Of a stretch of DNA of 64,000 nt, positions 1-64,000 are shown one piece after another (within the stretch, counting starts at the first letter, position 1; each line of letters starts with the position of its first letter). This DNA is from Bradyrhizobium prioriisuperbiae (GTDB taxonomy: Bacteria > Pseudomonadota > Alphaproteobacteria > Rhizobiales > Xanthobacteraceae): NCBI RefSeq assembly GCF_032397745.1, contig NZ_CP135921.1, forward strand, positions 2,108,001 to 2,172,000, given 5' to 3'. Below the pieces are notes generated by a model. The model was not told where the DNA came from. It saw only the letters and a list, made by a program, of their open reading frames with translations, and made no database searches. The translations under genes were made by a program, and so were the position numbers.

Positions 1-825
1 GGCGCCTTCGCCTGATGGTGCCACCATGTCGTAGCCGTCGGAGGTCGCGCCATAGCCGACGACCTCACCATAGATCTTCGCGCCGCGCGCCTTGGCATGA
101 TCGAGCTCCTCGAGCACCACCACGCCCGCGCCGCCGGCGATGACGAAGCCGTCGCGGTTGACGTCATAGGCACGCGACGCGGTCGTCGGCGTATCGTTGT
201 ATTTCGACGACATCGCACCCATGGCATCGAACAGCACCGACAGCGTCCAGTCCAGCTCCTCGCAGCCGCCGGCGAACATCATATCCTGCTTGCCGATCTG
301 GATGGTCTCGTACGCATTGCCGATGCAATGGTTCGAGGTGGCGCAGGCCGACGAGATCGAATAGTTCACGCCCTTGATCTTGAACCAGGTGGCGAGCGTC
401 GCCGACGCCGTGGACGACATCGCCTTCGGCACCGCGAACGGTCCGACACGCTTTGGTCCCTTGGTACGGGTGATGTCGGCGGCCTCGACCACGGTACGCG
501 TCGACGGGCCGCCCGACCCCATGATGATGCCGGTGCGTTCGTTGGACACATGGCCGTCTTCGAGGCCGGCATCGCGGATCGCCTGCTCCATGGCGATATG
601 ATTCCAGCCCGCGCCCTCGCCGAGGAAGCGCATTGCGCGGCGATCGACGACGTCAGCGGGATTGAGGCTCGGCGCGCCATGCACCTGGCAGCGGAAGCCG
701 AGCTCGGCATACTTGGCTGCGCGCGAAATGCCGGACTTTGCCTCGTGAAGACTCGAAAGCACTTCCTGAGTGTTGTTTCCGATGGACGAGACGATCCCCA
801 TCCCCGTCACCACAACCCGCCTCAT
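1..825 (-). CDS. fabB: 3-oxoacyl-ACP synthase I FabB, C-terminus beyond window
   Basis: The reading frame is open from ATG at 825 to base 1, giving 275 residues of a protein usually near 405; the rest lies outside the window. It condenses malonyl-ACP with acyl-ACP and, with FabA, makes unsaturated fatty acids in the cytoplasm. The N-terminus [16 protein letters not shown] and the active-site segment [12 protein letters not shown] (nucleophile Cys161) are typical of KAS I. A purine-rich GAGTGAGGG lies just upstream of the start. It follows fabA by 91 bases on the same strand, the classical fabA-fabB operon. FabF is the main alternative, but the fabA neighbour favours FabB. Confidence 0.93.
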
Positions 826-916
826 GATGTACCCTCACTCTCGAATGGAAATGCGTTCTGCTGACTGTGCGACGGATCAACGCGTTCGACACGTCCCGTC
901 ACCGGACAATCTTGTG

Positions 917-1444
917 TCATGCCCCTGGCAGCGTGGCGTCCTGCTGGAACAGGCCCACCTTCAGATCCTTGGCGCGATAGATAATCTCGTCGTCGGCTGA
1001 AAGCCAACCGTCGCCTATCCCGAGCACAAGCTTCGAACGCATCACGCGTTTCATGTCGATATTGTACACAACCTTCGTGACATGAGGCAGAACCTGGCCG
1101 GAAAACTTCAGCTCGCCGATGCCCAGCGCACGCCCGCGTCCGGCGCCGCCGAGCCAGCCCAGGTAGAAGCCGACCATCTGCCACAGCGCGTCCAGGCCGA
1201 GACAGCCCGGCATCACCGGATCGCCCTTGAAGTGGCAGCCGAAGAACCAGAGGTCGGGTTTCACTTCGAGTTCGGCGCGGATCAGGCCCTTGCCGAATTC
1301 GCCGCCGGTCTCCGAAATCTCGGTGATGCGGTCGAACATCAGCATCGGCGGCAACGGCAGCTGCGCATTGCCCGGGCCGAAGATCTCACCACGACCGCAC
1401 GCCAGCAGGTCCTCGTAGTCATAACTGCTGCGCCGGTCGTGCAT
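917..1444 (-). CDS. fabA: 3-hydroxydecanoyl-ACP dehydratase/isomerase FabA
   Basis: This 175-residue hot-dog-fold enzyme dehydrates 3-hydroxydecanoyl-ACP and isomerises the trans-2 double bond to cis-3, the branch point for unsaturated fatty acids. The block [20 protein letters not shown] carries the catalytic His71 and Asp85, and the C-terminal DLKVGLFQ is characteristic. Its length matches E. coli FabA. It is first in a minus-strand operon with fabB and is divergent from irr across a 199-base gap. The start at 1444 places the conserved tyrosine-containing N-terminus ([10 protein letters not shown]) right after it. Confidence 0.96.
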
Positions 1445-1564
1445 GCCGTACTTACCCCTCTGAATTAGCTATAGGAACGCGTTCGGCCGCTCTCTAACAT
1501 AGGCCTTGTGGCGGGCAAAGCCGCCTTATGCGCCCGCCACGGCAAGTCTGCAGTTGCGAAAAAC

Positions 1565-1619
1565 TTGCATGTAACTGCATGCTTATCCTATAATGGCTGA
1601 AATCCGAATTCCTTGCATA
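1565..1619 (+). promoter_or_regulatory. irr promoter with three TGCAT hexamers (putative Fur site)
   Basis: A sigma70-like promoter is visible: TTGCAT (1565-1570), an 18-base spacer and TATAAT (1589-1594), giving a start near 1601, about 40 bases before the irr ATG. Hexamers TGCATG (1566-1571), TGCATG (1576-1581) and TGCATA (1614-1619) lie in and just after it, and the first two also form the inverted repeat GCATG-N6-CATGC. From memory, Fur of Bradyrhizobium japonicum binds the irr promoter at imperfect TGCATC/G direct repeats, so this is likely the equivalent site. Binding is inferred. Confidence 0.6.
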
Positions 1620-1643
1620 GGGCGGGCGATTTCCCGTTGTAAA

Positions 1644-2132
1644 ATGAGTGACTTAACCCACACCCACGACGAACCGACCGATGCCGAGATCCTTGGATCG
1701 GTCCGTGCGCCTGCACTGACCGGCTGCCCTTGGCATGACGTCAACGAGATGCTGCAATCCGTGGGATTGCGCCCGACCCGCCAGCGCATGGCGCTAGGCT
1801 GGCTGCTGTTCGGCAAGGGTGATCGCCACCTGACCGCGGAAATGCTGTACGAGGAAGCCACCCAGGCCAAGGTGCCGGTGTCCCTCGCCACCGTCTACAA
1901 CACGCTGAACCAGCTGACCGAAGCCGGCCTGCTGCGTCAGGTCAGCGTCGACGGAACCAAGACATATTTCGACACCAACGTGACGGCGCATCACCACTTC
2001 TACGTCGAGGGCAATCACGAGCTGGTCGACATTCCGGATCCGCATCTGATGCTGCAGAAGATGCCGGACGTGCCGGAAGGTTACGAAATCGCCCGCATCG
2101 ACATGGTGGTCCGGCTGCGCAAGATCCGCTGA
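1644..2132 (+). CDS. irr: Iron response regulator Irr (Fur family)
   Basis: A 162-residue Fur-family regulator. Irr controls haem synthesis and iron transport in rhizobia and is degraded on haem binding. The haem regulatory motif GCPWHD (Cys28) and the His-rich stretch AHHHF in the middle are both present, followed by Fur-type helix-turn-helix text (GLRPTRQRMAL, PVSLATVYNTLNQL). ATG at 1644 is preferred over an in-frame ATG at 1593, because 1593 overlaps the -10 box and 162 residues matches known Irr proteins. It is divergent from fabAB, as in Bradyrhizobium. Its own promoter carries Fur-like repeats, so iron control is probable. Confidence 0.94.
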   Translation: MSDLTHTHDEPTDAEILGSVRAPALTGCPWHDVNEMLQSVGLRPTRQRMALGWLLFGKGDRHLTAEMLYEEATQAKVPVSLATVYNTLNQLTEAGLLRQVSVDGTKTYFDTNVTAHHHFYVEGNHELVDIPDPHLMLQKMPDVPEGYEIARIDMVVRLRKIR

Positions 2133-2172
2133 CGCCAAGGTTTCTTTCGGAAGAAGACCCGTTCCAGAATGC

Positions 2173-2201
2173 AAAAGGCCGCGCCCAGCGCGGCCTTTTT
2201 T
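2173..2201. terminator. Rho-independent terminator, probably bidirectional
   Basis: An 8-bp GC stem (GGCCGCGC 2177-2184, loop CCA, GCGCGGCC 2188-2195) is flanked by AAAA on the left and TTTTTT on the right. It lies between the convergent ends of irr and the SH3 gene, so it can serve both strands. Confidence 0.9.
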
Positions 2202-2219
2202 GTTGTCCAGTCCAACGCG

Positions 2220-2741
2220 TTAATCGATCTTTTCGTCGGCGTAGACACCCCACAGCCGCTGCTGCTCGATCCAGCCATCGAATCCCGTGCCGGTGACACG
2301 GCACCAGCCTGCGGCGCAGCGCTTCACCGACGTGACCACACCGGATTGCAGCCGGGCGGCGACGGCGCTGGTCGGATCGGCGCGATCGTACAGCGGCGCA
2401 AGATCTTCCTTCGACTTCAGCGTCACCACCGCGGTGCGCTTGCCCGACAGCAGCGAATGGTAGACCCAGCCTTCCGCACCCTCGGAATCGCGCACCCGGC
2501 GCCAGTTCTCGAATTCCGCGGTGACCTCTACCGGCAATCCGGAGCGGGTGTAGACCCAGCTGACGTCATTGTCCTTGGTGGGACCGCCGCGCACATTGAC
2601 GTGGTCGGATTTCAGACTGACGTAACGCGGCACCGGCAATCCGCTGACCGCGCCGGCGGCATCCTTCGCCGCAAAAGCGCCCTGCGCCCCGCAGCACAGC
2701 CCCGCGAACACCGCCCCAACCAAATAACGCTTGAACCCCAT
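2220..2741 (-). CDS. Secreted bacterial SH3-domain protein
   Basis: A 173-residue exported protein. Residues 1-25 form a signal peptide (hydrophobic core, then AFAA). Two SH3-like segments follow: residues about 40-100 (SDHVNVRGGPTKDNDVSWVY, then GWVYHSLLSGKR) and about 105-165 (ending WCRVTGTGFDGWI). Such SH3b domains usually bind cell-wall peptides or other periplasmic ligands. No enzymatic domain is attached, so its role is unknown. It is a single gene convergent with irr. Confidence 0.8.
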   Translation of the reverse strand: MGFKRYLVGAVFAGLCCGAQGAFAAKDAAGAVSGLPVPRYVSLKSDHVNVRGGPTKDNDVSWVYTRSGLPVEVTAEFENWRRVRDSEGAEGWVYHSLLSGKRTAVVTLKSKEDLAPLYDRADPTSAVAARLQSGVVTSVKRCAAGWCRVTGTGFDGWIEQQRLWGVYADEKID

Positions 2742-3079
2742 TGCCTTGATCCCCTGCCGAGATCGTCCTGACCTCGAACGGCCGGCGCATCCCCGTGCGG
2801 ACAGCCTGACACCCCGAAAATTCCGCCGTAACGAGCCCGTTTTCCGGTTCCTGGCTGGGTTCTTGTCTTGGCCCGGCCTTCTGATAGAGAGGACCGAGCG
2901 TAAGACCCATCACAAGAGCCAGCGAGAGCTTGCGACCGGCGCGGAGCGGCAGTTTCGGACAGCCCGGTTAACGAGACCTCAATGTCCCGGCAGAAGCTTT
3001 GGGAAACGCAGGGCGTCAGCTACGCTTAGGTGGAAGTCGTCGCTTGTCTTTAGTTGTCTATGGCCGTGGAACACACACG
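2742..3079. other. 338-base intergenic region without a convincing gene
   Basis: This lies between two divergent genes (SH3 protein and 2-hydroxyacid dehydrogenase) and so probably contains both promoters. No reading frame with family resemblance, no RNA structure and no clear -35/-10 pair was found. Confidence 0.5.
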
Positions 3080-4081
3080 ATGACCGTCCGGAAAAAACCT
3101 CTTGTTGTCGTCACGCGAAAACTGCCGGACAGCATCGAAACGCGCATGCGCGAGCTGTTTGACGCGCGGCTCAATCTCGACGACCAGCCGATGACCCAGG
3201 AGCAGCTCGCCGACGCGGTCCGCACCGCCGACATCCTGGTGCCCACCGTATCCGACGACATCGACGAGGCGGTTCTCAACCAGCCCGAGCGCAAATTGAG
3301 GATGGTCGCGAACTTCGGCAATGGCGTCGACAATATCGACGTCACAGCGGCCCATAGCCTCGGCATCACCGTGACCAACACGCCGAAAGTTTTGACCGAA
3401 GACACCGCCGACATGACCATGGCGCTGATCCTCGCGGTGCCGCGCCGCCTCACCGAGGGCGCCACCATTCTCACCGAGGGCAAGGACTGGGCAGGCTGGT
3501 CGCCGACCTGGATGCTCGGCCACCGCATCGGCGGCAAGCGGCTCGGCATCATCGGCATGGGGCGGATCGGCCAGGCGGTGGCGCGCCGCGCCCACGCCTT
3601 CGGACTGCAGATCCACTATCACAACCGCCGCCCGGTCGCGCCGCAGATCGAGGAAGAGCTCGGCGCCACCTACTGGGAGAGCCTGGACCAGATGCTGGCG
3701 CGGATGGACATCATCTCGGTGAACTGTCCGCATACCCCGGCGACTTTCCACCTGCTCTCGGCGCGCCGGCTGAAGCTCGTGCGCAAGGACGCCTACATCG
3801 TCAACACCGCGCGCGGTGAGGTGATCGACGAAGACACCATGACCAAGCTGATCGAAACCGGCGACATCGCCGGCGCCGGTCTCGACGTGTTCGAGCACGA
3901 GCCCGCGGTCAGCCCGAAACTGGTGCGGCTGGCGCGCGCCGGCAAGGTGGTGTTGCTGCCGCACATGGGCTCGGCCACCATCGAGGGCCGCGTCGAGATG
4001 GGTGAAAAGGTGATCATCAACATCCGCACCTTCCTCGACGGCCACAAGCCGCCGGACCGCGTGCTGCCGAGCATGCTGTAA
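3080..4081 (+). CDS. D-2-hydroxyacid dehydrogenase, glyoxylate/hydroxypyruvate reductase type
   Basis: A 333-residue NAD(P)H-dependent reductase of the D-isomer 2-hydroxyacid dehydrogenase family. The Rossmann motif is GIIGMGRIGQAVARRA, and the Arg-Glu-His catalytic set lies in NTARGEVID, GLDVFEHEP and LLPHMGSAT. Substrate-loop text (ANFGNGVDNID) is typical of glyoxylate reductases (GyaR/GRHPR), which reduce glyoxylate to glycolate and hydroxypyruvate to glycerate. ATG at 3080 gives the usual family length; a longer frame from 2999 adds low-quality sequence. The exact substrate cannot be fixed from sequence. Confidence 0.88.
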   Translation: MTVRKKPLVVVTRKLPDSIETRMRELFDARLNLDDQPMTQEQLADAVRTADILVPTVSDDIDEAVLNQPERKLRMVANFGNGVDNIDVTAAHSLGITVTNTPKVLTEDTADMTMALILAVPRRLTEGATILTEGKDWAGWSPTWMLGHRIGGKRLGIIGMGRIGQAVARRAHAFGLQIHYHNRRPVAPQIEEELGATYWESLDQMLARMDIISVNCPHTPATFHLLSARRLKLVRKDAYIVNTARGEVIDEDTMTKLIETGDIAGAGLDVFEHEPAVSPKLVRLARAGKVVLLPHMGSATIEGRVEMGEKVIINIRTFLDGHKPPDRVLPSML

Positions 4082-4099
4082 CAAGCGTTCCGCAAGGAA

Positions 4100-5026
4100 T
4101 CACACCGCCGGCGAACGCGCGCTCCTGCGCGAGTCCTTGCGCCATTCCTGCACGAACGCGATGAATGCCCTCAGCGCGGACGGCGGCTGCCGCCGGCTCG
4201 GGTAATACAGGAACGGCCCCGGAAACGGTTCGCACCAATCCTCCAGCACGCTGACCAGCGCACCGGTCGCGACCGCCTCGTGCACATAACCCTCGAAGGT
4301 CGAGAGAAATCCGACACCATCGAGCGCCGCCCGCAATTGCAATCCCGGGCTCAACGCAATCAATTTGCCCGTGGGCGTCAGCCTGATCACCCGGCCGGCC
4401 TTCTCGAACTCCCAGTCGGGCAGCGCGCCGGTTGGAAAGCGGGTCAGGATCCGGGGATGCGGCAGCAGATCCCTGGGATGTTTTGGCTGACCGCACGCTG
4501 CGACGACCGCGGGCGAGGCCACCACCGCATAACGCTGCGGCGGCCCGAGCGGCACCGCGATCATGTCCTGCGCGAGATGTTCGCCATAGCGGATGCCGGC
4601 GTCGAACCCCTCTTCCACGATATCGATCATCGCGGTCTCGGCGATAATCTCCAGCTCGACCTGCGGATGGCGCGCAAGGAACGGCGCGACCATGGGCGCG
4701 AGCACCAGATCGACGGCCGGCGGCGGCCCGTTGATCCGCAACCGGCCGGACGGCACGTCGCGCAGCCCCCTCAACTGCTCCAGCGCATCGCCGACATCCT
4801 GCATGATCGGACCGACCCGGCCGAGCAGCAGTTCACCGGCCTGCGTCAGCGCCACACTCCGCGTGGTGCGGTTCAGCAGGCGAAGGCCCAGCCGCTCCTC
4901 CATGGTTCGCAGCCGCTGGCTGAGGCTGGAGGCCGAGACGTTCAGCTCGAGCGCAGCGCGGCGGAAATTGCGAGTCCGCGCCACGGCCACGAAGGTTTCC
5001 AGATCGCGGAGGTCGAAGTCCCTCAT
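4100..5026 (-). CDS. LysR-family transcriptional regulator
   Basis: A 308-residue LysR regulator. The N-terminal winged helix-turn-helix (residues about 5-63) contains FRRAALELNVSASSLSQRLR and LGLRLLNRTTRSVALTQAG, and the rest is the periplasmic-binding-like effector domain (about 90-295). It is divergent from an aldo/keto reductase gene, and an inverted repeat abuts its start codon; both suit the usual arrangement in which the regulator controls itself and the divergent gene. The inducer is unknown. Confidence 0.92.
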   Translation of the reverse strand: MRDFDLRDLETFVAVARTRNFRRAALELNVSASSLSQRLRTMEERLGLRLLNRTTRSVALTQAGELLLGRVGPIMQDVGDALEQLRGLRDVPSGRLRINGPPPAVDLVLAPMVAPFLARHPQVELEIIAETAMIDIVEEGFDAGIRYGEHLAQDMIAVPLGPPQRYAVVASPAVVAACGQPKHPRDLLPHPRILTRFPTGALPDWEFEKAGRVIRLTPTGKLIALSPGLQLRAALDGVGFLSTFEGYVHEAVATGALVSVLEDWCEPFPGPFLYYPSRRQPPSALRAFIAFVQEWRKDSRRSARSPAV

Positions 5027-5045
5027 TGTTCACTATTTTGAACAA
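5026..5045. promoter_or_regulatory. Putative LysR operator
   Basis: Inverted repeat TTGTTC (5026-5031), an 8-base spacer and GAACAA (5040-5045) sit directly against the start of the LysR gene, in the gap shared with the divergent reductase gene. Placement suggests autoregulation. The regulator assignment is inferred from position only. Confidence 0.5.
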
Positions 5046-5184
5046 GCTATTCATGATTGTCCAGCTTATCCCCGCAATGGGACTGCGCCATATCAGCGGG
5101 CGCAGGCGACGCGTCGCGCCGCTTCAGATCCCCGAGCCTGCTGCCGGACGCCACCCAGCACGCTCCCTGACCGGAGAAAGCACC

Positions 5185-6180
5185 ATGAAACAGCACAAGC
5201 TCGGAGCCGCCGGCCCCAACGTTTCGCTCATCGGCCTCGGCTGCATGGGCATGTCCGGCTTGTACGGCCCCTCGGACCGCTCTGAGAGCATCGCCACCAT
5301 CCATGCGGCGCTGGACACCGGCATCACCTTGCTCGACACCGGTGATTTCTATGGCATGGGCCACAATGAGCTTCTGATCAGCGAGGCGCTGAAGGGGCAC
5401 AAGCACGACAACGCTCTGATCAGTGTCAAATTCGGCGCGCTGCGCGACCCCGCCGCCGGCTGGATCGGCTTCGACTCCCGGCCCGCCGCGATGAAGACCT
5501 TCCTCGCCTATTCGCTGCAACGGCTCGGCGTCGATCATATCGACGTCTACCGCCCGGCCCGGCTCGATCCGGCGGTGCCGATCGAAGAGACCGTCGGCGC
5601 CATCGCCGACATGGTCAAGGCCGGCTATGTCAGGCACATCGGCCTGTCGGAAGTCGGCGCCGACACCATTCGCAGGGCCCACAAGGTGCATCCGATCGTC
5701 GATCTCCAGATCGAGTATTCGCTGATCTCCCGCGGCATCGAGGCCGACATCCTGCCGACCTGCCGCGAGCTCGGCATCGCGGTGACCGCCTATGGCGTGC
5801 TGTCGCGCGGCCTGATCAGCGGCCACTGGTCGAAGGACGGCGGTCGCGAGAACGACTGGCGCGACCTGAACCCGCGTTTCCAGGGCGACAATCTCGATCA
5901 CAATTTGGCGCTGGTGGAGCGGCTGCGCGCGATCGCCGGCAAACGTGGTGTCTCGGTGGCGCAGCTCGCGATCGCCTGGGTGCTGGCGCAGGGCAACGAC
6001 ATCATCCCGGTGATCGGCGCGCGGCGGCGCGACCGCCTGAACGAAGCGCTCGGCGCACTCGATGTCACGTTGTCGGCGGACGACCTCGCCGCACTCGCGA
6101 GTCTTGGTGCTGCTGCCGGCGGGCGTTATGCCGAGGCGCAGCTGGTGCACCTGGACAGCGAGAAGGGCGCGCGCGGCTGA
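5185..6180 (+). CDS. Aldo/keto reductase with altered catalytic histidine
   Basis: A 331-residue aldo/keto reductase close to the group of NADPH-dependent reductases with motif GLGCMGMS near the N-terminus. Catalytic Asp and Tyr lie in LLDTGDFYGMG, the Lys in ISVKFG, and the C-terminal cofactor site in IIPVIGARRRDRL. At the place of the usual QHRxDP, with the catalytic His, the text is PARLDP, so Ala stands where His is normal. This may mark a subgroup with another substrate or weaker activity. The gene is divergent from the LysR regulator and may be its target. ATG at 5185 follows GGAGAAAG. Confidence 0.88.
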   Translation: MKQHKLGAAGPNVSLIGLGCMGMSGLYGPSDRSESIATIHAALDTGITLLDTGDFYGMGHNELLISEALKGHKHDNALISVKFGALRDPAAGWIGFDSRPAAMKTFLAYSLQRLGVDHIDVYRPARLDPAVPIEETVGAIADMVKAGYVRHIGLSEVGADTIRRAHKVHPIVDLQIEYSLISRGIEADILPTCRELGIAVTAYGVLSRGLISGHWSKDGGRENDWRDLNPRFQGDNLDHNLALVERLRAIAGKRGVSVAQLAIAWVLAQGNDIIPVIGARRRDRLNEALGALDVTLSADDLAALASLGAAAGGRYAEAQLVHLDSEKGARG

Positions 6181-6205
6181 GAGCGTTCAGCGCGAAGCAC
6201 CTCAA

Positions 6206-6236
6206 GTCGTCGCCGGCCGTTTACGGCCGGGACGAC
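6206..6236. repeat. Strong hairpin between convergent genes
   Basis: GTCGTC (6206-6211) plus CCGGCCGT (6213-6220) pairs with ACGGCCGG (6223-6230) plus GACGAC (6231-6236), leaving a TT loop and one bulged G. It overlaps the phosphatase stop codon. There is no T-run, so termination is possible but not shown. Confidence 0.5.
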
Positions 6237-7792
6237 AGCTCGAGGGCGCTGGTCAGATCCCCCAGCGGCGGCTGATTGAAGGACGCGGTCGCCTGATCCC
6301 GCACCGTGATGCCGCGCAAGGTGGGCAACTCGAACCGGCGGGTGATGAAACGCAGGATCGAGGTGGTGTCCATCGGCGTGTGATCGACAAAGCCGCGACG
6401 CGCGAAGGGCGAAACAATGATCGCTGGAATGCGGCTGCCCGGCCCCCAGCGATCACCTTTCGGTGGTGCCACATGATCCCAGATGCCGCCGTTCTCGTCG
6501 TAGGTCACCACCACCAGCATGTGCGGCCATTGCGGACTTTTCTCGAGATGCGCAATGAGGTCGGCGATGTGACGGTCGCCGGCCTCGATGTCGGCATAAC
6601 CGGAATGCTCGTTGAGATTGCCCTGAGGCTTGTAGAAGGCCACTTGCGGCAGCGTGCCCGCATCGATCGCCTTGATGAATTCCACACCGCCGAGGCCGCC
6701 GTCGCGCAGGTGCTCGGCGCGAGCTGCGGTGCCCGGCGCGAAGTTGACATAGTAGTTCAGCGGCGAGTGATGGAATTGAAAATTGGGGGCCGGCGTCTTG
6801 TTGCCGTGGTCGAGCACATCCTGCCAGGCTCCGCTGTACCAGGCCCAGCTCACGCGCTTCAGGCTTAGAAGGTCGCCGATGGTCGGCTCGGTCTGCGGCG
6901 GCAGCGTGGTGGACTTCTTGGGGTCTGCGAGGGCCGGGTCGCCCTTCTCGGCCGGCGGATTGCCACTCGGCTGGTAAGGCGGCTGCATGGTGTTGACGGC
7001 ATAGAAATCCGGCGTGAGGTTGCCGTCGCCGACGAACTTCGGAATCCCGTCCATCGCCGACTTGGGTGAGTTGGCCGCAAGCGTGAGCGTCACGCCATCC
7101 GGATCGACCACGGCAATGGAGGGCTTGGCCGGGTTCTTGTCGGCATCCGGATAGACCGGCGCACAGGCGCACACCAGCCATTGATGATTGAAGAACGAGC
7201 CGCCGAAGCCGCCCATGAAGAAGTTGTCGGCGAGGGTGTAGGTCTCGGCCACCTTCCACATCGCGGTGCGCGCGCCGTCCCACATGCCCATCACCATGGC
7301 GCCGGAGTCGGCATAGGCGACGAACATGTCGTTCCGGCCGCCATTGATCTGCATGATGTTCTGGTAATAACGATGCCAGAGATCGCGGTTCATGGTGCCG
7401 AGCGGCAGATTGAAGCCCTGCGGATCGTCGACGAAATAGGGCCGGTTGGGCAGATGCTCGGTCTGCGCCTCGGTCACCGGTGGCGTCACGCCCTTGGACG
7501 TCAACCCTTCCCAGACCGGCGGCAATTCCGCCAGCGGCGTCCCATCCCTGTCGCGCTGGATCAGCGCGGTGGGCGACGCATTCTGAAAACCGTTGGCGCC
7601 GGGAAAGCGTCCAAACAGATTATCGAAGCTGCGGTTTTCCGCATAGATCACGACAACCGTTTCGATCAGTTTCAGATTCTGCGCGGGAGCGTCATTGACG
7701 CCGGCGGCGCGAGCCGATCCCGCAAGCCCGGCGGCGAAAGCCAGCGCCGCAGCCGCAGCGACCATCTCCGGTCGCTTTCCGATCTTTCCCAC
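6221..7792 (-). CDS. Secreted acid phosphatase/phosphoesterase (AcpA/PLC family)
   Basis: A 523-residue exported enzyme of the phosphoesterase family that includes Francisella AcpA and bacterial phospholipase C. A signal peptide (residues about 10-30, ending GSARAAG) is followed by the metal-site text VVVIYAENRSFDNLFG, GGFGGSFFNHQWLVCACAP, GYADIEAGDRHI and VVTYDENGGIWDHVAPP, which supply the conserved Asn, His, Asp and Glu ligands. It probably releases phosphate from esters in the periplasm; substrate range is unknown. It is divergent from a dihaem peroxidase gene across 121 bases, hinting at joint regulation. Confidence 0.88.
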   Translation of the reverse strand: MGKIGKRPEMVAAAAALAFAAGLAGSARAAGVNDAPAQNLKLIETVVVIYAENRSFDNLFGRFPGANGFQNASPTALIQRDRDGTPLAELPPVWEGLTSKGVTPPVTEAQTEHLPNRPYFVDDPQGFNLPLGTMNRDLWHRYYQNIMQINGGRNDMFVAYADSGAMVMGMWDGARTAMWKVAETYTLADNFFMGGFGGSFFNHQWLVCACAPVYPDADKNPAKPSIAVVDPDGVTLTLAANSPKSAMDGIPKFVGDGNLTPDFYAVNTMQPPYQPSGNPPAEKGDPALADPKKSTTLPPQTEPTIGDLLSLKRVSWAWYSGAWQDVLDHGNKTPAPNFQFHHSPLNYYVNFAPGTAARAEHLRDGGLGGVEFIKAIDAGTLPQVAFYKPQGNLNEHSGYADIEAGDRHIADLIAHLEKSPQWPHMLVVVTYDENGGIWDHVAPPKGDRWGPGSRIPAIIVSPFARRGFVDHTPMDTTSILRFITRRFELPTLRGITVRDQATASFNQPPLGDLTSALELSSRP

Positions 7793-7913
7793 GGTGCAAT
7801 CCCTCCCCGGTGCGCGTTGCGCTGGTCCCGCTCTCGTGTTGTGCTCTTTTCCTCGGCGAAGTCACTTCTCTCGTGCGGCGATCGCCTGACCAAACGACGG
7901 ACGAAAAGAAATC

Positions 7914-9197
7914 ATGGAACGGCCCCGGCATGCAAGGGCAGGACTGTACGCGATCCTGATCGCTGTCACCGCACTGACTTATATTCACGCGGGCCGCGCA
8001 ACATCGGAACCGACGCAGCGCGACACACCAGGCGTTTCCCAGGGCGGCGGGCTATCACGCGCGGATGTGCGGCGCCGGGTCGAGAAGCTGAGCGAACTCG
8101 GGCGCGCGATGTTCTTCGATCCCGCACTGTCCAGCTCGGGCAAGATGTCCTGCGCATCGTGTCACGACCCACAACATGGTTTCAGCCCCGCGAACGACAT
8201 GGCGGTCCAGCGCGGCGGCAGCGACCTGCGTCAGGCGGGATTGCGCGCCGTCCCTACACTCACCTATCTCCAGGTGGTGCCGCCTTTCACGGAGCACTTC
8301 TTTGACTCCGAAGACGACGCCGACGAAAGCGTGGACAACGGTCCGACCGGCGGCTTGACGTGGGACGGGCGGGTCGACCGCGGCCGCGACCAGGCGAAGC
8401 TTCCTTTGCTCTCGCCGCTCGAGATGGGCAATGCCGATGCGGCGGAGGTCGCACGCCGGTTGCTGGCCGCCGGATATGGCGCGCCGATCGCCGAGGCGCT
8501 CGGCCGGCCGGATGTGCCCGATTCCGACACGCTGTTCGCGACGGCCACCAAAGCGCTGGAAGTGTTCCAGCAGGACCACCGCACATTCTATCCTTATAGC
8601 AGCAAATACGATGCATTCCTCGCCGGCAAAGCGACGCTGACGCCTCAGGAAGAGCGCGGGCTCGCCTTGTTCAACGATGAGGCCAAAGGCAATTGCGATT
8701 CCTGCCACATCAGCCGGCGCGGCAAGGACGGAACACCGCCGCAGTTCACCGATTTCGGCCTGATCGCACTCGGCGTGCCGCGCAATCCGGCGATCCCCGC
8801 CAACCGCGATCCAAGCTTCTTCGACCTCGGCCTGTGTGGTCCGTTGCGCACCGATTTTACCGACCGCATGGAGTATTGCGGCCGCTTTCGCACACCGACA
8901 TTGCGCAATGTGGCGCTGCGCAAGGTGTTCTTCCATAACGGCGTGTTCGGCTCGCTGCGGCAGGCCGTGGAATTCTATGTCGATCGTGACATCAATCCGG
9001 GCCGCTGGTTCTCGCGCCGGGCGGACGGCAGCATCAATCTCTATGACGACTTACCTGATAACGCCAAGGTGAATGTCAACACCGAGCCGCCCTTCGACCG
9101 CCGCCCCGGTCAGGCTCCGGCGCTGAATGCAACGGAGATCGATGACATCGTCGTTTTCCTCGGCACGCTCACCGACGGGTATGCGCCACCGCCGTAG
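7914..9197 (+). CDS. Periplasmic dihaem cytochrome c peroxidase (CcpA/MauG family)
   Basis: A 427-residue exported protein with two c-type haem sites, CASCH (about residue 81) and CDSCH (about residue 262), each in a cytochrome-c-like domain. The text GRAMFFDPALSSSGKMSC, TPTLRNVALRKVFFHNGVF and the Met/His ligand regions are typical of bacterial dihaem peroxidases, which reduce hydrogen peroxide or, in MauG relatives, oxidise protein side chains. An N-terminal hydrophobic segment (residues 10-27) is the export signal. Pairing with a secreted phosphatase is unusual; whether they cooperate is unknown. Confidence 0.9.
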   Translation: MERPRHARAGLYAILIAVTALTYIHAGRATSEPTQRDTPGVSQGGGLSRADVRRRVEKLSELGRAMFFDPALSSSGKMSCASCHDPQHGFSPANDMAVQRGGSDLRQAGLRAVPTLTYLQVVPPFTEHFFDSEDDADESVDNGPTGGLTWDGRVDRGRDQAKLPLLSPLEMGNADAAEVARRLLAAGYGAPIAEALGRPDVPDSDTLFATATKALEVFQQDHRTFYPYSSKYDAFLAGKATLTPQEERGLALFNDEAKGNCDSCHISRRGKDGTPPQFTDFGLIALGVPRNPAIPANRDPSFFDLGLCGPLRTDFTDRMEYCGRFRTPTLRNVALRKVFFHNGVFGSLRQAVEFYVDRDINPGRWFSRRADGSINLYDDLPDNAKVNVNTEPPFDRRPGQAPALNATEIDDIVVFLGTLTDGYAPPP

Positions 9198-9203
9198 CGG
9201 TCT

Positions 9204-9416
9204 TCAGGTGCCGCGGGATCCCGCGGGGAGATCGACGATCTCGGCGATCGCATCGACGCCACGGCCCTGCGCCGTCGCGGCGCCGCTGTCGTGCACATTG
9301 AGCGTGGCCCCATTCGAGAATTGAAGCACCCATCCGTCGTCGCTGTCGTTGCGGCGGCGGTCCGTCAGCTCGATGCCTGCTGCTGAAATCTGCGCAATGG
9401 CTTTGTCGACATCCAT
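9204..9416 (-). CDS. Small protein of unknown function, about 70 residues
   Basis: An open frame with ATG at 9416 preceded by GGGTGAAAAC; longer in-frame starts exist at 9455 and 9482. The C-terminal half (GWVLQFSNGATLNVHDSG, then AATAQGR) resembles the beta-strand-turn of small TBP-like domains, where a 'y-xx-G-xx-x-QGK' pattern recurs, for example at the N-terminus of RNase HIII. That is a weak visual resemblance. It is convergent with the peroxidase gene and 90 bases from the moeB end. Coding is likely but no function is recognised. Confidence 0.55.
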   Translation of the reverse strand: MDVDKAIAQISAAGIELTDRRRNDSDDGWVLQFSNGATLNVHDSGAATAQGRGVDAIAEIVDLPAGSRGT

Positions 9417-9506
9417 GATGTTTTCACCCGGCGACAGAAGATCACCCCCGTCCATTAGCGATCCGCCGCGACGGGAAGTCAAGACAGACGCGACGGCGGA
9501 CTTCTC

Positions 9507-10307
9507 TCAGCGATGTCCGCTCAAATCCCTGATGGTCGGATGATCGCCATTGAGCGGATTCGACGGATCGCGCTGATAACGCAGTGTCTCGAAGCGCATG
9601 GCGCGCGCGTCGATCATCACCAGACGCCCGACCAGGCCCTCGCCAAAGCCGACGATCTCGCGAAGCACTTCCAGCGCGGTCATCGAACCGACCATGCCGG
9701 CCAGCGCGCCGAGGATGCCGGCCTCCTCGCAGGTCGGCACCGTGCCCGGCGGTGGCGGATCAGGAAACAGGCAGCGATAGGTCGGATTCAATTGCCCGTC
9801 TGCATTGGTCTCATGCGCGCGAATGGTGGTCAGCGACGCATCGAACACCCCGAGCGCCGCGCTGATTAATGGCTTCTTCGCCAGATAACAGGCATCCGAG
9901 ACGAGATAGCGGGTGGCGAAATTGTCCGAGCCATCGGCGATGATGTCGTAACCGCCGATCAGCTCCTGCACGTTGGCCGCCGTCATGCGTTTGGCGTGGG
10001 CGGTGAAGGTCACATGGGGATTGAGCGCGCGGATCTTGTCCGCGGCGCTGTCCACCTTCGGCCGGCCGACATCGGGGGTGAAATGGATGATCTGCCGCTG
10101 CAGGTTGGACAGCGACACGGTGTCGTCATCGACCACGCCGAGGGTGCCGACACCGGCCGCCGCCAGATACATCAGCGCCGGCGCACCGAGCCCGCCCGCG
10201 CCGATCACCAGCACCCGCGCCTTCTGCAAAGCCGCCTGTCCCGGACCGCCGACCTCGCGCAGCACGATATGGCGCGCATAACGCTCGAGTTCGTCCGCGC
10301 TCAACAC
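9507..10307 (-). CDS. moeB: Adenylyltransferase MoeB/ThiF family, without zinc cysteines
   Basis: A 266-residue E1-like enzyme. MoeB adenylates the C-terminal glycine of MoaD in molybdopterin synthesis; ThiF does the same for ThiS. The nucleotide site GAGGLGAPALMYLAAAGVG, DDDTVSLSNLQRQI and the catalytic Asp region DGSDNFATRYLVSDAC are intact. The usual PCYRC is PTYRC, and the C-terminal CPxCG zinc pair is replaced by DPSNPLNG, so the structural zinc site seems lost. No moa or thi gene lies nearby, so the partner cannot be settled. Confidence 0.85.
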   Translation of the reverse strand: MLSADELERYARHIVLREVGGPGQAALQKARVLVIGAGGLGAPALMYLAAAGVGTLGVVDDDTVSLSNLQRQIIHFTPDVGRPKVDSAADKIRALNPHVTFTAHAKRMTAANVQELIGGYDIIADGSDNFATRYLVSDACYLAKKPLISAALGVFDASLTTIRAHETNADGQLNPTYRCLFPDPPPPGTVPTCEEAGILGALAGMVGSMTALEVLREIVGFGEGLVGRLVMIDARAMRFETLRYQRDPSNPLNGDHPTIRDLSGHR

Positions 10308-10419
10308 CTCAGTGTTTTCCTTCCATCATCCGCTGAACCAGCGGTTACCTGTTGCCGACCAAGCAGATATGGTACTTCCAGCCTCCCTGCCAGCCCAAAC
10401 AAGCCATGAAGGGCGCCTC

Positions 10420-11841
10420 ATGCGTACGATGACCGCTGCAGCTCTGATCGTCACGCTCACCAGCGTCGCGGCCCTTGCGCAAACGCCCACCGCGGGCGCT
10501 CCGAGCGCGGCGAAGCCAGCAGCCCCGGCGCCGGCTGCCTCGACCGCCCCCAAGCCGGTGAAAACCACCACGGTCCGGCCGGACGGAACCAGCGTGCCGG
10601 CCCGCCCCACGACACAGACCCCCGTCGACACGGCCAACGCCATGGCGGCGCAGGAACGGCAGGCGATCCAGTCGGACCTCGCCTGGGTCGGCGCCTACAA
10701 CGGCGCGATCAATGGCGAAGCCAGCGAACGCCTGATCACCGCGATCAAGACCTTCCAGAAGGACAACAGCGGCAAGACCACCGGCGTGCTCAATCCGCAG
10801 GAGCGGGCTGCGCTGGCCGCCGCCGCCAAGGCGCTGCAGGATGCTGCCGGCTGGAAAATCGGCCTCGATCCGGTCAACGGCATCAGGCTGGGATTGCCGA
10901 CCAAACTCGCTCCGGTGCAAAGCGCCACCGCCGCCGGCACCAAATGGTCATCGGCGCAGGGCCAGATCCAGATCGAGACCTGGCGCAACAAGGACACCAA
11001 CCTGACCATTGCGGCGATGGCGGACAGCGAAAAGAAGGAGCCCGCCGGTCGCCGGATCGACTACAGCGTGGTGAAGCCGGACTTCTTCGTGCTGTCCGGC
11101 CTGCAGGGGCTGAAGAAATTTTATGTCCGCGGCCAGATCAAGGGCAGCGAAGTGCGCGGCATCACCATCCTGTACGATCAGGCCACCGAAGGCAGCATGG
11201 CGCCGGTGGTGATCGCGATGTCGAGCGCGTTCGCGCCGTTCAGCGGCAGCGAGATCGCGCTGACCGTGGCGCCCCCGCCGCGCAAGAAGGTCGAATACGC
11301 CACCGGCATCGTGGTCAGCAAGGATGGCGGCATCGTCACCGACCGCAATGCCGTCGATGGTTGCGAGACCATCGTGATCCCCGGCCGCGGCAACGCCGAT
11401 CGTCTTCGCGACGATCAGGCCCGCGAACTGGCGCTGCTGCGCGTCTATGGCAGCACGGACTGGAAGCCGGTCGGCTTCGGCGGCGCCTGGAAATCGGAGG
11501 TGACCGTGACCGGCATCGCCGATCCGCAAAATCAAGGCGGCGGCGGCACCATCAGCAGCATGGCAGCGCATCTCACCTCGAACGGCGGCGACGTGAAGCT
11601 CGCGCCCGCGCCCGGCGTCGGTTTCTCCGGCGCGGCGGTCACTGACGCCGATGGCAAATTCGCCGGCCTCGCGCTGCTGAAATCGGCGGTGGTGGCCGGA
11701 CCCACGCCCGTGCCAGCCCAGGCCGCGCTGGTGCCCGCGGAGATCGTGCGAACGTTTCTGACTGCGGCGAAGGTGACCGTGGCAGCGGGACTGTCCGACG
11801 CCAAGGCGTCGGTCGTCCGTGTGATCTGCATCAGGAAATAG
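10420..11841 (+). CDS. Exported trypsin-like protease with peptidoglycan-binding-like domain
   Basis: A 473-residue protein. Signal peptide residues 1-18 end in AALAQ, followed by an Ala/Pro/Lys-rich linker to about residue 60. Residues about 70-130 resemble a peptidoglycan-binding helical domain (QSDLAWVGAYNGAINGEASE). The C-terminal half (about 285-473) looks like a serine-protease barrel (GIVVSKDGGIVTDRNAVDGC, later GVGFSGAAVTDADGKFAG with a candidate serine). The catalytic triad is not clearly complete, so activity is uncertain. ATG at 10420 follows GAAGGGC; an in-frame start at 10312 would add a non-signal extension. Confidence 0.7.
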   Translation: MRTMTAAALIVTLTSVAALAQTPTAGAPSAAKPAAPAPAASTAPKPVKTTTVRPDGTSVPARPTTQTPVDTANAMAAQERQAIQSDLAWVGAYNGAINGEASERLITAIKTFQKDNSGKTTGVLNPQERAALAAAAKALQDAAGWKIGLDPVNGIRLGLPTKLAPVQSATAAGTKWSSAQGQIQIETWRNKDTNLTIAAMADSEKKEPAGRRIDYSVVKPDFFVLSGLQGLKKFYVRGQIKGSEVRGITILYDQATEGSMAPVVIAMSSAFAPFSGSEIALTVAPPPRKKVEYATGIVVSKDGGIVTDRNAVDGCETIVIPGRGNADRLRDDQARELALLRVYGSTDWKPVGFGGAWKSEVTVTGIADPQNQGGGGTISSMAAHLTSNGGDVKLAPAPGVGFSGAAVTDADGKFAGLALLKSAVVAGPTPVPAQAALVPAEIVRTFLTAAKVTVAAGLSDAKASVVRVICIRK

Positions 11842-11869
11842 AATCTTCGGGGCGGATTCCGTCGTTTCA

Positions 11870-11992
11870 CCTCATGGTGAGGAGGCGCTCTTGCGCCGTC
11901 TCGAACCATGAGGCCGATGGCTCGCCATTTACTCACCATGCCCGGGCCTCGTCCTTCGAGACGCAGGCTTCGCCTGCTCCTCAGGATGAGGA
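11870..11992. repeat. Dispersed palindromic intergenic repeat (two hairpin modules)
   Basis: The first module has arms CCTCATGG (11870-11877) and CCATGAGG (11906-11913). The second (11947-11991) has outer arms CCTCGTCCT and AGGATGAGG around the hairpin GCAGGCTTCGCCTGC (11963-11977). From general knowledge, elements with this wording occur many times between genes in Bradyrhizobium relatives. Here it sits between the convergent protease and mutM genes. Confidence 0.75.
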
Positions 11993-12024
11993 GTCAGGTC
12001 GAGAATAACGCGGCAAGATTGGCT

Positions 12025-12906
12025 CTACTTCTGGCACACCGGGCACCAGAACGTGGAGCGGCCGTTCTGCGTGAAACGCTTGACGGTGCCCTTGCATCCC
12101 CTGGTCTGGCATTTCTCGTCTTCGCGATCGTAGACGCGAAACGAATGCTGGAAATAGCCGAGTTCACCCGAGGTCTGGCGATGATCGCGCAAGGACGAGC
12201 CGCCGGCCTCGATGGCCTGGTTGAGCACGGTGTGAATGGCATCCACCAGCCGCTTGGCGTGATCGGATGGCGCGCCGTTGCGCAGCGCCAGCGTCGAGGC
12301 CTGTCGTTTCGGCGACAGATGCGAACGGAACAGCGCTTCGCAGACATAGATGTTGCCGAGCCCCGCCACCACGCGCTGATCGAGCAGCGCCGCCTTCAGG
12401 CTGGTCTTCTTGCCGACACAACCGGCGGCGAGCAGCGCTGCGTCGAACGAATTGCTCAGCGGCTCGGGGCCGAGCCCGCGCAGGAACGGCTCCTCCTCCA
12501 TCTCGCTGTGGCGGATAATCTTCATGTAACCAAAGCGGCGCGGATCGTTGAACGAGACGATCGCGCCCGATGCCATGTGGAAGATCACATGATCGTGCGC
12601 GCGATCCTCGCTGCGCGGGCGATGAAAAACACCGGGCGCCTTCGCCGAGGCATGCTGCACGATCCGGAACGAGCCGGACATGCCCAGATGCATCAAGAGC
12701 ACGTCGCCGGAGGACAGATCGGCCATCAGGTACTTTGCGCGCCGTCCCAGCCCGACAATGGTCTGGCCCTCCAGCCGCGCGACAAAATCCTTCTGGAACG
12801 GGAATCGGAGATCGCCGCGCCGGGCTTCGACCCGCGTTATCCGATCTCCTTCCATGACAGGCTGCAATCCACGGCGGACGGTTTCGACTTCGGGTAATTC
12901 AGGCAT
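12025..12906 (-). CDS. mutM: Formamidopyrimidine-DNA glycosylase Fpg/MutM
   Basis: A 293-residue base-excision repair glycosylase/AP-lyase that removes 8-oxoguanine and formamidopyrimidines. The N-terminus [14 protein letters not shown] supplies the catalytic Pro1 and Glu2, and the C-terminal zinc finger is C-x4-C (CQTRGC) and C-x2-C (CPVC) near the end. [12 protein letters not shown], the helix-two-turn-helix region, is present. Length is slightly above the 270 usual for E. coli. It is divergent from ubiE across 177 bases, an arrangement common in alphaproteobacteria. Confidence 0.96.
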
Positions 12907-13083
12907 GCGGCGATCGATTTATGAATGACGGTTGCGGCTGAGATGTGCGCTGATTTAGCCCTTGAACCGGCTCGCGGGATTCACCATACGACACGTGTCA
13001 AGGTGGGGTGGAGCGTTAACGATCCCTGCTTGTAGCGCGGGCCGACGCGCCGCGCTATGGTCCCGCCGCGGAGAGAGTATGTG

Positions 13084-13845
13084 ATGGATCGAAGCGACGA
13101 AACCACCCATTTCGGCTACCGGGACGTGCCGCTGGGCGAGAAGCAGACGCTGGTGAACGACGTGTTTCACAGCGTGGCCTCGCGCTACGACCTGATGAAC
13201 GATCTGATGTCGGCGGGCCTGCACCGGCTCTGGAAGGACGCGATGATTACCGCGCTCAATCCGCCGCGCGGCGACCAGCCATTCGCACTGCTCGATGTCG
13301 CCGGCGGCACCGGCGATATTTCGTTTCGCGCAGCCAAGGCGTCTGGTTTCGGCTTTCAGGCCACTGTCTGCGACATCAACACCGACATGCTGGAGGTCGG
13401 CCGCGACCGCGCCGTCAAACGGCAGCTCGACGATCGGGTGACGTTCGTCGAAGGCAATGCCGAAGCACTGAGCTTCGCGGACCGCAGCTTCGACGCCTAC
13501 ACCATCGCGTTCGGCATCCGCAACGTGCCGCGCATCGACGCGGCGTTACGCGAGGCGTTTCGCGTGCTGCGCCCCGGCTCGCGTTTTCTCTGCCTGGAAT
13601 TTTCCGCAGCCGACCTGCCCGGGCTGGACCGAATCTACGACATGTATTCGTTCAATGTCATCCCGGCGATCGGGCGCGCGGTGACCGGCGACGCCGAATC
13701 CTATCGTTATCTGGTGGAATCGATCCGGCAGTTTCCAAAGCCAAATGCCTTTGCCGAGATGATCCGCGACGCCGGCTTCTCACGCGTCAGCCATCAGGCG
13801 ATGTCCGGCGGCATTGTCGCGCTGCATTCGGGCTGGCGTTTGTGA
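13084..13845 (+). CDS. ubiE: Ubiquinone/menaquinone C-methyltransferase UbiE
   Basis: A 253-residue SAM-dependent methyltransferase for the C2 (ubiquinone) step. Signatures are [21 protein letters not shown], the SAM-binding [13 protein letters not shown], and [24 protein letters not shown] at 13084 is preceded by GAGAGAG and gives the family length. The stop codon overlaps the ubiB start (GTGA), so the two are translationally coupled in one quinone operon. Confidence 0.96.
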
Positions 13846-15413
13846 TTTCGGCGATCCCCCATGTCCTGCGCCTGACCCGCGCAGCGTATGTCGTTGCCCG
13901 CGAGGGCACCTTCGCCGTGGTCGATCCGGAGCCATTGCCGGCGCCGCTGCGTTTCATGCTGCGGGTGGCGCGGCTGATCGAGCGCCGCGACGCCAAATCC
14001 GGCCCGCGGCTGGCGCGGGCGCTGACCCGGCTGGGGCCGACCTATGTCAAGCTTGGCCAGGTGCTGGCGACGCGCCCCGATGTGGTCGGCGTCAAGATGG
14101 CGCGCGACCTGGAGCGGCTGCAGGACAAGCTGCCGGCATTCTCCCAGGCAGAAGCCGAGGCGGTTGTCGCCGCATCGCTGGAACGCCCGCTCGCACAGGC
14201 GTTTGCCGTGTTCGGCCCGTCGGTGGCCGCGGCCTCGATCGCGCAAGTGCATCGCGCCGAGATCGATAAAGATGGCGTGCGCCAACTGCCGGTCGCGGTG
14301 AAAGTGCTGCGGCCCGGTATCGCCGATCGTTTCCGCCGTGATACCAGCTCGCTGATGTTCGCCGCGCGCACCGCGGAGCGGCTCTCGTCGGAAGCTCGGC
14401 GGCTGCGCAGCATCGAGATCGTCGAGACGCTGGCGCGCTCGGTGGCGATGGAGATGGATCTCCGCCTCGAGGCGGCTGCGCTGTCGGAGATGACGGAAAA
14501 CACCCGCGACGATACGGATTTCCGCATCCCCACCGTGGACTGGGACCGTACCAGCCATCACGTGCTCACCATGGAATGGATCGACGGCATTCCGCTGAGC
14601 GATCGTCCCAGGCTGGAAGCGGCCGGCGTCGATCTGCCGGATCTCGGCCGCAAGGTGATCCAGAGCTTCCTGCAGCATGCGCTGCGTGATGGCTTTTTTC
14701 ATGCCGACATGCACCCGGGCAATTTGTTCGTCGACAGCGACGGCCGGCTGGTGGCGGTGGATTTCGGCATCATGGGCCGGCTCGGCATGAAGGAACGGCG
14801 CTTCCTCGCCGAGATCCTGCTCGGCTTCATCACCCGCGACTATCATCGCGTCGCCGAGGTGCATTTCGAGGCGGGCTATGTGCCCGCGCACCATTCGATC
14901 GACAATTTCGCGCAAGCCATCCGCGCCATCGGCGAACCGATCCACAATCGCCGCGCCGATGAAATCTCGATGGCGCGGCTGTTGACCCTGCTGCTCGAGG
15001 TCACCGCCCTGTTCGACATGCGGACGCGGCCGGAATTGATCCTGCTGCAAAAGACCATGGTGGTGGTCGAGGGCGTCGCCCGCTCGTTCAACCCGCGGCT
15101 CGACATTTGGAAAACCGCCGATCCGGTGGTGCGGGCCTGGATCGAACGCAATCTCGGCCCGATGGGCCGGATCGAGGGTGTCGCAAGCGGCGCCGGCCAG
15201 ATCGGCAAGCTCTTGTCCGGGCTGCCCGTCATTGCCGGCCGCGCGGTGGCGGCGCTGGAGCAGGTCGAGGCCATGACCCGGGAGGGCCTGGTGCTGGCGC
15301 CCGCGACTGTCGAGGCCATCGGCCGGGCCGAAGCGCGGCAGAACCGCTGGCAGACCCGGGCGCTCTGGGTGATCGCCCTGACGTTCCTGGCTATTCTCTG
15401 GAAAATTAGCTGA
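13842..15413 (+). CDS. ubiB: Ubiquinone biosynthesis kinase-like protein UbiB
   Basis: A 523-residue atypical kinase/ATPase needed for ubiquinone synthesis. The family-specific KxGQ motif is in [16 protein letters not shown], the Ala-rich loop in [13 protein letters not shown], and the kinase-like motifs in [13 protein letters not shown] and [12 protein letters not shown] hydrophobic C-terminal segment ([13 protein letters not shown]) suggests membrane anchoring. The start is GTG at 13842, overlapping the ubiE stop by four bases. The next gene, coaBC, begins after a 78-base gap with its own operator-like sequence. Confidence 0.95.
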
Positions 15414-15414
15414 T

Positions 15415-15454
15415 ATGATATCATTGCAATCAAATATTGATGGCATTGATATCA
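15415..15454. promoter_or_regulatory. Triple dyad operator-like region before coaBC
   Basis: Three dyads are evenly spaced: ATGATATCAT (15415-15424), ATCAA-ATA-TTGAT (15429-15441) and TGATATCA (15447-15454). Their centres are about 15.5 bases apart, and the outer two share an identical TGATATCA exactly 31 bases apart, close to three helical turns. The A+T-rich stretch stands out in a GC-rich region. Such phased short dyads are the usual target of ribbon-helix-helix proteins, and the next gene encodes such a domain. Autoregulation is inferred. Confidence 0.6.
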
Positions 15455-15491
15455 TTTGCTAGCGTCGGCCATCCCCATCGAGGCGACGGAT

Positions 15492-16928
15492 ATGGCCAGT
15501 CTGACGGTTCGCAAGCTCGACGAAGCCCTGAAGGCCGAACTGCGGCTGCGGGCAGCCCGCAACGGCCGCTCGGTGGAAGACGAGGTCCGGGTCATCCTGC
15601 GCGATGCCGCCTTCGACCAGCCCACCGCCGGCGCTGGCCTGCCGGAGGCCGATCCATCCCCGTCGGAGAGCCATCCAGCCGCGCCCCTCGCCTCCGCTGC
15701 CGGACGGCGGGTGACCCTGATCATCGGCGGCGGCATCGCCGCCTTCAAGTCGCTCGACCTGATCCGCCGGCTCAAGGAGCAGAAGCTGCAGGTGCGCTGC
15801 GTGCTGACATCAGCCGCGCAGCAGTTCATCACACCTCTAAGTGTCAGTGCCCTGGCGCACGAGCCCTGCTACACCGACTTGTTCGATCCGCGCAGCGAGT
15901 TCGATGCCGGGCACATCCGCCTTGCCCGCGACTGCGATCTGATCGTGGTGGCGCCGGCGACCGCGGACCTGATGGCGAAGATGGCGAACGGCCATGCCGA
16001 CGACCTCGCCACCGCCATTCTGCTCGCCACCCATCGTCCGATCCTGCTGGCGCCGGCAATGAACCCGCTGATGTGGAGCAACCCCGCCACCCGGCGCAAT
16101 GTGACCCAGCTCACCCGCGACGGCGTGTTTCTGATCGGCCCCAATTCCGGCGAGATGGCCGAAGCCGGCGAGGCCGGCACCGGCCGGATGTCCGAACCGC
16201 TGCAGATCGCCGCTGCCGCGCTGGACGTGATACGTCCTCCGGCAAAGGACCTGCCGCTGCACGGCAAGCACGTCCTGGTCACCGCGGGGCCCACCCACGA
16301 GCCGATTGATCCGGTGCGTTATATCGCCAACCGCTCCTCCGGCAAGCAGGGCTTCGCCATTGCGGCGGCCGCCGCTGCGGCCGGCGCCGACGTCACGCTG
16401 GTGTCCGGCCCGGTGAACCTGGCCGATCCGGCCGGCGTCACCGTGAAGCGCGTGGAATCCGCGCGCGACATGCTGGCCCAGGTGCAGGCGACGCTGCCGG
16501 TCGATGTCGCAATCTTCGCTGCGGCCGTCGCCGACTGGCGCGTGGCCAATGCCGGCGAGCAGAAGATCAAGAAAACCGCAGGCGGCCTGCCATCGCTGAC
16601 ATTCGCGGAAAACCCGGACATCCTGGCGACGGTCTCGAAGCTTGCGACCAATCGCCCGCCGCTGGTGATCGGCTTTGCCGCGGAAACCGAACACCTGATC
16701 GACAACGCCCGCGCCAAACTCAAGCGCAAGGGCTGCGACTGGCTGGTGGCCAACGACGTGTCGCCCGCATCCGGCGTGATGGGCGGCGACCGCAACACCA
16801 TTCATCTTTTAACCCGCGAAACCGTCGACTCCGGCGCTGTCGAAACCTGGCCGGTGATGAGCAAAGGCGAAGTCGCGACAACATTGGTCGCGCGGATCGC
16901 CGAATCAATTGGAGACACCACGCAATGA
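15492..16928 (+). CDS. coaBC: CoaBC with N-terminal ribbon-helix-helix (FitA/VapB-like) domain
   Basis: A 478-residue fusion. Residues 1-40 read as an antitoxin-type ribbon-helix-helix domain: strand [10 protein letters not shown], then [19 protein letters not shown] and VRVILRDA. A Pro/Ala/Ser-rich linker (43-70) follows. Residues about 72-250 are the FMN-dependent PPC decarboxylase CoaC ([45 protein letters not shown]), and about 258-478 are the PPC synthetase CoaB ([20 protein letters not shown]). Together CoaB and CoaC make 4'-phosphopantetheine from phosphopantothenate. ATG at 15492 follows GAGGCGACGG; a TTG at 15456 lies inside the operator. The stop overlaps the dut start. Confidence 0.93.
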
Positions 16929-18097
16929 CCTCGCCCATCAGCATCGACGTCCAGCAGCTGCCGCATGGCCAGGATCTCCCGCTGCCCACCTACCAGACCG
17001 CACATGCGGCCGGCCTCGACCTGCTCGCCGCGGTTCCCGCGGATGCGCCGGTGGTGCTTGCACCGGGACAGCGCGCGCTGATTCCCACCGGACTCGCCGT
17101 TGCGCTGCCACCCGGATTCGAAGCACAGGTGCGGCCGCGCTCTGGCCTCGCCGTCAAGCACGGCATCACGGTGCTGAATTCGCCGGGCACCATCGACGCC
17201 GACTACCGCGGCGAGATCGGCGTGCCGCTGATCAATCATGGCGACGTTCCCTTCACCGTGCGCCGTGGTGAACGCATCGCCCAGATGATCGTCGCACCGG
17301 TGGTGCAAGCGGCATGGGTGCCCGTGACCTCGCTGTCGTCGACCGAGCGCGGCAGCGGCGGATTCGGGTCCACCGGACGGTCGTCAATGACACGTGCAAC
17401 GCTGCTGAACGATCTTGCCGAACGCATTACGCGTCTCGCACCCGGGATGCCGATTCGCGTCGCCATCGACGGACGGACCGCCGCCGGCAAGACCACTCTG
17501 GCGGACGAACTTGCCGTCGCGATCAGCCGCAGCGGCCGGGAGGTGATTCGCACCTCGATCGACGGCTTTCACCGGCCGAAGGCGGAACGTTATGCCCGCG
17601 GGCGCACGTCCGCTGAAGGCTACTACCACGACGCACGTGATCTCAAGGCCATCATAGCCCTGCTGCTGGCCCCGCTGGGCCCGGGTGGAGATCGGCACTA
17701 TCGCACGGCGTCATTCGACCTGGAGAACGATTGCCCGATCGCGCAGGACGCGCTGTCGGCATCCGCCGACGCCATCCTGATCGTCGACGGCACGTTCCTG
17801 CAGCGGCCGGAGTTGCGCGACGGCTTCGACCTGACGATTTTTGTCGAAACCTCCGAGCGCACCTCCGAACAGAGGGGCGTCAACCGCGATGCCGATCGTC
17901 TCGGCGGCATGGCGGCGGCGGGCCAGCTCTACGCGAATCGGTATAAGCCTGCCTTCGTCCTGTACGAGCAGCTCTGCAAACCGGCCGATAGGGCGGATGT
18001 GATTCTGGACAACGACGACCTTGAGCGGCCTCTGATGCGAATCCGTCCGGACGGACGGCTGTCGGCCAGCGCATACGCGCTCCCACGGAAACCATAG
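16925..18097 (+). CDS. dut: dUTPase fused to a uridine-kinase-like P-loop domain
   Basis: A 390-residue two-domain protein. Residues 1-152 are a complete trimeric dUTPase that hydrolyses dUTP to dUMP, with motifs AGLDLLA (29), PRSGLA (71), [10 protein letters not shown] (88), ERIAQMIV (116) and [10 protein letters not shown] (142). Instead of ending after GSTGR, the frame runs on through Ser-Ser-Met155 into about 235 residues resembling uridine/cytidine kinases: Walker A GRTAAGKT (183-190), then [17 protein letters not shown] and [12 protein letters not shown] codons at 17387 could mark an old second gene start, but no stop separates the parts. Fusion partner function is inferred. The start overlaps coaBC (ATGA). 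Confidence 0.88.
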
Positions 18098-18401
18098 GTT
18101 CCACCGCCGTTCGCAACATCTAGTGGTCGCGCGCCATCGGTGGCCAAATGCTGCGATGGCCAAATTTCGCCGGCACTCAATTTCAGCGGCTGCGACCACG
18201 TTCACGGTCTGGACTCTTACCCGTCGAGTCCCCTTGAGGATATTGTGAAACGATTCGCGAACGGTGGAGCGGACACCGCGCGAACGAAATTGCGAACTTC
18301 GCCGCGTGAAACCCGCGCGGCCGTGTGGAATTCGACGCCGGATCACGGACAATCGGTCGCCCGCCTTCGACCGGCGACCGTGATTGCGGCAGGGGCAGAT
18401 C
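18098..18401. other. 304-base intergenic region
   Basis: No gene is visible. Two direct copies of TGGCCAAAT (18141-18149 and 18157-18165, 16 bases apart) are the only repeated element. The divL promoter probably lies here, but no clear -35/-10 pair was recognised. Confidence 0.45.
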
Positions 18402-20906
18402 ATGTCGGGCGTGGTCAGGGCGATACGTCGGACCTTGATGACGGGCACCGCGCTTGTGCGCGGTGGTCTCTGCGCCGCGCTGTGCGCGACGTCTGCACTG
18501 GCCGACAGCGGCAGGCCCTCGCTGCTCTCCCTGGAAGACATCTTCACCCTCAGCCAGCAGGAAACCGCGGCCCTGGCCGTGGCCGCAGCGATCCTCGGCT
18601 TCACCGTGGTCGCGACCATCCTGCTGATGCGCACGCGGGTGCGCGCATCGCGCGTCGAAACCCGGCTGCGCGCCGACGTGCGCGGGCTGCAGGCCGAGAC
18701 CGACAGCCTGCGCGCACTGCTGTTCACCGAACCGCAGGTGCTGATCTCCTGGCCGGCAGCGGGCACCCGCCCTGATATCAGCGGTGATCTCGCCTTGCTG
18801 CTGCCGCAGACCGCCCAGCAATCGCCGCAGCGCGTGCTGGCGTTCGGCACCTGGCTGCAGCCCGAGCAGGCGCTGAAGATGGATCACGCCGTCGACGCGC
18901 TGCGCGCTGACGGCACGAGTTTCACCCTGCAATTGACCACATCGGCGGGACGGTCGATCGAGGCGCTGGGACGGGCGATCGGCGGCCAGGCCATCGTTCG
19001 CCTGCGCGAATTGAGCGGCGTGCGCCGCGAACTCGCGGAAATGACCCTGCGCCACCGCGACCTGCAGGAGGAGACCGGGACACTGCGGGCCTTCGCCGCC
19101 GCCCTGCCATGGCCGGTGTGGGCGCGCCGCGATGACGGCACGCTGGCGTTCGCCAATGCCGCCTATGCGCAGGCGACCGAGGCGACCGACGTCACCGACG
19201 CGGTCGGCCGTAACCTGGAACTGCTGGACAGCGGCGACCGGCAGGACATGACGCGGGCACTGAGCGAGACCGCGAACTTCAACGCGCGGCTGCCAATCGT
19301 GATCGGCGGCCAGCGGCGGATGTTCGACGTGCGCGCGCAGCGCGTCGCCGGTGGCACCGCCGGCGTCGCAGTCGATGCCAGCGAAGCGGCCATGCTGACC
19401 GACGCGCTGGAGCGCATGGCGGAGGCGCATCGCCGCACGCTCGATCAGCTCTCCTCCGGGGTCGCCGTGTTCGACGGCCAGCGCCGGCTGGCGTTCTACA
19501 ACGACTCCTACCGGCGGCTGTGGAACCTGGACCCCGCGTTCCTCGACAGCAATCCCGACGATTCCAGCGTGCTCGACCGGCTGCGCGCGGCCCGCAAGAT
19601 CCCGGAGCAGCCGGACTTCCGGCAATGGAAGAACAAGCTGCATGAGGCCTATCGCGCGGTCGAGACCGCCAAGGACGTCTGGTATCTGCCCGACGGCCGC
19701 GCGCTGAGTGTGGTGACCACGCCCAATCCGGAGGGCGGCGTCACTTATCTGTTCGACGACGTCACCGAAAGCCTCAAGCTCGCGCGCGAATTCGACGGAC
19801 TGATCCGGGTCCAGCGCGAGACCCTCGATAATCTGGCGGAAGCGGTCGCGGTGTTCGGCAGCAACGGCCGGGCACAGCTGTTCAATCCATCGTTTGTGAA
19901 GATGTGGCAGCTGACGCCGGAGGCGATGGAGGCCCACCCGCACATCGAGACCGTGGAAGGCTGGTGCAAGCCGCTGTTCGACGATGCCACGACATGGCGC
20001 ACCATCCGTGCCGCCATCACCGGCATCGATGACCGCAAGCCGGTGCCGCTGAAACTGGAGCGCAAGGACGGCAGCGTGCTCGACTGCATGGCGATGCCGC
20101 TGCCCGACGGCGCCACCATGCTGACGTTCCAGGACGTCACCGACACCGTGAACGTGGAACGCGCGCTGCGCGAACGCAACGAGGCGCTGGAGACCGCCGA
20201 CCAGATGAAGGTCGACTTCGTCCACCACGTCTCCTACGAGCTGCGCTCGCCGCTCACCACCATCATCGGCTTCGCGCATTTCCTCAGCGATCCCGCCACC
20301 GGGCCACTCACCGTCAAGCAGGACGAATATCTCGGCTACATCACCTCATCGACCAATGCGCTGCTCGCGATCATCAACAACATCCTGGATCTCGCCACCA
20401 TCGACGCCGGCGCGATGACGCTCAATCTCGGCCCGGTCGACATTCGGCGCACCATCGAGGCCGCCGCCGAAGGCATCCAGGACCGACTGGCGCGCGACCA
20501 CATCAAGCTCGAAATCGATGCCGATCCCGGCATCGGCCAATTCGTCGCCGATGAGCGGCGCATTGTGCAGGTGCTGTATAATCTGCTGGCCAATGCGGTG
20601 GGCTTCTCGCCGCAGGATGGTCTCATCACCATCAGCGCGCGCCGCAACACCGACAACGTCTCATTCACCGTCAGCGATTCCGGGCCCGGCATTCCACCCG
20701 ACGTCAAGGACAAGGTGTTCGACTGGTTTGAAAGTCACACCAACGGCTCGCGGCATCGCGGCGCGGGCCTCGGCCTGTCGCTGGTGCGCTCGTTCGTCGA
20801 ACTGCATGGCGGCAAGGTCCGGGTGGACTCCGTGGTCGGCAAGGGCACGTCGGTGACTTGCGATTTCCCAAGTGACCAGGCCGCGCACCGCACCGCCGCC
20901 GAATGA
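18402..20906 (+). CDS. divL: DivL-like sensor kinase with tyrosine in the H-box
   Basis: An 834-residue membrane signalling protein. The N-terminus has a signal or first membrane segment (RTLMTGTALVRGGLCAALC) and a second hydrophobic helix (AALAVAAAILGFTVVATILLM). PAS-type sensing regions follow at about 240-500 and 510-590. The H-box is HVSYELRSPLTTIIGF, with Tyr612 where His is normal, and the ATP-binding boxes NLLANAV, SDSGPGIP and GAGLGLSL are intact. Tyrosine here is the hallmark of Caulobacter DivL, which modulates the CckA-CtrA cell-cycle pathway. The location before tsaE also matches. ATG 18402 follows GGCAGGGGC. Confidence 0.9.
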   Translation: MSGVVRAIRRTLMTGTALVRGGLCAALCATSALADSGRPSLLSLEDIFTLSQQETAALAVAAAILGFTVVATILLMRTRVRASRVETRLRADVRGLQAETDSLRALLFTEPQVLISWPAAGTRPDISGDLALLLPQTAQQSPQRVLAFGTWLQPEQALKMDHAVDALRADGTSFTLQLTTSAGRSIEALGRAIGGQAIVRLRELSGVRRELAEMTLRHRDLQEETGTLRAFAAALPWPVWARRDDGTLAFANAAYAQATEATDVTDAVGRNLELLDSGDRQDMTRALSETANFNARLPIVIGGQRRMFDVRAQRVAGGTAGVAVDASEAAMLTDALERMAEAHRRTLDQLSSGVAVFDGQRRLAFYNDSYRRLWNLDPAFLDSNPDDSSVLDRLRAARKIPEQPDFRQWKNKLHEAYRAVETAKDVWYLPDGRALSVVTTPNPEGGVTYLFDDVTESLKLAREFDGLIRVQRETLDNLAEAVAVFGSNGRAQLFNPSFVKMWQLTPEAMEAHPHIETVEGWCKPLFDDATTWRTIRAAITGIDDRKPVPLKLERKDGSVLDCMAMPLPDGATMLTFQDVTDTVNVERALRERNEALETADQMKVDFVHHVSYELRSPLTTIIGFAHFLSDPATGPLTVKQDEYLGYITSSTNALLAIINNILDLATIDAGAMTLNLGPVDIRRTIEAAAEGIQDRLARDHIKLEIDADPGIGQFVADERRIVQVLYNLLANAVGFSPQDGLITISARRNTDNVSFTVSDSGPGIPPDVKDKVFDWFESHTNGSRHRGAGLGLSLVRSFVELHGGKVRVDSVVGKGTSVTCDFPSDQAAHRTAAE

Positions 20907-22438
20907 CATCGCCAGCCACATTCTCGCTCGCTCTCGCCAACGAAACGGCCACCGCGCACCTGATGGCCGATCTGGCGCTGCTGATCGGGCCGGGCGACGT
21001 CATCACCCTGACCGGCGATCTCGGCGCCGGCAAAACCGCGGCCGCCCGCGCATTGATCCGTTATCTCGCCGGCGACGAGACGCTGGAGGTCCCGAGCCCG
21101 TCCTTCACGCTGGCCCAGGGCTATGAGCTTCCCGCCTATCCGGTGCTGCACGTCGATCTCTACCGCGTCAACGATCCCAATGAGCTCGAGGAGATCGGCC
21201 TGGTGCCGCTGCCCGATGGCGTGGTGGCGCTGATCGAATGGCCGGAGCGCGCCGGCAACCAGCTGCCCGAGGACCGCATCGACATCACGCTGAGTCATCG
21301 CCCGGCGCTGGGATCGAACGCCCGCGCCGCGGAAATCACCGGCCATGGCCGCGCCGCGGCGCAGGTGGCGCGGCTGGAAAGCCTGCGGCAGTTCCTCGAT
21401 CTCGCCGGCTACATGACCGCGCATCGCGTGCGCATGCCCGGCGACGCCTCGACGCGCAGTTACGCGCGCCTTGTCCGCGACGCCGATGACGGCGGCGGCA
21501 CCAGCATCCTGATGAATTCACCGCAGCGTCCCGACGGCGCCGCGATCTATGGCGGCAAGTCCTACAGCGCGGCCGTTCATCTCGCCGAAAACGTCAAGCC
21601 GTTCGTCGCCATCGCCAATGGCTTGCGCGCCAACGGCATCTCGGCGCCGGCGATCCATCACGCCGATCTCGAAGCGGGCTTTCTCATCACCGAGGATTTC
21701 GGCAGCACGGGCTTTATCGACGGCACGCCGCCGGCTCCGATCGCCGAACGTTATCAGGCGGCCGCCGACCTGCTGGCGAAACTGCATCGCGAGACGCTGC
21801 CGGACACCCTGCCGCTGGTGCCGCAACGCGACTATCCGATTCCGACCTTCGATGTCGACGCCATGCTGGTCGAGATCGGCCTGATGCTGGAATGGTATCT
21901 GCCGGACCGCGACGTCCGACTGAGTGAGCCGCTGCGCGCTGAATTCATCACGATGTGGCGCGAGTTGCTGGCGCGTCCGGTGCTGTCACGCAAGACATGG
22001 ATGCTGCGCGACTATCATTCGCCGAACCTGATCTGGCTCGACGACCGCCAGGACATCGCCAAAGTCGGCGTGATCGATTTCCAGGACACCGTGCTCGGGC
22101 CGCCGGCTTACGACATGGTGTCGCTGGCGCAGGATGCGCGCATTGACATTCCCGACGAATTGGAGATCGCGCTGCTGACCCGTTATGCCAAGGCCCGCCG
22201 CGAAACGGACTCCAGCTTCGATCCGCCGGCGTTTGTCGAGAGCTATGCCATCATGTCGGCGCAGCGCAACACCCGCCTGCTCGGCACCTTTGCGCGGCTG
22301 AACCGCCGCGACGGCAAGCCGCATTATCTCAAGCACCAGCCCCGGATCTGGACGTATCTGAACCGTTCGCTGGCCCATCCGGCCTTGGCGACGCTACGCG
22401 CCTGGTATGAGGCCCACGTTCCGCCGCCCAAGACCTGA
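20903..22438 (+). CDS. tsaE: TsaE-AmgK fusion: tRNA t6A ATPase plus sugar kinase
   Basis: A 511-residue fusion. Residues 1-150 are TsaE, the ATPase of the tRNA threonylcarbamoyladenosine complex (Walker A GDLGAGKTAAAR, then LEVPSPSFTLAQGY and HVDLYR). Residues about 165-511 are an aminoglycoside-phosphotransferase-fold kinase (SRKTWMLRDYHSPNLIWL, GVIDFQDTVLGPPAYD) matching AmgK, which phosphorylates MurNAc/GlcNAc at the anomeric position in peptidoglycan recycling. Such fusions are known in Rhizobiales. The start overlaps divL by four bases, and murU, the next step for AmgK's product, follows nearby. Confidence 0.92.
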   Translation: MTSPATFSLALANETATAHLMADLALLIGPGDVITLTGDLGAGKTAAARALIRYLAGDETLEVPSPSFTLAQGYELPAYPVLHVDLYRVNDPNELEEIGLVPLPDGVVALIEWPERAGNQLPEDRIDITLSHRPALGSNARAAEITGHGRAAAQVARLESLRQFLDLAGYMTAHRVRMPGDASTRSYARLVRDADDGGGTSILMNSPQRPDGAAIYGGKSYSAAVHLAENVKPFVAIANGLRANGISAPAIHHADLEAGFLITEDFGSTGFIDGTPPAPIAERYQAAADLLAKLHRETLPDTLPLVPQRDYPIPTFDVDAMLVEIGLMLEWYLPDRDVRLSEPLRAEFITMWRELLARPVLSRKTWMLRDYHSPNLIWLDDRQDIAKVGVIDFQDTVLGPPAYDMVSLAQDARIDIPDELEIALLTRYAKARRETDSSFDPPAFVESYAIMSAQRNTRLLGTFARLNRRDGKPHYLKHQPRIWTYLNRSLAHPALATLRAWYEAHVPPPKT

Positions 22439-22561
22439 GTTTTTCAAGGCCTAAACATGCGCGGCATCAGGCCGCCATTTACCGCTTGTTTACCTCGTAT
22501 TAGCCACTGCGACCTACTGTCGGCCCGACGACCTGAGACCGGTTGTCCGACGGGAGCGACG

Positions 22562-22885
22562 ATGATGGCAGAACGCCGCAGTGGCGAGCGAGTGAGTTTC
22601 GAGCGCGGCTTTTCCGCGCACATGATGGGCATCGACGGCACCTGGCGCCGCAACTGCATGATGGAAGACGTGTCCGAGACCGGCGCGAAACTGACCGTCG
22701 AAGGCTCCGTCGAAGGTTTGAACCTGAAAGAATTTTTCCTGCTGCTGTCGTCGACCGGACTGGCCTACCGCCGCTGCGAGTTGTCGTGGGTCAATGGCGA
22801 CCAGATCGGTGTCACGTTTCTGAAACAAGTCGACAAGAAGAAGCGCCCGAGCCGCCGCAACAGCAACCAGACTGTTGACGGCTGA
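22562..22885 (+). CDS. PilZ-domain protein, probable c-di-GMP receptor
   Basis: A 107-residue single-domain PilZ protein. The two c-di-GMP-binding motifs are visible: RxxxR in ERRSGER and DxSxxG in EDVSETGAKLTV. GVTFLKQ closes the barrel, followed by a Lys/Arg-rich tail. ATG at 22562 follows GGGAGCGACG; an upstream in-frame start at 22457 would add low-quality sequence. Single PilZ proteins usually relay c-di-GMP to motility or polysaccharide systems; the target here is unknown. Confidence 0.85.
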   Translation: MMAERRSGERVSFERGFSAHMMGIDGTWRRNCMMEDVSETGAKLTVEGSVEGLNLKEFFLLLSSTGLAYRRCELSWVNGDQIGVTFLKQVDKKKRPSRRNSNQTVDG

Positions 22886-23050
22886 TCGCGCCCGACCTCG
22901 CGTCGCACATCCGTCACGTTCGATATTTACAGCTGGCGGCGAAACGAATCGTCGGCAGTGCGCGTTGTTGGGACGCTGGCCGCGGCCACATTCGATGCTA
23001 AAATCATGCTAAGATCGCTTTTGAGATAATTGAGCCGAGACCATTTCGAG

Positions 23051-23773
23051 ATGTCCGAGAAGCCCACCACCGCCATGGTTCTTGCCGCCGGCCTCGGCGT
23101 GCGGATGCGGCCGCTGACAGACCGGATGCCGAAACCGCTGGTGCAGGTCGCGGGCAAACCGCTGCTCGATCATGTGCTCGACAAGCTCGCGGATGTGGGT
23201 GTGCGCAAGGCCGTGGTCAACGTGCATTACCTGCCGGACCAAATCATCGCTCATGTGGCCGATCGTCAGCACCCGCAGGTGGTGATCTCCGATGAGCGCG
23301 ACGTCATTCTCGGCACCGGTGGCGCCGTGGTGAAGGCGTTGCCTCTGCTCGGCGATAAGCCGTTCTTCCATCTCAATGCCGACACCATGTGGATCGACGG
23401 CGTGCAGCCCAACCTGGCGCGGCTGGCCGAACGCTTCGATCCCGCGCGCATGGACATCCTGCTGCTGATGGCGCCGACCACCGCCAGCATCGGTTATGAC
23501 GGCAGCGGCGACTTCGCGATGGCGCCGGACGGCGCGCTGCGCCGGCGCAAGGAAAACCAGGTGGTGCCGTTCGTCTATGCCGGCGCCGCGATCCTGTCGC
23601 CCGCATTGTTCACTGAGGCACCCGCGGGCGAGTTCTCGCTGAACCGGATCTTCGATCAGGCCAACGAACGCGAACGCCTGTTCGGCCTGCGCCTCGACGG
23701 CACCTGGATGCATGTCGGAACGCCCGCCGCGGTGGACGCGGCGGATGAGGCGTTTCTCGCCAGCGTGGCGTGA
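23051..23773 (+). CDS. murU: MurNAc-1-phosphate uridylyltransferase MurU
   Basis: A 240-residue nucleotidyltransferase. The signature is MVLAAGLGVRMRPLTDRMPKP, with LGTGGAVVKALPLLGD and FFHLNADTMWIDG. MurU converts MurNAc-1-phosphate to UDP-MurNAc, completing the recycling route started by AmgK in the preceding operon and bypassing fosfomycin-sensitive MurA. A general sugar nucleotidyltransferase is the alternative, but the AmgK neighbour supports MurU. ATG at 23051 follows GAGCCGAGA more distantly and gives family length. Confidence 0.88.
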   Translation: MSEKPTTAMVLAAGLGVRMRPLTDRMPKPLVQVAGKPLLDHVLDKLADVGVRKAVVNVHYLPDQIIAHVADRQHPQVVISDERDVILGTGGAVVKALPLLGDKPFFHLNADTMWIDGVQPNLARLAERFDPARMDILLLMAPTTASIGYDGSGDFAMAPDGALRRRKENQVVPFVYAGAAILSPALFTEAPAGEFSLNRIFDQANERERLFGLRLDGTWMHVGTPAAVDAADEAFLASVA

Positions 23774-23794
23774 GGGCGCGAGCCGGGCTTTCAT

Positions 23795-24391
23795 TCAAGG
23801 CCGACTGATTCTCTCATCTGACAATGCGATCGCCGCTTGCTGGACCGCGGCAGCAATCCGTGCGCCGAGCGCCTTCTCGGGAACAGCGCGCGCGAGCATT
23901 GCGCCGCCTGCCAGCAGTGCAAGCAACGTCCAGGCCTGCGCCTCCCGCTCCTTGCGTGTCCCATTCGGCAATCCCGCGGCGATCGCGGCAACCAGCGACA
24001 TCAGCTCCGTCTGATATGCCGTGCGGGTGGCGGGCTCGGCGCGCTCTACCTCCGCCGACAGCATCGGCAGGGTACAGGCTTCGGCCAGATCACAGGTTCG
24101 CTTCGGCCCAAGATAGATGCCCACGAAATCACGGATCCATCCGGACGTGCTGGTCGCGCGCAGCGCCTCGATCCCTTCCCGCAGGTCCTGCAGACCTGCG
24201 ACAACCGCGGCTTGGAATGCATCGGCCTTCGACTTGAAGTGGCCGTAGAACGCGCCGTGGGTGACGCTGGCCTCCTGCGCCAGGCCGTCGACCCCGATGC
24301 CGCCATATCCGAGCTTGCGAAAGCCCCGCCCGGCGGCAGCAACAATCCGCGCCCGGCTCTCCTGCTTGTGTCCCGCGCCGTAGCGTGCCAT
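23795..24391 (-). CDS. TetR-family transcriptional repressor
   Basis: A 198-residue TetR regulator. The N-terminal helix-turn-helix (residues about 10-55) has SRARIVAAAGRGFRKLGYGG and SVTHGAFYGHFKSKADAF. The variable C-terminal domain, which binds the effector, has no recognised ligand. It is divergent from a VOC-superfamily gene, and two near-identical 12-base palindromes lie just in front of it, so it probably represses itself and the neighbour. Confidence 0.92.
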   Translation of the reverse strand: MARYGAGHKQESRARIVAAAGRGFRKLGYGGIGVDGLAQEASVTHGAFYGHFKSKADAFQAAVVAGLQDLREGIEALRATSTSGWIRDFVGIYLGPKRTCDLAEACTLPMLSAEVERAEPATRTAYQTELMSLVAAIAAGLPNGTRKEREAQAWTLLALLAGGAMLARAVPEKALGARIAAAVQQAAIALSDERISRP

Positions 24392-24405
24392 CTGCCCTCT
24401 TTATG

Positions 24406-24446
24406 TTACGATCGCAATTTAATTCTTGATGATATTGCGATCGTAA
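24406..24446. promoter_or_regulatory. TetR-type operator pair
   Basis: TTACGATCGCAAT (24406-24418) and ATTGCGATCGTAA (24434-24446) are perfect 13-base inverted copies separated by 15 bases. Each copy is itself a near-palindrome around CGATCG. The pair lies between the divergent TetR and VOC genes. Binding by the adjacent TetR protein is inferred from position and symmetry. Confidence 0.75.
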
Positions 24447-24504
24447 TGTAACCCTTGTCCGAGCGAAAGCGATCTGTCGCCGCGCGTCCGGAGGAGCACC
24501 CGCC

Positions 24505-24924
24505 ATGCAGCTCGCCAACTACCTGTTCTTCACCACCACCTGCGAACAGGCGCTGGGGTTTTATGAACGCTGCGGCCTCGGTCGGACGGTGGAAATCCTG
24601 CGCCATGGCGAAAACGGCATGCCCGTTCATAACGAGGCGATGCGCGGCAGGATCATGCATGCGCGGTTCGAAGGCCCTGGCGTGCTGTTCTTCGCCTCCG
24701 ACAATCACGACGCTGAGCCCATGCGCGGATCGGCGCACATCCTGATGATGGACGACCACACGCAGACGGACACGCTGTTCGGCAAGCTCGCCGATGGTGG
24801 CCGCATCACCACCCCGCTCGGGATGCAGCCATGGGGCGACTACTACGGCAAGCTGACCGACCGCTTCGGCGTACAGTGGATGCTCAATTGCGCGATCGCC
24901 TCGCGCCGCGACAGCACCGCGTAA
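24505..24924 (+). CDS. VOC-superfamily (PhnB/glyoxalase-like) protein
   Basis: A 139-residue protein of the PhnB-like branch of the vicinal-oxygen-chelate superfamily. LANYLFFTTTCEQALGFYERC begins the first beta-alpha module, and MQPWGDYYGKLTDRFGVQWML is the typical second-half signature. Such proteins include glyoxalases and antibiotic-binding proteins; no activity can be named. It is divergent from a TetR regulator whose operator lies in its promoter region, suggesting induction by an unknown compound. Confidence 0.85.
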   Translation: MQLANYLFFTTTCEQALGFYERCGLGRTVEILRHGENGMPVHNEAMRGRIMHARFEGPGVLFFASDNHDAEPMRGSAHILMMDDHTQTDTLFGKLADGGRITTPLGMQPWGDYYGKLTDRFGVQWMLNCAIASRRDSTA

Positions 24925-24944
24925 CGATCCGCATCCCCAACGCG

Positions 24945-26384
24945 TCAGCCCTGCACGAGCCCGTGGTACAGCGCCGCATACTGCCGTGCTGGCCGCTCCC
25001 AGCTGACATCGCTGCGCATGGCGCTGTGCTGCAGCCGCAACCAGACATCAGGGTCCTGCCAGGCGCGCAGCACACGCTCCAGTGTGTGGCGCAGCGCGTC
25101 GGTGGTGACCGGGGCGAACTGGAAACCGGTGGCCGCATCCGCGGCGAGTGCGGCTTCGTTCGCATCGATGACGGTGTCGGCAAGGCCACCGACGCGCGAG
25201 ACCACCGGCAGGGTGCCGTAGCGTAGCGCCGCGAGCTGGGTCAGCCCGCAGGGTTCGAACCGCGACGGCACCAAGAGCGCGTCGCTGCCGCCCTGGATCA
25301 GATGCGCCAGCGCTTCGTCATAACCGATCCGCACGCCGACCGTGCCGGGAAACGCGGCAGCAGCCTGCGTGAAGGCTACCTCGAGATTGCGATCGCCGGT
25401 GCCGAGCACGGCCAGCTGCGCACCGCTGGCTGCGAGCTCCGGGATCACCTCCGCGATCAGGTCGATGCCCTTCTGCCCGGTGAGACGACTGACTATGCCG
25501 AACAGCGGGCCTGCGGTATTTTGCTCAAGTGCGAACGCCGCACGCAGCGCCGTCTTGCTGGCGGCCTTGGCCGCAATCCGCGCGGCGTCATAAGGGGCCG
25601 GCAGATGCGGATCGGCGCCGGGATCCCAGACCTGGGTATCGATGCCGTTACAGATGCCGGTGAGGACGGAGGCCCGCGCCTGCAGCAGGCCATCGAGGCC
25701 CATGCCGCCCTCATGGGTCATGATCTCGGCCGCATAGGTCGGCGACACCGTGGTGATGGCGTCAGCGAAATGCAGACCGGCTTTCAGGAAGCCGACCTGA
25801 CCATAAAACTCCACGCCCTCCATCGCCATCATCGCGCCAGGCAATCCCAGCGCGCCGAAGATCGCCGGGTGGAACAGGCCCTGGAAGGCGAGGTTATGGA
25901 TGGTCTGGACCGTGCGCACCCGCGTGTTGCCCGCGGCGCGGATGTAGGCGGGCGCGAGGCCGGCCTGCCAGTCGTGCGCATGGACGATATCGGGGCGGAA
26001 GTCCGGCAGCAGCCCCTGGCCGATGGCTCCTGCGATCCGGCCGAGCGCGGCAAAACGACGCCAGTTGTCCGGCCAGTCCCGTCCCGCGGCGTCGACATAC
26101 GGATTGCCGCCCTGCCCATACAAATGCGGTGCATCCACCACCAGTAGGTCTAGCCCGGCGACCTCAGTGCGCAGCACGCGGGCCTCGGCGCCGAACAGAT
26201 CGGCTTCGCGATGAAGCGTCTGCGCGTTGCCGATTTTTTCCATCACCGACGGATAGCCGGGGATCAGCGAGCGCACGGTGAAACCTTCGCGCGCCAGCGC
26301 AAGCGGCAACGCACCGGCGACATCGGCGAGCCCGCCGGTCTTGACCAGCGGATAGATTTCGGACGCGACGGACAGAACTTTCAT
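24945..26384 (-). CDS. glgA: Glycogen synthase GlgA
   Basis: A 479-residue GT5 ADP-glucose glycosyltransferase that elongates glycogen. The N-terminal ADP-glucose loop is [16 protein letters not shown], and the C-terminal domain has [15 protein letters not shown] and [18 protein letters not shown]. It shares four bases with the end of glgC, so the two are co-translated. No glgB or glgP is present in this window. Confidence 0.95.
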
Positions 26385-27649
26385 CGATTGGTCAGGCGAT
26401 CGATCATCGGCTGGGTGATGAGGCAGATGCCCTTCTCGGTGCGGCGGAAACGCTCCGCATCCGCAACCGGATCCTCACCGACAATCAGCCGATCGGGAAT
26501 CCGGACGCCGCGATCGACGATGGTGTTGATCAGGCGCGCGCCACGCCCGACCTGCACATGGGGCAACACCACCGTATTCTGGATGCGCGCCCCGCCATCG
26601 AGCCGCACGCCGGTGAACAGCAGCGAGCGTTTGACGCTGCCCGACACAATGCAGCCGCCGCCCACCAGCGAGTCTTCGGCGACTCCCGTATGGCCATTGC
26701 CGTCACCAACGAATTTCGCCGGCGGCGTCACCTCGGCGAAGGTCCAGATCGGCCAGTTGCGATCATAGAGATCGAGCGACGGCAGCGGATCCGTCAGATC
26801 GATATTGGCCTGCCAGTAGGCGTCCAGCGTGCCGACATCGCGCCAGTAGGCCTCGCCGTCCGGACTGCTGCGAACGCAGGAGTCCGAGAAGCGATGCGCC
26901 ACCGCATTGCCCTGCCGCACCAGGAAGGGAATGATGTCCTTGCCGAAATCGCGGCTCGATCCGCTGTGGGCCGCGTCGCGGCGCAACTGGTCGAACAGAA
27001 AATTGGTCTCGAACACATAGATGCCCATGCTGGCGAGCGCCATGTCGGGCTTGTCCGGCATGCCGGGCGGGTCCTCCGGCTTTTCCAGGAAGGACACGAT
27101 CTTGTCGGTGTCGTCGATGGCCATCACGCCGAAGCCGGACGCGTCCTCCCGCGGCACCTCGATGCATCCCACCGTGACGTCGGCGCCGGACTGCACGTGC
27201 TGCTGCAGCATCAGCTCATAGTCCATCTTGTAGACGTGGTCGCCCGCGAGGATGACCACATACTTCGGACGATGGCTCTTGATGATGTCGATGTTCTGGT
27301 ACACGGCATCGGCTGTGCCGGCATACCACATGGAATCGTCCATGCGCTGGCTCGCCGGCAGGATATCGAAACTCTCGTTGCGCTCCGGCCGCAGAAAATT
27401 CCAGCCGCGCTGCATGTGCCGGATCAGGCTGTGGGCCTTGTACTGGGTGGCGACCGCGATCCGGCGGATGCCCGAATTCAGCGCATTTGATATGGCGAAA
27501 TCGATGATCCGCGATTTGCAGCCGAAGAACACGGCGGGCTTGGCGCGCTTGTCGGTCAGCTCCAGCAGACGGCTGCCGCGTCCGCCGGCGAGGACATAGG
27601 CCATGGCATGGCGTGACACCGGTGCCGAATGGGTGCGGGGGCTCGCCAT
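26381..27649 (-). CDS. glgC: Glucose-1-phosphate adenylyltransferase GlgC
   Basis: A 422-residue enzyme making ADP-glucose from glucose-1-phosphate and ATP, the regulated step of glycogen synthesis. [20 protein letters not shown] is the pyrophosphorylase signature, and [28 protein letters not shown] and a C-terminal left-handed beta-helix ([20 protein letters not shown]) follow. It lies directly upstream of glgA with a four-base overlap. Allosteric control by sugar phosphates is known in the family. Confidence 0.95.
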
Positions 27650-27892
27650 GCGTTTTCTCCTCTTCGGAAGCCCGCAACTCTGCGGGGACTGTCAGCGAAG
27701 GCCTCCGTCCACGAACGACAGGCTGGCCGTTTCAGCGGGATGTGTCAACGAGAACGCCGCTGCCCCACGGCTCGTTCCTGATCTTGGCTGTCCGTTGAAA
27801 GATCGTGGCGTTCGTCCTCACTACGCCGCTAAAATATGCTTTAAGCCATTTCATGATGGCGCCATCGAATCAGGCGCGGCTCCGGATTTGGT

Positions 27893-30800
27893 ATGCACGT
27901 CTTCAATATTCCAGCCTCGGTTCCCTTCCTGCCGGCCCTGATCACGGCGCTGGTCGACGGCCGGCTGATCGAGGGATTCGAGGCGCGCCGGCAACCGGAA
28001 CGGCTGGCCGACGTCACGCTGTATCTGCCGACACGGCGCGCCGGCCGGATGGCGCGCGAAGTGTTCCTGGACGTGCTGCAGACCGACGCCGTGGTGCTGC
28101 CGCGGATCCTGCCGCTCGGCGACATCGACGAGGACGAACTCGCCTTCGCGCAGGCGGCCGCACACGCCCCGCTGCTCAGTCTCGATATTCCGCCGGCGCT
28201 CGGCGGCCTGGAGCGGCGGCTGGTGCTGGCGCAGCTGATCGGCGCCTGGGCAAAGACCACCGCGCCGAAAAATCCCGCCGACGCGCCGCTGGTGATCGGC
28301 GGCCCCGCCTCGACACTGGCGCTGGCCGACGACCTCGCACGGCTGATGGACGACATGACCACGCGCGAGGTGCCATGGCAGGCGCTGACGCAGCTCGTGC
28401 CCGACAACCTCGATGTGTACTGGCAGCAAACGCTGAAATTCCTGCACATCGCCACCAAGGCGTGGCCGGACTATTTGAAGGAACGCGACAAGATCGAGCC
28501 GGCACAGCGCCGCGACCAGTTGATCGAAGCGGAAGCCACGCGGCTTGCCACGCAGCCGACCGGCCCAGTGATCGCCGCCGGCTCCACCGGATCGATGCCG
28601 GCCACCGCGAAGTTCCTGCACGTCATCGCCAAGCTGCCGCATGGGGCTGTGGTGCTGCCGGGACTCGACACTGATCTCGATGCCGCCGCCTGGCAGTTGA
28701 TCGGCGGCACCCAGGATCGCAACGGCGCCACGCTGTCGATGCCGTCACCCGGCCATCCGCAATTCGCGCTGCATGCGCTGCTGGAGCGTTTCGGCCTGTC
28801 ACGCGACGATGTTGTGCCGCTGGAGGTCCATGCGCCGCAGGGACGCGAACTGCTGACATCCGAAGCGCTGCGGCCGGCCAGCGCCACCGCGCAATGGCAT
28901 CAGCGCCTGACTGACGCCGTCATCAGCCAGCGCATCGCCGACGGCATGACCGAGCTTGCGGTGATCGCCGCGCCGACCGCGGACATGGAGGCGCTGGCGA
29001 TCGCGGTGGCGATGCGCGAATCTTACGAGACCGCAGACAAGACCGTGGCATTGGTGACACCGGACCGGGCGCTGGCGCGCCGCGTGATGGCCGCACTCGA
29101 TCGCTGGAGGCTGGCGTTCGACGATTCCGGCGGCGATTCCCTGATGGACACCTCCGCCGGCCTGTTCGCGCGGCTGGTCGCGGCCGCGGCCACCGACAAT
29201 CTGGCACCGGCCACACTGCTGGCGCTGCTGAAGCACCCGCTGCTGCGGCTGGGGCAGCGCGCTGGCACATTCACCACCGCCATCGCCGACCTCGAACTGG
29301 CACTGCTGCGCGGCACCCGCCCGCAGGGCGGCACCCAGGGACTGCGCCGCGACTTCGACAGCTTCCGCGGCGAACTCGCCAAGCAGGCGCGCGGCGAGCC
29401 TTCGCTGCTGCATCGCTCCGAGCCACGCAGCCGCCTCGACGGAACGGCACTGGCTGGTGTCGACGACCTGATCGCGCGCCTCGCCACGGCGTTCGCGCCG
29501 CTCGAACAACTTGCCGTCGGCAAGGCGCATGATCTTGCTGATATCGCGGCCCGCCATCGCAAGGTCATCGACGCCCTGTCGCAGGATGCCTCCGGCATTG
29601 CCGTCGCCTTCGAGGGCAGCGACGGCTTGGCGCTGGCGCATGCCTTTGATGAGCTGCCCGATGACGGTTCGCCCAGCGGCGTGCCGCTGCCGCTGTCGGA
29701 CTATCCCGACGTGTTCCAGACCGCATTCGGCGATCGCATCGTGCGGCGACCACCGGTCGCCCATGCGCGGCTGCGCATCTACGGTCCGCTGGAAGCGCGC
29801 CTCACCACCAACGACTGCGTCATTCTCGGCGGCCTGGTCGAAGGCGTGTGGCCGCCGGAGCCGCGCATCGACCCCTGGCTCAATCGCCCGATGCGGCATA
29901 AGCTCGGCCTCGATCTGCCGGAGCGGCGCATCGGCCTCTCGGCCCACGACTTTGCGCAACTGCTCGGCGCGAAAGACGTGATCCTCAGCCATGCCGCCAA
30001 GGTCGGCGGTGCACCGGCGGTGGCCTCGCGCTTTCTGCATCGGCTGGAAGCTGTCGCCGGCGACACGCACTGGACCGCGGCCACGGCCAAGGGCGACACT
30101 TATCTCGCCTGGGCCGCGGCGCTCGACCGCCCCAATGCGGTGCGCCCGATCGGCCGGCCGCAGCCGAAGCCGCCGCGCGCCACGCGTCCGCTGAAAATGT
30201 CGGTCACCGAGATCGAGGACTGGCTGCGCGATCCCTACACGATCTATGCCCGGCGCATCCTGACGCTGCAGAAACTCGATCCCATCGACATGCCGCTGTC
30301 CGCCGCCGACCGCGGCTCGGCGATCCATGCCGCCATCGGCGATTTCACCCAAGTGTACAGCGACCACCTGCCACAGGATCCGGTGCGGGCGCTGCGCGCG
30401 ATCGGTGAAAAAGCGTTCGTGCCGCTGATGGACCGCCCCGAAGCCCGAGCGCTGTGGTGGCCGCGCTTCCAGCGCATCATCGCCTGGTTTGCCAACTGGG
30501 AAATCGAACGGCGCACCATGATCGCCGGCATCACGGCGGAAACCCGCGGCGAGATCGTCATTCCGCTCAGCCGCGGCCGCGCCTTCACATTGTCCGCCCG
30601 CGCCGACCGCATCGACCGGCGCAATGGCGGCGATTACGCCATTCTCGACTACAAGACCGGCGCGCCGCCGACCGGCAAGCAAGTGCGGATGGGGCTGTCG
30701 CCGCAGCTGACACTGGAAACCGCGATTCTGCGCGAAGGCGGCTTCGAGGGCATCCCGGCGGGATCGTCCGTCGGCGAGCTGATGTATGTCCGCCTCAGCG

Positions 30801-31054
30801 GCAACACGCCGCCCGGCAAGGCCGAGCCGCTGGAGCTGACACGCGACCGACGCACCGATCCGGCGATTTCTCCCGATGAAGCGGCGATCGAGGCGCGCAA
30901 CAAGCTGGAGGCGCTGATCCGCAAGTTCGAAAACGAGGACCAGGCCTACACGTCGCTGAACCTCACCATGTGGGCGAACCGCTACGGCGACTATGACGAC
31001 CTTGCCCGCATCAAGGAATGGTCGGCGGCCGGCGATGGCGGAGACGAGCTGTGA
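27893..31054 (+). CDS. addB: Double-strand break repair helicase-nuclease subunit AddB
   Basis: A 1053-residue AddB of the alphaproteobacterial type. It works with AddA to resect double-strand ends before RecA loading. The C-terminal RecB-type nuclease is visible in YAILDYKTGAPPTGKQVRMG, and a helicase-like N-terminal region contains LYLPTRRAGRMAREVF in place of a classical Walker A. MSVTEIEDWLRDPYTIYARRIL marks the nuclease-domain start. The stop overlaps the addA GTG start by four bases. Confidence 0.93.
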   Translation: MHVFNIPASVPFLPALITALVDGRLIEGFEARRQPERLADVTLYLPTRRAGRMAREVFLDVLQTDAVVLPRILPLGDIDEDELAFAQAAAHAPLLSLDIPPALGGLERRLVLAQLIGAWAKTTAPKNPADAPLVIGGPASTLALADDLARLMDDMTTREVPWQALTQLVPDNLDVYWQQTLKFLHIATKAWPDYLKERDKIEPAQRRDQLIEAEATRLATQPTGPVIAAGSTGSMPATAKFLHVIAKLPHGAVVLPGLDTDLDAAAWQLIGGTQDRNGATLSMPSPGHPQFALHALLERFGLSRDDVVPLEVHAPQGRELLTSEALRPASATAQWHQRLTDAVISQRIADGMTELAVIAAPTADMEALAIAVAMRESYETADKTVALVTPDRALARRVMAALDRWRLAFDDSGGDSLMDTSAGLFARLVAAAATDNLAPATLLALLKHPLLRLGQRAGTFTTAIADLELALLRGTRPQGGTQGLRRDFDSFRGELAKQARGEPSLLHRSEPRSRLDGTALAGVDDLIARLATAFAPLEQLAVGKAHDLADIAARHRKVIDALSQDASGIAVAFEGSDGLALAHAFDELPDDGSPSGVPLPLSDYPDVFQTAFGDRIVRRPPVAHARLRIYGPLEARLTTNDCVILGGLVEGVWPPEPRIDPWLNRPMRHKLGLDLPERRIGLSAHDFAQLLGAKDVILSHAAKVGGAPAVASRFLHRLEAVAGDTHWTAATAKGDTYLAWAAALDRPNAVRPIGRPQPKPPRATRPLKMSVTEIEDWLRDPYTIYARRILTLQKLDPIDMPLSAADRGSAIHAAIGDFTQVYSDHLPQDPVRALRAIGEKAFVPLMDRPEARALWWPRFQRIIAWFANWEIERRTMIAGITAETRGEIVIPLSRGRAFTLSARADRIDRRNGGDYAILDYKTGAPPTGKQVRMGLSPQLTLETAILREGGFEGIPAGSSVGELMYVRLSGNTPPGKAEPLELTRDRRTDPAISPDEAAIEARNKLEALIRKFENEDQAYTSLNLTMWANRYGDYDDLARIKEWSAAGDGGDEL

Positions 31055-34000
31055 GTGGTCCGCGCCTCATTCCGCAGGACGCTCGCGCCAAACAGACGCG
31101 CGCCTCCAATCCCGCGGCCTCGGTGTTCGTCTCGGCCAATGCCGGTTCGGGCAAGACCCACGTGCTGGTGCAGCGGGTGATCCGGCTGCTGCTCGCCGAC
31201 GTGGCGCCGGAAAAGATCCTCTGTATCACCTTCACCAAGGCCGCCGCTGCCAACATGGCGGAGCGGGTGTTCGAAACGCTCGGGCACTGGATCACGCTTG
31301 ACGATACGGCCCTCGACGCCGCGATCCGCGATGCCGGCGCAACCACTGGACCGGCGATGCGGCGTCGCGCGCGCGAGCTCTTCGCCTGCGCGCTGGAGAC
31401 GCCGGGCGGCCTGAAGGTGCAGACCATCCACGCGCTGTGCACCCGGCTGCTGCAGCAGTTTCCGTTCGAAGCGAATGTGCCGGCGCGCTTCAGCGTGCTG
31501 GATGACCGCGACCAGAACGACCTGATGGAACGCGCCAGCCTCAAGGTGCTGCTCGACGCCGCGGCGAAGTCCGACAGCCTGGCCGGCCAGGCGCTCGCCA
31601 CCGCCATGACCAGCGCCGCCGATGTCACCTTCCGCGATGTGGTGCGCGAAGCGGTGCTCAGCCGCGACTATTTTCAGGCCTGGACCCATCAGGCCCGTAC
31701 CCTCGACACGGCGCTGGCGCAGCTGAACCAGGCACTCGGCGTCGTGCCCGGCGACAGTCTCGAGCAGATCGAAGGCGAGATCGTGGATGGGCCGCATCTG
31801 CCGCGCATCGACTGGGCCGCGATATCAGCGCAGTTTGCCAATGGCTCGAAGTCTGACGGCGACCAGGCGGAGCGGCTGCAACTGGCCCTCAGCCTCAGCG
31901 GCACCGCGCAGGTCGAGGCTTATCTCGGCATTTTCTTCACCGGCGCGGGCGAACTGCGCAAATCGCTGCTGACCAAATCTCTCGCCAAGGACAATCCGGG
32001 CCTTGCAGCGGCGCTGGAGCGCGAAGCGTCGCGGGTGCTGGCACTGTTGCAGCGCCGCCGCGCCGTCGCCATTCGCGACCGCACCCGGGCGCTGCTGGTG
32101 ATCGCCACCGCCGCCGCCGACAACTACCGCCGCGAGAAGGAAGAGCGCGGCCTGCTCGACTATGACGACCTGATCGACAAGACGCTGGCCATGCTGGAGC
32201 GTACCGCGTCGAGCTGGGTGCACTTCAAGCTCGACCAGGGCGTCGACCATGTGCTGATCGACGAGGCGCAGGACACCAGCCCGCGGCAGTGGGACATCGT
32301 CGAGCATATCGTCTCGGAATTCACCTCCGGCGCGGGCGCGCGCGGCGGCATCAAGCGCACCATTTTCGCCGTCGGCGACGAGAAGCAGTCGATCTTCTCG
32401 TTCCAGGGCGCGGCGCCGCGCGAGTTCGACCTGCGCCGTGGCCGCTTCAAATCCCGTTTCGAGGCCGCCGAACTGACGTTCGACCCGGTGGTGTTCAACT
32501 ATTCCTTCCGCTCCGGCGCCGGCGTACTGCAGGCGGTGCAGAGCACGTTCAAGACGCCGGAAATCTATCGCAGCGTCACCTCCGACACCGACGGCATGGC
32601 GCCGCACATGGCGCTGGAGGACGCAGCGCCCGCCATGATCGAGCTGTGGGAATTGCAGGAGGCCGACGAGCGACAGGACCTGGAAGGCTGGCAGGCGCCG
32701 TTCGACGCAGTGTCGGAGACGAGCCCCGAGGTGAAACTGGCGCAGCGCATCCGCGACCGCATCAAGGCGCTCATCACCGAGCGCACCGCGACCGGGATCG
32801 CGAGCAAACGGCGCCTGCTGCGGTATGGCGATATCCTGATCCTGGTGCGCCGGCGCGGCAAGACCTTCAGTGCGGTGATCCAGGCGCTGAAACAATCCGG
32901 CATCCCGGTGGCCGGCGCGGACCGGCTGAAGCTGACCGAGCACATCGCGATCATCGACCTGATGAACCTCGCCGATGCGCTGCTGTTTCGCCGCGACGAC
33001 CTGGCGCTGGCGGTGGCGCTGAAGAGCCCGCTGTTCGGGCTCGGCGACGACGAGCTGTTTCGCCTGGCCCACGATCGCAAGGGCAGCCTGCGTGATGCCC
33101 TGACGCGACATGCTGACGGTGATCTCGTGTTCAAGGCCACACTGCAGCGGCTGGAGAGTTATGAAGCGCGCGCGCTCAGCGGCACCCCGTTCGCGTTCTA
33201 TGCCTGGCTGCTCGGCGGCGATGACGGCCGCGCCCGGATGCTGGCGCGGCTGGGCGCCGAGGCCAACGATGCGCTCGACGAATTCCTGGAGCTGGCGCTG
33301 AGTTATGAGCGTCGCGGCCCCGCCTCGCTGCAGGGCTTCATGGCCTGGCTGCGCTCCGCCGACACCGACATCAAGCGCGACATGGAGATCTCGCGCGACG
33401 AAGTGCGGGTGATGACGGTGCACGGCGCCAAAGGCCTGGAAGCGCCGGTGGTGATCCTCGCCGACACCACGTCGTCGCCGACCGACACCCAGCGGCTCAG
33501 CCTGATCCGCCTGCCCCATGCACACGGCGCCGGCGGCACCTGCGTGGTGTGGGCCGGCCGCAAGGCCGACGATCCCGCAAGCGTCGCCGCCGCCCGCGCG
33601 GCCATGACCGGCGACACCGAAGACGAGTACCGGCGGCTGCTGTATGTGGCGATGACCCGCGCCGCCGACCGGCTGATTGTCGGCGGCTGCATGCCCGGCA
33701 ATCGCAACGAGGTGCGCGAGCACTCCTGGTATGACCTGATCCGCAAGGGCCTCGAGACGTCCGATCTCGCGGAAGAGACGATCGAGACCCGCCACGGCCC
33801 GGTGCGCCACTACACGCGATCGGCCGATCCGCTGCTGCCGGCGCCGATTTCTGCCGCGGCCGAGCCGGAAAGCACCGCGCCGCTGCCACCGTGGCTGCGC
33901 ACATCGGCGCCGCGCGACCGCATCGACACCGTGCTGTTGCGCCCCTCCGAAACCGACGACGGCACGGGACATGAAACCAAGCCCGGCGAAGCCGCAGCCC

Positions 34001-34533
34001 AGCGCGCCCGCGCGCTCAAGCGCGGCGTGCTGGTACACCGGCTGCTGCAGTCATTGCCCGATATCGCCGCCGAACGACGGCGCGAGGTGGCGCTGCGCCA
34101 TCTCGCCCGCAATGTCGCCGACTGGGACGAGACCGAGCGCACCGCGCTGGCCGACCAGGTCGCGGCACTGATCGCGGCCGAGAAGTTCGCGGCCGTGTTC
34201 GCCGCCGGCAGCCGCGCCGAGGTTCCGATCGTGGGGCGGCTCACGCGATTCGGCCTGCCGCCGGTGCTGGTGTCCGGCCAGATCGACCGGCTGGTGGTGA
34301 CGCCGACGGAGATCCTGATCATCGACTACAAGACGAATCACAACCCGCCTAAGACCGCGGCCGAGGCGCCGGCGGCCTATCTGCGCCAGCTCGCGCTGTA
34401 CCGCGCTTTGCTCGGCCGCCTGTATCCCCAGGCTATCGTCCGGGCGGCGCTGCTGTGGACAGAAGCCGCTGAAATCATGGAGATTCCCGCTCCCGTCCTG
34501 GACGCAGAGCTGGCCCGCATCATCTCCTCGTGA
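31051..34533 (+). CDS. addA: Double-strand break repair helicase AddA
   Basis: An 1160-residue UvrD/Rep-type helicase with C-terminal nuclease. Walker A is ANAGSGKTHVLVQR, motif II VLIDEAQDTSPRQWDI, motif VI-like YVAMTRAADRL, and the nuclease motif IIDYKTNHNPP. The GTG at 31051 (GTGA overlap with addB) gives a sensible N-terminus; an in-frame ATG at 31018 is the alternative. The addB-addA-trxA order is typical of Rhizobiales. Confidence 0.94.
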   Translation: MSGPRLIPQDARAKQTRASNPAASVFVSANAGSGKTHVLVQRVIRLLLADVAPEKILCITFTKAAAANMAERVFETLGHWITLDDTALDAAIRDAGATTGPAMRRRARELFACALETPGGLKVQTIHALCTRLLQQFPFEANVPARFSVLDDRDQNDLMERASLKVLLDAAAKSDSLAGQALATAMTSAADVTFRDVVREAVLSRDYFQAWTHQARTLDTALAQLNQALGVVPGDSLEQIEGEIVDGPHLPRIDWAAISAQFANGSKSDGDQAERLQLALSLSGTAQVEAYLGIFFTGAGELRKSLLTKSLAKDNPGLAAALEREASRVLALLQRRRAVAIRDRTRALLVIATAAADNYRREKEERGLLDYDDLIDKTLAMLERTASSWVHFKLDQGVDHVLIDEAQDTSPRQWDIVEHIVSEFTSGAGARGGIKRTIFAVGDEKQSIFSFQGAAPREFDLRRGRFKSRFEAAELTFDPVVFNYSFRSGAGVLQAVQSTFKTPEIYRSVTSDTDGMAPHMALEDAAPAMIELWELQEADERQDLEGWQAPFDAVSETSPEVKLAQRIRDRIKALITERTATGIASKRRLLRYGDILILVRRRGKTFSAVIQALKQSGIPVAGADRLKLTEHIAIIDLMNLADALLFRRDDLALAVALKSPLFGLGDDELFRLAHDRKGSLRDALTRHADGDLVFKATLQRLESYEARALSGTPFAFYAWLLGGDDGRARMLARLGAEANDALDEFLELALSYERRGPASLQGFMAWLRSADTDIKRDMEISRDEVRVMTVHGAKGLEAPVVILADTTSSPTDTQRLSLIRLPHAHGAGGTCVVWAGRKADDPASVAAARAAMTGDTEDEYRRLLYVAMTRAADRLIVGGCMPGNRNEVREHSWYDLIRKGLETSDLAEETIETRHGPVRHYTRSADPLLPAPISAAAEPESTAPLPPWLRTSAPRDRIDTVLLRPSETDDGTGHETKPGEAAAQRARALKRGVLVHRLLQSLPDIAAERRREVALRHLARNVADWDETERTALADQVAALIAAEKFAAVFAAGSRAEVPIVGRLTRFGLPPVLVSGQIDRLVVTPTEILIIDYKTNHNPPKTAAEAPAAYLRQLALYRALLGRLYPQAIVRAALLWTEAAEIMEIPAPVLDAELARIISS

Positions 34534-34624
34534 CGAGCCTTGACCCGGCAACAGGCCGTTCATAGGTTCGTTTTATCTTTTTGGCGCGAATCTCCGCACG
34601 TTCCCCAGTTCAACGAGGCTCATC

Positions 34625-34945
34625 ATGTCGGTCGGCAAGGTATCGGACGCCAATTTCGAAGCAGAGGTCCTGAAGGCGTCGGGACCGGTCGTGGTCGATT
34701 TCTGGGCCGAGTGGTGCGGTCCCTGCCGCATGATCGCTCCCGCGCTTGACGAGATCGCCGGCGTGATGGGCGAGAAGGTCAAGATCGTGAAGCTCAATGT
34801 CGACGAGAATCCGCAGACCGCCTCCAAGTATGGCGTGATGTCGATCCCGACTTTGATGATCTTCAAGGGCGGCGAGATGGCCTCGCGCCAGGTCGGCGCC
34901 GCGCCGAAGGCGAAGCTGCAGCAGTGGATCAACACCGCGGTCTGA
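34625..34945 (+). CDS. trxA: Thioredoxin TrxA
   Basis: A 106-residue thioredoxin, the general cytoplasmic protein disulfide reductant. The active site is [14 protein letters not shown], followed by the cis-proline segment [12 protein letters not shown]. The whole length matches E. coli TrxA. It follows addA after 91 bases and is closed by a strong terminator. Confidence 0.97.
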
Positions 34946-34969
34946 TCGCGCCTCGCATGTGATTACGAG

Positions 34970-34997
34970 ACGGCCGGCCTCGCGCCGGCCGTTTTGT
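34970..34997 (+). terminator. Rho-independent terminator of trxA
   Basis: A 9-bp stem ACGGCCGGC (34970-34978), loop CTCGC, GCCGGCCGT (34984-34992), then a T-rich tail (TTTTGTTTTT), 25 bases after the trxA stop. Confidence 0.9.
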
Positions 34998-35045
34998 TTT
35001 TGATGATTGTTCTTCACGCAAATGGAACAGCAGACGTCGTCTAGC

Positions 35046-35440
35046 TCAGACAACGAGCTCCTCAATCAGCTCGCACAGGCGAGTCTCATCACCATCGCTT
35101 GCTGAGAGACCTTGATAGAAATTTGCGGCCTTGAGTTCGCCGAATAGCTTATTTGCCTGACTCTCTCGATATTTTCGGGAAAGCAAAACGGATTACCGCC
35201 CTTTGCGATGCGCACCGAGCGTGGCTTTCCCGCCCATTCGTAGACATCCTGAAACAGATGATGATGCACGGCACAGTAATGTGCAAAATCCAATTCACCG
35301 CCCGGCAACGGCTCAGTCGCACGCTGCGTGCTGATTTCCGCTTCGAAAGCATTCAAATCCGCGGCTTCGCGAAGATCCAGCTTGTTCCTTAAGACAGTGG
35401 AGCGGTCGTAAGTATAAGGATCATCGCTCGCATCGTACAT
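35046..35440 (-). pseudogene. Decayed Fic/Doc-type toxin, catalytic motif missing
   Basis: From ATG at 35440 the frame reads as the N-terminal half of a Fic AMP-transferase (STVLRNKLDLREA, LDFAHYCAVHHHLFQDVYEWA and SVRIAKGGNPFCFPENIE). It then leaves the family reading frame at a CTCTCTC tract (35161-35167) and ends at 35066. Skipping two bases restores Fic-like text (NKLFGELKAANFYQGLS) up to a stop at 35046-35048. In neither reading is HPFxxGNGR, the catalytic motif, present, so an internal deletion is also likely. Activity should be lost. It follows the antitoxin-like gene by 11 bases. Confidence 0.8.
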
Positions 35441-35451
35441 CTGATCGGCGC

Positions 35452-35652
35452 TTAGCCCTTGCGATGCGCCCGAATGATGGTCTTGCGGGCGTCTTCGGCC
35501 GAAAGGCCCTTCGCCGTCGAATTTTCGGCCCGCCTGACCATCGCCGCCGACAAACGAATGCCTTCGACCGAGCTGATCTTGGTGAAGCTGTCCCGGCCAA
35601 TCACGTAACCGGTTCGGCTTGCTTTTTCGGGCATCTTTTTCTGGTTCGGCAT
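35452..35652 (-). CDS. Fic-associated antitoxin-like small protein
   Basis: A 66-residue basic protein. The segment YVIGRDSFTKISSVEGIRLS followed by AEDARKTIIRAHRKG resembles small proteins encoded directly before Fic toxins in rhizobia, which act like VbhA inhibitors. The canonical inhibitory S/T-xxx-E-G/N pattern is not exact here (Ile occupies the first position). The reading frame is intact although the toxin behind it is broken. Identification rests on context and visual resemblance. Confidence 0.65.
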   Translation of the reverse strand: MPNQKKMPEKASRTGYVIGRDSFTKISSVEGIRLSAAMVRRAENSTAKGLSAEDARKTIIRAHRKG

Positions 35653-35718
35653 GATCGAAGCCTAGCATGAATTCAACGGCTTCGCCACACGTCCGAATCC
35701 TCGCACTTGCGCTGAAGC

Positions 35719-36462
35719 CTAACGTACCCAGCCGCTGCCGAGTGCGCGAACCCAGGTGCCGCGCCCCTTGCTCTGCGCTAGCGCGATCATGCGTGCGGGA
35801 TCGTACGGCACATAACGGAACGTCACCTGCCAGCGGCCACTGCTGTTGTCGAGAATGGCGTAGCAGGGATCCGGCGTGCCGGTTTCCACCACATGCGGCA
35901 CCGCGTGGGTCGGATCGGAGTAACCGGGGCAGCCGGCGCTGCCGGGATTGACGATCAAACGGCCATCGGGGAGGCGCACCACGCGTGGCAGATGGCTGTG
36001 TCCGCACAGGATCAGCGACTGCGAAATTCCTTCCGCAAATTTTTCGATCTGGGCCAGCGGCGCCAAGGCGACCGTGCCGTCCGGACGCGCGGTTTCGAGC
36101 CAGTAGGTTTCGTCGTGCACGGGCGTCGCGTGGCACAGAAAAACACTGTTGCGAAACACCTCTGTCATCGGCAGCGCGCGCAGCCAGTCGAGATGAACGC
36201 GCTCGAGCTGGCCGTGGACGTCGGCCTCCCACGGCCCCATGCCGTCGAGCGACAGGTCGGTCAGAAACCGATCGTGGTTGCCACGCACCGTCACCATGTC
36301 GCGCGCCATCAACAACTCGATGGTGCGCCGCGCCTCCAGCGGGCCGCTGGCGACATCGCCGAGATTGACGATGTCGGTGATGCCCTGCGCGTCGATGTCG
36401 GCAAGCACGGCCTCCAATGCATCACTGTTGCCGTGAATGTCGGCGATTGCGGCAAACTGCAT
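35719..36462 (-). CDS. Calcineurin-like metallophosphoesterase
   Basis: A 247-residue metallophosphoesterase of the YfcE/MJ0936-like group. Metal-binding blocks appear in order: FAAIADIHGNSDAL, IVNLGDVASGP, TVRGNHDRFL and LILCGHSHLPRV. It likely cleaves a phosphodiester or phosphomonoester in the cytoplasm; the substrate is not evident. ATG at 36462 puts the DIHGN motif close to the N-terminus, as usual; a start at 36522 would add 20 residues. Confidence 0.88.
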   Translation of the reverse strand: MQFAAIADIHGNSDALEAVLADIDAQGITDIVNLGDVASGPLEARRTIELLMARDMVTVRGNHDRFLTDLSLDGMGPWEADVHGQLERVHLDWLRALPMTEVFRNSVFLCHATPVHDETYWLETARPDGTVALAPLAQIEKFAEGISQSLILCGHSHLPRVVRLPDGRLIVNPGSAGCPGYSDPTHAVPHVVETGTPDPCYAILDNSSGRWQVTFRYVPYDPARMIALAQSKGRGTWVRALGSGWVR

Positions 36463-36572
36463 TGGGAGGCCTTTCAAAACAGAGATAGGACAGCACGAAG
36501 ATGGTTCGAAAAGATCATGCACAGCGGCGAAGATAAAGCACGATTGCGCGCCACGGCGGGCCTGCCGTTTGG

Positions 36573-37193
36573 TCAGCTCTCCGCAAGATGACGCGCGATC
36601 AACGCGACGGCTGAGCCGAGGAAATCCTGCTGGCTTAAGCCGGCGGGATCCTGGGCAACACTTGCGAGCAAGCTTTCGCCCGACATCGCCGCATGCATGT
36701 GGGCCGCGCTCAACAGAGCAATGGCGTATTGGGTATCAGACTTCGGCGGAGCCGGCCGCTTGGCTTTTCGCGCGGAGTCAATCCGCGCGCGATGAACGCG
36801 CTCGACCAGCGGCGCGAGCATGCCTGATCCCTTTGGCCGCCAGCCGGTGACGCTCAGCCAGAGGGCCAGCCTGGCGGCGCGTTCGTCCGCATAAGCGCGC
36901 TGAAACAGCCGGCCGAGCGCGGCAACGTCAATCTGATCGGGCGCCCAGCTTTCGATGGTTGCTTCAATGTCATCCACCAGCCGTCGCCCAATGCGACGCA
37001 GGAGGGCATCCATCAACGCTTCGCGCGTGCCGAAATGGTAGTGCACCGCCGCGTCGGTGATCCCCAGATCGGCGGCGATGCGCTGGATGCGCACGCCTTC
37101 GGGACCCTCGTCGTGCAGCCGCTGCTCCGCTGCATCCAGGATCGCAAACTTCGCCTCTTGCGGTGTTCGACGTTGTCGCGTGGTCATTGACAT
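36573..37193 (-). CDS. TetR-family transcriptional repressor
   Basis: A 206-residue TetR regulator. The DNA-binding domain has AKFAILDAAEQRLHDEG and LGITDAAVHYHFGTREALMDAL. Its ligand domain is not recognised. It is divergent from a hydrolase gene with a frameshift, and a perfect 11-base-arm palindrome lies in the 50-base gap, so it probably represses both. Confidence 0.92.
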   Translation of the reverse strand: MSMTTRQRRTPQEAKFAILDAAEQRLHDEGPEGVRIQRIAADLGITDAAVHYHFGTREALMDALLRRIGRRLVDDIEATIESWAPDQIDVAALGRLFQRAYADERAARLALWLSVTGWRPKGSGMLAPLVERVHRARIDSARKAKRPAPPKSDTQYAIALLSAAHMHAAMSGESLLASVAQDPAGLSQQDFLGSAVALIARHLAES

Positions 37194-37208
37194 TCCTGCG
37201 TTGCTAAC

Positions 37209-37234
37209 GCTTACTTAGGATACCCTAAGTAAGC
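37209..37234. promoter_or_regulatory. TetR-type operator
   Basis: GCTTACTTAGG (37209-37219), spacer ATAC, CCTAAGTAAGC (37224-37234) is a perfect 11-base inverted repeat ten bases upstream of the hydrolase start and 16 bases from the TetR start. Assignment to the neighbouring TetR protein is positional. Confidence 0.75.
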
Positions 37235-37243
37235 GGATTGTCT

Positions 37244-38180
37244 ATGGACGATTGGCATCCCGAGGCCCTGGCGCGAATAGCCGACCGGCTCGGCATTGCC
37301 TTGACCGACCTCACACCGCCGCACGCGCGGAGCTTCCGCGCGCGGGGCGGACCCCGCATTCACGCCCTCGATTGGGGGCGGCAACGGCCCTCCGGTGCTG
37401 CTGCTGCACGGCGGCGCGCTCACCGCGCACACCTGGGACTATGTCGCCCTTGCGCTGCGGGCGGATTTTCGAGTTTTTGCGATCGACCTGCGCGGTCACG
37501 GCGCCAGTGATTGGGCCGACGACTATTCAATACAAAGCTACGCGACCGACCTCTTGACCGCTCTCGACGGCCTCGGGATCGAACGCACCCACATCGTCGG
37601 CATGTCGCTGGGCGGGACGGTCGGGTGTGAATTCGCACTGCGCCACCCCGATCGCACCGAAAGCCTCGTCATGGTCGATGTGACCTCACGGCCCGTCTTC
37701 GCGGCAACGGCACGCATGCGCAGCTTCATGGCGGACTTTCCTGGCGCCGCGACAGTGACTGAGGTGGTTGAGATGGCGCTTGCGGTGAGTCCCAACAGCG
37801 ATCGAGAACGCCTTCAGTATCGGATGCGTACCTTGCTGAAACGCGGCGAGGACGGGCGCCTCGTATGGAAGAGCGACCGCCGTCGTCCGTGGGATTATGA
37901 CATGATCCTGAAACATCTCGCAGGTTTCGAGGCGCGTGTTCCCGGCATGGCCGCGCCGTTCCTGCTGGCCAGGGGTCGGGAAAGCCCCATTGTCACCGAA
38001 GACGCGGCGCGCGATTTCACCGCGCGTTTCCCCGACGGACGCTGGGTCAGCATCGCCGGCGCGCGCCACAACGTCCAGGAAGACAATCCGCGCGATCTGG
38101 CCGACGCGTTGAGAGCCTTCTGGGGCGGACGTCTGCAGAGCATGACACCGAAGGACACTCAATGTTGTGATGCGTCGTGA
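37244..38180 (+). pseudogene. Alpha/beta hydrolase with an apparent frameshift
   Basis: From ATG at 37244 the frame starts MDDWHPEALARIADRLG, then breaks at a run of five G (37374-37378). Reading four G gives DWGGNGPPVLLLHGGALT and continues in the downstream frame to the stop at 38180, about 311 residues in all. The restored protein has the oxyanion segment LLLHGGALTAHTWD, nucleophile elbow GMSLGGTVG (Ser) and a late His in IAGARHNVQED. The 937-base span is not a multiple of three. Homopolymer sequencing error is possible. It is divergent from a TetR gene. Confidence 0.8.
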
Positions 38181-38193
38181 TCCGCACGCGGCC

Positions 38194-39537
38194 CTATTTC
38201 GGCGGCGTGCCGTTCACCGCCAGCACATGGCCGGCGAGATAAAGCGAACCGGTGATCAGGATGCGCGGCGGCACTTCATAGGCGAGCCGCGCGATGACGC
38301 GCAGCGCCGCCTCGACACTGACAGCCGATTCCACCCGCATGCCGAGATGGCGGGCGGCATCGGTCAGCACGTCCACCGGCATCCCATTGTCCTGATCGGG
38401 GATCGCGACCGCGATGATGTGCCGGGTGAGACCTGCGAAATTCGCCAGGAAGCCGCGTGCATCCTTGTTGCCCATCATGCCGGCGATGACCACCAGCGGG
38501 CGCGAGACGCGCTCTTCCAGATCACCCAGTGCCGCAGCCACCACACGGCCGCCGTCGATGTTGTGGCCACCGTCCAGCCAGATCTCGCAATGGACCGGCG
38601 CCGCGGCCACCAGCGCGCCGGTGGTGAGCCGCTGCATGCGCGCCGGCCATTCCGCCCGTGCAATGCCGGCTTCGAACGCGGCGGGGTCGATCTTGAAGAC
38701 ATCGGTCGCGCGTAAAGCTGCGATGGCGAGCCCGGCATTGTCGAACTGATGGCGGCCGAACAGGCGCGGCGCGGAGAGATCAAGCAGGCCGCGCTCGTCC
38801 TGATAGACCAGACGGCCGCGCTCGACATTGACATGCCACTCCTGCCCCGCGGCGTGCAGCGGCGCGCGCGCCCGGCTGGCTTGGCTTTCGATCACGGCGG
38901 CAGCTTCCGGCCCTTGCTCGGCGCACACCACCGGTACACGTTTTTTGATGATGCCGGCTTTTTCGGCCGCTATCTTCAGCAGGGTGTCGCCGAGGAAATC
39001 CTGGTGATCGATCCCGATCGGGGTAATGACGCTGACCGCAGGCGCCTCGATCACATTGGTGGCGTCGAGACGACCGCCAAGGCCGACTTCCAGCAGCACT
39101 GCATCGGCGGGATGCTGCGCGAACAGTGTCAGCGCCGCCGCTGTTTCCATCTCGAAAATGGTGATGGGATCACCGCCGTTGACCTCTTCGCAATGCGCCA
39201 GCGCCGCCCGCAATTGATCGTCGGTCACCAGCACGCCGCCGCCGACCTGCCCAAGGCGAAAGCGCTCATTGATCCGCACCAGATGCGGCGAGGTGTAGAC
39301 ATGCACGCGCAAGCCAGCGGCTTCAAGGATCGCGCGCAAATAGGCGACGGTCGATCCCTTGCCGTTGGTCCCGGCCACATGGATAACCGGCGGCAGCTTG
39401 CGCTCCGGATGATCCAGGCGTTCGAGAATCCGCAGCATCCGGTCCAGCGTCAGATCGATCCGCTTGGGATGCAACGCAGACAGCCGCGCCAGGATCTCGT
39501 CGAGAGCAGGCAGCGGTTTTGCCGCGGGAGCACTCAC
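38194..39537 (-). CDS. folC: Folylpolyglutamate/dihydrofolate synthase FolC
   Basis: A 447-residue Mur-ligase-fold enzyme that adds glutamate to dihydropteroate and to folates. The P-loop is [18 protein letters not shown], then [25 protein letters not shown] and DGGHNIDGG. It overlaps accD by four bases, forming the usual accD-folC pair, and is the last gene of a long minus-strand run. Confidence 0.95.
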
Positions 39538-40466
39538 GCGGGCGGCGCGGCGATGACGGCCGGATCCGGCGGCGGCAACGCATCCGCGGGTGCGGACTTT
39601 GGCGCTTGGACCTCGACAGCCGGCGCCTTCATCAGCAGGCGACAGAGCCGCGCCAGTGTCGGGCGCAGCTCGTGACGGTGCACGACCATGTCGATCATGC
39701 CATGGTCCTTCAGATATTCCGCGCGTTGAAACCCTTCGGGGAGCTTTTCGCGAATGGTCTGCTCGATGACCCGCGCGCCGGCAAAACCGATCAGGGCACC
39801 GGGCTCGGCGATCTGCACGTCGCCAAGCATGGCGTACGACGCCGTGACACCACCGGTGGTCGGATTGGTGAGCACGACGATATAGGGCAGCTTGGCCTCG
39901 CGCAGGATCTGCACCGCGACCGTGGTGCGTGGCAGCTGCATCAGCGACAGGATGCCTTCCTGCATCCGCGCGCCACCGGAGGCGGCGAACACGATGCAGG
40001 GCGAGCGCTTCTCCACCGCGAGCTCGAGGCCCTTGACGATGGCTTCGCCCGCGGCCATGCCGAGCGAGCCGCCCATGAAATCGAAATCCTGCACCACGAC
40101 CACGGCCGGCGCGCCTTCCAGCTTGCCGTAACCGACCTTCACGGAATCGTTCAGGTTGGTCTTAGCGCGGGCGTCCTTGATGCGATCGACGTACTTGCGC
40201 TCATCACGGAATTTCAGCGGATCGGGCGTGACATCGGGCACCGCCACGTCGAACCAGGTTTCGTTGTCGAAGATCGACTTCAGCCGCGCCACCGCGCCCA
40301 TGCGCATGTGGTAGTTCGAGCCGGGAATGACGAACTGGTTGCTCTCGACATCCTTGTAGAACACCAGCTGCCCGGAATCCGGGCACTTGATCCAGAGATT
40401 CTCCGGCGTCTCGCGGCGCAGGATGCTGCGGATCTTCGGACGGACGACGTTGGTGATCCAGTTCAT
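39534..40466 (-). CDS. accD: Acetyl-CoA carboxylase carboxyltransferase beta AccD, zinc ribbon eroded
   Basis: A 310-residue carboxyltransferase beta subunit that, with AccA, transfers CO2 from biotin to acetyl-CoA. Core text [20 protein letters not shown] and [15 protein letters not shown] is normal. The N-terminal zinc ribbon, normally CPxC-x15-CPxC, reads [13 protein letters not shown] and [12 protein letters not shown], so only one of four Cys remains. From memory, relatives in the same family share this. A Pro/Ala-rich tail follows residue 280. ATG at 40466 is preferred to a longer start at 40571. Confidence 0.94.
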
Positions 40467-40536
40467 GGTGCAACCTCCATCACCGCATTGATGTGCGGTT
40501 TGGGCGCCCCCGCGACAAGGGGGCAGGGGTAAAAAG

Positions 40537-41373
40537 CTATTCGGCGGCCTGTTTGGCGCCGCGCACGCCATGTGCGAGCGCCGCGGTCAGATCGGCCACC
40601 GCCTTCACCGTGCTGGCCGTGGCCCGGCCCTCGCTATCGAGGCTGCCACGCACCGCGTCGACCAGCGCGGTACCGACCACCACACCGTCGGCATGGCTTG
40701 CGATCGCACGCGCCGCCTCCGGTGTCCTGATGCCGAAACCGACGCAGACCGGCAAAGCGGTATGGCGCTTGATCCGCGCCACCGCCTGGCCGACAGCCGT
40801 GCTGTCGGCGCTTGCGCTGCCGGTGATGCCGGTGATCGAGACGTAATAGACAAAGCCCGAGGTGTTGGCGAGCACGGCCGGCAGGCGCTTATCATCGGTG
40901 GTCGGCGTCGCCAGGCGGATGAAGTTCAGCCCGGCCTTGAGGGCGGGGATGCAGAGCTCCTCATCCTCTTCCGGCGGCATGTCGACCAGGATCAGGCCGT
41001 CGACGCCGGCGGACTTCGCATCGATCAGGAATTTGTCGACGCCATAGATGTAGATCGGATTGTAGTAACCCATCAGCACCACCGGCGTGGCGTTGTCATC
41101 CTTGCGGAAGGTGCTGACAACATCGAGGGTTTTCTTCAGCGTGGTGCCAGCCTTCAGCGCGCGCAGGCCAGCGGCCTGAATCGCCGGACCGTCGGCCATC
41201 GGATCGGTGAACGGCATGCCGATTTCGATGACGTCGGCGCCGGCCTTGGGCAACGCCTTGATGATCTCAAGCGAGGTCGCAATGTCGGGGTCGCCGCACA
41301 TCACGAAGGTGACGAAGGCCGCGCGGCCCTCGCGCTTCAGGTCGGCAAAACGGGTATCGATGCGCGTGGTCAT
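40537..41373 (-). CDS. trpA: Tryptophan synthase alpha chain TrpA
   Basis: A 278-residue subunit cleaving indole-3-glycerol phosphate to indole. The catalytic Glu and signature lie in [19 protein letters not shown], and the catalytic Asp in [29 protein letters not shown] follows. It lies between trpB and accD in a minus-strand run; the trpB-trpA gap holds a dispersed palindrome. Confidence 0.96.
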
Positions 41374-41395
41374 GATGCGGCGTTCGTTGTGCTGT

Positions 41396-41440
41396 ACCTC
41401 TCCTCATCGGGGAGAGGTCGGCTGCGCAGCAGCCGGGTGA
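41396..41440. repeat. Dispersed palindromic element between trpB and trpA
   Basis: ACCTCTCC (41396-41403) pairs with GGAGAGGT (41411-41418), followed by the hairpin GGCTGC-GCA-GCAGCC and GGGTGA. Wording of this kind recurs between genes in Bradyrhizobium relatives (general knowledge). It may affect the trpBA transcript. Confidence 0.6.
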
Positions 41441-41464
41441 AAAGGGAAGAGCGGAGCGCGACCG

Positions 41465-42679
41465 TCACTTGCGGCCTTTCAGAATTTCGGCGACTTGCGG
41501 GATGTCCTTGTCGCCGCGGCCGGACAAATTCACCACCATCAGGTGATCCTTCGGCCGCTTCGGCGCGAGCTCCATCACCTTGGCGATGGCATGGGCCGAC
41601 TCCAGCGCCGGAATGATGCCTTCGAGTTTCGACAACAGCTGGAACGCCGAGAGCGCTTCCTCGTCGGTCGCCGAGAGGTAAGTGACACGGCCGGTCTCAT
41701 GCAGCCATGAATGCTCCGGCCCGATGCCGGGATAATCCAGACCGGCGGAGATCGAGTGCGCTTCCTGGATCTGGCCGTCGTCGTCCATCAAGAGATAAGT
41801 GCGATTGCCATGCAGCACGCCAGGCCGGCCGCCGGCAATCGAGGCGGCATGCAGCTGCGTCAGGCCATGGCCGGCCGCTTCCACGCCGAAGATCTCGACG
41901 CTGGCATCGTCCAGGAACGGATGAAACAGGCCCATGGCGTTGGAGCCGCCGCCGATACAGGCGATCAGCGAATCGGGCAGCCGACCTTCAGCCGCCTGCA
42001 TCTGGGTGCGCGTCTCGTCGCCGATGATCGACTGGAAGTCGCGCACCATCATCGGATACGGATGCGGCCCGGCAATCGTGCCGATGCAATAGAAGGTGTC
42101 GGAAACGTTGGTCACCCAGTCGCGCAGCGCCTCGTTCATGGCGTCCTTCAGGGTGCGCGAACCGGACTGCACCGGGACCACCTTGGCGCCGAGCGTCTCC
42201 ATGCGGAACACGTTCGGCTCCTGCCGCGCGACGTCGACGGCGCCCATGTACACCACGCAATCCAGGCCGAACCGCGCGCACAGCGTCGCAGTAGCGACAC
42301 CGTGCTGGCCGGCGCCGGTCTCGGCAATGATACGCGGCTTGCGCATCCGCCGCGCCAGCATGATCTGGCCCAGCACATTGTTGACCTTATGCGAGCCGGT
42401 GTGGTTGAGCTCCTCGCGCTTGAAATAGATCTTGGCGCCGCCGAGATGTTCGGTCAGCCGCTCGGCGAAATACAGCGGCGACGGCCGTCCGACATAATCC
42501 CTGAGATGGCCGTCCATCTCGCGCCGGAAGGCCGGATCGGCCTTGGCATCCGCATAAGCCTTTTCCAGATCGAGGATCAGCGGCATCAGCGTTTCGGCGA
42601 CAAAGCGTCCGCCGAACTGGCCGAAATGCCCGTGCTCGTCGGGACCGCTGCGGAAGGAATTCGGTAACGGCAGATTCAT
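41465..42679 (-). CDS. trpB: Tryptophan synthase beta chain TrpB
   Basis: A 404-residue PLP enzyme condensing indole with serine. PLP Lys lies in [15 protein letters not shown], with [19 protein letters not shown] and [15 protein letters not shown] as phosphate-binding loops. It overlaps trpF by four bases, giving coupled trpF-trpB translation. Confidence 0.97.
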
Positions 42680-43356
42680 GCGCGGCTCGCAGTCAGGGTT
42701 GGCTCGGAGGTGGCGGCCGCGGCACGCGCGGCGCTGATGAAGGCGCGGATCTTCTCGATGTCTTTGACGCCCGGCGCGCGCTCCACGCCCGACGACACAT
42801 CGACGCCACCGGCGCCGGTGAAGCGCAGCGCCTCGGCGACATTGCCGGCATCGAGCCCGCCCGACACCATGAACGGAATCTTGAGATCGAGGCGCTCGAG
42901 CAGATGCCAGTCGAACGGTTTGCCAAGTCCGCCGGGACGAGTTGCATCCTTTGGCGCCCGCGCATCGAACAGGATACGATCGGCGACCGACGCGTAGCCC
43001 GGCAGCGCGGCGAGATCGGTCGAGGTCTCGACCGGGATCGCCTTCATCACCGGCAGGCCGAACTTCTGCTTGATGTCACGCAGGCGCGCCACGCTCTCGT
43101 TGCCGTGCAGCTGCAGGATCTGCGGCTGCAGCGCGTCGATGGCATTGGCGAGCGCCGCATCGTCGGCGTCGACCGACAACGCCACCTTGACGGCACGCCC
43201 CCTCGCCTGCCTGCCCAATTCGCGGGCAGTTGCCAGATCGATGTTGCGGGGCGACGGCGCGAAGAACACGAATCCCACCATATCCGCGCCCGCCGCGAGC
43301 GCCGCTTCGAGCGTCTCGGAGGTGGACAGACCACAGATTTTGACAAGCAGGGACAT
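42676..43356 (-). CDS. trpF: Phosphoribosylanthranilate isomerase TrpF
   Basis: A 226-residue TIM-barrel isomerase of tryptophan synthesis. The catalytic Cys is in VKICGLST, with [23 protein letters not shown] and the phosphate-binding end [16 protein letters not shown]. The start at 43356 gives the family length; the frame stays open upstream but without resemblance. First of the trpF-trpB-trpA group. Confidence 0.96.
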
Positions 43357-43483
43357 CGCTGAAAACAGGTTTCCGGACAGATGGTTCGGGCCGATCGACG
43401 GGGCGGGTTCTACAACGTTGCGCCGGCCTTGTCTCGCAGAGATCGCCGGCATGTCCGGGGCAGAACCGCCGCCGGTTTCGGCC

Positions 43484-43840
43484 CTATCTCGCGCGGTGCA
43501 GCAGCGCCGGGACCTGGTCCGGAACGCTGCGGGCCGGCGCCCGGCTGGCACGCAGATCGTCGAGCTGCAGGCGGGCCGTGCGGGCCTCCGCCTCGTGCTG
43601 GCGCGCCGCACGCCGCCAGCGACGCTGCCGGAACCAGGTGGCCGCACCGCCCGCCACCACGCCGAAGATCGCAACAAGAATGATCACCACGAACAGCGGC
43701 AGGGTCACCGAGACCGAGGGGGCGCTGGTGTTAAATGGATCGAACGACACCGTCACCAAATGGCGGTTGGCGACCGCGAACACCACGAAGATCACCGCAA
43801 GCGGGATCAGCACCAGAGCGTTGACGAATTTTCGCAGCAT
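43484..43840 (-). CDS. LapA-domain (DUF1049) inner-membrane protein
   Basis: A 118-residue membrane protein. Two hydrophobic helices (VLIPLAVIFVVFAVANRH and VTLPLFVVIILVAIFGVVAGG) are separated by SFDPFNTS, the LapA-domain signature region. A cytoplasmic Arg-rich tail with coiled-coil character (WRRAARQHEAEARTARL) follows. In gammaproteobacteria LapA works with LapB in lipopolysaccharide assembly; the role here is inferred. It lies between ihfB and trpF, its common position in Rhizobiales. Confidence 0.85.
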   Translation of the reverse strand: MLRKFVNALVLIPLAVIFVVFAVANRHLVTVSFDPFNTSAPSVSVTLPLFVVIILVAIFGVVAGGAATWFRQRRWRRAARQHEAEARTARLQLDDLRASRAPARSVPDQVPALLHRAR

Positions 43841-44028
43841 GATCCCTCGCGCACGATGATCGAAACGGTCCGGATCAACCTAGCACCGAACCTGCCACCG
43901 CAGGAGCACAACCAAGTGCACGACCCAGTGAAGCGCAAGACCCGATGACAAGGCCCGGTGAAGCGTCGGCCTTGTCCATGAGCCCACATAACAGACGGCC
44001 CACATACCGAGCTGGCTGTGGGCCGACC

Positions 44029-44355
44029 TTAAATGGATCCGGCCGGCTCCGGCGTGACGACGCTCTCGCCGTTCAGCTCCCGATTGAGCCGCTCGCGCAT
44101 TTCCTTGCCGGTCTTGAAGAACGGGACGCTCTTCTGATCGACCGGCACATGCTCGCCGGTGCGCGGGTTGCGGCCGGCGCGCGCGGGGCGATGCTTGACT
44201 GAGAATGCACCGAAGCCACGCAGCTCGACACGATCGCCGCGCGCGAGAGCGGCGACAATTTCGTCGAGGATCGCGTTCACGATATTCTCCACGTCCCGCT
44301 GATAGAGATGCGGATTGTGCTCGGCGATGCGCTGAACGAGTTCAGATTTAATCAT
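44029..44355 (-). CDS. ihfB: Integration host factor beta subunit IhfB
   Basis: A 108-residue DNA-bending protein forming a heterodimer with IhfA. The signature is [20 protein letters not shown], where the Pro of GRNPRTGE intercalates in the DNA minor groove. A 12-residue C-terminal tail extends beyond the E. coli protein. It follows sppA on the same strand. Confidence 0.95.
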
Positions 44356-44528
44356 CGACACCGGTGTCCATGGATCATGCGAGCTACCATTTCTGTGAAA
44401 AGGCAAGGAACTGTCAAGACGTTAATTGCTTTTGCGACACCGCGAAACTGCGTGACAAATGCCCAAAAGGCGGCCTGTCCCAGCCTTCGTCGTTTGCTGC
44501 GGCGCGCTGGAACCGGGATTCACGGCGG

Positions 44529-45509
44529 TCATTGCGAGGCCGCCGGTTGCCAGAGCGCGAGCATGCCGTCGAGACTGACGCGGTCCACGGCCTGGAAAAC
44601 ACCCGACTGCTCGAGCCGCCGCGCCATCGCGGACAGACCGACCGCATCGAGCGTCAACGACGTTGCCGCCCGCAAGAACGTCATGTCGCTGAGACCAGGC
44701 GTCAGCTTGAAATCGCGGACCGGCGCATCGGCAGGGATTTTCTTCTCCGTGACCAGCCAGGCGATCGCGGTTTTTTCGTCACCAATCTGGTCGATCAGTT
44801 TCAGGCCGACCGCCTGATGGCCGGTGAAGACGCGGCCATCGGCCACAGTCTGCAGGGTGTCGTCATCCATCTTGCGGCGATCTTTGACCAGGTTGCGGAA
44901 CCAGGCGTAGGAATCCTTCACCAGCATCTCAAGCGCGGCTCGCGCCTCGGGGCTGGTCGGCTCGAACCCGTTGGGCGCAGCCTTCAGCGGCGACGATTTC
45001 ACCTCTTCGACCTTGACACCGACAGTCTTGAGGACTTCTGAAAAGTTGGGGAACTGAAACAGCACGCCGATCGAACCGACCAGTGACGTCTGCTGCGCGA
45101 TGATGTGGTCCGACGCCAGCGCGGTGATATAGGCGCCCGAGGCCGCCAGTCCATCGACCACCACCACCAGCGGCTTTTTCGCCTTCAGCCGCACCAGTGC
45201 ATCATACAGCTGCTCGGAGCCAGCGGTGGTGCCGCCGGGGGAATTGAGGTGAACGATCACCGCGGAGGCGGATGATTTCTCCAGGCGCTCCAGCGCCTCG
45301 ACACGATCCCGATTGCTCTGGATCAGGCCCTCGATGGTCACCCGTGCAATCGCATTGCGTCCGGTCAGCGCATTGCGCCCGGCCGGCGTCAGCACCACGG
45401 CAATCACCACGATGGCGACAATCGCCGCCACAGTCGCAAGCACGCGCCAGAACGTCAGCTTCCGGCGGATCCGGCGGCGGTCGACGATCGCATCGGGTTC
45501 GTATGACAT
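44529..45509 (-). CDS. sppA: Signal peptide peptidase SppA (short form)
   Basis: A 326-residue membrane protease that degrades cleaved signal peptides. An N-terminal membrane helix (VLATVAAIVAIVVIAVVL) anchors it. The catalytic Ser is in VVDGLAASGAYITALA and the Lys in SSPLKAAPNGFEPTSPEARA. It is half the length of E. coli SppA, as in other alphaproteobacteria, and probably forms a higher oligomer. ATG at 45509 is preferred to an upstream start at 45830, which would overlap the rpsA terminator. Confidence 0.93.
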   Translation of the reverse strand: MSYEPDAIVDRRRIRRKLTFWRVLATVAAIVAIVVIAVVLTPAGRNALTGRNAIARVTIEGLIQSNRDRVEALERLEKSSASAVIVHLNSPGGTTAGSEQLYDALVRLKAKKPLVVVVDGLAASGAYITALASDHIIAQQTSLVGSIGVLFQFPNFSEVLKTVGVKVEEVKSSPLKAAPNGFEPTSPEARAALEMLVKDSYAWFRNLVKDRRKMDDDTLQTVADGRVFTGHQAVGLKLIDQIGDEKTAIAWLVTEKKIPADAPVRDFKLTPGLSDMTFLRAATSLTLDAVGLSAMARRLEQSGVFQAVDRVSLDGMLALWQPAASQ

Positions 45510-45851
45510 CGGATCTCTCCTGAGCTTCCGCCACGCGCCAAGGTCATGTCGGCGTGGCGTTGAAATGCCGTAACCTGATTTGATCAATTGCAACGCAATA
45601 TGAAAAAACCATGGTGGTGCGGGCATTTCCGCAACACCGGCCCACACATATCGTTTCAGTAGAGCATTTTCCGGCGAGGGGAAACCCGCCCCGGATGGGG
45701 TGCGTGCGCCCGCGGCATCCGGCGAATCGATCGATGCGTTTGCATGATCCGGCGCCACGTGCGGCGCGGCTCCTGATCCCAAACCCGGCTCGATAAAAAA
45801 AGGGCCCCGGCGATGCCGGAGCCCTTTCACGTAAGGGATAACCCTTATGTC
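45510..45851. other. 342-base intergenic region between rpsA and sppA
   Basis: Apart from the rpsA terminator at 45793-45826, no gene, RNA or clear repeat was recognised. The sppA promoter should lie here; an A/T-rich stretch near 45580-45605 is the most promoter-like part. Confidence 0.5.
45793..45826 (-). terminator. Rho-independent terminator of rpsA
   Basis: On the minus strand AAAGGGCTCCGGC pairs with GCCGGGGCCCTTT around a short CAT-containing loop and is followed by a T-run (45794-45800 as A on the plus strand). It lies 25 bases after the rpsA stop. Confidence 0.9.
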
Positions 45852-47558
45852 TTACTTGTCGCCACGCTGCTTGAGCGCGGTGCCGAGGATGTCGCCCAGC
45901 GTCGCACCCGAATCCGACGATCCGTACTGCGCGATGGCTTCCTTTTCTTCGGCCACTTCCAGCGACTTGATCGACACCTGGACCTTGCGGGCCTTCTTGT
46001 CGAACTGGATGACGCGGGCATCGACCTTCTCGCCGACCGCGAAACGCTCCGAGCGCTGCTCGGACCGATCACGCGCCAGCTCCGAGCGCTTGATGAAGGT
46101 GTTGAAGTCGGTGCCGACGATCTGCACGTCGATGCCGCCTTCCTTCACGTCCAGCACTTCGCAAGTGACGACAGCGCCCTTCTTGACATCGCCCGGCTCG
46201 GCGAAGGGATCGCCTTCGAGCTGCTTGATGCCGAGCGAGATGCGCTCCTTCTCCACATCGACGTCGAGCACCACGGCCTTGACCATGTCGCCCTTCTTGA
46301 AGTTGTCGATGACCTGCTCGCCCGGAAGCTTCCAGTCGAGGTCGGAGAGATGCACCATGCCGTCCACGTCGCCGTCGAGGCCGAGGAACAGACCGAACTC
46401 GGTCTTGTTCTTGACTTCGCCTTCGACAGTGGCGCCGACCGGATACTTCTCGACGAAGGTCTCCCACGGATTGCGCATGGTCTGCTTGAGACCGAGCGAA
46501 ATGCGGCGCTTCGACGAATCGACTTCGAGAACCTGCACTTCGACTTCCTGCGAGGTCGACACGATCTTGCCGGGGTGCATGTTCTTCTTGGTCCACGACA
46601 TCTCGGAGACGTGGATCAGGCCTTCGATGCCGGGCTCGAGCTCGACGAACGCGCCGTAGTCGGTGATGTTGGTGACGCGGCCGGTGAAGCGCGAGTTCAG
46701 CGGATACTTGGCCTCGATGCCCTGCCACGGATCGTCCAGCAGCTGCTTCATGCCGAGCGAAATGCGGTGGGTCTCGTGGTTGATCTTGATGATCTTCACC
46801 TTGACCGTCTGACCGATGGTCAGCACTTCGGTCGGGTGATTGACGCGACGCCACGCGATGTCGGTGACGTGCAGCAGGCCGTCGATGCCGCCGAGATCAA
46901 CGAACGCACCGTAATCGGTGATGTTCTTGACCACGCCGTCAATGACCTGACCCTCTTCGAGGTTCTGCACCAGCTCCTGGCGCTGCTCGGCGCGGGTCTC
47001 TTCGAGAACCGTGCGGCGCGACACCACGATGTTGCCGCGGCGGCGGTCCATCTTGAGGATCTGGAACGGCTGCGAATTGTTCATCAGCGGGCCGACGTCG
47101 CGGATCGGACGGATGTCCACCTGCGAGCGCGGCAGGAAGGCGACTGCGCCGTCGAGGTCGACGGTGAAGCCACCCTTGACCTGATTGAAGATGACGCCGT
47201 TGACCTTTTCGTTGTTCTGGAAGGCCTTCTCGAGCTTGCCCCAGCTCTCTTCGCGACGGGCCTTGTCGCGGGACAGCACGGCTTCGCCGAGTGCATTTTC
47301 GATCCGGTCGAGGAACACTTCGACCTCGTCACCCACCTTGAGGGTGCTGTCGCGGCCGGGGCCGGCGAACTCACGAAGCGCCACGCGGCCTTCGGTCTTC
47401 AGGCCGACGTCGATGACGGCCATGTCCTTCTCGATGGCGACGACCTTGCCCTTGATGACAGAGCTTTCCTGCAGGTTGCCACCGCCGAAGCTCTCGTCGA
47501 GCATTGCGGCGAAATCGTCACGAGACGGATTGTAGGAGGTAGCGGTAGATGCAGCCAT
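45852..47558 (-). CDS. rpsA: 30S ribosomal protein S1
   Basis: A 568-residue protein with six S1 OB-fold repeats, each with text such as GAFVDLGGIDGLLHVTDIAW and GAFVELEPGIEGLIHVSEMS. S1 binds mRNA leaders and helps start translation. ATG at 47558 gives MAASTATSYNPSRDDFAAML, the usual alphaproteobacterial N-terminus. It follows cmk after a 264-base leader, where a CAGGTG/CACCTG hairpin (47752-47768) may matter for autoregulation. Confidence 0.97.
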   Translation of the reverse strand: MAASTATSYNPSRDDFAAMLDESFGGGNLQESSVIKGKVVAIEKDMAVIDVGLKTEGRVALREFAGPGRDSTLKVGDEVEVFLDRIENALGEAVLSRDKARREESWGKLEKAFQNNEKVNGVIFNQVKGGFTVDLDGAVAFLPRSQVDIRPIRDVGPLMNNSQPFQILKMDRRRGNIVVSRRTVLEETRAEQRQELVQNLEEGQVIDGVVKNITDYGAFVDLGGIDGLLHVTDIAWRRVNHPTEVLTIGQTVKVKIIKINHETHRISLGMKQLLDDPWQGIEAKYPLNSRFTGRVTNITDYGAFVELEPGIEGLIHVSEMSWTKKNMHPGKIVSTSQEVEVQVLEVDSSKRRISLGLKQTMRNPWETFVEKYPVGATVEGEVKNKTEFGLFLGLDGDVDGMVHLSDLDWKLPGEQVIDNFKKGDMVKAVVLDVDVEKERISLGIKQLEGDPFAEPGDVKKGAVVTCEVLDVKEGGIDVQIVGTDFNTFIKRSELARDRSEQRSERFAVGEKVDARVIQFDKKARKVQVSIKSLEVAEEKEAIAQYGSSDSGATLGDILGTALKQRGDK

Positions 47559-47822
47559 TTGTTCTCCAGATGCGGTGTCTTGCCGGCAGTTCGGGGTTAA
47601 GGGCGCATCACGCGTGAAGGGCCGGGGTCCGCAACCCCGACAACCGTCCTGCAAACCTCCAGCGAGGAAACCCTCAAACGAAGGATCAGCAAAAACGGGC
47701 CGGCAGAATGCCTGCACGAACGATGCGATGGTTATCTTGTCCGGGGTTCTTCAGGTGAAACGCACCTGAGGCCAATCGGGCCAGAGACCGGGAGCGGGCA
47801 TTCCTCCAATGACGGCAGGGAG

Positions 47823-48461
47823 TTAGACCCTGGACCGGCCCGCTCGGACAGCCTCGACAATTGCGATGGCGGCCCGGACGCCGCCTTCTATATCCAAATG
47901 CGAATTATCGAGCAAGACCGCATCGGTGGCTTGTTTTAAAGGGGCCGCGGCCCGGTTCCGGTCGCGTTCATCGCGGCTGAGGATATCGGCAAGGATCAGC
48001 GCCTCGTCGGCAGGCTCTCCTCGGGCCTCCGCTTCCAGGGTGCGGCGGCGGGCCCGGATTTCGGGGGCCGCGACCACGAAAATCTTCACATCGGCGTCGG
48101 GGCAGATCACGGTTCCAATATCGCGGCCGTCCAGCACCGCCCCCGGTGCCCCGGCGGCGAACTGCCGCTGAAAATCGACCAGCGCCTGGCGCACGGCCGG
48201 GATCGCCGACACCACCGACGCGGCTCCGCCCACGGCTTGGCTCTTCAGGGCCGGATCGCCAAAGGTCTCCGGATCGAGCGCCTGGGCGGCAGCCACCGCG
48301 CGGGCCTCGTCGGTCAGTTCGAAACCGGCGTCCAGCAGCGCCTTGGCCACCGCACGATAGATCACCCCGGTGTCGAGATGGCGGTAGCCGTAATGCGCCG
48401 CAAGCCGCTTGCCGAGCGTGCCCTTGCCCGAGGCGGCCGGTCCGTCGATGGCGATGATCAT
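47823..48461 (-). CDS. cmk: Cytidylate kinase Cmk
   Basis: A 212-residue NMP kinase making CDP and dCDP. The P-loop is [20 protein letters not shown], with [14 protein letters not shown] and [20 protein letters not shown]. It overlaps aroA by four bases; aroA-cmk-rpsA is a conserved bacterial order. Confidence 0.96.
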
Positions 48462-49798
48462 GCGATCTCCGCGCCGAGCCGCCGCATCATCGGCACGAAA
48501 TCCGGGAAGCTGGTGGCAATGAAGCTGGAATCGTCGATCTTGACCGGCGCGTCGGAGGCGAGGCCCATCACCAGCGCCGACATCGCGATGCGATGGTCCA
48601 TGTGGGTGGCGACCAGACCGCCGCCGGGCACATGGCCGCGACCCTCGACAATCAGATCGTCGCCGGAGATCTCCACTTTCACGCCGTTGACGCGCAGCAT
48701 GGCGGCCGTCGCCTCAAGCCGATCGGATTCCTTGACCCGCAGTTCCTGCAGGCCGCGCATGATGGTGGTGCCTTCGGCGTAAGCCGCCGCCACCGCAAGC
48801 ACCAGATACTCGTCGATCATCGACGGCGCGCGCTCCGGTGGCACGGTGACGCCGCGCAGCTTAGATCCGCGCACCCGCAATTGCGCCATCGGCTCGCCGG
48901 CATCGCCGCGCAGATGGCTCTCTTCAATGAAAGCGCCCATTTCCTTGAGAGTCGTGAAAAGCCCTGTGCGCAGGGGGTTTGTCATCACATCGGTGAGCAC
49001 GATGTCGGAATTCTCCACCACCAGTGCGGCCACGATCGGAAACGCGGCCGACGACGGATCGGCCGGCACCACCACCTGCGCGCCGACAAGCTCCGGCTGC
49101 CCCTGCAGCGCGATCTTGCGGCCGTGGACGCCTTCCTTCTCCGAAACGACCTGCGCGCCGAAATGCTTGAGCATCAATTCAGTGTGGTCGCGGCTCGCCT
49201 CCGCCTCGATCACGGTGGTGACGCCCGGCGCCGAGAGACCCGCGAGCAGCACCGCCGACTTGATCTGCGCCGACGCAACCGGCGTGCGGTACAGGATCGG
49301 CAGCGGATCGCGCGCGCCCTGCAGTGTCATCGGCAGCCGTCCACCCTCGGCTGAGCTGGTGGCCTTGGCGCCCATCAGTTCGAGCGGATCGAGAATCCGC
49401 CGCATCGGCCGGCCGCGGAGCGACGCGTCGCCGTCGAAGGTCGCCGTAACAGGGCAACCGGCAACCGCACCCATCACCAGCCGGCAGCCGGTGCCGGAAT
49501 TGCCGAAGTCGAGTGGCTTGTCGGGCGCCGCAAATCCGGCCACGCCGACACCGCGGACCGACCAGGCGGTCTCGCCGGTGCGCTCCACCTTGGCGCCCAG
49601 GGCCTGCATGGCCTTGGCGGTATTGAGGACATCTTCGCCCTCGAGCAGCCCGGTGATGCGGGTTTCCCCGACCGCCAGGGCCCCCAAGATCAGGGCGCGG
49701 TGGGAAATCGACTTGTCGCCGGGGACGCGCACTTGCCCGGTGAGGGCAGAACTGGCGCTGGCCTGCAGCGGGCGGGCGGGCGAGCTGGAATGTGTCAA
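48458..49798 (-). CDS. aroA: EPSP synthase AroA, class II
   Basis: A 446-residue enzyme that joins shikimate-3-phosphate and PEP in aromatic amino acid synthesis. Class II markers include [25 protein letters not shown] and SRDHTELML. The PEP-site segment is [13 protein letters not shown], with Gly where the glyphosate-tolerant CP4 enzyme has Ala. The start is taken as TTG at 49798, with AGGGA just upstream and [12 protein letters not shown] after it, as in relatives that begin MTHS; an in-frame ATG at 49864 would add 22 residues. Confidence 0.9.
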
Positions 49799-49957
49799 GA
49801 TCGTGGTCCCTGAGCGTGGTCCCGGTCCGGACCGTCGTGAACGATGGCGCGGGGCTCGTATCATGCCTTAGCTTCGCCCGAAACCCGCTATTGACAGCAG
49901 CGCTTCAACTCGCCAAGTGAAGCACCGAATTTTCAGGACATTTCAGGACTCTCGCAC

Positions 49958-50368
49958 GTGGCCAAATCTGAGCTTGGAACCAAGCGTATCTGTCCGACGA
50001 CAGGCAAAAAATTCTACGATTTGAATAAGAATCCGGTGATCTCGCCCTATACTGGCGAGGTCGTGCCGATTGCACCCATCGCGCCGGCCCGTGTGAGCCG
50101 CGGTGAAGCTGCGCGCGCATCGGCAGCCGCCGAGGATGTGGCACCGGAGGCCGCGGAGATGGAAACCGTGCCGCTCGAGGAAGCCGATGCCGAGGAAAAT
50201 ACCGGCAAGGTGTCCGCGGCGGTGCCGGAATCGGAAGACGACATCGAGATCGACGAGACCCTCGACGACGACGATGACGACGATTCCACCTTCATCGCCG
50301 ACGAAGAAGAAGGCGACGAGGACGTCACCGACATCATTGGCGACGTCGGAGGCGACGAAGAGACTTGA
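49958..50368 (+). CDS. TIGR02300/FYDLN acidic protein
   Basis: A 136-residue protein. Residues 1-35 carry the family block KRICPTTGKKFYDLNKNPVI followed by SPYTGE, and the rest is very acidic with a run of seven Asp (residues about 104-110). The family is widespread in alphaproteobacteria and has no known function. Start is GTG at 49958. It is divergent from aroA and is followed by a tRNA. Confidence 0.88.
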   Translation: MAKSELGTKRICPTTGKKFYDLNKNPVISPYTGEVVPIAPIAPARVSRGEAARASAAAEDVAPEAAEMETVPLEEADAEENTGKVSAAVPESEDDIEIDETLDDDDDDDSTFIADEEEGDEDVTDIIGDVGGDEET

Positions 50369-50434
50369 GATCATCCCTGATTTGTGTTCAGGGTTCGCCG
50401 CGCGCCGGTTGATTTGCCGGCAGCGCGACGGTTA

Positions 50435-50510
<76 letters not shown>

Positions 50511-50731
50511 ATTCCCCGATCTATTCCACACCGTGGAAATTTTACGATCTGATCCGACGCGCCGGCCTGTTGGCCCGCTGCCTTGATTGCCTCGCGCAAT
50601 CGCCGCCCGCTTGATCGCACGGCCAAACCAGTATCCACTTTTGCAATACGCCATGACGGAAAGCGGCTGGCTCAAGCCAGCGGCCGCCGATATGGCTTTG
50701 CCATCATCATCCGGGAACCAGGGTTGACCTC

Positions 50732-51937
50732 ATGACTTCAGAAGCTGCCGGCGGCGCAATGACGGGACTGCGCGTGATCGATCTGACACGCGTGCTCGGC
50801 GGCCCCTATTGCACGCAGGTGCTGGCCGATCACGGCGCCGACGTCATCAAGGTCGAACCGCCCGCCGGCGACGAAGTGCGCGAATGGGGCCCTCCGTTCC
50901 ATGATGGCGACGCGGCATATTTCATCGGCATCAACCGCAACAAGCGCTCGATCGGCCTCGACCTCGCCTCCCCCGGCGGCCGCGAGGTGCTGATGACCCT
51001 GCTCGAGGGCGCCGATGTCCTGATCGAGAATTTCAAGCCCGGCACGCTGGACAAATGGGGCATCGGCAATGACGTGCTGCGCGAAAAATTCCCGCGCCTG
51101 ATCCATTGCCGGATTTCCGGTTTCGGCGGCGATGGCCCGCGCGGCGGCAATCCCGGCTACGATGCCATCATCCAGGCCATGACCGGCATGATCGCGGCTA
51201 CCGGCTCGCCCGAGAGCGGCCCGATGCGGATCGGCGTGCCGCTGGTCGACATCTCGACCGGATTGTTCGCCACCGTCGGCATCCTGATGGCGCTGGCGGA
51301 ACGGCAGCGCTCCGGCCTCGGCCAGTTTCTCGAGACCACGCTGTACGAGACCGGCCTCGCCATCATGCATCCGCACACCGCCAACTATTTCCTACACGGC
51401 AAGCCGCCGTCGCTGACCGGCAACGAGCATCCCAATCTGTCACCCTATGCGATCTTCGCCACCCGCGACGGCAAGATCTTCACCGGCGTCGGCAATGACG
51501 GCACCTTCCGCAAGCTGTGCAAGGAGATCGGCAAGCCCGACCTCGGCACCGATCCACGTTTCGCGCGCAACCGCGACCGCGTCATCAATCGCGCCGAGCT
51601 GCGCGTCGAGCTGGAATCGGTGTTCAGGGAGCACGACACCGAGCCCTTGTGCGACCGGCTGCTGTCGGCCGGACTTCCCGCCGGTCCCGTGCAGTCGATC
51701 GACAAGGCGCTGGAGAATGCCCACACCGCGCACCGCGGCGATGTGATCACCAAGGACTGGTACAAGGGCGTGGCGTCGCCGATCCGATTCGACCGCAGCA
51801 AGGCATCGCTGCGCGGCACGCCACCGAAATTCAGCCAGCACGCGGAAGAGGTGCTGACCGAGTTCGGCTATTCAAAAGCCGACATCGACGGCCTGGTCGC
51901 CAAGGGTGTGGTCAGCGGTCCCGAACGCAAGCGCTGA
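50732..51937 (+). CDS. CaiB/BaiF-family CoA-transferase
   Basis: A 401-residue family III CoA-transferase. Typical text is VIDLTRVLGGPYCTQVLADH, GADVIKVEPP, NRNKRSIGLDL and the catalytic Asp in NPGYDAIIQAMTGMI. It moves CoA between organic acids; no neighbour suggests which. ATG 50732 is the family start. It lies alone between the tRNA and the ugp operon. Confidence 0.9.
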   Translation: MTSEAAGGAMTGLRVIDLTRVLGGPYCTQVLADHGADVIKVEPPAGDEVREWGPPFHDGDAAYFIGINRNKRSIGLDLASPGGREVLMTLLEGADVLIENFKPGTLDKWGIGNDVLREKFPRLIHCRISGFGGDGPRGGNPGYDAIIQAMTGMIAATGSPESGPMRIGVPLVDISTGLFATVGILMALAERQRSGLGQFLETTLYETGLAIMHPHTANYFLHGKPPSLTGNEHPNLSPYAIFATRDGKIFTGVGNDGTFRKLCKEIGKPDLGTDPRFARNRDRVINRAELRVELESVFREHDTEPLCDRLLSAGLPAGPVQSIDKALENAHTAHRGDVITKDWYKGVASPIRFDRSKASLRGTPPKFSQHAEEVLTEFGYSKADIDGLVAKGVVSGPERKR

Positions 51938-52194
51938 TTCGACCGCCGGACTAAGGATCCGGCGTCGACCTTCCCTGAATTGTCGCGCCGCATCATCCGC
52001 CATCCGGGCGATGCGGCACGCAATCCATTACGCCCACCGACGGATTGCTGAGACCGCCTGAAGATTTTCCGCTTTCCATCCAACGCTTTCCGCCTTTACC
52101 ATCATCCGCGTCACACGCACGTCGTCCGGCGCAATTAACGCGCTTCCCACACATGACGACGGCTTTGCTGGAAACACGCGCAAGGAGCTCATCG

Positions 52195-53511
52195 ATGACA
52201 CGTCACCGGATCGGTTTTGGCCTGCTGGCCTCCGCCCTCGTTGCGCTTGCCTCGCCCGCGCATGCGGTGACCGAGATCCAGTGGTGGCATGCCCTGACCG
52301 GCGCCAACAACGACGTGGTGGTCAAGCTGGCGGAAGAATTCAACGCCGCGCAGAGCGACTACAAGGTGGTTCCCTCCTACAAGGGCAGCTATCCCGACAC
52401 CATGAATGCCGGCATTGCCGCATTCCGCGCCAACAACGCGCCGCACATCCTGCAGGTGTTCGAGGTCGGCACCGCCACCATGATGGCCGCCACCGGCGCG
52501 GTGAAGCCGGTCTACAAGCTGATGCAGGAAACCGGCGAAAAGTTCGATCCGAACGCTTACCTCCCCGCGATCACCGGTTATTACTCCACCGCCAAGGGCG
52601 ACATGCTGTCGTTCCCGTTCAACTCGTCGTCCATGGTGATGTGGATCAACAAGGACGCGTTGAAGAAGGCCGACATCGCAGAGATTCCGAAGACCTGGCC
52701 GGAGGTGTTCGCGGCCGCCAAGAAGCTGCATGCGGCGGGCTTCGCCAGTTGCGGGTTCTCCACGGCCTGGGTGACATGGGCCAATCTCGAACAGCTGTCG
52801 TCCTGGCACAACCTGCCGCTCGCCACCAAGGCCAACGGCCTGGATGGCTTCGACACCGAATTGAAGTTCAATGGTCCGGTGCAGATCAAGCATCTCGAAA
52901 CCCTGATCGAGCTGCAGAAGGACAAGACCTACGACTACTCCGGCCGCACCAACAATGCAGAGGGCCGTTTCACCTCCGGCGAATGCCCGATCTTCCTGAC
53001 GTCATCAGGCTTCTTCGGCAATGTGCGCGCCAATGCCAAGTTCGACTGGACCAACGCGCCGATGCCCTACTATCCAGACGTCACGGGTGCGCCACAGAAC
53101 TCGATCATCGGCGGCGCGTCGCTGTGGGTGATGGGCGGCAAGAAGCCGGACGAATACAAGGGCGTCGCCAAGTTCCTCGCCTTCCTGTCCGAGACCGACC
53201 GCCAGGTGGCGATCCACAAGGCGTCCGGCTATCTGCCGATTACCAAGGCCGCCTACGCCAAGGCCAAGGAGCTCGGCTTCTACAAGGACGCCCCCTATCT
53301 GGAAACGCCGCTGCTGGAGCTCACCAACAAGGAGCCGACCGAGAACTCGCGCGGCCTGCGGCTCGGCAACATGGTGCAGTTGCGCGACGTCTGGTCGGAA
53401 GAGATCGAGTCCGCTTTGGCCGGCAAGAAGACCGCCAAGGAAGCCCTGGACACCGCAGTGCAACGCGGCAACCAGATGCTGCGGCAGTTTGAACGCACCG
53501 CCGCGCGCTGA
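52195..53511 (+). CDS. ugpB: sn-Glycerol-3-phosphate binding protein UgpB
   Basis: A 438-residue periplasmic binding protein. Signal peptide residues 1-25 end in SPAHA, followed by VTEIQWWHALTGANNDVV, the UgpB-type start. It captures glycerol-3-phosphate for the UgpAE permease. AAGGAGCTC precedes ATG 52195; longer frames back to 52045 lack a better start. No PhoB box was recognised upstream. First of ugpBAEC. Confidence 0.95.
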   Translation: MTRHRIGFGLLASALVALASPAHAVTEIQWWHALTGANNDVVVKLAEEFNAAQSDYKVVPSYKGSYPDTMNAGIAAFRANNAPHILQVFEVGTATMMAATGAVKPVYKLMQETGEKFDPNAYLPAITGYYSTAKGDMLSFPFNSSSMVMWINKDALKKADIAEIPKTWPEVFAAAKKLHAAGFASCGFSTAWVTWANLEQLSSWHNLPLATKANGLDGFDTELKFNGPVQIKHLETLIELQKDKTYDYSGRTNNAEGRFTSGECPIFLTSSGFFGNVRANAKFDWTNAPMPYYPDVTGAPQNSIIGGASLWVMGGKKPDEYKGVAKFLAFLSETDRQVAIHKASGYLPITKAAYAKAKELGFYKDAPYLETPLLELTNKEPTENSRGLRLGNMVQLRDVWSEEIESALAGKKTAKEALDTAVQRGNQMLRQFERTAAR

Positions 53512-53545
53512 TAGCGTAGAGACTTCGCTTGTGCGGGCCGAGAAC

Positions 53546-53635
53546 GTAGCCCGCATGAGCGAAGCGACATGCGGGACAGGTTTCCGCACAGCCATCGGCC
53601 TCGCTCCCGGATATCGCTGCGCTCATCCGGGCTAC
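53546..53635. repeat. Pair of dispersed REP-like palindromes between ugpB and ugpA
   Basis: GTAGCCCGCATGAGC...GCGGG (53546-53575) and the opposite-facing CCCGGATATCGC...GGGCTAC (53606-53635) are two related copies in inverted order. This wording is a common intergenic element of Bradyrhizobium relatives (general knowledge). Inside an operon it may stabilise the upstream ugpB part of the mRNA. Confidence 0.75.
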
Positions 53636-53659
53636 GGGTAACGTTTCAATCGGGGGCTC

Positions 53660-54541
53660 ATGGAAAAGCAGTCGGTCTTCCAGTCGCGCCTGCTGCCGTA
53701 TCTGCTGCTGGTGCCGCAACTCGCGGTCGTGCTGATCTTCTTCTACTGGCCCGCGTTCCAGGCGGTGTGGCAGTCGTTCCTGCTGCAGGATGCGTTTGGG
53801 CTGTCGACCACGTTCGTGGCCTTCGAAAACTACGCCGAGCTGTTGTCGCAGCCGGAGTATCTCAATGCCATCCTGCGCACCTTCGCCTTCTCGGCGGCCA
53901 TCGCCGGCTCCTCGCTCTCGGCCGCGCTGCTGCTTGCGGTGATGGCGGACAAACCGCTGCGCGGCGGCGCGATTTACCGCACACTGCTGATCTGGCCCTA
54001 TGCGGTGGCGCCCGCGGTCGCCGGTGTGCTGTGGCTGTTCATGCTGCATCCGGCGCTGGGCGTGTTCTCCCGGGGACTGCGGGCGATGGGCATCGACTGG
54101 AATCCGCTGCTCAACGGCAATCAGGCCGTTGCGCTGATCGTGCTGGCGGCGGCGTGGAAGCAGATTTCCTACAATTTCCTGTTTTTCCTGGCCGGCCTGC
54201 AGGCGATCCCGAAAAGCGTGATGGAAGCCGCCGCGATCGACGGCGCGCGGCCGATGCGGCGCTTCTGGACCGTGACGTTTCCGCTGCTGATGCCCACCGT
54301 GTTCTTCCTGATCGTCATCAACATCGTCTACGCCTTCTTCGACACCTTCGGCATCATCGACGCGATGACCGGCGGCGGACCGGCGAAGGCCACCGAAACC
54401 CTGGTCTACAAGGTTTATCTGGACGGCCTGCTCGGCAGCAATCTCGGCAGCTCCGCCGCGCAATCGGTGATCCTGATGTTTATCGTGATCGGCCTGACCG
54501 CGATCCAGTTCCGCTATGTCGAGCGCAAGGTGACCTACTAA
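53660..54541 (+). CDS. ugpA: Glycerol-3-phosphate ABC permease UgpA
   Basis: A 293-residue permease with six membrane segments (first [20 protein letters not shown]). The EAA loop that contacts the ATPase is [20 protein letters not shown]. It shares one base with ugpE (TAATG), so translation is coupled. Confidence 0.95.
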
Positions 54542-55389
54542 TGGTCGAGAAGAAGGGCATCCGCGGACTGGTGGCGCATCTGATCCTGTGGATCGGCATC
54601 GGCATCGTCGCCTTTCCGGTCTATCTCGCCTTCGTCGCGTCGACCCAGGACAACGCGGCGATCGCCAACGGCCAGATGTCGCTGCTGCCGGGCAGCCACT
54701 TCATCGACAACTATTATCGCACCCTGTTCGTCGGCACCTCCGGCTCGACGCGCGAACCGGTCGTCCACATGCTGTGGAACTCGCTGGTGATGGCGATGGC
54801 GATTGCGTTCGGCAAGATCGTGATCTCGATCCTCTCCGCCTATTCGATCGTCTACTTCCGCTTTCCGTTCCGCAAGACCGTGTTCTGGCTGATCTTCATC
54901 ACCCTGATGTTGCCGGTCGAGGTGCGGATCTATCCGACCTACAAGATCGCCGCCGACCTCTCGCTGCTCGACAGCTACGCAGGCTTGACGCTGCCGCTGA
55001 TTGCGTCGGCCACCGCGACGCTGCTGTTCCGGCAGTTCTTCATGACCGTGCCGGACGAACTGCTGGAAGCCTCTCGCATCGACGGCGCCGGTCCGTTCCG
55101 GTTTTTCAAGGATACGCTGCTGCCGCTGTCGCGCACCAACATGGCGGCGCTGTTCGTGATCCTGTTCATCTATGGCTGGAATCAGTTCCTGTGGCCGCTG
55201 CTGATCACCACGCGCGACGACATGCAGACCGTGGTGATCGGCATCCGCAAGATGATCACGACGCAAGACGCGATCACCGAATGGCCGCTGGTGATGGCGA
55301 CCGCGGTGCTGGCGATGCTGCCGCCGGTCGCCGTGGTGGTGCTGATGCAAAAGCTGTTCGTCCGCGGCCTGGTCGAGACCGAGAAGTAG
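54541..55389 (+). CDS. ugpE: Glycerol-3-phosphate ABC permease UgpE
   Basis: A 282-residue permease, the second membrane subunit. Its EAA loop is [20 protein letters not shown], and several hydrophobic helices are visible, such as [23 protein letters not shown] 54541 overlaps the ugpA stop. Confidence 0.95.
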
Positions 55390-55403
55390 TTTCAGGGGAA
55401 GTT

Positions 55404-56474
<1,071 letters not shown>

Positions 56475-56508
56475 CAATATCAATCTGGTGAGTAACCCGG
56501 CCCGCCGT

Positions 56509-56537
56509 CTTGAACGGTGTTCCGCGATGCACATATG
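56509..56537 (+). promoter_or_regulatory. Sigma32-like heat-shock promoter
   Basis: CTTGAA (56509-56514), a 17-base spacer and CATATG (56532-56537) resemble the alphaproteobacterial heat-shock consensus CTTGAA-N17-CYTATNT. Transcription would start near 56544, about 79 bases before the small heat-shock gene, which fits the usual ROSE leader length. The -10 match is imperfect. Confidence 0.55.
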
Positions 56538-56594
56538 ATAGGGACCGGACGGTGAGAATCACTGGCCGGAAGGGGTGCCAATCCTGGGCCCCGT

Positions 56595-56618
56595 CAAAGT
56601 CGCTTCGAGAGGACTTTG
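56595..56618 (+). promoter_or_regulatory. ROSE-like RNA thermometer hairpin
   Basis: CAAAGTC (56595-56601) pairs with GACTTTG (56612-56618), and the element TCGCT (56600-56604) faces the ribosome binding site AGGA (56610-56613), with one unpaired G, exactly the UYGCU/AGGA arrangement of rhizobial ROSE thermometers. The hairpin is five bases before ATG 56623. Melting on heating would free the binding site. The upstream arms of a full ROSE fold were not worked out. Confidence 0.7.
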
Positions 56619-56622
56619 TAGA

Positions 56623-57048
56623 ATGTCTCGTGTTCCTTCGTTGTCCAGTCCGTTTCTTTTGGGATTCGACGAAATCGAGCGTGCGCTCGATCGCGTCGTG
56701 AAAGGCGCCGACGGCTATCCTCCCTACAACATCGAGCGGCTCGACCGCGAAAACGGCGAGCCGGAACGCCTGCGCATAACGCTGGCGGTGGCGGGTTTTA
56801 CCCGCGACCAACTCGATGTGACTGTTGAGGAAAAGCAACTCGTCATTCGGGGCCGCCAGCAGGACGACAAGACCCGGCAATACATCCATCGCGGCATCGC
56901 CGCACGGCTGTTCCAGCGCACCTTCGTGCTGGCGGACGGGATGCGCGTGCTGGGTGCGGATCTGAAGAACGGACTGTTGTCGGTCGACCTCGCCAGGCCA
57001 GAGCCTGAACGGGTCGTTAAGACAATAGCTATCAATGAGCACGAATAA
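56623..57048 (+). CDS. Small heat-shock protein, HspD/IbpA type
   Basis: A 141-residue Hsp20 chaperone that holds unfolding proteins. The N-terminus SSPFLLGFDEIERALDRV is the class A rhizobial type, the alpha-crystallin domain (about 35-130) contains ERLRITLAVAGFTRDQLDV and VLADGMRVLGADLKNGLLSV. ATG 56623 sits behind GAGAGGA in a ROSE-like hairpin, so translation is probably heat-induced. It is followed by a DUF1150 gene. Confidence 0.92.
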   Translation: MSRVPSLSSPFLLGFDEIERALDRVVKGADGYPPYNIERLDRENGEPERLRITLAVAGFTRDQLDVTVEEKQLVIRGRQQDDKTRQYIHRGIAARLFQRTFVLADGMRVLGADLKNGLLSVDLARPEPERVVKTIAINEHE

Positions 57049-57101
57049 TAACGGAACGACAGCGGACTCGACCGCTTGTTTAACTAGAGGAGTCGAGGAC
57101 C

Positions 57102-57368
57102 ATGACTGAAGCGAACATCATCTATGATACTGCGGATGTCTCGCCGGAAGCTCTCGCGTCGATGGGCGAAGGCCACATCGCGTATGTGAAGCAGATCCGC
57201 TCCGAGGATGTGCCGGGCCTGTTTCCCCAGGCGCCCCACATCGCGCCGGGATTGAAGCTCTTCACGCTCAATGCAGCCGACGGCACGCCGATCATGCTGA
57301 CCGATAGCCGCGAGGCGGCGATTGCGAATGCATGGAGCAACGAACTGGAAGCGCTCAGCGTCCACTGA
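57102..57368 (+). CDS. DUF1150 family protein
   Basis: An 88-residue protein of a family limited mainly to alphaproteobacteria, without known function. The block GHIAYVKQIRSEDVPGLFP is characteristic. It follows the small heat-shock gene by 53 bases with a strong site GAGGAGTCGAGGACC, and this pairing is common, so a heat-shock link is plausible. Confidence 0.88.
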   Translation: MTEANIIYDTADVSPEALASMGEGHIAYVKQIRSEDVPGLFPQAPHIAPGLKLFTLNAADGTPIMLTDSREAAIANAWSNELEALSVH

Positions 57369-57458
57369 GCATTTCAGCTCCGCTGTCGCTTGCGAAGATC
57401 AGGCGTGCGACATGCGACTGCGAGACGAGCACGTCTGCGAGAAACGAACGGCGGCGCC

Positions 57459-57920
57459 TTATGCCGCCGTTGCCGGGGGCAGAGCCAGAACCGAATAAAG
57501 CGCCTGCGCATCGCTTGATGCCCGAAGCTTTTTCGCGATCTCCTGATCCCGCAACAGACGCGCGATGCGCGCCAAGGCCTTGAGATGGTCGGCGCCCGCG
57601 CCTTCCGGCGCCAGCAGCAGAAACATCAGGTCGACCGGCTGGCCGTCCATCGCCTCGAAATCGATCGGGCGCTCGAGCCGCGCAAACAATCCAAACAATC
57701 TTTCCAGCTTGGGCAATTTGCCGTGCGGAATGGCGACGCCATAGCCGACGGCGGTCGTTCCGAGCTTCTCCCGCTGCAACAGCACTTCAAAGATCGCACG
57801 CTCATTCTGCCCGGTCAGCGCGGCGGCGCGCGCCGCGAGCTCCTGCAAAGCCTGCTTCTTGCCGTTGACTTTCAACGCCGGGAGAATCGCCTCGGGCGCG
57901 ACCAGATCGGTGATCATCAT
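57459..57920 (-). CDS. ptsN: Nitrogen PTS enzyme IIA PtsN
   Basis: A 153-residue EIIA-Ntr protein. The phosphorylated His is in VGYGVAIPHGKL. PtsN takes phosphate from NPr and regulates potassium and nitrogen responses rather than transporting sugar. It is downstream of rpoN and hpf, the conserved rpoN-hpf-ptsN order. Confidence 0.95.
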   Translation of the reverse strand: MMITDLVAPEAILPALKVNGKKQALQELAARAAALTGQNERAIFEVLLQREKLGTTAVGYGVAIPHGKLPKLERLFGLFARLERPIDFEAMDGQPVDLMFLLLAPEGAGADHLKALARIARLLRDQEIAKKLRASSDAQALYSVLALPPATAA

Positions 57921-58079
57921 GGGACGTTCCGAGGATAACGCTTTGCCAGGTTAAAGTGGACCAGCAGGTTTCAACACAAGTCCCAGACGGGGGCTGCATC
58001 CCGGTGCAGGAGCAGTCTGGGGCCGCAAAGGCGCCGGACCATAGGGACGGTCCGGCAGGGCGTCAATGGCGATACTTGC

Positions 58080-58164
58080 GCGTATTCCGCAAAAGTGGGA
58101 ACCGGTTTTGCGATCAGAATACGCGCCAGATTTCAAATTTGAGCATTTTCTCATGAAAATGCTC
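58080..58164. repeat. Composite dispersed palindrome between hpf and ptsN
   Basis: Outer arms GCGTATTC (58080-58087) and GAATACGC (58117-58124) enclose GCAAAA/TTTTGC around GTGGGAACCG; a second hairpin GAGCATTTTC-TCAT-GAAAATGCTC (58141-58164) touches the hpf stop codon. Elements with GCAAAAGTGGGAACCGGTTTTGC are abundant in rhizobial genomes (general knowledge). It may also act as a processing or attenuation site. Confidence 0.8.
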
Positions 58165-58760
58165 TAGGTAGATTTAGCGTTAACTTCCGGGGGATCCACC
58201 CACCCCACGTTACCGTCGGCCCGGCGGTAGATCACGTTGATTCGGCCGCTGGAACCATGCTGGAACACCAGCACCGGCGCTCCCGTGAAATCCAGTTCCA
58301 TCACCGCTTCGCTGACCGACAGCGAACGCAGCGACGTGGTGGATTCCGCGATGATGACGGGATTGAACGCGGTGACTTCGTCCTCGCCCTCACCCGGCGC
58401 CTCGATCACATAACTCGGCGCGTCATACTCCGACTGCGCGACCGCCGCCGCGTGGGCCTTGCGCGTGGAGCGATCTTTCAGGCGGCTCTTGTAACGACGC
58501 AGACGCTTCTCGATCAGCACCAGCGCCTGGTCGGCGCTGACATAGGCATCCGCCGCAATCGAATCCGCTTCCAGCGTAATTCCCGAATCGAGATGCAACG
58601 AGCAGTCGGTGCGGAAGCCGAAACCATCCTTGCTGAAGGTGATGTGTCCCGAATAATTTCCGTCGAAATATTTTCTCAAAACCTCCTCGGTGCGATCGCT
58701 GACGCGCCCACGCAGGGCTTCGCCGACGCTGATGCTTTTGCCGGAGACTCTGATCGTCAT
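58164..58760 (-). CDS. hpf: Ribosome hibernation promoting factor, long form
   Basis: A 198-residue long HPF. The N-terminal domain (about 1-105) blocks the decoding region of idle ribosomes (ISVGEALRGRVSDRTEEVLR, DAYVSADQALVLIEKRLRRY). An acidic linker leads to the C-terminal dimerisation domain (MELDFTGAPVLVFQHGSSG, INVIYRRADGNVGWVDP), which joins 70S ribosomes as 100S. It lies between rpoN and ptsN. ATG 58760 gives MTIRVSGKSI. Confidence 0.95.
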   Translation of the reverse strand: MTIRVSGKSISVGEALRGRVSDRTEEVLRKYFDGNYSGHITFSKDGFGFRTDCSLHLDSGITLEADSIAADAYVSADQALVLIEKRLRRYKSRLKDRSTRKAHAAAVAQSEYDAPSYVIEAPGEGEDEVTAFNPVIIAESTTSLRSLSVSEAVMELDFTGAPVLVFQHGSSGRINVIYRRADGNVGWVDPPEVNAKST

Positions 58761-58895
58761 GTTTATGCCTCGCAAGTCATCTCGAGAGAAAGCCCATTTC
58801 GAAAGACACTCCACGCGCAGTCTGTTTCGAGCGGGTAGTTTCTTTGCGATCAGACGACGCGCAAGACCGTAGCATTCAGGCTGTTGGTGTCGCCG

Positions 58896-60533
58896 TCAAG
58901 CGGGTGCAGTGTCACGGGAGCGGGAGGTCATGTGCAGTGAACTCTGCTTTTCGCGCCGCCGCTGGACGGACGAGGGAATCCGCATGGCTTCGCGGTATTT
59001 CGCGACGGTCCTGCGGGCAATGTCAATGCCGTCGGCGCGCAGTTGTTCCACGATGGTATCGTCGGATAGAATGGCCGCCGGGTTTTCGGCATCGATCAGA
59101 ATTTTGATGCGGTGGCGAACGGCTTCGGCCGAATGCGCCTCGCCGCCGTCGGCCGACGCGATCGAGGCGGTGAAGAAGTACTTCAATTCGAAACTGCCGC
59201 GATTTGTCGCCATATATTTATTGGCGGTGACGCGCGACACCGTCGATTCGTGCATCTGGATCGCGTCCGCCACGGCCTTCAGGTTGAGCGGCCGCAGATG
59301 CGCGACGCCATGGGTGAAGAACCCGTCCTGCTGGCGAACGATCTCGGTCGCAACCTTGAGAATGGTGCGGGCGCGCTGATCCAGCGCGCGCACCAGCCAG
59401 GTCGCGCTTTGCAGGCAATCCGAGAAGTACGACTTGTCGTCCGACTTGCGGATCGTCTTCGACAGCTGGGTGTAATAAATCTGGTTCACCAGCACCCGGG
59501 GCAGGGTATCGCTGTTGAGCTCGACCAGCCAGCCGCCGTCGGGGCCGGGCCGCACATAGACATCCGGCACCACCGTCTGCATGCGCGTTGAGCCGAACTT
59601 CAGCCCCGGCTTGGGATCGAGACGACGGATCTCAGCGATCATGTCGACGAGATCATCGTCGTCGACGCCGCAGATTTTCCGCAGCTGGTTGAAATCACGT
59701 TTTGCCAAGAGATCGAGATGCTCGACCAGCGCCTGCATCGCCGGATCGAATCGATCGCGGTCGCGTAACTGGATGGCGAGGCATTCGCTCAGATTGCGGG
59801 CACAAATGCCCGGCGGATCGAACTTCTGCAGCACCGCCACCACGGCTTCGACATCGCGCTCGGCCGCGCCCAGCCGCTCGCCGGCCTGGCCGAGGTCGGG
59901 CGGCAGATAGCCGGCCTCGTCCACCAGGTCGATCAGATACTGTCCGATCATGCGCTGCGCCGGCGCCGTGAACGCCACCGCAAGCTGTTCGGCGAGATGG
60001 CCCCCCAGCGTGGTTTCCGCGGCAACGAAGGCCTCGAGATTGTAGTCGTCGTCGTTGGACGAGCCGCCGCCCCACTCCGTGTAGGCGGTCGGCGCTGCGT
60101 CCTGGGCGACCCGCGCGGCGGCTTCCGCCGGCTCTTCCGTGAACACATTGTCGAGGCCGGTATCGAAGGTCTGTTCCATTTCGGACCGGCTGCCGAGGTC
60201 GCGGCTGAGCCAGTCCTCAGGCGCCGGATCCGCGCCATTGATGCTGGAGCGCTCGAAGCCGTCCCCAGAGCCGCCGTCTGCCTCGAAACCGCCGCCGTCA
60301 CCTCCGGACTCATCACCGCCATCGGCCGACGGTTCATAGGAAGGTTCGCGGGCCTCGGCCGGCTCGCCGGTTTCCGCGGCGCGATCCAGCAGCGGGTTGC
60401 GTTCCAGCTCCTCCTCGACGAACGTGGCCAGATCGAGATTCGACAGCTGCAGCAGCTTGATGGCCTGCATCAGCTGCGGCGTCATCACCAGCGACTGGGT
60501 CTGGCGGAACTCTAATCTTTGGGTCAGCGCCAT
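58896..60533 (-). CDS. rpoN: RNA polymerase sigma-54 factor RpoN
   Basis: A 545-residue sigma-54. Region I is Gln/Leu-rich (QSLVMTPQLMQAIKLLQLSN), region II is acidic with Gly/Asp runs (about 60-110), and the C-terminal RpoN box is ARRTVAKYREAMRIP. It drives nitrogen-related and other enhancer-dependent promoters. The lptABC cluster upstream and hpf-ptsN downstream match the conserved order, except for one inserted gene. Confidence 0.96.
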   Translation of the reverse strand: MALTQRLEFRQTQSLVMTPQLMQAIKLLQLSNLDLATFVEEELERNPLLDRAAETGEPAEAREPSYEPSADGGDESGGDGGGFEADGGSGDGFERSSINGADPAPEDWLSRDLGSRSEMEQTFDTGLDNVFTEEPAEAAARVAQDAAPTAYTEWGGGSSNDDDYNLEAFVAAETTLGGHLAEQLAVAFTAPAQRMIGQYLIDLVDEAGYLPPDLGQAGERLGAAERDVEAVVAVLQKFDPPGICARNLSECLAIQLRDRDRFDPAMQALVEHLDLLAKRDFNQLRKICGVDDDDLVDMIAEIRRLDPKPGLKFGSTRMQTVVPDVYVRPGPDGGWLVELNSDTLPRVLVNQIYYTQLSKTIRKSDDKSYFSDCLQSATWLVRALDQRARTILKVATEIVRQQDGFFTHGVAHLRPLNLKAVADAIQMHESTVSRVTANKYMATNRGSFELKYFFTASIASADGGEAHSAEAVRHRIKILIDAENPAAILSDDTIVEQLRADGIDIARRTVAKYREAMRIPSSVQRRREKQSSLHMTSRSRDTAPA

Positions 60534-60725
60534 TGAAGCAAGAACCGTTCCGTAAATTGGTCCGATTTTTGCTTATACCTAGTCTGGCGACGAAGTACAC
60601 GACTTGACGTACGGAAAAATGCGGTCCTAGCGCGGTGGTTAAGAAAACCCCGCCACCCCCTTCGCCCCGCCCCAAAGCCAATTCACGAGAACCGGAACCT
60701 CGACCTCGGACAGGCTCTGACTTGC

Positions 60726-61598
60726 CTATCGACCAAGCAATCCCGGCAGCGTCCTGTCGAGGCTTGCGGTCAGCAGGGCGCGCACGCCATCGCGCAGGAC
60801 CGCATTGCTAACCACATCCGAGGGCGATCGCGGAAACGCTGTCTCCTCGAAATCGCGATGCGGTCCCACAACCCGGTCGGTCAGTCCGCGCAACATCGCG
60901 GGCTGATCGCTGGTTGACGCCACATCATGCTTGGTGACCGAGAAGTCCCGTCCATCGAAGATCTGGATGTTGGTCAAAGCGAACAGAATGGCCGAGGCCT
61001 TGATAATAATGGTGCCGGGGGTGCCGACGATGCCGATGCCCTCGACCGTTTGATTGGAGCTGCCAAAGCTATTGCTGGTCCTTGTCACCACCACGTAACG
61101 CTCGCAGTTCGCGCTCCCCGCGACTTGCCGCACAAGATCGCCGAACTTTATCGCTGGGCTGCTGAATAAACTGGCTGGCTTCAAGTAATCCGCGAATGTC
61201 CCTTTGGGATAAGTGATTCTCCGCACCGCAACACCGGGACCGGCCGCAGCACGAACGCGCGCGACGATTAGGTCGTCAAGATTCCAGCCGGCGACCGAGG
61301 TTTCGGCGTGTTCGTTGCCGAACACGGTGATGCCGACCCTCTGGACCACGAATTGATCTCCAATCACCGGAATGACACCGATCGCGCATGGTCCGCTCTC
61401 GGCGGGCACGACCGGCTTCACGGCGGCTTTCGCTTTCGATGGCTTCGCAGCGGACGTGTTCGGAGAGGATTTGGCCGTCGACTTTGCAGTCGATTTGGCA
61501 GGCGCGGCCGCGTTTGCAGGCGGCGGAGCGGCCGTCTGCGCGTGAGCCGGATGCGCGACATACAGCAGCGCAAACAACAGTGCGGCGATGCGAATCAT
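60726..61598 (-). CDS. Exported protein of unknown function
   Basis: A 290-residue protein. Signal peptide residues 1-20 end in AHAQ, followed by an Ala/Lys/Ser/Pro-rich stretch (residues about 22-65) like a histone tail, then a globular region with GPCAIGVIPVIGDQFVVQRVG and one further Cys (SANCERY), a possible disulfide. No family is recognised. It sits between lptB and rpoN, where relatives usually have none or a short gap, so it may be a local insertion. Confidence 0.75.
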   Translation of the reverse strand: MIRIAALLFALLYVAHPAHAQTAAPPPANAAAPAKSTAKSTAKSSPNTSAAKPSKAKAAVKPVVPAESGPCAIGVIPVIGDQFVVQRVGITVFGNEHAETSVAGWNLDDLIVARVRAAAGPGVAVRRITYPKGTFADYLKPASLFSSPAIKFGDLVRQVAGSANCERYVVVTRTSNSFGSSNQTVEGIGIVGTPGTIIIKASAILFALTNIQIFDGRDFSVTKHDVASTSDQPAMLRGLTDRVVGPHRDFEETAFPRSPSDVVSNAVLRDGVRALLTASLDRTLPGLLGR

Positions 61599-61650
61599 GG
61601 ATGCCCCCCAATGGGGAACTCATACATCAGCGCATGTCGCTGCGGCAAAA

Positions 61651-62667
61651 CTAAAGCCGGAATTCCTCGCCGAGATAGAGGCGGCGCACGTCGGGATCGT
61701 TGACGATCTCTTCCGGGCTGCCTTCGGTGAGCACCTCGCCGGCATAGACGATGTAGGCGCGGTCGGTGAGGCCGAGCGTTTCGCGAACGTTGTGGTCGGT
61801 GATCAGCACGCCGATGCCGCGGTTGGTGAGGTGGCGCACCAGGTCCTGAATGTCGCCCACCGCGATCGGATCGATGCCGGCGAACGGTTCGTCGAGCAGC
61901 ATGTAATTCGGCCGCGTCGCCAGCGCGCGCGCGATTTCCACGCGCCGCCGCTCGCCGCCCGACAATGCGATCGACGGCGACTTGCGCAGCCGCGTGATGT
62001 TGAATTCGTCCAGCAGCGCATCGAGTTCGCGCTCGCGCTTGCGGCGATCCGGCTCGACCACCTCGAGCACCGCGCGAATATTGTCCTCGACATTGAGGCC
62101 GCGGAAAATCGAGGCTTCCTGCGGCAGATAGCCGATGCCGAGCCGGGCGCGCTGATACATCGGCAGCTTGGTCACGTCATGGCCGTCGAGTTCGACACGG
62201 CCGCGATCCGCCGGAATGAGGCCGGTGATCATGTAGAACACCGTGGTCTTGCCGGCGCCGTTGGGCCCGAGAATGCCCACCGCCTCGCCGCGGCGCACAT
62301 ACAGGCTGACACCGCGCACGACCTGGCGCGAGCCGAAGGTCTTTTCGACGCCGTGAATGGCCAGGAAGCCCGAACGCGGCGCGGCGCGCTGCTGCGGCGC
62401 GACGTTGCCCGCTGCCGTGGCAACCCCATTGGCCATCCAGCGCGGCTGTTGCGGAGCCTCGTCGTACTGCTGTTCGTCGTAAGCTTCGTCGGCGGCGGGT
62501 TCGGATGGTTGGCGGGCCACAGCCGGCGCCGCCGGCGTTTCGCGCGACGGACTACGAAGCAGATCACCGACACGATCACTGAGTGACGTGATGTCCTTGG
62601 CGCGCCCGAATGCCTGCGGGCCGCGCGGTGGTCCCTTCCGACGGAACATGCGCAGGAGATCAACCAT
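61651..62667 (-). CDS. lptB: LPS export ATPase LptB with N-terminal extension
   Basis: A 338-residue ABC ATPase of the lipopolysaccharide transporter. The ATPase (about 100-338) has Walker A GILGPNGAGKTTVFYMI, signature ALSGGERRRVEIARAL, Walker B YMLLDEPFAGIDPI and LITDHNVRETL. The first 99 residues are an extra Pro/Gln/acidic disordered tail absent from E. coli LptB (241 residues). It powers LptFG with LptC and LptA of the same cluster. Confidence 0.93.
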   Translation of the reverse strand: MVDLLRMFRRKGPPRGPQAFGRAKDITSLSDRVGDLLRSPSRETPAAPAVARQPSEPAADEAYDEQQYDEAPQQPRWMANGVATAAGNVAPQQRAAPRSGFLAIHGVEKTFGSRQVVRGVSLYVRRGEAVGILGPNGAGKTTVFYMITGLIPADRGRVELDGHDVTKLPMYQRARLGIGYLPQEASIFRGLNVEDNIRAVLEVVEPDRRKRERELDALLDEFNITRLRKSPSIALSGGERRRVEIARALATRPNYMLLDEPFAGIDPIAVGDIQDLVRHLTNRGIGVLITDHNVRETLGLTDRAYIVYAGEVLTEGSPEEIVNDPDVRRLYLGEEFRL

Positions 62668-62839
62668 ACCCGCTTCAATCAGCCTTTCGCGGCAATCGCC
62701 GTCGCCGCGCTTCGCAGCACCGGCGTGCGTCCCCGGGAGGGACGAGACCAGGAAGAGATAGGTATCCCCGCGCCAATGCCCATCGCGCGCGGTCCCGGTC
62801 CCCCGTCCCCAATACAGGCTTGCGTCGCACCGTTCAACC

Positions 62840-63661
62840 TCAGCGCTTTCCCGAACCGGTCAAGTCGTTGAGATTCGTTGGTTTTCCGGCACTGTTGGGC
62901 TTCGCTGGCGCAGCTGGAGGCTCACCGCCGCCGGGAATCAGCCCGCCGGGACCCGCTGCCTTACCGGCATTTGGAATCAGCATCTGGACCCGGCCACCGC
63001 TCTTGACCTCGACCCGGGACACGCCGGTGGTCATGTCCACGATCAGTCTATCGCCGCGCAGCACTTTGTCGGCCTGGGTCATGACCACGTTGCCGTTCAT
63101 GGTGATGGTGTTCGACCGCATGTCGAACTCGCCGGTATCACCGGTCACGGTCTGGTCTTTCTGGGTGACGACAACGCCACCCTTGGCCTCGAGCCGTTTG
63201 ATCGACGAGCTGCCGGTGGGACCTGGGGTCGCCGACGTCATGGTCGGCTTCGGCTGGCTGGATCCGCCGGAGTTTGCCCCGCCGTCGTAATACACCACCA
63301 GAACCTTGCAGCGCATGGTGGTGTCGCCCTGCACCACCTTGACGTTGTCCTTGAATGTCGCGGCCTTGTCCTTGTCACGCAGTTCAAGGCTGCCGGCATC
63401 GATCTGGATCGGCTTGTCGCGATTTTGCGAAAAGCCCTGCATCGCGTTGGGGCCCGCCTGCATGGTCGCGCCCTGTGCCGCAGGACCTTGCGCCCACGCA
63501 TCGCAGGCGCCGGCCAGCGTCATCACAACCAGCGCCGCGCCGGCGCTACGCACCCATGGACTGCGCAGCCATACACTGCAGCCCCATATCCTGAAGCTTG
63601 ATGTCCTGAAGCTTGATGGCCTCACCCGTCGCGTTGTCGGCACAAGCGTCATGAATTTCAT
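62840..63661 (-). CDS. lptA: LPS periplasmic carrier protein LptA
   Basis: A 273-residue OstA-like beta-jellyroll protein that carries lipopolysaccharide across the periplasm. Repeated strands such as ATFKDNVKVVQGDTTMRCK, RLEAKGGVVVTQKDQTVTGD and MNGNVVMTQADKVLRGDRL are visible. The long N-terminus (signal near residues 35-58) includes a 15-base tandem duplication (63589-63618) giving SSFRT-SSFRI; the true start may be further in. It overlaps lptC by four bases. Confidence 0.92.
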   Translation of the reverse strand: MKFMTLVPTTRRVRPSSFRTSSFRIWGCSVWLRSPWVRSAGAALVVMTLAGACDAWAQGPAAQGATMQAGPNAMQGFSQNRDKPIQIDAGSLELRDKDKAATFKDNVKVVQGDTTMRCKVLVVYYDGGANSGGSSQPKPTMTSATPGPTGSSSIKRLEAKGGVVVTQKDQTVTGDTGEFDMRSNTITMNGNVVMTQADKVLRGDRLIVDMTTGVSRVEVKSGGRVQMLIPNAGKAAGPGGLIPGGGEPPAAPAKPNSAGKPTNLNDLTGSGKR

Positions 63662-64000
63662 TTCTTCTTTGCCGACGACACCGGCGCGGCGGACACCGGC
63701 TCGTCGCGCTGCGGCGCCGCCGGCGTAGCGGGCGGTTCCGGGATCATGATCATCGAAACACCGCCGTCGAACACCACCAGCGCGCCGCTGTCGGTGATGC
63801 GCAAACGATTGGCATTAAGGGTTCCGTTCAGCAGCTTGACGTCGACAGGCTGATCCGACGCGACCGTTCCCTTGGCGATATCGACCTGCGCCTGGCTGAG
63901 GCGGGCTTCATACCCGGTGGAGGATTGCAGGAAGATGTTGTCCTTGAGATCCAGGATCTGGCTTTTGGTATCGAACCGGCCGTTGAGCGCATCCATGGTC
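63658..64000 (-). CDS. lptC: LPS export protein LptC, N-terminus beyond window
   Basis: Only the C-terminal part (about 114 codons) is present; the frame runs out of the window at 64000. The text ILDLKDNIFLQSSTGYEARL and VKLLNGTLNANRLRITDSG is the LptC/OstA periplasmic domain, with a Pro/Ala-rich tail. LptC hands lipopolysaccharide from LptBFG to LptA, encoded next with a four-base overlap. Confidence 0.88.
   Translation of the reverse strand, partial: TMDALNGRFDTKSQILDLKDNIFLQSSTGYEARLSQAQVDIAKGTVASDQPVDVKLLNGTLNANRLRITDSGALVVFDGGVSMIMIPEPPATPAAPQRDEPVSAAPVSSAKKK

Follow-up and report, generated by a model that had tools for sequence, protein, structure and literature searches.

The coaBC gene in the 64,000-nucleotide stretch of Bradyrhizobium prioriisuperbiae DNA analysed here (the window) encodes a coenzyme A (CoA) enzyme whose first 41 residues are identified, from sequence comparisons, as a ribbon-helix-helix (RHH) domain of the FitA type, joined to an intact CoaBC, and a putative operator stands before the gene. 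Our overall account, to which we give a probability of about 0.82, is that a fitAB module lay between ubiB and coaBC, that its toxin was lost and its RHH domain joined to CoaBC, and that the resulting protein would repress itself at the coaBC promoter. CoA synthesis is generally said to be controlled by feedback inhibition of its enzymes; in the present case an essential enzyme of the pathway bears a repressor-type domain and is accompanied by an operator. A paper on the mycobacterial enzyme likewise frames this control as enzyme feedback inhibition (PMC7794376, in part). The features of the region are as follows.

13842..15413, + strand: UbiB/ABC1-type kinase gene, directly upstream (PF03109, 249 bits)
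15416..15432, + strand: operator dyad 1, TGATATCATTGCAATCA, an exact match to the dyad common to RHH-coaBC loci
15438..15454, + strand: operator dyad 2, TGATGGCATTGATATCA, also an exact match, its centre 22 bp from that of dyad 1
15437..15465, + strand: putative promoter-like TTGATG-N17-TAGCGT, with its -35-like half inside dyad 2
15492 (ATG) to 16928 (stop), + strand: RHH-coaBC open reading frame, 478 aa
15492..15614, + strand: FitA-like RHH domain, residues 1–41, identified by PF22513, the domain model and conservation (helices 11–24 and 28–41)
15615..15701, + strand: Pro/Ala-rich disordered linker, residues 42–70 (pLDDT <50 at 42–68)
15702..16928, + strand: CoaBC, phosphopantothenoylcysteine decarboxylase and phosphopantothenate-cysteine ligase (TIGR00521, PF02441, PF04127)

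A first-pass annotation had assigned residues 1–40 to the FitA/VapB type of RHH domain, joined through a Pro-rich linker to an intact CoaBC, and both parts of this description are borne out. A profile search places PF22513 (FitA-like_RHH) on residues 2–40 at 59.6 bits, against a cut-off of 27, and a search of PDB sequences with the RHH domain returns FitA chains with E-values of 4.7e-4 and 5.7e-4. In a model of residues 1–52, an extended segment (1–10) is followed by helices at 11–24 and 28–41, that is, a ribbon and then two helices. The three best fold matches of this model are FitAB-DNA chains (Foldseek probability 0.95–0.99, E 0.16–0.20), and Arc and CopG are also among the matches. No match in the fold search reaches E 0.001, and such weak E-values are expected because the RHH domain is so small. 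In the full-length monomer model, residues 2–7 form a low-confidence helix where a strand is expected. RHH ribbons form as dimers, so that a monomer model is a poor test of the ribbon.

The CoaBC part is matched by the TIGR00521 equivalog model over residues 71–469, at 388.2 bits against a cut-off of 219.7, and has all four catalytic motifs (GHIRL, PAMN, NRSSG[KR]Q and K-x-K-K). Over the 94 fused rows compared, GHIRL is kept in 93, NRSSG[KR]Q and K-x-K-K in all 94, and PAMN, counted in its six commonest forms, in at least 88. DFP, Flavoprotein and FitA-like_RHH are the only Pfam families above cut-off in the fused protein; PRODH and P5CDH are not among them.

The linker differs between lineages, with no conservation in the aligned fusions. 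Its character bears on whether repression might operate in one metabolic state only, for example when CoaB holds CoA thioesters or according to the FMN redox state, a refinement that we consider possible without expecting it. CoA and acyl-CoAs inhibit mycobacterial CoaBC with IC50 values of 38–148 µM (PMC7794376, in part), so that gating by CoA thioesters could be envisaged, and PutA, itself an RHH-flavoenzyme, switches function with its substrate proline and its flavin state (PMC5293562, in part). The sequence gives no sign of such coupling, however, and the length of the linker, its disorder in the model and its lack of conservation argue against tight allostery.

Directly 3′ of coaBC, at 16925–18094 (+), a dUTPase (residues 18–151) lies in frame with a uridine-kinase/PRK-like domain (residues 179–361; 24.6 bits, cut-off 22) in an apparent fusion. 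Further on, at 20903–22435 (+), TsaE shares one frame with an APH-type phosphotransferase domain.

The favoured account derives the RHH domain from a toxin-antitoxin module, and the gap between ubiB and coaBC in relatives is where traces of this module are seen. Upstream, ubiB is present at 83 of 94 fused loci and at all seven loci where the RHH is encoded separately; it was not found within the stretch examined in the other 11 fused loci. At four loci (L145, L165, L166 and L164) a fitA gene and an intact PIN-domain fitB stand between ubiB and coaBC, the four toxins scoring 44.1, 42.8, 54.8 and 45.3 bits against PF01850 (cut-off 23.6). L145, L165 and L166 belong to one genus and L164 to another. 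L144, of the latter genus, has fitA and, as judged by eye, only the two ends of fitB. L146 has fitA with a still shorter fitB remnant, also recognised by eye. One family of genomes presents, in the same gap, an intact toxin-antitoxin pair, a broken toxin with a free antitoxin, the fusion, or nothing. In the window there is no PIN toxin gene directly downstream of the RHH, and CoaBC continues in the same frame.

Three further loci from the genus of L164 and L144 (L147, L167 and L168) have neither fitA nor fitB before coaBC, and their ubiB-coaBC gap contains a repeat-like stretch similar to that described below for L116.

The dyad described below is found before some of the free fitA genes, being exact in L164 and L146 and carrying two mismatches in L166; at ≤2 mismatches it is missing in L144, L145 and L165, that is, in three of the six free-fitA loci before coaBC. 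L174, a fused locus from the genus of L146, has a linker that resembles the FitA tail (E 0.0064, with 6 of 2000 shuffles scoring as high). Among the 94 fused linkers it is the only one below E 1 against the FitA tail profile, and the window's own linker is not matched. A search with the L145 FitB finds a match in 83 of 198 genomes, and adjacency of fitB to coaBC, judged by eye from the CoaBC coordinates of 61 + 19 genomes, in four.

In a tree of CoaBC sequences (166 of the 178 rows, after near-copies were dropped) the fused label requires 11 changes, compared with a mean of 55.7 when labels are shuffled, and the states are strongly clustered; the tree is unrooted and does not give the direction of change. 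L146 lies beside the fused L174 and L175 with 94% support, and the window's closest named relative is a Bradyrhizobium sp. In a tree of RHH sequences, which omits two fused rows (L137, unparsed, and L038, cut), eight free-standing FitA rows stand apart from the fused and intermediate rows with 82% support. With 38 columns this tree is too short for placing the fusions. On these comparisons RHH-CoaBC appears to go back to a toxin-antitoxin module, fitAB, situated between ubiB and coaBC, and domestication of an antitoxin is the most likely source of the fusion. Two histories are envisaged: repeated fusion, starting from a fitAB-coaBC arrangement in an ancestor, or renewed insertion of the module.

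The operator was defined by reading the DNA upstream of coaBC in relatives. Its unit is a 17-bp dyad, TGATNNCANTGNNATCA, made of two 8-bp boxes whose centres are 9 bp apart, and the boxes in relatives are most often of the TGATTGCA type. The two TGATATCA copies that had been reported 31 bp apart are indeed present in the window (15416–15423 and 15447–15454). The associated claim of three dyads phased at 15.5 bp does not hold, the shared unit being the 17-bp dyad in two copies 22 bp apart. Relatives do not share the middle AATATT dyad (15433–15438), and they vary in the bases between the dyads. Two non-overlapping dyads (≤2 mismatches) occur in 38 of 100 RHH-bearing loci, with 29 of 40 pair spacings at 22 or 23 bp, close to two turns of the helix; in the same loci, sites that overlap are in a 9-bp register 23 times.

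A TA---T element lies exactly 17 bp from the dyad's TTGAT-like -35 in 25 of 92 loci, as against 0–4 of 92 at each of the spacings 14–16 and 18–20; the window's TTGATG-N17-TAGCGT conforms to this arrangement. Overlap of operator and promoter fits only these 25 loci and is rejected as a general rule. Operators of Shigella VapBC overlap both the -35 and the -10 (PMC3384007, in part).

The association of dyad with RHH was seen in a first set of loci, in which the dyad lies within 250 bp of coaBC in 33, 41 and 50 of 52 RHH-coaBC loci at ≤0, 1 and 2 mismatches, respectively, and in none of 26 RHH-less loci, for which 400 bp were searched. The remaining 315 kb of DNA at the RHH loci of this set holds no site at ≤1 mismatch and seven at ≤2. 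Because the pattern was drawn from this set, it was tested on further loci. Among 28 loci fetched after it had been fixed (three of which repeat earlier loci, with L137 additional and not parsed) the counts are 18, 23 and 27 at ≤0, 1 and 2 mismatches, and in a second later set all 12 fused loci have the dyad at ≤1 mismatch. Pooling gives 178 loci, the window and repeat loci included. The dyad is then found within 250 bp of 61, 76 and 90 of 94 fused genes at ≤0, 1 and 2 mismatches, compared with 0, 0 and 1 of 77 coaBC genes without the RHH, for which the search covered 450 bp. The corresponding figures for the seven separate-RHH loci, one of which (L024) is a fusion whose linker contains a frame break, are 3, 3 and 4. 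In a phylogenetically independent comparison, underpowered with its four pairs on starred branches, dyad and RHH go the same way in 2.6 cases on average and the opposite way in none (median p 0.25).

Four fused loci are missed. The contig of L038 starts within coaBC, the dyads of L023 and L027 are found only with three mismatches, and L116 has two dyads further up, at -291 and -268, with extra DNA between them and the gene. Repeat-like DNA between operators and coaBC is a feature of both L116 and L003, which are close relatives; that of L116, GGATGGCCGGGACAAGCCCGGCCATGACG, lies within 270 bp upstream of the RHH start.

On the scale of whole genomes the perfect form of the dyad, TGATTGCANTGCAATCA, has 15 sites, in 15 of 61 genomes (∼293 Mb). 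By comparison of coordinates, 14 of these are directly before coaBC or its fitA; the other is in G443, whose coaBC is without an RHH. The 9.08-Mb genome of the window has no perfect copy and four sites of the degenerate pattern, two of them those described here, and a reversed control pattern has no site in it. Its other two degenerate sites lie between TetR-like and enoyl-CoA hydratase-like genes and inside a coding sequence, and, to judge by the ORFs on either side, neither is at a CoA-synthesis gene. No regulon spanning several CoA genes was found, perfect dyads being almost confined to coaBC across the 61 genomes. The comparison of loci and genomes supports the view that the operator accompanies the RHH on coaBC and that its perfect form occurs almost nowhere else.

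The site between the TetR-like gene and the divergent enoyl-CoA hydratase-like gene, at G000:C1:4337179-4337195 (L114), is a near-perfect palindrome, TGATAACATTGTTATCA; the functions of both genes are judged from ORF translations only.

The same data make it quite unlikely that RHH-CoaBC acts mainly on remaining fitAB loci or other genes, with autoregulation secondary. A candidate target of this kind is the window genome's own fitA at G000:C1:3175790-3175942 (L184), where TGATATCAATGATATATATGCTATCATTGATA lies upstream and the best 17-bp stretch is, by hand count, two positions off the coaBC dyad; cross-repression of this gene is conceivable from the match. The exact degenerate pattern is absent there, however, and 14 of the 15 perfect dyads in the 61 genomes, a count of the perfect form alone, are at coaBC.

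Conservation of the RHH domain itself was examined at the level of residues and codons. In 38 aligned fusions R7, A22, S27, E29 and R33 are invariant, and at least 90% retain M1, A2, S3 and T5. Among 93 parsed RHH sequences the ribbon positions are nearly fixed, with Ser at position 3 in 89, Thr at position 5 in 91 and Arg at position 7 in all 93. The ω value is 0.136 for RHH codons and 0.112 for the first 80 CoaC codons (70 pairs), and the RHH codons are under purifying selection. N-terminal conservation, together with this ω, supports a start at ATG 15492 rather than one past residue 60.

A reading about as unlikely as that of main targets elsewhere would make the RHH of CoaBC a passenger and assign the dyads to another regulator, such as the FitA of a chromosomal fitAB. 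Half-sites that look similar by eye, with no statistic attached, do lie upstream of seven of eight free-standing fitA-like genes, including that of the window genome, but the dyad accompanies the RHH on coaBC (90 of 94 against 1 of 77), and both the RHH as a whole and its ribbon positions show strong conservation. Although CoaBC often lacks the RHH in genomes of the same family, and the domain is therefore dispensable over evolution, the ω over its codons, its nearly invariant ribbon and the operator kept alongside make it hard to credit that the RHH is a decaying, functionless relic or that translation starts downstream.

The best reading is that CoaBC represses its own transcription through its own promoter, as its RHH is of the FitA type and is linked to an operator whose perfect form occurs almost nowhere else. 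A CoA enzyme repressing its own gene had been proposed at the outset; the RHH and a co-occurring operator before the gene are both found, and from them we infer binding and repression. The order of events that we envisage begins with the arrival of a FitAB-type module of the VapBC family between ubiB and coaBC. Deletion of the toxin would have followed, along with an in-frame union of CoaBC with the half of the antitoxin that binds DNA. The operator of the antitoxin would by now serve as the coaBC promoter, where the fusion protein most likely still binds and represses its own transcription. Two RHH dimers may occupy each 17-bp dyad, and the pair of dyads, spaced by roughly two turns of the helix, would lie over or beside the promoter. 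In FitAB the antitoxin binds DNA by its RHH and the toxin stabilises the assembly (PMC3920265, in part). CoaBC oligomers could replace this bridging or scaffold role of the FitB toxin, and mycobacterial (M. smegmatis) CoaBC is a dodecamer (PMC7794376, in part). CoaBC would in this way exert negative feedback on the gene that encodes it.

We hold only tentatively, as somewhat less probable than ligand gating, a wider scheme that combines capture of fitAB more than once, at one chromosomal site but in separate lineages, the CoaBC oligomer as bridging co-repressor in place of the toxin, repression set by CoA status and the quieting of other fitAB loci. If true, it would tie CoA supply to toxin-antitoxin activity through RHH-CoaBC.

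The architecture is, by sequence matching, widespread in Hyphomicrobiales and present in databases. Among 2094 candidate protein clusters, 1670 match the N-terminal 60 residues at E ≤0.001, with lengths 0.55–1.75 times that of the query, and each of the 120 clusters listed among these 1670 matches has an RHH and a Flavoprotein domain. RHH-coaBC loci occur in Bradyrhizobium, Rhodopseudomonas, Nitrobacter, Afipia, Mesorhizobium and Phyllobacterium, among others. No paper on RHH-CoaBC was found among the open-licence PMC papers searched. In the CoaBC passage of a paper that names both CoaBC and an antitoxin, coaBC figures in a gene list, and the text of a 2009 toxin-antitoxin survey (PMC2701414) contains none of the terms 'pantothen', 'Dfp' and 'FitA'. 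A Brucella ovis flavoproteome paper, where it deals with CoaBC, gives it Flavoprotein and DFP domains only. The range of states in the ubiB-coaBC gap makes the fate of chromosomal toxin-antitoxin modules directly testable.

Among known systems, FitAB (a VapBC-family type II toxin-antitoxin; 2bsq, 2h1o) is closest in the DNA-binding part. It has the same PF22513 RHH family and provides the best sequence and fold matches, a full fitAB occupies the same place in four relatives, and similar 8-bp half-sites, as seen by eye, precede free-standing fitA-like genes. In contrast to FitAB, the window has no adjoining PIN toxin gene and no recognisable toxin-binding tail, and the RHH is carried on a metabolic enzyme. 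The RHH of CoaBC is a member of the FitA-like family, not an antitoxin. MetJ, Arc and CopG also have short adjacent boxes read by RHH dimers, but these are stand-alone repressors with other boxes and spacing.

Ordinary CoaBC (M. smegmatis, 6TGV) shares both catalytic domains and the key motifs with RHH-CoaBC, whereas the RHH is absent in 77 of the 178 loci compared, and feedback on the mycobacterial enzyme acts on its activity (PMC7794376, in part). Trifunctional PutA (RHH-PRODH-P5CDH) likewise has an N-terminal RHH on a flavoenzyme and is an autogenous repressor of the put genes (PMC5293562, in part). It differs in its catalytic domains and pathway, RHH-CoaBC being biosynthetic and having no known membrane switch. 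By analogy, RHH-CoaBC probably works like PutA but is no PutA.
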